From positions 1-12,815 of the forward strand of contig JAJDTN010000277.1 in assembly GCA_022827165.1 (NCBI GenBank): 12,815 nucleotides of DNA, in the 5' to 3' direction. The notes under the pieces are model-generated. The model was given only the letters and a program-made list of their open reading frames with translations. It made no database searches and had not been told where the DNA came from. Both the position numbers and the translations under genes were made by a program. Below are positions 1 to 12,815 of this stretch, in pieces. Within the stretch, counting starts at the first letter, position 1, and each line of letters starts with the position of its first letter. Origin of the DNA: Candidatus Latescibacterota bacterium. GTDB taxonomy: Bacteria > Latescibacterota > UBA2968 > UBA8231.

Positions 1-153
1 GATGGCGCGGCCCGGAAGGGAGGCGCCGAGGGGAGCCCCCAGCATGACGGCGAAGTAGATCTCGAAGAGGAGGGTGTACAGCAGCCAGCCCGCCGCCGTC
101 AGGAGGACGCCGCGCGGCGTGATGCGCGGCAGGGGTGGCAGGACCTGGGTCAT
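1..153 (-). CDS. N-terminal fragment of an unidentified membrane protein
   Basis: The 51 codons read from an ATG at 151-153 and run off the left window edge without a stop, so the gene is partial at its 3' end. The fragment starts MTQVLPPLPRITPRG and is followed by a hydrophobic stretch (about residues 16-40, rich in Leu, Ala, Tyr and Phe). That stretch looks like a first transmembrane helix after a short cytoplasmic tail. It lies 54 nt downstream of the hypothetical gene at 208-789 on the same strand, so the two may be co-transcribed. I see no convincing Shine-Dalgarno before the ATG. A GC-rich hairpin (171-186) sits in the short gap and could affect expression. The short N-terminus would fit a multi-pass protein such as a LytS-type sensor kinase or a transporter, but nothing seen is diagnostic. 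Confidence 0.55.
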   Translation of the reverse strand, partial: MTQVLPPLPRITPRGVLLTAAGWLLYTLLFEIYFAVMLGAPLGASLPGRAI

Positions 154-207
154 CTGCGGATGGCGTCCCGGGGGCGCTGCGGCCCCGCGGCCGATGCCCC
201 GCCGGGG

Positions 208-789
208 TCAGGACTCTGCGGCGCCGTCGACCTCGAAGCCGCGGAGGGCGGCGCCGCAGGGATGCCCGTGCAGGGCCGGCGCCATGTGCACCTTGCGCAG
301 GTAGTCGAGCGTCCCCGACAGCTCCTCGAAGCGGTCGGCCATGCCGCGGAAGAGCCGCGCCTGGCGGGCGCCCGCCAGCTGCAGGTGCTCGCCCACGAGG
401 CGGTAGCTCTCGCCCCCTTCCTTCAGGTAGTAGGAGAGGTGTCCGCCGGCCTCGACGTGGGGGCGGAAGACGCCGGACAGGAAGAGGGCGTAGTCGCCGC
501 AGTGGCGCCGCAGGTCGACCTCCCGGTCGAAGGACCAGGCCCGGTCGGAGCCCCACTCCTCCATCAGCTCCAGCAGCAGGTCGGTGAGGGTGTGCAGGGG
601 CCGTCCGCGGCTGTCGCGGACCCGGTACAGCTGGTCGGTGCGGGAAAAGCGGGCGAGCAGGTCGGTGACGTAGTCGGCCAGCTCCCCCGCGCCGAGTCCG
701 AGGCTGGCGAAGCAGGGGCGCACCATGGCCCCGAAGAACCGGCGCAGCGCCGGCGGCGGGGGACGGGATGTGGATGCGCGGGAAACCAT
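208..789 (-). CDS. Conserved hypothetical protein, helical, about 193 aa
   Basis: I do not recognise a named family. The 193-residue product has a Pro/Arg-rich, probably unstructured first 20 residues and then a mostly helical soluble body. I see no signal peptide or membrane segment. Notable patches are ADYVTDLLARFSRTDQLYRV (about 38-57), RRHCGDYALFLSGVF (about 94-108) and SYYLKEGGESYRLVG (about 118-132). From memory, similar patterns occur in uncharacterised proteins of about 200 residues in Acidobacteria and deltaproteobacteria; this was not searched. The ATG at 787-789 is chosen because a perfect TATAAT in minus orientation lies at 804-809, which would give a leader of only about 8 nt. 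No Shine-Dalgarno is visible there. An in-frame ATG at 724-726 is the alternative and would remove the Pro-rich tail. The gene is divergent from the RNB-like gene at 864. Confidence 0.75.
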   Translation of the reverse strand: MVSRASTSRPPPPALRRFFGAMVRPCFASLGLGAGELADYVTDLLARFSRTDQLYRVRDSRGRPLHTLTDLLLELMEEWGSDRAWSFDREVDLRRHCGDYALFLSGVFRPHVEAGGHLSYYLKEGGESYRLVGEHLQLAGARQARLFRGMADRFEELSGTLDYLRKVHMAPALHGHPCGAALRGFEVDGAAES

Positions 790-803
790 GGCGGCCGCCG
801 CAG

Positions 804-809
804 ATTATA
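804..809 (-). promoter_or_regulatory. Candidate -10 element (TATAAT) for the 208-789 gene
   Basis: The plus strand reads ATTATA here, an exact TATAAT on the minus strand. It is conspicuous in such GC-rich DNA. Transcription would start near 797, about 8 nt before the ATG at 789, giving an almost leaderless mRNA. No good minus-strand -35 lies at 16-18 nt. The best match (TCGACA at 833-838) is 23 nt away, which is too far for a classical promoter. Confidence 0.45.
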
Positions 810-825
810 GGCCCTCGGATTGCGG

Positions 826-854
826 TTGACACTGTCGAAGTGGAGAGGATACCC
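826..854 (+). promoter_or_regulatory. Candidate sigma70-type promoter for the RNB/sigma/polymerase-like operon
   Basis: A perfect TTGACA -35 hexamer lies at 826-831. It is followed after 16 nt by GATACC (848-853), or after 17 nt by ATACCC, as a weak -10. Transcription would start near 860, only a few bases before the ATG at 864, so the message is probably leaderless or nearly so. The -35 falls where the -35 region of the opposing minus-strand promoter would lie, so the two promoters probably compete. Confidence 0.5.
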
Positions 855-863
855 TCACAGACC

Positions 864-2960
864 ATGGTCCGCTGGCCGCGACATCTGACCAACTCCCTCG
901 ACGACGCCTCCCGCCGGGAGGTGGCGCGCCTGGTGCAGGCCGAACGCGGCGCGAAGCCCGCTCTCGAGCGCGCCGGCGCCGTGCTGGAGTTCCGCCGCGG
1001 GGGCCAGCTTCAGTGCGGGTATCTCGCCCGGGATCCGCAGAACCGCAGGGGCTACGAGGTCGTCGGCGTCGACGGCCGGCGGCTCCACCTCCGCCGCGAC
1101 AAGGTGGTGGACGTATCCCCCGAGTACGTGTCGATGCACACGCCCGAGACGGCGCTGTCCGACCTCCGCCGCATCGACCGGAGGCGCGAGGAGGCCCGTG
1201 GCGCCGTCGACCTCACCGCCCTCTGGCAGGTCGCTCTCGAAGCGGGCCCGGAGGGCGGCGAGTGGCGCCTCGACGATCTGGTCGAGCTCCACGACCCCCG
1301 CGATCCGACCGCCAGCCGCCGGGCCGGCATGCTCCGGGCCCTGTGGCGCGGCCACCGGTTCGAGCGCCACGGCGCCCGCTGGCGCCCCCGCTCCCCGGCG
1401 GCGGTGGAGAGGATCGAGGCGTCCTCCGCCCGCGAGGAGGTGGAGGAGGGCCGCCAGGCCGAGCTGGCCTCGTGGGTCCGAAGGGTCGCCGACGGGCATC
1501 CATCCAGCCCCCGTCCCGCCGGGGCGGACTCGGCGGTGAACCTGCTCGAGGCCGCCGCCCTGGGCGAGGCGAGCGCGGAGGCCGCCCGTCTCATGAAGGC
1601 GGCCCACCTGCACGGGAGCGCCGCCGCCTTCGACGTCCTCGTCCGTCTGGGTCACTGGTCCGCCGACGAGAACCTGGAGCTGCACCGCCTCGGCCTGCCC
1701 GTGAGGTTCTCCGAGGCGGCGGTGAAGGCGGCGCGCGGCCTCGATCCCTCGACCGTCTTCGCGGGGTGGGCAGGCCGCCGCCGCTGGGGCGCCGGTCTCT
1801 GCGTCACCCGCTGCGGCCAGCGGGCCTACCGTCTCCGCCGGAGCCTGCTCGGCCACACCGTCGTCGACATCCACGTGGCCGTGCCGGCCCTGTGGGTGGA
1901 GGACGGCGGCGCCATCGATCAGGAAGCCGCCGCCCGGGGCCTCAGCGTGCGCCTGCTGGAGCGGGAGATCCCGATGCTGCCGCCGGAGCTGACCGACGCC
2001 TGCCGGCTGACGGCGGACGAGGCCCGACCCGTCCTGATCCTGAGCGTGCGCCTGGACCGCGAGCTGGCGCCGCGGAGGGTGCGGCTGTCCCTGGGCCGCT
2101 CCCGGCCCCGGGCGGCCCTCGCGGCCGGGGAAGGCAGCGCCCCGGTGCGCCGCCTGGCGGCGCTGGCCGAGGGGCTGCGGGACAGACGGCGGCGAGCGGG
2201 GGCCTGGCAGCAACTGCATCCCGCCGACCGGATCGCGGTCCTCCAGGGGCGGGCGGCGCCGGCGGCGGAGGGGGTGGCGGATCGCATCGACTCGGAGCTG
2301 CGCCTGCTCGCGGCCGAAGCGATCGCCCGCCTCTGCCGCGACGCGGCGCCCGCGATCCACGCGGCGCGCGAGGCCCCGCCCGCCGAGTCCGGGATCCCCG
2401 GCGCCGCCGACTCCACGTCGGCCGAGGTCCTCCGCACCCATCTGCTCGAGGGCGGTGCCCCCCGCGAGAGGCTCGGGACGCCGCCGGCCCCCCACGCGGG
2501 GCTCGGACTGCCGGCCTGCGCCCCGGGCGCCAGCCCCCTGTCGAGCTACGTCGACCTGGCCATGCAGCGGCAGTTGCTGTGGATCGCGGGCCGGCGCTCC
2601 GACCCCCTCACGGCGGAGGACCTCGAGCGCATCCTGCTGGAGACGCGCGAGGCCCGGGAGGCGGCGGAGCGCGTGCGCCGCGGCAGCCGCCGCTACTGGA
2701 CGCTCAAGTGGCTCGAGGGCTTCGGGGACGAGGCGCGCCTGGAGTGCGTGGTCGCCGAACCGCGCGGCCCCGGGCACCTGGTACTGCTGCCCGAGGGTCC
2801 GGTGGCGTGCCATGTCCCGGCCCCCCGGGGGCAGCGGCTGCAGGCGGCGCCGGGCCAGCGCCTGCGGGTGCGGGTGGAGCAGGCCTCCGCCCGGCGCGAC
2901 CTGTTGCGGCTGGCAGACCCCGAGCCCGCCCGGAGAGCGGACCCGCTCCCCCCGGCCTGA
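864..2960 (+). CDS. RNase II/R-family (RNB domain) protein lacking the catalytic aspartates; probable pseudonuclease
   Basis: This 698-residue protein has the layout of an HTH-type bacterial RNase II (Deinococcus DR2417-like / cyanobacterial Zam-like). It has an SH3-like small barrel (about 36-85, GAVLEFRRGGQLQCGYL), a winged-helix region (about 115-180), an RNB domain (about 245-600) and a C-terminal S1-like barrel (about 610-685). RNB landmarks are clear: IHVAV (336-340), IPMLPPELTDAC (369-380), RPVLILSV (388-395) and ASPLSSYVDLAMQRQL (556-571). The catalytic TIDxxxTxDxDDAL segment should precede IHVAV, but the protein reads VTRCGQRAYRLRRS with no acidic residue. The normally invariant SPIRRYxDL arginines are Ser-Ser (SPLSSYVDL). 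Both changes predict loss of nuclease activity with the RNA-binding fold kept. The ATG at 864 fits the promoter just upstream; GTG at 933 is a less likely start. It heads the operon and stops 2 nt before the propeller gene. Confidence 0.88.
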   Translation: MVRWPRHLTNSLDDASRREVARLVQAERGAKPALERAGAVLEFRRGGQLQCGYLARDPQNRRGYEVVGVDGRRLHLRRDKVVDVSPEYVSMHTPETALSDLRRIDRRREEARGAVDLTALWQVALEAGPEGGEWRLDDLVELHDPRDPTASRRAGMLRALWRGHRFERHGARWRPRSPAAVERIEASSAREEVEEGRQAELASWVRRVADGHPSSPRPAGADSAVNLLEAAALGEASAEAARLMKAAHLHGSAAAFDVLVRLGHWSADENLELHRLGLPVRFSEAAVKAARGLDPSTVFAGWAGRRRWGAGLCVTRCGQRAYRLRRSLLGHTVVDIHVAVPALWVEDGGAIDQEAAARGLSVRLLEREIPMLPPELTDACRLTADEARPVLILSVRLDRELAPRRVRLSLGRSRPRAALAAGEGSAPVRRLAALAEGLRDRRRRAGAWQQLHPADRIAVLQGRAAPAAEGVADRIDSELRLLAAEAIARLCRDAAPAIHAAREAPPAESGIPGAADSTSAEVLRTHLLEGGAPRERLGTPPAPHAGLGLPACAPGASPLSSYVDLAMQRQLLWIAGRRSDPLTAEDLERILLETREAREAAERVRRGSRRYWTLKWLEGFGDEARLECVVAEPRGPGHLVLLPEGPVACHVPAPRGQRLQAAPGQRLRVRVEQASARRDLLRLADPEPARRADPLPPA

Positions 2961-2962
2961 GA

Positions 2963-4315
2963 ATGCTCCGAGCGGGCCCCTCCGCGGCCCTCGCGGGGGC
3001 CTGCTGGCTGCTGGCCGGGGCCGCCGCCGCGGGTGAGCCGGAGACCGAGGCAAGCCGATTCTGGCCCGCCTGGCGCGGCCCCCTGGGCACCGGCGCCTCT
3101 CCCCACGCGGAGCCCCCGCTCCAGTGGAGCCAGACCCGCAACCTGCGCTGGAAGGCGTCCCTGCCCGGCGGCGGCCACTCTACGCCGGTGGTCTGGGGCG
3201 ACCGGGTCTTCATCACCGCCGCAGTCCCGTACGGCGAGCACCTGCCGCCGACGTACAGCGGGCTGCCGGGCGGCCACGACGAACGGCCGGTCACCCATCG
3301 CCACCGGTTCGTCGTCCTCGCCCTGAGCCGCACCACGGGGCGGGTCCTCTGGCAGCGGGTCGTGCGCCACGACCTGCCCCGCGCCGGGGGCCACTACACC
3401 GCCAGCCTGGCCTCCGCCTCGGCGGTGACCGACGGCGAGCACCTGGTCGCCTCCTTCGGCTCCCACGGGATCTACGGCCTCGACCTCGAGGGGGAGCTGC
3501 TGTGGGAGTTGGACCTCGGCCCCATGGAGCCGCTTCACGGCCACGGCGAAGGCAGCTCGCCGGCGCTCGCCGGCGGGACGCTGATCGTCAACTGGGACCA
3601 CGAGGGCGAGTCCTTCCTCGCCGCCTTCGACAAGAGGACGGGCGCCCTGCGCTGGAAGGCTCCGCGCGAGCCGGCCTCATCCTGGACCACCCCCATCGTG
3701 ACCGACGCCGGCGGCCGCATCCAGGTCGTGGTCAGCGGCTCCGGGGGAGTGCGCGGCTACGACCTGGCCGACGGCCGCAGGATCTGGGAGTGCCCGGGGC
3801 TCTCGGTGGAGAACGTGGTCGCCACGCCGGTGGCCGGCTTCGGCCTCGTCTTCGCGGGCAGCAGCTACGACCGGCAGGCGGTGCTGGCGATCCCGCTGCA
3901 ACCCGCCGCGGACGAGACCGGCGGACCCCGCCGGGCCGCCTGGAGCCGCACCCGGGGCGCCCCGTACGTCCCCTCCTTCCTGCTCTACGGAGACACCCTC
4001 TACTTCGTCCGCCACTTCCAGAACATCCTCACCCGCGTCGACGCCCGAACGGGGCGGGACCGGCCGGGGCCGATGCGCCTGCAGGGCCTCGACCGGGTCT
4101 TCGCCTCTCCCGTCGCCGCTGCCGGCCGCGTGTACGTCACCAGCCGCAACGGCGTCACCGTGGTGGTCAGCCACGCCGACTCGCCCGCCCTCCTGGCCGT
4201 CAACCATCTCGACGACAGCTTCAGCGCCTCGGCGGCACTGGCCGGCGGCGAGCTCTACCTGCGAGGACGACACCACCTCTACTGCATCGCCGAGCATCCG
4301 CCCCCGGCCCGGTGA
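2963..4315 (+). CDS. Secreted PQQ-like beta-propeller protein (BamB/PQQ_2-type repeats)
   Basis: The 450-residue product starts MLRAGPSAALAGACWLLAGA and has a hydrophobic core and an Ala-rich cleavage site near residues 21-24, so it is exported by Sec to the periplasm or outside. The rest is a beta-propeller of PQQ-like blades, with the recurring pattern of a small residue, Asp/Ser, x-x-T-G-x-x-x-W: SRTTGRVLWQ (122-131), DLEGELLWE (174-182), DKRTGALRW (223-231) and DLADGRRIW (267-275). The entry motif FWPAWRGPLGTG (33-44) is typical of secreted PQQ-propellers common in planctomycetes and related bacteria. I see no dehydrogenase-specific features or cytochrome motif, so it is likely a scaffold or ligand-binding protein. 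Its ATG is 2 nt after the RNB stop and has no clear Shine-Dalgarno, which suggests translational coupling. A secreted protein is unexpected between an RNB protein and a sigma factor. Confidence 0.87.
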   Translation: MLRAGPSAALAGACWLLAGAAAAGEPETEASRFWPAWRGPLGTGASPHAEPPLQWSQTRNLRWKASLPGGGHSTPVVWGDRVFITAAVPYGEHLPPTYSGLPGGHDERPVTHRHRFVVLALSRTTGRVLWQRVVRHDLPRAGGHYTASLASASAVTDGEHLVASFGSHGIYGLDLEGELLWELDLGPMEPLHGHGEGSSPALAGGTLIVNWDHEGESFLAAFDKRTGALRWKAPREPASSWTTPIVTDAGGRIQVVVSGSGGVRGYDLADGRRIWECPGLSVENVVATPVAGFGLVFAGSSYDRQAVLAIPLQPAADETGGPRRAAWSRTRGAPYVPSFLLYGDTLYFVRHFQNILTRVDARTGRDRPGPMRLQGLDRVFASPVAAAGRVYVTSRNGVTVVVSHADSPALLAVNHLDDSFSASAALAGGELYLRGRHHLYCIAEHPPPAR

Positions 4316-4355
4316 ACCCGGCAGGCGCCGGCGGTGTCAACCGGGTGGAGGCCGG

Positions 4356-4961
4356 ATGGGGAAGAGCGACGAGGAGCTGGTCCGCGGGGTGATCGAGGGG
4401 CGGCAGGAAGACTTCGCCGAACTCTTCGAGCGCTACCGCGCCGATGTGCAGCGGCACCTGCGGCGGATCCATCGCCATGACGAGGACGCCGCCGACGTAG
4501 GGCAGGAGGTGTTCCTGCGCCTGTGGCACCGCGCCGGACAGTGGAAGGGCGACGGCCCCCTGCTCGCCTGGCTGCTGCGCATCGCCACCAACCTCGCCCT
4601 CAACCACATCCGCTCGGTCCGCCGACGCCGCGAGCAGCCGCTGCAGCCGCCCCCCGCCATGGACGGAGAGGAGGAGGACGACACCCGGGTTCCGGAGTGG
4701 ATGATCGACGCCTCCACCCTTCCGCCCGACGAGGTCCTGGCCGTGGCGGAGCGCCGGCGGCTGCTGCGCGGCCTGGTGACGCGCCTGCCCGAGGACGGGC
4801 GCAGGGTCATCCGGCTGGTCTACGACGGCCACCTGAACACGCGCCAGGCCGCTGCCGAGCTGGGCATACCCGAGGGCACGGTGAAGTCCCGGATCCACCA
4901 CGCCCGCAAACAGATCGCTCGATCCTGGCGCGACCTGGGGATCGACTGGGAGGAGGACTAG
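4356..4961 (+). CDS. ECF-family RNA polymerase sigma factor (sigma-70 group 4)
   Basis: The 201-residue protein has the two ECF domains. Sigma2 covers about 18-92: FAELFERYRADVQ, then the region 2.2 motif DAADVGQEVFLRLW (44-57) and AWLLRIATNLALNHIR (71-86). Sigma4 covers about 133-190: LPEDGRRVIRLVYDGHLNT and the recognition helix-turn-helix AAAELGIPEGTVKSRIHHAR (165-184). An acidic linker (about 100-120, DGEEEDD) joins them. There is no extra C-terminal domain. A Shine-Dalgarno GGAGG lies at 4347-4351, 4 nt before the ATG. No anti-sigma factor follows, which is unusual. Instead, the polymerase-like gene starts 2 nt after the TAG, and its Shine-Dalgarno lies in the last sigma codons. ECF factors normally direct the beta-beta' core to specific promoters by sigma2 contact with the beta' coiled-coil and sigma4 contact with the beta flap. 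The neighbouring polymerase-like protein lacks both of those sites. Confidence 0.93.
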   Translation: MGKSDEELVRGVIEGRQEDFAELFERYRADVQRHLRRIHRHDEDAADVGQEVFLRLWHRAGQWKGDGPLLAWLLRIATNLALNHIRSVRRRREQPLQPPPAMDGEEEDDTRVPEWMIDASTLPPDEVLAVAERRRLLRGLVTRLPEDGRRVIRLVYDGHLNTRQAAAELGIPEGTVKSRIHHARKQIARSWRDLGIDWEED

Positions 4962-4963
4962 GC

Positions 4964-7900
4964 ATGGCGACCGCACCGTCCAACCCGTGGCACAAGGCGT
5001 CCTTCGACGAATTCCTGCACCGCCGCCTTCCCGAGTTGCTGGCCGCACGGCTGGGGGTGACCACCTGCCGCGCCGCAGGGGCCGGCGGTCACGCCTGCCG
5101 GATCGTCCTCGGCGGGCGTTCCGCCGAGGGGGACTTCGAGATCGAGTACGACGGGCTGCCCGCACCGGACGAGGAGGGCGTCTTCCGGTTGCCGGGTTCC
5201 CCGGACCCGGACGGCGGGCCCCGCCTGCCGCCCCCGAGGACGTACCACGGCGGGGAGCGCGAGCCCTCGGGCGAAGTCGAGCTGGTCGTGCTGCCCGTGG
5301 CCGACCGGGACGACCTGGCCGAGGCCCGAATCGACTGTCTCGGCGACCGGCTCTCGACCTTCATCGAGTCCCGCCTCGGGGAGGTCCCCGGCCACACCCC
5401 CCTCGACGGGTCCCTCCTGCGGACCCTGGCGCCTCTGAAGGACTGGTTCCACTCCTTCCTGGCCTCCTGCGGCGAGCGGCTCGACGACACCAACTGGCTG
5501 TCCCGGTCCGCGCACCTGCGCCGGATCCTGGTCCCGGACCGCCAGGAGGTGTTCACCCCGGGCCACTTCGGCCGCACCTGCCCCTTCGAGACCCCGGAGG
5601 GACCGAACATCGGCCGCGTCCTGACGATCTCCCGGGGCGCCGAGATCCGCGGCCGCCGGCTGGCGATCGTCGACGCGAAGCCCGCGGAGGGACTGGGCAT
5701 GTCCAGCGCCTGCATCCCCTTCCTCGAGCACGACGACGGCAACCGCGTGCTCATGGGCGCCAACATGATGCGCCAGTGGCTGGCGCCCGCCGAGAGAGAG
5801 CCGGCCTTCGTGCGGACCGGCCTGGAGCCGCGGGCGCCGGACTTCTGGTGCGGCCGGAACCTGCTCACGGCTCTGCTCTCCTGGGACGGGGACGCCTTCG
5901 AGGACGCCGTGCTGCTCAGCCGGTCCGGCGCCCGCAAGCTCGCCTGCCCGGAGACCCTCGAGCCCGGCGACAAGCTCAGCAACCGCCACGGGATCAAGGG
6001 CGTCGTGTCCCGGGTGGCGCCCGACGAGGAGATGCCGCGGCTGCCCGACGGCACCCCCGTGGAGCTGGTCTTCAGCTTCTCCGGCATTCCGTCCCGCTGG
6101 GTCATGGGGCTGGTCCGGGAGGCCGCCCTCGGACACGCGGCTCACCTGCGGGGGGAGCCCGCCGTCGTGCCTCCCTTCGAGGCGCCTTCCGACGAACAGT
6201 TGCGGGACCTGCTTCAGGGCAGCGGCCTGCGCGCCGACGGCATGACCACGCTGACCCTCGACGGCACTCCCCTGCGGCGGCCGGCCACGGCCGGATCGGT
6301 GTACTGGGGCTGCACCGTGCATCGCGCTCGCCCGAAACTGAGGGCCGCCGTCCACCCCGACGACCGGGGCCAGCGCCTGGGGGAGATGGAGGTGCGGGCC
6401 CTGGCCGAGGCCGGGGCGCCCGCGGTGATCCGGGAGCTGACCAACACCTGCTCCAGCCAACGCGGCGACGCCGGTTCCCTGGCCGAGAGGGCCGCCGCCG
6501 GACCGGTCGAGCCGGCAAGCACCCCCTCTCCCGCCTTCTCGGCCCTGGCGGCGGGTCTGGCGCAGGCCGGAATCCGCGCCGAGGCCGGCCCCCGGGGGGT
6601 CGCCTTCCGGTTGGAACCACCCCGGGCGCCGACGCTGTCCCTGGCCGCCGGCGTGCCCCACCCCTGGTTGCCGGGAAAGACCCTGTCCGAGGTCTGCGCC
6701 GCCGAGGGGGCCGCCGGATATCCCGAGGTCCTCGCCGCCAACGGCAGGCTCGCCCGTCTGCCGAAGGACGGGGCTCCCGAGCCCCTGGCAGCCGCGGCTC
6801 TCGACGATCTGGCCGCCGCTGTCTCGGCCCTGTACGACGGACTGGCCGCCGCGCCGCGGTTGGGGCGGGATGGGAGTGCCCTCTTCAGCGGCCGTGCGGT
6901 GATCGTCCCCGGGAGCGATCTGCCGGCCGACCGGCTCGGCCTCCCGGCGGAGATGGCCTGGAGCCTCTTCGGGCCGCTGGTGGCCCGCGAGCTGGGGGAT
7001 CCCGAGGCGGTGGGGCAGCGCTCCACCGAGGCCGAGGCCGCCCTCGCCGCCGCCATGGAGGCCCACTGGGTCATCCTCGGCCACGCTCCATCGGTCAGTC
7101 CCACGGCGATGCTGGCCTTCCGGCCCCTGCCGATCCCGGGCCACGCCATCCGCCTCTGCCCCCTGGCCTGCGGCCTCCTGGACGCCGACTTCGACGGCGA
7201 CCAGGCGGCCGTCTTCCTGCCTCTCACGGAGGCGGCTCAGCGCGAGACCCGCGAGCGGCTGTCCATCGCCGGCCACCTGGCCCGTGACCCCGGCCTCGTG
7301 GAGGACCTCTTCCCGCGCATGGACGCCCTCTTCGGGCTGGCCTGCCTGAGCCGCTCGGCAACGGGCCGGAGGGCTATCACGCAAGCCGCCGGCCGGGAGC
7401 CGAACCTCGAGGGCGGCCTCCTCACCCGCGAGGCGGCGGCGAGGCTGCTGCGGGGTGTCCTGACCGACGAGGGGGAGCAGGCGGCCCTGGGCGTGGCCGC
7501 GGAGCTGATGCGGATGGGGTTCGAGACGGCCCGCGCGGAGGGAGGCTCCGTGGGGCCCTTCATCGGCAGCACCCTCGAGCTGCCCGTCCCCGCGGGAGGG
7601 GACGACGCGCCGCAGTGGCAGGCCTGCACGGAGGAAGCCCGGGCGATCGTCGCCGGCTTCCGCGACTACGACGACCACGACCTGGGGGCCGCCGCCCTGC
7701 TGTGCCACAGCGGCGCCCGGGCCACGGTCCATCAGCTCACCACCCTGGTGGGGCCGGGCGGGCTCGTTCGCGACGTCGAGGGCCGGGTCCTCGGAGTCGC
7801 CCGCTCCTGGCGGGAGGGACTGACCGCGCGGGAGGTGCTGGCCCGGGTCGTCGGCGCCCGGCGCGGCCTGTTCCGCGTCCTGACGGAGTTCGGATCCCTC

Positions 7901-8065
7901 GGCCGGGAGCGGTCCGGGTCCGGGACGGGGGGGTTCGGCGTCCTGGCCCGGGCCCGCCGGGTCGAGCGCCCGGGCCTCGTCTTCGCGAGGGCTGCCCTCA
8001 GGGGCGAGGTCGATCCCCTGGAAGACGAGCAATCGCGGCTGCTGGTCGGACTGTCCGGGCCGTGA
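4964..8065 (+). CDS. Compact single-chain RNA polymerase: fused, truncated beta and beta' subunit homologue (1033 aa)
   Basis: Residues about 155-540 match RpoB: NWLSRSAHLRR (177-187), CPFETPEGPNIG (206-217), DDGNRVLMGANMMRQ (257-271), FEDAVLLS (312-319), GDKLSNRHGIKGVVSR (335-350), MPRLPDGTP and GIPSR (357-378), GQRLGEMEV (469-477). Residues about 612-985 match RpoC: FSGRAVIV (641-648), ILGHAP (704-709), DADFDGDQAAV (740-750), MDALFGL (786-792), the F-loop (about 852-868), the bridge helix SGARATVHQLTTL (916-928), and WREGLTAREVL (949-959). Active-site residues are kept: beta R678, E813/D814, K1065, K1073, R1106 correspond to R261, E313/D314, K337, K345, R378 (E. coli numbering); the beta' Asp triad is D742/D744/D746. 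Absent are most of the beta lobes, the beta flap, the beta' zinc ribbon and clamp coiled-coil, and the trigger loop with everything beyond it. A normal beta plus beta' pair is over twice as long. The reading frame is intact, with GGAGGA (4952-4957) before the ATG. This is not the housekeeping rpoBC. Confidence 0.93.
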   Translation: MATAPSNPWHKASFDEFLHRRLPELLAARLGVTTCRAAGAGGHACRIVLGGRSAEGDFEIEYDGLPAPDEEGVFRLPGSPDPDGGPRLPPPRTYHGGEREPSGEVELVVLPVADRDDLAEARIDCLGDRLSTFIESRLGEVPGHTPLDGSLLRTLAPLKDWFHSFLASCGERLDDTNWLSRSAHLRRILVPDRQEVFTPGHFGRTCPFETPEGPNIGRVLTISRGAEIRGRRLAIVDAKPAEGLGMSSACIPFLEHDDGNRVLMGANMMRQWLAPAEREPAFVRTGLEPRAPDFWCGRNLLTALLSWDGDAFEDAVLLSRSGARKLACPETLEPGDKLSNRHGIKGVVSRVAPDEEMPRLPDGTPVELVFSFSGIPSRWVMGLVREAALGHAAHLRGEPAVVPPFEAPSDEQLRDLLQGSGLRADGMTTLTLDGTPLRRPATAGSVYWGCTVHRARPKLRAAVHPDDRGQRLGEMEVRALAEAGAPAVIRELTNTCSSQRGDAGSLAERAAAGPVEPASTPSPAFSALAAGLAQAGIRAEAGPRGVAFRLEPPRAPTLSLAAGVPHPWLPGKTLSEVCAAEGAAGYPEVLAANGRLARLPKDGAPEPLAAAALDDLAAAVSALYDGLAAAPRLGRDGSALFSGRAVIVPGSDLPADRLGLPAEMAWSLFGPLVARELGDPEAVGQRSTEAEAALAAAMEAHWVILGHAPSVSPTAMLAFRPLPIPGHAIRLCPLACGLLDADFDGDQAAVFLPLTEAAQRETRERLSIAGHLARDPGLVEDLFPRMDALFGLACLSRSATGRRAITQAAGREPNLEGGLLTREAAARLLRGVLTDEGEQAALGVAAELMRMGFETARAEGGSVGPFIGSTLELPVPAGGDDAPQWQACTEEARAIVAGFRDYDDHDLGAAALLCHSGARATVHQLTTLVGPGGLVRDVEGRVLGVARSWREGLTAREVLARVVGARRGLFRVLTEFGSLGRERSGSGTGGFGVLARARRVERPGLVFARAALRGEVDPLEDEQSRLLVGLSGP

Positions 8066-8068
8066 CGG

Positions 8069-8085
8069 CCGGGGCGTGCCCCCGG
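8069..8085. terminator. GC-rich hairpin between convergent genes, possible bidirectional terminator
   Basis: CCGGGG (8069-8074) pairs with CCCCGG (8080-8085) across a 5-nt loop. It lies 3 nt after the polymerase-like stop and in the 57-nt gap before the convergent paraslipin stop. There is no T-tract on either strand. CGGCCGG occurs twice in the gap (8066-8072 and near 8110-8116). It is placed like a terminator, but the signal is weak. Confidence 0.35.
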
Positions 8086-8122
8086 GAGTGGTGTCGAGTG
8101 TCGGCCCGGCGGCCGGCAGCGC

Positions 8123-9052
8123 TTAGCCGTCCGGCCCGCGCAACTCGATGGCGTCCAGCAGTTGCTGAGGGTTGGCCAGGTCCACGGGCAGGAGCACGTC
8201 CGTCTTGCCGTCGGCCAGACCGCGCAACGTCTTGAGATAACGCTCCGCCAGCTGCAGGTGCACCGACTGGGCGCCGCCGGCGACGCTGATCGAGGCGGCG
8301 ATCTTCTCGATCGACTCGGCCGTCGCATGGGCGATGGCCCGGACCTCCTCGGCCTGACCCTGGGCCTCGTTGATGGTGCGCTGCATCTCGCCCTCCGAGC
8401 GGTTGATCAGCTCCAGGCGCCGGCCCTCCGAGGTGTTGATGCGGCTCTGCTTGTCGCCCTCGGACTGGGCCACGACGGCGCGGCGGTCGCGCTCGGCGGT
8501 GACCTGCTTCTCCATGGCGTCCTTCACCGTCGGCGGCGGCGACAGGTTCTTGATCTCGTAGCGGTGGACGCGGATCCCCCAGGTCTCCCCCGACCTCTCC
8601 AGCACCTCCACCACTTTGGCCGAGATCAGGTCGCGCTCCTCGAAGGTCCGGTCGAGCTCGAGGGTGCCGATGACCGAACGGGTCGTGGTCTGCGCCAGTT
8701 GCATGGCGGCGAAGGAGTAGTTGGTCACCCCGTAACTGGCCTTCACCGGATCGGTGACCGAGATGTAGAGGACGCCGTCCACCTCGACCTGGACCTCGTC
8801 CCGGGTGAAGCACTCCTGGGGAGGCACGTCGACGGTCTCCTCCTTGAGATCGCGGATGAAGGCCACCTTCTCGATGAAGGGCACGAGGGCGTGGAAACCG
8901 GGGTTCAGAGTTCTGGAGTACTTGCCGAGCCGCTCGACGACGTACGCCGACTGGGTCGGCACCAGCCGGATCGAGCGCAGGAACTTGACGATCAGGACCA
9001 GGAACAGAACGCTCCAGACGATGAGGTTGAAGATCTCGAAGACGGTCGACAT
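8123..9052 (-). CDS. SPFH/band-7 paraslipin (QmcA/stomatin-like), second tandem copy
   Basis: The 309-residue protein begins with one membrane helix (about 7-27, IFNLIVWSVLFLVLIV). An SPFH domain follows (about 28-190), with the family signatures VPTQSAYVVERLGKYSRTL, PGFHALVPFIEKVAF and VEVDGVLYISVTDP. A charged coiled-coil (about 180-250) carries SEG repeats (SEGDKQ, SEGRRLELINRSEGEMQ), and an Ala/Gly-rich tail ends the protein. Such proteins form large oligomeric rings at the inner membrane that organise proteases or membrane microdomains. The ATG at 9050-9052 follows the upstream paralogue's stop by 1 nt. Its Shine-Dalgarno (GGAGG, minus strand, 9059-9063) lies inside that gene, so the two are translationally coupled. 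It resembles its neighbour across the whole length, indicating an old tandem duplication. Heteromeric rings, like HflK/HflC, are plausible but inferred. Confidence 0.92.
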   Translation of the reverse strand: MSTVFEIFNLIVWSVLFLVLIVKFLRSIRLVPTQSAYVVERLGKYSRTLNPGFHALVPFIEKVAFIRDLKEETVDVPPQECFTRDEVQVEVDGVLYISVTDPVKASYGVTNYSFAAMQLAQTTTRSVIGTLELDRTFEERDLISAKVVEVLERSGETWGIRVHRYEIKNLSPPPTVKDAMEKQVTAERDRRAVVAQSEGDKQSRINTSEGRRLELINRSEGEMQRTINEAQGQAEEVRAIAHATAESIEKIAASISVAGGAQSVHLQLAERYLKTLRGLADGKTDVLLPVDLANPQQLLDAIELRGPDG

Positions 9053-9053
9053 G

Positions 9054-9986
9054 TCAGGCCTCCTTCTTCTGGTTCGGCACGCCGCCGGAGACCTCTCCCA
9101 GCCCCTCGAAGAAGCCCTTGATCCGGGCCAGCTCCAGGGGCACGACGGAGACGCTGGACTTGGCGGCGATCTCCCGGATCGTCTCGATGTACTCCTCCAC
9201 CAGCTGCATCTTCAGCGCCGCCGGTCCGCCTTCCTTCTGCACCGCGGCGGCGATCCGCTCGGTGCCCTCGGCGGTGGCCTCGGCGATGATCGAGATCGCC
9301 TCGGCCTGTCCCCTGGCGACGTTGATCCGGCGTTGCTTCTCGCCCTCGGAGATGTTGATCTCCTCCTGGCGCTCGCCCTCGGAGAGGTTGATGGTGCTCT
9401 CCTTCTCCGCCGCGGCGCGGGTGATCTCGGCGCGCTTCTCGCGCTCCGCCTCCATCTGCTTCTCAAGGGTATTCACCACGTTCGCCGAGGGCGTGATGTT
9501 GCGCAGCTCGTAGCGCAGCACCTTGATCCCCCAGGGATTCGAGGCCTTGTCGATCTCCTGGACGATCGTCTCGTTCAGGGACTCGCGCTCGTAGAACGAC
9601 TGGCCCAGGGTCAGCTTGCCGATCTCGGCCCGCATCGTCGTCTGCGCCAGGTTGATGCTGGCGCGGCGGTAGTCCTCGATGCCGTAGCTGGCGCGCTCGG
9701 GATCGAGGACCTGCAGGTAGACCAGGCCGTCCACCTCGACCTGGATGTTGTCGCGCGTGATGCAGGCCTGGCTGGGGACGTCGATCACCTGCTCGCGCGT
9801 CTCGTGGCGATAGGCGATGCGGTCGAAAAAGGGGATGAGGAAGTGGAACCCCGGCTGCAGGACCGCCCGGAACTTGCCCAGCCGCTCGACGATGACCGCC
9901 GCGCGCATGGGCACGACGACAAATGTCTTGAGCACCAGGAACAGGGCGATCAGCACGAGGATCGTGAAGTACGTCAGAAGGGGCAT
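9054..9986 (-). CDS. SPFH/band-7 paraslipin (QmcA/stomatin-like), first tandem copy
   Basis: The 310-residue protein has an N-terminal membrane helix (about 4-24, LTYFTILVLIALFLVLKTFVV). The SPFH domain (about 25-190) shows VPMRAAVIVERLGKFRAVL, PGFHFLIPFFDRIAYRHETR, VEVDGLVYLQVLDPERASYG and NLAQTTMRAEIG. The coiled-coil has a short tandem repeat (INLSEGERQEE, INISEGEKQRR, INVARGQAEAI, about 205-237), a hallmark of paraslipins. The tail is GG- and Lys-rich. The ATG at 9984-9986 is preceded by AGGAGA (minus strand, 9995-10000) with 8 nt spacing, and it follows the NfeD stop by 3 nt. The order nfeD, slipin, slipin fits the known pairing of NfeD proteins with SPFH partners, where NfeD's C-terminal OB fold is thought to interact with the slipin. 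Confidence 0.93.
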   Translation of the reverse strand: MPLLTYFTILVLIALFLVLKTFVVVPMRAAVIVERLGKFRAVLQPGFHFLIPFFDRIAYRHETREQVIDVPSQACITRDNIQVEVDGLVYLQVLDPERASYGIEDYRRASINLAQTTMRAEIGKLTLGQSFYERESLNETIVQEIDKASNPWGIKVLRYELRNITPSANVVNTLEKQMEAEREKRAEITRAAAEKESTINLSEGERQEEINISEGEKQRRINVARGQAEAISIIAEATAEGTERIAAAVQKEGGPAALKMQLVEEYIETIREIAAKSSVSVVPLELARIKGFFEGLGEVSGGVPNQKKEA

Positions 9987-9989
9987 CGC

Positions 9990-10454
9990 TCAATTCTCCT
10001 GTAAGGGACCGCCGCCGTCGGGCCCGGCGGCCTCGACGACCCACACGAGGTTCTCGCGATAGGCGAGGATCGCCTTCTCTCCCGCCTCGATGGTGCGGTC
10101 GTAGCAGATCGCCTGCCAGGTGGCGTCCCGGTAGTGGATCCGCCCCGCCTGGTCCGGCGCGATCCTCTCCACCACGTCCACGACCGTGCCGTAGGCGTCC
10201 TCCTCCTCGTCGGTGGACTGTCGCTCGGACCCGCCTCCGACGAAGCGCAGGAAGAGGCCGCGCAGGCTCAGCAGCAGGACGAGGGAGAGGATGAACCAGG
10301 TGGTGAGGGCCGGGATCAGGCCGTCGATCCAGCCCAGCCAGATGAGGGCGGCCACGATCAGGGCGCTCGACCCGAGAAAGCCGAGCACCATTCCGGGCAG
10401 GAACAACTCCAGCAGGATCATGACGGCGCCGGCGACGATCCAGGCTGTGAGCAT
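9990..10454 (-). CDS. nfeD: NfeD-family membrane protein (short form)
   Basis: The 154-residue protein starts MLTAWIVAGAVMILLELFLPG. It has two or three membrane helices (about 5-22, 25-45 and 52-70), including the ELFLPGMVLGFLG motif typical of short NfeD proteins. After an acidic linker (about 82-90), a C-terminal OB-fold domain (about 90-150) contains GTVVDVVERIAPDQAGRIHYRD. It lacks the ClpP-like serine protease domain of long NfeD proteins. The ATG at 10452-10454 is chosen because GGAGG (minus strand, 10459-10463) lies 4 nt upstream and the first helix begins right after it. The open frame extends further upstream but encodes an Arg/Pro-rich stretch with no family resemblance. It is the first gene of the nfeD-slipin-slipin operon. 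Confidence 0.92.
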   Translation of the reverse strand: MLTAWIVAGAVMILLELFLPGMVLGFLGSSALIVAALIWLGWIDGLIPALTTWFILSLVLLLSLRGLFLRFVGGGSERQSTDEEEDAYGTVVDVVERIAPDQAGRIHYRDATWQAICYDRTIEAGEKAILAYRENLVWVVEAAGPDGGGPLQEN

Positions 10455-10552
10455 AGGGCCTCCGGGTATTGGCAGGCGGAGACGGCGTCGGGGAAGGATA
10501 GGGCGGATGAGAGGGGGGAGCGAGATTGCGGGGAAGGCCGGGCGCCCGGAGC

Positions 10553-10580
10553 GCACCGGGGCGGCCTCCCCCGGCGGTGC
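10553..10580 (-). terminator. Imperfect GC hairpin downstream of the DinB-like gene
   Basis: GCACCG (10553-10558) pairs with CGGTGC (10575-10580), with extra G-C pairs inside (GGG 10559-10561 with CCC 10570-10572) after a small bulge. It lies just 3' of the DinB-like stop in minus-strand sense. A 12-bp palindrome CCGGGCGCCCGG (10538-10549) and a pyrimidine-rich minus-strand stretch follow. There is no clean U-tract, so a rho-independent role is tentative. The rest of the 132-nt gap (10455-10586) shows no gene. Confidence 0.4.
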
Positions 10581-10586
10581 AAGGGA

Positions 10587-11060
10587 TCAGCCGATCCACT
10601 GCCGCCACTGCTCGGGCAGCTCCTTGCCGAGGGAGCGCAGGTACACGCTCACCTTGGCGCAGAAGATCAGGATCGACTCGCGGTAGATGTGGAACTGCAC
10701 CCCCACGGGCACGCTGTAGGCCCCGCGATCGATCTGCTTGCCCTGCACGTCCTCCTCGCCGAGGGCTTGGAGGGCCGCCTTCAGGGCGGCGTCCGAGCGG
10801 GCGTACCACTCCCGCAGGACCGATACCCTCGTCTCCGCTCCCCCGGGGGCCGGCCGCTCCTTCCAGTCCACGGCGAAAGTCCGGAAGGAGTCGGTATAGA
10901 TCTCCTCCAGCTGGCCCGCCTCGCGGCACAGCGCGCCGAGAGACGGGTTGCCGGGCAGGGCGTGAGCGAGATCGGCGTCGCCCAGGACGTCCAGCAACTG
11001 TGTGCGCAGCGAGAGGGTCTGCTCCAGCAGAGGGAGCTCCCGTTCCGCGAGACTGTTCAT
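10587..11060 (-). CDS. DinB-superfamily protein, probably without the usual metal site
   Basis: The 157-residue, all-helical protein shows DinB/YfiT-like spacing: LLDVLGDADLAHALPGNPSLG (about 22-42), LCREAGQLEEIYTDSFRTF (44-62), a middle helix with REWYARSDAALKAALQAL, and a C-terminal helix leading to VYLRSLGKELPEQWRQWIG. Classical members bind a metal through three His residues on this four-helix bundle. Here the first expected His (in a W/L-x-x-H-x-x-x-x-E setting) is absent (LCREAGQLE), and only one candidate, in QFHIYRES, is evident late in the protein. A metal-free variant is therefore likely. The ATG at 11058-11060 is preceded by GGGAGG (minus strand, 11065-11070) at 4 nt. No signal peptide is seen. 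Function is unknown; DinB proteins include thiol-dependent transferases. Confidence 0.78.
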   Translation of the reverse strand: MNSLAERELPLLEQTLSLRTQLLDVLGDADLAHALPGNPSLGALCREAGQLEEIYTDSFRTFAVDWKERPAPGGAETRVSVLREWYARSDAALKAALQALGEEDVQGKQIDRGAYSVPVGVQFHIYRESILIFCAKVSVYLRSLGKELPEQWRQWIG

Positions 11061-11109
11061 GGTTCCTCCCGTTGGGTGAGCCCCCCGCCCCGGCGCAGCC
11101 CGTTTTCGC

Positions 11110-11138
11110 TTGACTTCTCCCTCCGGAGCGGTTAGGGT
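11110..11138 (+). promoter_or_regulatory. Candidate promoter for the secreted FnIII/dockerin-like gene
   Basis: TTGACT (11110-11115) is a 5/6 match to the -35 consensus. It is followed after 17 nt by TAGGGT (11133-11138), a GC-adapted -10. The predicted start near 11145 leaves a leader of about 44 nt with a strong Shine-Dalgarno. Confidence 0.5.
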
Positions 11139-11188
11139 GCTGAACCGGCCTGTCATCAGCGGCCCCGCTCAACCTCCGGAGGTAACGT

Positions 11189-11947
11189 ATGCTCTCTCTC
11201 AGGAAGGGAACCACCGCCGGCCTGTGCGCCGCCATCCTCTGCTTCGGCCCCGTCCGCTCCGACGCCCAGAGCGGGTTGGTCCGCGCCGTCGACGACATTC
11301 CGCCCGCGCCGGTCACCGGCCTCACGGCCGTTCTCATGGAGGACAACATCCTCCTGACCTGGAACGCCTCGGACGACGACAGCGCCGTGGGATCGACCTT
11401 CGGCGGGCAGCACGTCTATCGCAACCTCGTCCACGGATACCGCGTATACCGAAGCATCGACGGCGGCGAGCCGTCGGAGATCGGCAGCACCCCGCCCGGC
11501 ATCACGGAATACACCGACACCGACATCATCACCGGCGGCGGGGTCTACGTCTACGACGTACGCGCCTACGACTCCGACAACGAGGCCATGCTGGCCATCG
11601 AGCCCGGGTCCGAGGCCGACCGGGCCCGTACCGTCACCCCGGCCCCGCTGCCTCGCGATGCCGATGGCAATCTGGTCCTCGGCTGGTTCAGTTACGAGGG
11701 CGTGAGAGTCGGCCTGGACGACTTCTTTCTGCTCCACGAGAATCTCGGCCGGAAGGAAGGTGACGAGGACTTCGAGCCGGTCTACGACCTGAATGCCGAC
11801 GGTGTCGTCGGGTTCGACGACTTCTTCATCTTCAACGACCACTTCCGCACCGAAATCGCCAACGCCGACGAAGTCCAGGAGTTCATCACCTCGGCTGGAA
11901 GCGCCGAGGCGATCAACGCGGCCATCGCTTTCCAGATCAAGGAATAG
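11189..11947 (+). CDS. Secreted protein with a fibronectin type III domain and a dockerin-like calcium-repeat pair
   Basis: The 252-residue product begins MLSLRKGTTAGLCAAILCFG, a Sec signal peptide that probably ends near SDAQ (residue 27). Residues about 36-150 form an FnIII-type beta-sandwich: PPAPVTGLTAVLMEDNILLT, W-x-A-S, HGYRVYRSIDGG, YTDTDI, YVYDVRAYDSDN. After a linker come two EF-hand-like loops: DADGNLVLGWFSYEGVRVGLDDFFLLHENLG, shown here only as its ends (about 157-187), and DLNADGVVGFDDFFIFNDHF (about 198-217). The second has the Asp/Asn ladder of a calcium loop followed by FDDFFIF, as in dockerin type I repeats. The first is atypical. ATG 11189 has GGAGGT (11178-11183) 5 nt upstream. 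There is no C-terminal sorting tail. Its role could be cell-surface attachment or binding to a cohesin-like partner, but none is encoded here. Confidence 0.87.
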   Translation: MLSLRKGTTAGLCAAILCFGPVRSDAQSGLVRAVDDIPPAPVTGLTAVLMEDNILLTWNASDDDSAVGSTFGGQHVYRNLVHGYRVYRSIDGGEPSEIGSTPPGITEYTDTDIITGGGVYVYDVRAYDSDNEAMLAIEPGSEADRARTVTPAPLPRDADGNLVLGWFSYEGVRVGLDDFFLLHENLGRKEGDEDFEPVYDLNADGVVGFDDFFIFNDHFRTEIANADEVQEFITSAGSAEAINAAIAFQIKE

Positions 11948-11969
11948 CCTCCTTCCTCGGTCACACGGG

Positions 11970-11990
11970 CGGCCCCCGACCCGGGAGCCG
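11970..11990 (+). terminator. GC-rich hairpin after the FnIII/dockerin-like gene
   Basis: CGGCCCCCG (11970-11978) pairs with CGGGAGCCG (11982-11990): nine positions, one C-A mismatch, 3-nt loop. It begins 22 nt after the TAG. No T-run follows, so termination is uncertain. The remaining gap to 12056 is GC-rich and shows nothing else. Confidence 0.4.
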
Positions 11991-12056
11991 CTGACCCGGC
12001 CTCACCGCCCGAGCCCGGCCCGGATTCGTCTCGCCCCGCCGGCAGCGGCAGTCCTC

Positions 12057-12815
12057 ATGAAGATCGTCGTTCTCGATGGCTACACCCTGAATCCCGGCGA
12101 CCTCAGCTGGTCCGGTCTCGAATCCTTGGGCGATGTCACCGTTCACGAACACTCCACCGCCGATCAGGTCCTGGAGAGAGCCCACGGCGCCGAGATCCTG
12201 CTGACCAACAAGACCGTCGTCTCCGGTGAGCACATCGCCCGGCTCCCCGGCCTGCGGTACATCGGCGTGCTGGCCACGGGCTTCAACATCGTCGACGTGG
12301 AAGCCGCCCGTGAGCGCGGCATCCCGGTGTGCAACGTGCCCACCTACGGCACCGCCTCGGTAGCCCAGGCCGCCATCGCCCACCTCCTCAACCTGACCCA
12401 GCGCATCGGCGACCACGCCGCCGCCGTCAACGCCGACCGCTGGGCCGAGTGCCGGGACTTCAGCTTCTGGGACCACCCTCTCGTCGAGCTCGAGGGACTC
12501 CTCTTCGGCGTCGTCGGCATGGGCCGCATCGGCCGCCGCACCGCCGAGCTGGCGAGGGCCTTCGGCATGCAGGTCCTGGCCCACACGCGCACCCCCGATC
12601 CGTCCCTCGACTGGGTGGAGCACGCGGGTGTGGACGACCTCTTCCGCCGCTGTGACGCGGTCTCCCTGCACTGCCCGCTGACGCCGGAGACCGAGGGGAT
12701 CGTCGATCGCAGGCGGCTGTCGCTGATGAAGCCGACGGCCTTCCTCATCAACACGAGCCGCGCGCCGCTGGTGGACGAGGAGGCCCTGAGAGAGGCTCTC
12801 GAGGAGGGGCGCATC
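12057..12815 (+). CDS. hprA: D-2-hydroxyacid dehydrogenase, glycerate dehydrogenase/hydroxypyruvate reductase type (partial)
   Basis: The 253 codons run from ATG 12057 to the window end without a stop, so the C-terminus (about 60-70 residues) is missing. The N-terminus MKIVVLDGYTLNPGDLSW is characteristic of bacterial glycerate dehydrogenases. Next are the substrate-domain motif VLATGFNIVD (71-80), NVPTYGTASVAQ (93-104), the NAD-binding Rossmann loop VVGMGRIGRRTAELA (152-166), HCPLTPET (205-212), and INTSRAPLVDEEAL (231-244) with the catalytic Arg235. The catalytic Glu and His lie beyond the window. The enzyme reduces hydroxypyruvate to D-glycerate (or a similar 2-keto acid) with NAD(P)H in the cytoplasm. 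The Shine-Dalgarno is weak (GGCAG region, about 12046-12050). It is 109 nt from the upstream gene. The exact substrate is inferred from N-terminal similarity only. Confidence 0.9.
   Translation, partial: MKIVVLDGYTLNPGDLSWSGLESLGDVTVHEHSTADQVLERAHGAEILLTNKTVVSGEHIARLPGLRYIGVLATGFNIVDVEAARERGIPVCNVPTYGTASVAQAAIAHLLNLTQRIGDHAAAVNADRWAECRDFSFWDHPLVELEGLLFGVVGMGRIGRRTAELARAFGMQVLAHTRTPDPSLDWVEHAGVDDLFRRCDAVSLHCPLTPETEGIVDRRRLSLMKPTAFLINTSRAPLVDEEALREALEEGRI

Follow-up and report, generated by a model that had tools for sequence, protein, structure and literature searches.

Gene Organization of the Locus

The window, i.e., the whole analyzed stretch of 12,815 nucleotides from a Candidatus Latescibacterota bacterium (contig JAJDTN010000277.1), carries the gene of an ECF sigma factor and, 2 nt behind its stop codon, the ATG of a second open reading frame. 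Sequence analysis supports ORF 4964-8065 as a miniaturized single-chain homolog of bacterial-type beta-beta', termed mini-polymerase here. A promoter-like element precedes the sigma gene, and the TGA within this element also terminates the PQQ-type gene upstream. The features are as follows:

4313..4338, + strand: promoter-like element TGAAC-N16-GTGTC, 17 nt 5' of the sigma start codon
4356..4961, + strand: ECF sigma factor, 201 aa, regions 2 and 4 (PF04542, PF08281 and TIGR02937 over cut-off)
4964..8065, + strand: mini-polymerase, single-chain beta-beta' homolog, 1033 aa (1033 codons, start ATG at 4964, last base of the stop codon at 8065)
4964..6463, + strand: beta-like half, residues ~1-500
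5852..6316, + strand: beta barrel region, residues 297-451, with D314, K337, K345 and R378 and without an interrupting flap
6710..6850, + strand: predicted beta' clamp helices, residues ~583-629 (alignment with NRNNRL, predicted helices)
6881..7228, + strand: beta' barrel region, residues 640-755 (profile matches, alignment, predicted structure)
7181..7201, + strand: DADFDGD motif, residues 740-746, with catalytic D742, D744 and D746
7826..7909, + strand: predicted bridge helix, residues 955-982 (alignment, predicted helix 955-982)
7910..7942, + strand: site of trigger loop absence, residues 983-993 (alignment spacing)
7943..8053, + strand: conserved C-terminal block, residues 994-1030, matching the beta' GLKENV block

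A function common with the RNB, PQQ and SPFH neighbors was ruled out, as these neighbors recur only in locus L001. A known defense protein was ruled out as well, PADLOC having returned 0 families for the five window proteins.

Homology and Predicted Fold of the Mini-Polymerase

NCBIfam profiles for RpoB (TIGR02013, E 1.2e-48) and then RpoC (TIGR02386, E 6.4e-29) matched the one frame. Pfam models of Rpb2 domains 3 and 6 and of Rpb1 domain 2 scored above their cut-offs, that of Rpb2 domain 7 under it. These ordered matches confirmed the preliminary description, made from the sequence alone, of one 1033-residue frame with RpoB motifs followed by RpoC motifs. Beta and beta' thus lie in one chain, whereas the cellular bacterial RNA polymerase (RNAP) core has them as separate chains. 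The 1033 aa correspond to ~39% of the combined rpoB (1269 aa) and rpoC (1368 aa) open frames of genome G001, in agreement with the earlier estimate of less than half of the combined subunit size.

In the homology search, 327 proteins scored E≤1e-3; the top 27 matches were single proteins of 1005-1092 aa at 99-100% query coverage. Chance or an assembly artefact was ruled out by these homologs together with members on records titled "chromosome: 1", e.g., OX638329.1. The structure prediction, for which a 22-row alignment (pLDDT 61.7) was replaced by one of 95 rows, yielded a confident RNAP-like fold (pLDDT 92.8). Helices are predicted at residues 586-601 and 606-627 (clamp) and 955-982 (bridge). 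The rows of VIA-align span model residues 1 to ~545 only, with the beta' half outside.

Conservation of Catalytic Residues and Loss of Modules

Comparison with housekeeping subunits was based on two family alignments. The first has 153 rows, from which eight loci (L017, L031, L032, L034, L039, L041, L042 and L043; broken, cut or mis-started) and three proteins of ≤900 aa (P0029, P0030, P0034) were left out; the second has 200 proteins, with five proteins of <950 aa omitted. The rows of both sets are not independent because both consist of best matches including close relatives.

The catalytic Asp triad and the two active-site lysines of the cellular RNAP core are present. All residues listed in the preliminary description (beta R261, E313, D314, K337, K345 and R378; beta' D742, D744 and D746) were found at these positions, on the housekeeping motifs. 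The window's DADFDGD aligned with NADFDGD in 8/8 host beta' rows; among four host beta rows, FED was matched in all, GDK..GRHG.KG in three and SRMN in two, the rest being unmatched by the motif expression. Six core catalytic residues are all kept in 189 of the 200 aligned proteins: D744 and D746 occur in 200/200, D742 in 197/200, and K337 and K345 in 198/200 each. The exceptions include L027, an open frame of 1039 codons yet without D742, K337 and K345, as well as P0110, P0117 and P0180 with N at 742; therefore, some members may be inactive. H707 and D740 of the window copy occupy the positions of the ribose-contacting R and N of ordinary beta'. Position 740 is N in 135/200 proteins and another residue in 65/200. 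Because both ribose-sensing residues are replaced, sugar selection may be altered in the window's lineage.

Three modules are missing. The trigger loop is deleted: R966 and R996 are 27-38 residues apart in 153/153 family rows (27-46 in 200/200 of the larger alignment) versus 351-483 in eight host beta' rows. Seven of these host rows have their trigger-loop motif opposite an alignment gap at residue 987; the motif expression did not match the remaining row. RTFH is present in two family members, but is located in the beta half. The beta flap is missing too, the distance from D314 to K337 being 19-48 residues in 153/153 rows, and likewise in 200/200 proteins, versus 151-271 in four host beta rows. 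As to the zinc-type cysteines of beta', no two CxxC motifs 5-60 residues apart were found in 153/153 rows. The losses of flap and cysteine pairs, like the sigma partner and the conserved promoter-like element, are features absent from the preliminary description.

Other parts were retained. The clamp helices, on which sigma region 2 usually docks in ordinary beta', align with NRNNRL of 8/8 host beta' rows, and the C-terminal block aligns with GLKENV in 8/8. In the bridge helix, GARKGL is in register in 6/8 host beta' rows and unmatched in the other two; its first half is conserved and its second half divergent, residues 961-990 being the least conserved block (0.45). The claim of an intact active site therefore needs to be qualified: the catalytic residues are kept, but trigger loop and flap are absent and H707 and D740 replace R and N. 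Judged from the alignments, the active site appears only partly intact, with the trigger loop gone and both ribose-contacting residues changed in the window copy.

Distribution, Hosts and Selection

The family was found at 43 genome loci, from metagenome-assembled genomes (MAGs) named as six phyla; L044-L049 and L051 were dropped as ordinary or other RNAPs, and L050 as a short fragment linked to an unrelated frame. Housekeeping rpoB and rpoC both scored above cut-offs in 12 of 14 host genomes, which are relatives of the window genome. Omega was 0.15-0.18 in 12 of 13 pairs, indicating purifying selection, and higher (0.39) for the window-L001 pair. Interrupted copies are L017, L042, G400 and G710. 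Two outcomes that would have counted against the preliminary description, no orthologs elsewhere and no separate rpoB and rpoC, were not observed, the latter as judged from relatives; nor does the confident RNAP-like prediction suggest the third, a structure without two facing double-psi barrels.

A phage or plasmid gene was ruled out: 65 plasmid and 35 phage records matched only partially, no place in any of them reaching 80% query coverage and every one staying at <60% identity. Where annotation exists among the 20 plasmid and 20 phage records listed, it names RNAP subunits; several of these records carry none. IMG/VR gave five loci with 22-40% identity over parts, as judged from the match table. 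We found no description of the family among the matches listed in open PMC full text (preprints and subscription papers being outside this scope); the family is apparently undescribed, although absence from the literature is not proof.

Predicted Sigma Partner and Promoter-Like Element

The sigma protein scored 91.1 bits with TIGR02937 (cut-off 42.9). It consists of regions 2 and 4; a region 3 model was absent among nine Pfam rows at E≤1. A sigma relative lies upstream of the polymerase in 42/43 loci, the sole locus without it being L031, which starts at query residue 335. The gap between both genes was measured in 37/43 pairs, window counted (L008, L017, L029, L030, L041 and L042 dropped). 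In the host genomes searched, the locus sigma was the only close relative (12/12), and sigma and polymerase distances correlate with r 0.95 (35/43 pairs, window counted). On the basis of the sequences, the ECF sigma factor is predicted to be the dedicated partner of the mini-polymerase.

The promoter test covered 40 of the 43 sigma genes (L008, L041 and L042 dropped). TGAAC-N16-GNGTC occurs upstream of sigma in 37/40 cases, window counted, whereas 200 shuffles of the same test gave a mean of 0.03 and a maximum of 1/40. The spacing of the element resembles that of ordinary ECF promoters; therefore, the sigma factor might work with the housekeeping core.

Searching 14 genomes with the strict pattern revealed 20 sites, nine of which are the sigma's own promoter. 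The 11 sites outside the own operon compare with 19 for the reversed pattern, and seven of the 11 lie inside same-strand open frames of at least 292 codons; six genomes (G006, G007, G009, G010, G012 and G013) together had 10 strict sites versus two reversed ones. A rough control, with spacing 1 base longer and one more position restricted, gave four sites in the 14 genomes. The loose pattern matched 24-46 sites per genome, above the reversed control in seven genomes and not above it in the other seven. Sites L166 and L167 precede the ATGs of lipoprotein-like frames by 102 and 42 nt, respectively, and L167 itself falls within an open frame. No second target common to the hosts was found with the strict promoter form in the 14 genomes.

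Proposed Function and Alternative Explanations

Taken together, the sequence data make it probable that the mini-polymerase is a sigma-directed miniature RNAP and that the pair acts as a separate holoenzyme, which we regard as the most likely reading. The ECF sigma factor and the one-chain mini-core would form a small holoenzyme whose targets include at least the operon itself, transcribed from the TGAAC-N16-GTGTC element just upstream. Sigma region 2 would dock on the retained clamp helices, and region 4 would be held by some other means than the flap, because the flap, its normal binding site, is gone. Catalysis would proceed with the Asp triad and the two lysines and no trigger loop, as reported for YonO; lacking this loop, the enzyme would probably be less accurate. 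Alpha and omega would not be needed. Because the strict form gave no second target common to the hosts, the simplest reading is a self-amplifying and autoregulated system; its targets would be few or would have other promoters. Counting against this mechanism are the lack of the trigger loop throughout both alignments (153 rows and 200 proteins), the half-divergent bridge helix, the members with changed catalytic residues (L027, P0110, P0117 and P0180), the ECF-like spacing of the promoter-like element, the non-N residues at position 740 in 65/200, the omega of 0.39 in the window-L001 pair and the interrupted copies.

In autoregulated ECF systems, the gene directly behind the sigma gene usually encodes its anti-sigma factor, and here the polymerase gene occupies this place. 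It is conceivable, but unlikely, that the protein is a polymerase-shaped anti-sigma factor holding sigma via its clamp helices while housekeeping RNAP with this sigma transcribes the operon. The kept clamp helices, the ECF-like promoter, the lost trigger loop and the L027 frame, open although D742, K337 and K345 are gone, would fit such a role. However, an anti-sigma factor requires no catalytic Asp or Lys, yet D744 and D746 are invariant and K337 and K345 nearly so.

Quite unlikely is an active polymerase without sigma that extends RNA, or copies RNA or single-stranded DNA like double-barrel RNA-dependent polymerases, the sigma factor serving the housekeeping core. The varying ribose-contact positions agree with this, as does the absent flap, a state otherwise described for RNA-dependent and YonO-type polymerases (PMC7824862). 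On the other hand, the polymerase is almost perfectly linked to, and diverges together with, a single dedicated sigma; this, the kept clamp helices and the clearly bacterial beta-beta' sequence argue against it. That a decaying or inactive rpoBC duplicate was retained by chance is highly improbable: several modules are lost, a few copies are interrupted and one has lost catalytic residues, but architecture and length are the same in MAGs named as six phyla, omega is low in 12/13 pairs and the catalytic residues are near invariant.

For the preferred sigma-directed holoenzyme in its full form, we see about an even chance: several phyla would possess a second self-contained system, in which a one-chain polymerase of ~1030 residues is paired with an ECF sigma factor dedicated to it and runs from its own promoter. 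It would be the smallest sigma-guided RNAP known, without trigger loop, flap, alpha, omega and zinc-binding domain, and its sugar selection may be altered in the window's lineage. In the textbook view, bacteria have one RNAP core common to all sigma factors. If the proposal is true, a second chromosomal core with its own sigma breaks this rule, and the pair is the simplest sigma-guided transcription machine yet seen. It would reveal which parts of the enzyme are dispensable for sigma-directed transcription (trigger loop, flap and zinc-binding domain, possibly also alpha and omega) and, consisting of two proteins, would lend itself to structural studies and orthogonal gene expression. The family also offers a way to test how the large enzyme can be reduced when its ancestor is clearly bacterial, in contrast to the remote YonO and RNA-dependent types.

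Comparison With Known Systems

The mini-polymerase shares motifs, domain order, catalytic residues, clamp helices and bridge helix with the bacterial RpoB/RpoC core, but is one chain of 1033 aa without trigger loop, flap and paired CxxC, and related hosts possess a separate rpoBC besides it. The full-size rpoB-rpoC fusions of Helicobacter and Wolbachia likewise combine both subunits in a single chain. These fusions are full length: the models PRK09603 and PRK14844 have lengths of 2890 and 2839 and cut-offs of 5372 and 4632 bits, and the mini-polymerase reached 145.3 and 155.5 bits. In ECF sigma-anti-sigma operons, a promoter-like element precedes the sigma gene and a partner gene follows downstream. 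The locus has the same layout, except that the window partner is a polymerase homolog and not an anti-sigma factor.

Further comparable enzymes are known from phages, a prophage and yeast linear plasmids. Jumbo-phage and P23-45 RNAPs are likewise non-canonical double-barrel polymerases, but unlike the mini-polymerase they are phage-borne (PMC7824862, PMC10770324). For group 1 jumbo phages, these texts report no sigma found and beta and beta' counterparts that are split, not fused; the enzymes that PMC10770324 compares retain the bridge helix and the start of the trigger loop. The yeast linear-plasmid RNAP (ORF6/ORF7) resembles the mini-polymerase in that reduced beta and beta' regions are fused in the main chain (PMC6211774). 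This virus-like-element enzyme has a second subunit, a viral origin is given for it, bridge helix and trigger loop are labelled in a figure legend, and most of the clamp and the rim helices are missing (PMC6211774), whereas the mini-polymerase keeps the clamp helices and loses the trigger loop. YonO of the SP-beta prophage is also bacterial, a single chain of ~100 kDa and without a recognizable trigger loop (PMC5467207). According to that text, YonO has no detectable similarity to cellular RNAP beyond a few residues. In contrast to this prophage protein, the mini-polymerase family was not found in phage, plasmid and viral collections, is strongly beta-beta'-like (RpoB E 1.2e-48) and has its own sigma.

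A reduced, single-chain enzyme of the bacterial type

4964-8065, + strand: mini-polymerase, a single-chain beta-beta' RNA polymerase homolog of 1033 residues

The preliminary description had reported RpoB motifs followed by RpoC motifs within this one frame, and the same order was recovered along the protein with the NCBIfam models, in agreement with Pfam. By sequence, the closest solved structures were chains of bacterial polymerases, both beta (B. subtilis 6wvj_C, E 6.4e-42) and beta'. Bacterial models outscored archaeal ones for both RpoB (165.6 vs. 27.3-93 bits) and RpoC (100.4 vs. 19.9-23.4 bits), which, at the level of sequence, marks the mini-polymerase as a reduced bacterial-type enzyme.

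The family alignment also took in host-genome pieces, four of beta and eight of beta'. Each motif detected in these host rows by motif expressions landed on its mini-polymerase counterpart, except for the trigger loop and for the bridge helix, whose second half was matched in one host row, out of register. Among the four beta rows, FED was matched in all, GDK..GRHG.KG, MGANM.RQ and GQR.GEME in three each, SRMN in two and ETPEG in one. The clamp helices, YSGR, NADFDGD and GLKENV each aligned with 8/8 beta' rows, NRAP with seven, GARKGL with six and SGARG with four. The span from D314 to K337 comprised 19-48 residues in all 153 members of this family set, and likewise in a 200-row set (199 listed proteins of at least 950 residues plus that of the window), vs. 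151-271 in the four host beta rows, indicating that the beta flap is gone. The span from R966 to R996 comprised 27-38 residues in 153/153 members (27-46 in the 200-row set) vs. 351-483 in the eight host beta' rows, and the trigger-loop motif of 7/8 of these rows aligned to a gap at residue 987, indicating that the trigger loop is gone as well. Paired CxxC motifs 5-60 residues apart were found in none of the 153 members. By these alignments, the family lacks three modules, including the flap and the trigger loop.

Catalytic residues and selection

In the 200-row set, D744 and D746 were conserved throughout, D742 in 197 proteins (N in P0110, P0117 and P0180), K337 and K345 in 198 each and R378 in 196; all six occurred together in 189/200. 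Position 707 carried R in 192 proteins and H in 8; H was found in the window protein and in all of its nine nearest relatives except P0007 and P0009, which have R. In the 153-row set, H707 was also present in loci L001 and L018, and S707 in L024-L027, L033 and L037. At position 740, 135 of the 200 proteins had N, 31 had Q and 27 had D; the window protein and its nine nearest relatives all had D740. We take these two positions to be equivalent to the ribose-contacting R425 and N458 of E. coli. The earlier claim of an intact active site thus held for the near-invariant aspartate triad, lysines and R378, and failed for the missing trigger loop and for H707 and D740 in the window copy.

The main rival explanation, that the mini-polymerase is a polymerase-shaped anti-sigma, draws on locus L027, whose frame (2241-5357) is open yet lacks D742, K337 and K345; the near-invariance of the catalytic residues across the family argues against it. 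The L027 branch itself may have altered chemistry or have turned into a non-catalytic partner. Its relatives L024-L026, L033 and L037 combine S707 with E740 at an omega of about 0.15.

For the polymerase, 12 pairs had an omega (NG86) of 0.148-0.180 and the window vs. L001 pair had 0.388; sigma omega was 0.059-0.373 in the same 13 pairs, which were author-chosen and overlapping. Taken with H707 and D740, the higher omega of the window's clade suggests from sequence comparison that the window's copy may be changing in function.

Distribution and inheritance of the family

The protein search with the mini-polymerase yielded 327 proteins at E<=1e-3 (7993 candidates scored), and a second one, with a deep-branching Armatimonadota member as query, yielded 322 (7995 scored); protein details were drawn from the best 120 of each. 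Among the matches listed, every homolog with a readable source name was called hypothetical protein. Scanning of genome contigs gave 51 loci, 43 of them family members (L001-L043), so that the orthologs anticipated elsewhere do exist. Their MAG names cover Gemmatimonadota, Latescibacterota, Poribacteria, Hydrogenedentota, Armatimonadota and Chloroflexota. The two Gemmatimonadota-named loci checked for phylum, L001 (genome G006, named Gemmatimonadaceae) and L037 (G005, named Gemmatimonadetes), fell into the same searched phylum as the Latescibacteria-named G001 and G003, so the true count may be five phyla rather than six, and the window's own organism is probably Latescibacterota-like.

The gene was present in at least 22/64 genomes of the phylum of G006, at least 5/400 of that of G007 (L021, named Chloroflexi) and at least 17/291 of that of G013 (L004, named Armatimonadetes). 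One match per genome was usual, with a second, partial match in G059 and G063; the G007- and G013-phylum scans scored two candidates per genome and could miss second copies. In a 37-member tree, members with the same phylum name mostly grouped together (9 label changes vs. a shuffled mean of 20.2; as few as 9 in 0/200 shuffles), a pattern compatible with long-term vertical descent accompanied by patchy loss or transfer. Copies interrupted by stops or frame changes (L017, L042, G400:C1:2623972-2627028 and G710:C318:77-3130) indicate that loss, or sequencing error, does happen.

Three other matched loci carried larger fusions. L044 (6192-12929; WJIO01000321.1, Poribacteria-named MAG) is a full-size alpha-beta-beta' fusion: its 2246-codon frame runs through RpoA, RpoB and RpoC domains in that order, and its trigger-loop motif looks degenerate. 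L049 (6369-11480; DTYX01000739.1, Poribacteria-named MAG) joins beta to the C-terminal part of beta' in 1704 codons and lacks the catalytic NADFDGD barrel. L051 (3532-7791; Aenigmatarchaeota MAG) is a fused 1420-codon frame with B-type followed by A-type RNA polymerase motifs.

In the 14 host genomes of the window's relatives, rpoB was above cut-off in 13 (exception G007), rpoC in 13 (exception G014) and both in 12. The expected separate housekeeping genes therefore accompany the mini-polymerase in these relatives, where it is an extra enzyme.

The sigma partner and its promoter-like element

4356-4961, + strand: ECF sigma factor gene, ending 2 nt before the ATG of the mini-polymerase
4313-4338, + strand: promoter-like element TGAAC-N16-GTGTC, a pattern match upstream of the sigma gene

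A relative of this sigma lay upstream of the polymerase in 42/43 loci; the sole exception, L031, also lacks the first third of its polymerase. Among 37 pairs, the gap was -4 to +5 nt in 21, 26-109 nt in 9, 190-324 nt in 4 and more than 1200 nt in 3. Searched against 12 host genomes, the window sigma always had its best match adjoining the mini-polymerase (154-408 bits), and any other ECF sigma reached at most 81.2 bits. Pairwise distances of sigma and polymerase correlated closely (35 pairs, r 0.947), a value equalled in 0/2000 permutations (highest 0.234). Apart from frames overlapping the pair, no other gene was found to be conserved around it as widely, the largest clusters covering at most 7 loci.

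Upstream of the window's sigma, on the same strand, lie genes for an RNase II-like RNB protein (864-2960) and a PQQ/BamB-type propeller (2963-4315), neighbors shared, of the 43 family loci, only with L001. In six Latescibacterota loci (L006, L010, L013, L016, L019, L038) the second frame upstream of sigma encodes a homologous protein. In L006 (5395-6354) it contains a C4 zinc finger of the DksA/TraR type (PF01258, 33.3 bits), whose cysteine pattern recurs in L010, L016, L019 and L038. Since DksA-type proteins act on RNA polymerase, this neighbor may be a helper.

TGAAC-N16-GNGTC was present upstream of sigma in 37/40 regions of up to 250 nt each, ending 17-26 nt ahead of the start codon in 31/37; in 200 rounds of dinucleotide shuffling the mean count was 0.03 and the highest 1/40. 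The three misses (L029, L030, L032) form one Armatimonadota clade with near variants. The pattern-free positions within CGGTGTC were likewise conserved (C 83%, G 91%, T 87% of 23 non-redundant sites). The strict form occurred 20 times in 14 genomes, 9 sites being sigma's own promoter, the sole one in G001, G003 and G004. The other 11 showed no excess over the reversed-pattern control (19) and gave no support in these genomes to a large regulon with the exact strict promoter; 7/11 fall within long same-strand frames. In six of the genomes 10 such sites faced 2 for the reversed pattern, and a small regulon with the strict form may exist. In two hosts, one match each (L166, L167) lies 102 and 42 nt, respectively, upstream of an ATG that starts a lipoprotein-like frame; these are possibly further targets, or chance.

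Proposed mechanism and comparison with known systems

Most likely, sigma region 2 would dock on the retained clamp helices, the resulting holoenzyme would open the TGAAC...GTGTC promoter, and RNA synthesis would proceed by two-metal catalysis on the aspartate triad. YonO, a double-barrel enzyme without a recognizable trigger loop, is reported to synthesize RNA as efficiently as cellular RNA polymerase, but less accurately, and no RNA cleavage by it was detected (PMC5467207).

Among the matches listed from the open full-text PMC literature, such a family was not described. In the features compared, the mini-polymerase family differs from the nearest known architectures. YonO is a prophage enzyme distant in sequence. 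The family also differs from the RNA polymerase of yeast virus-like elements, which has a second subunit, a labelled trigger loop and a mostly lost clamp (PMC6211774), and from the rpoB-rpoC fusions, which are full length.
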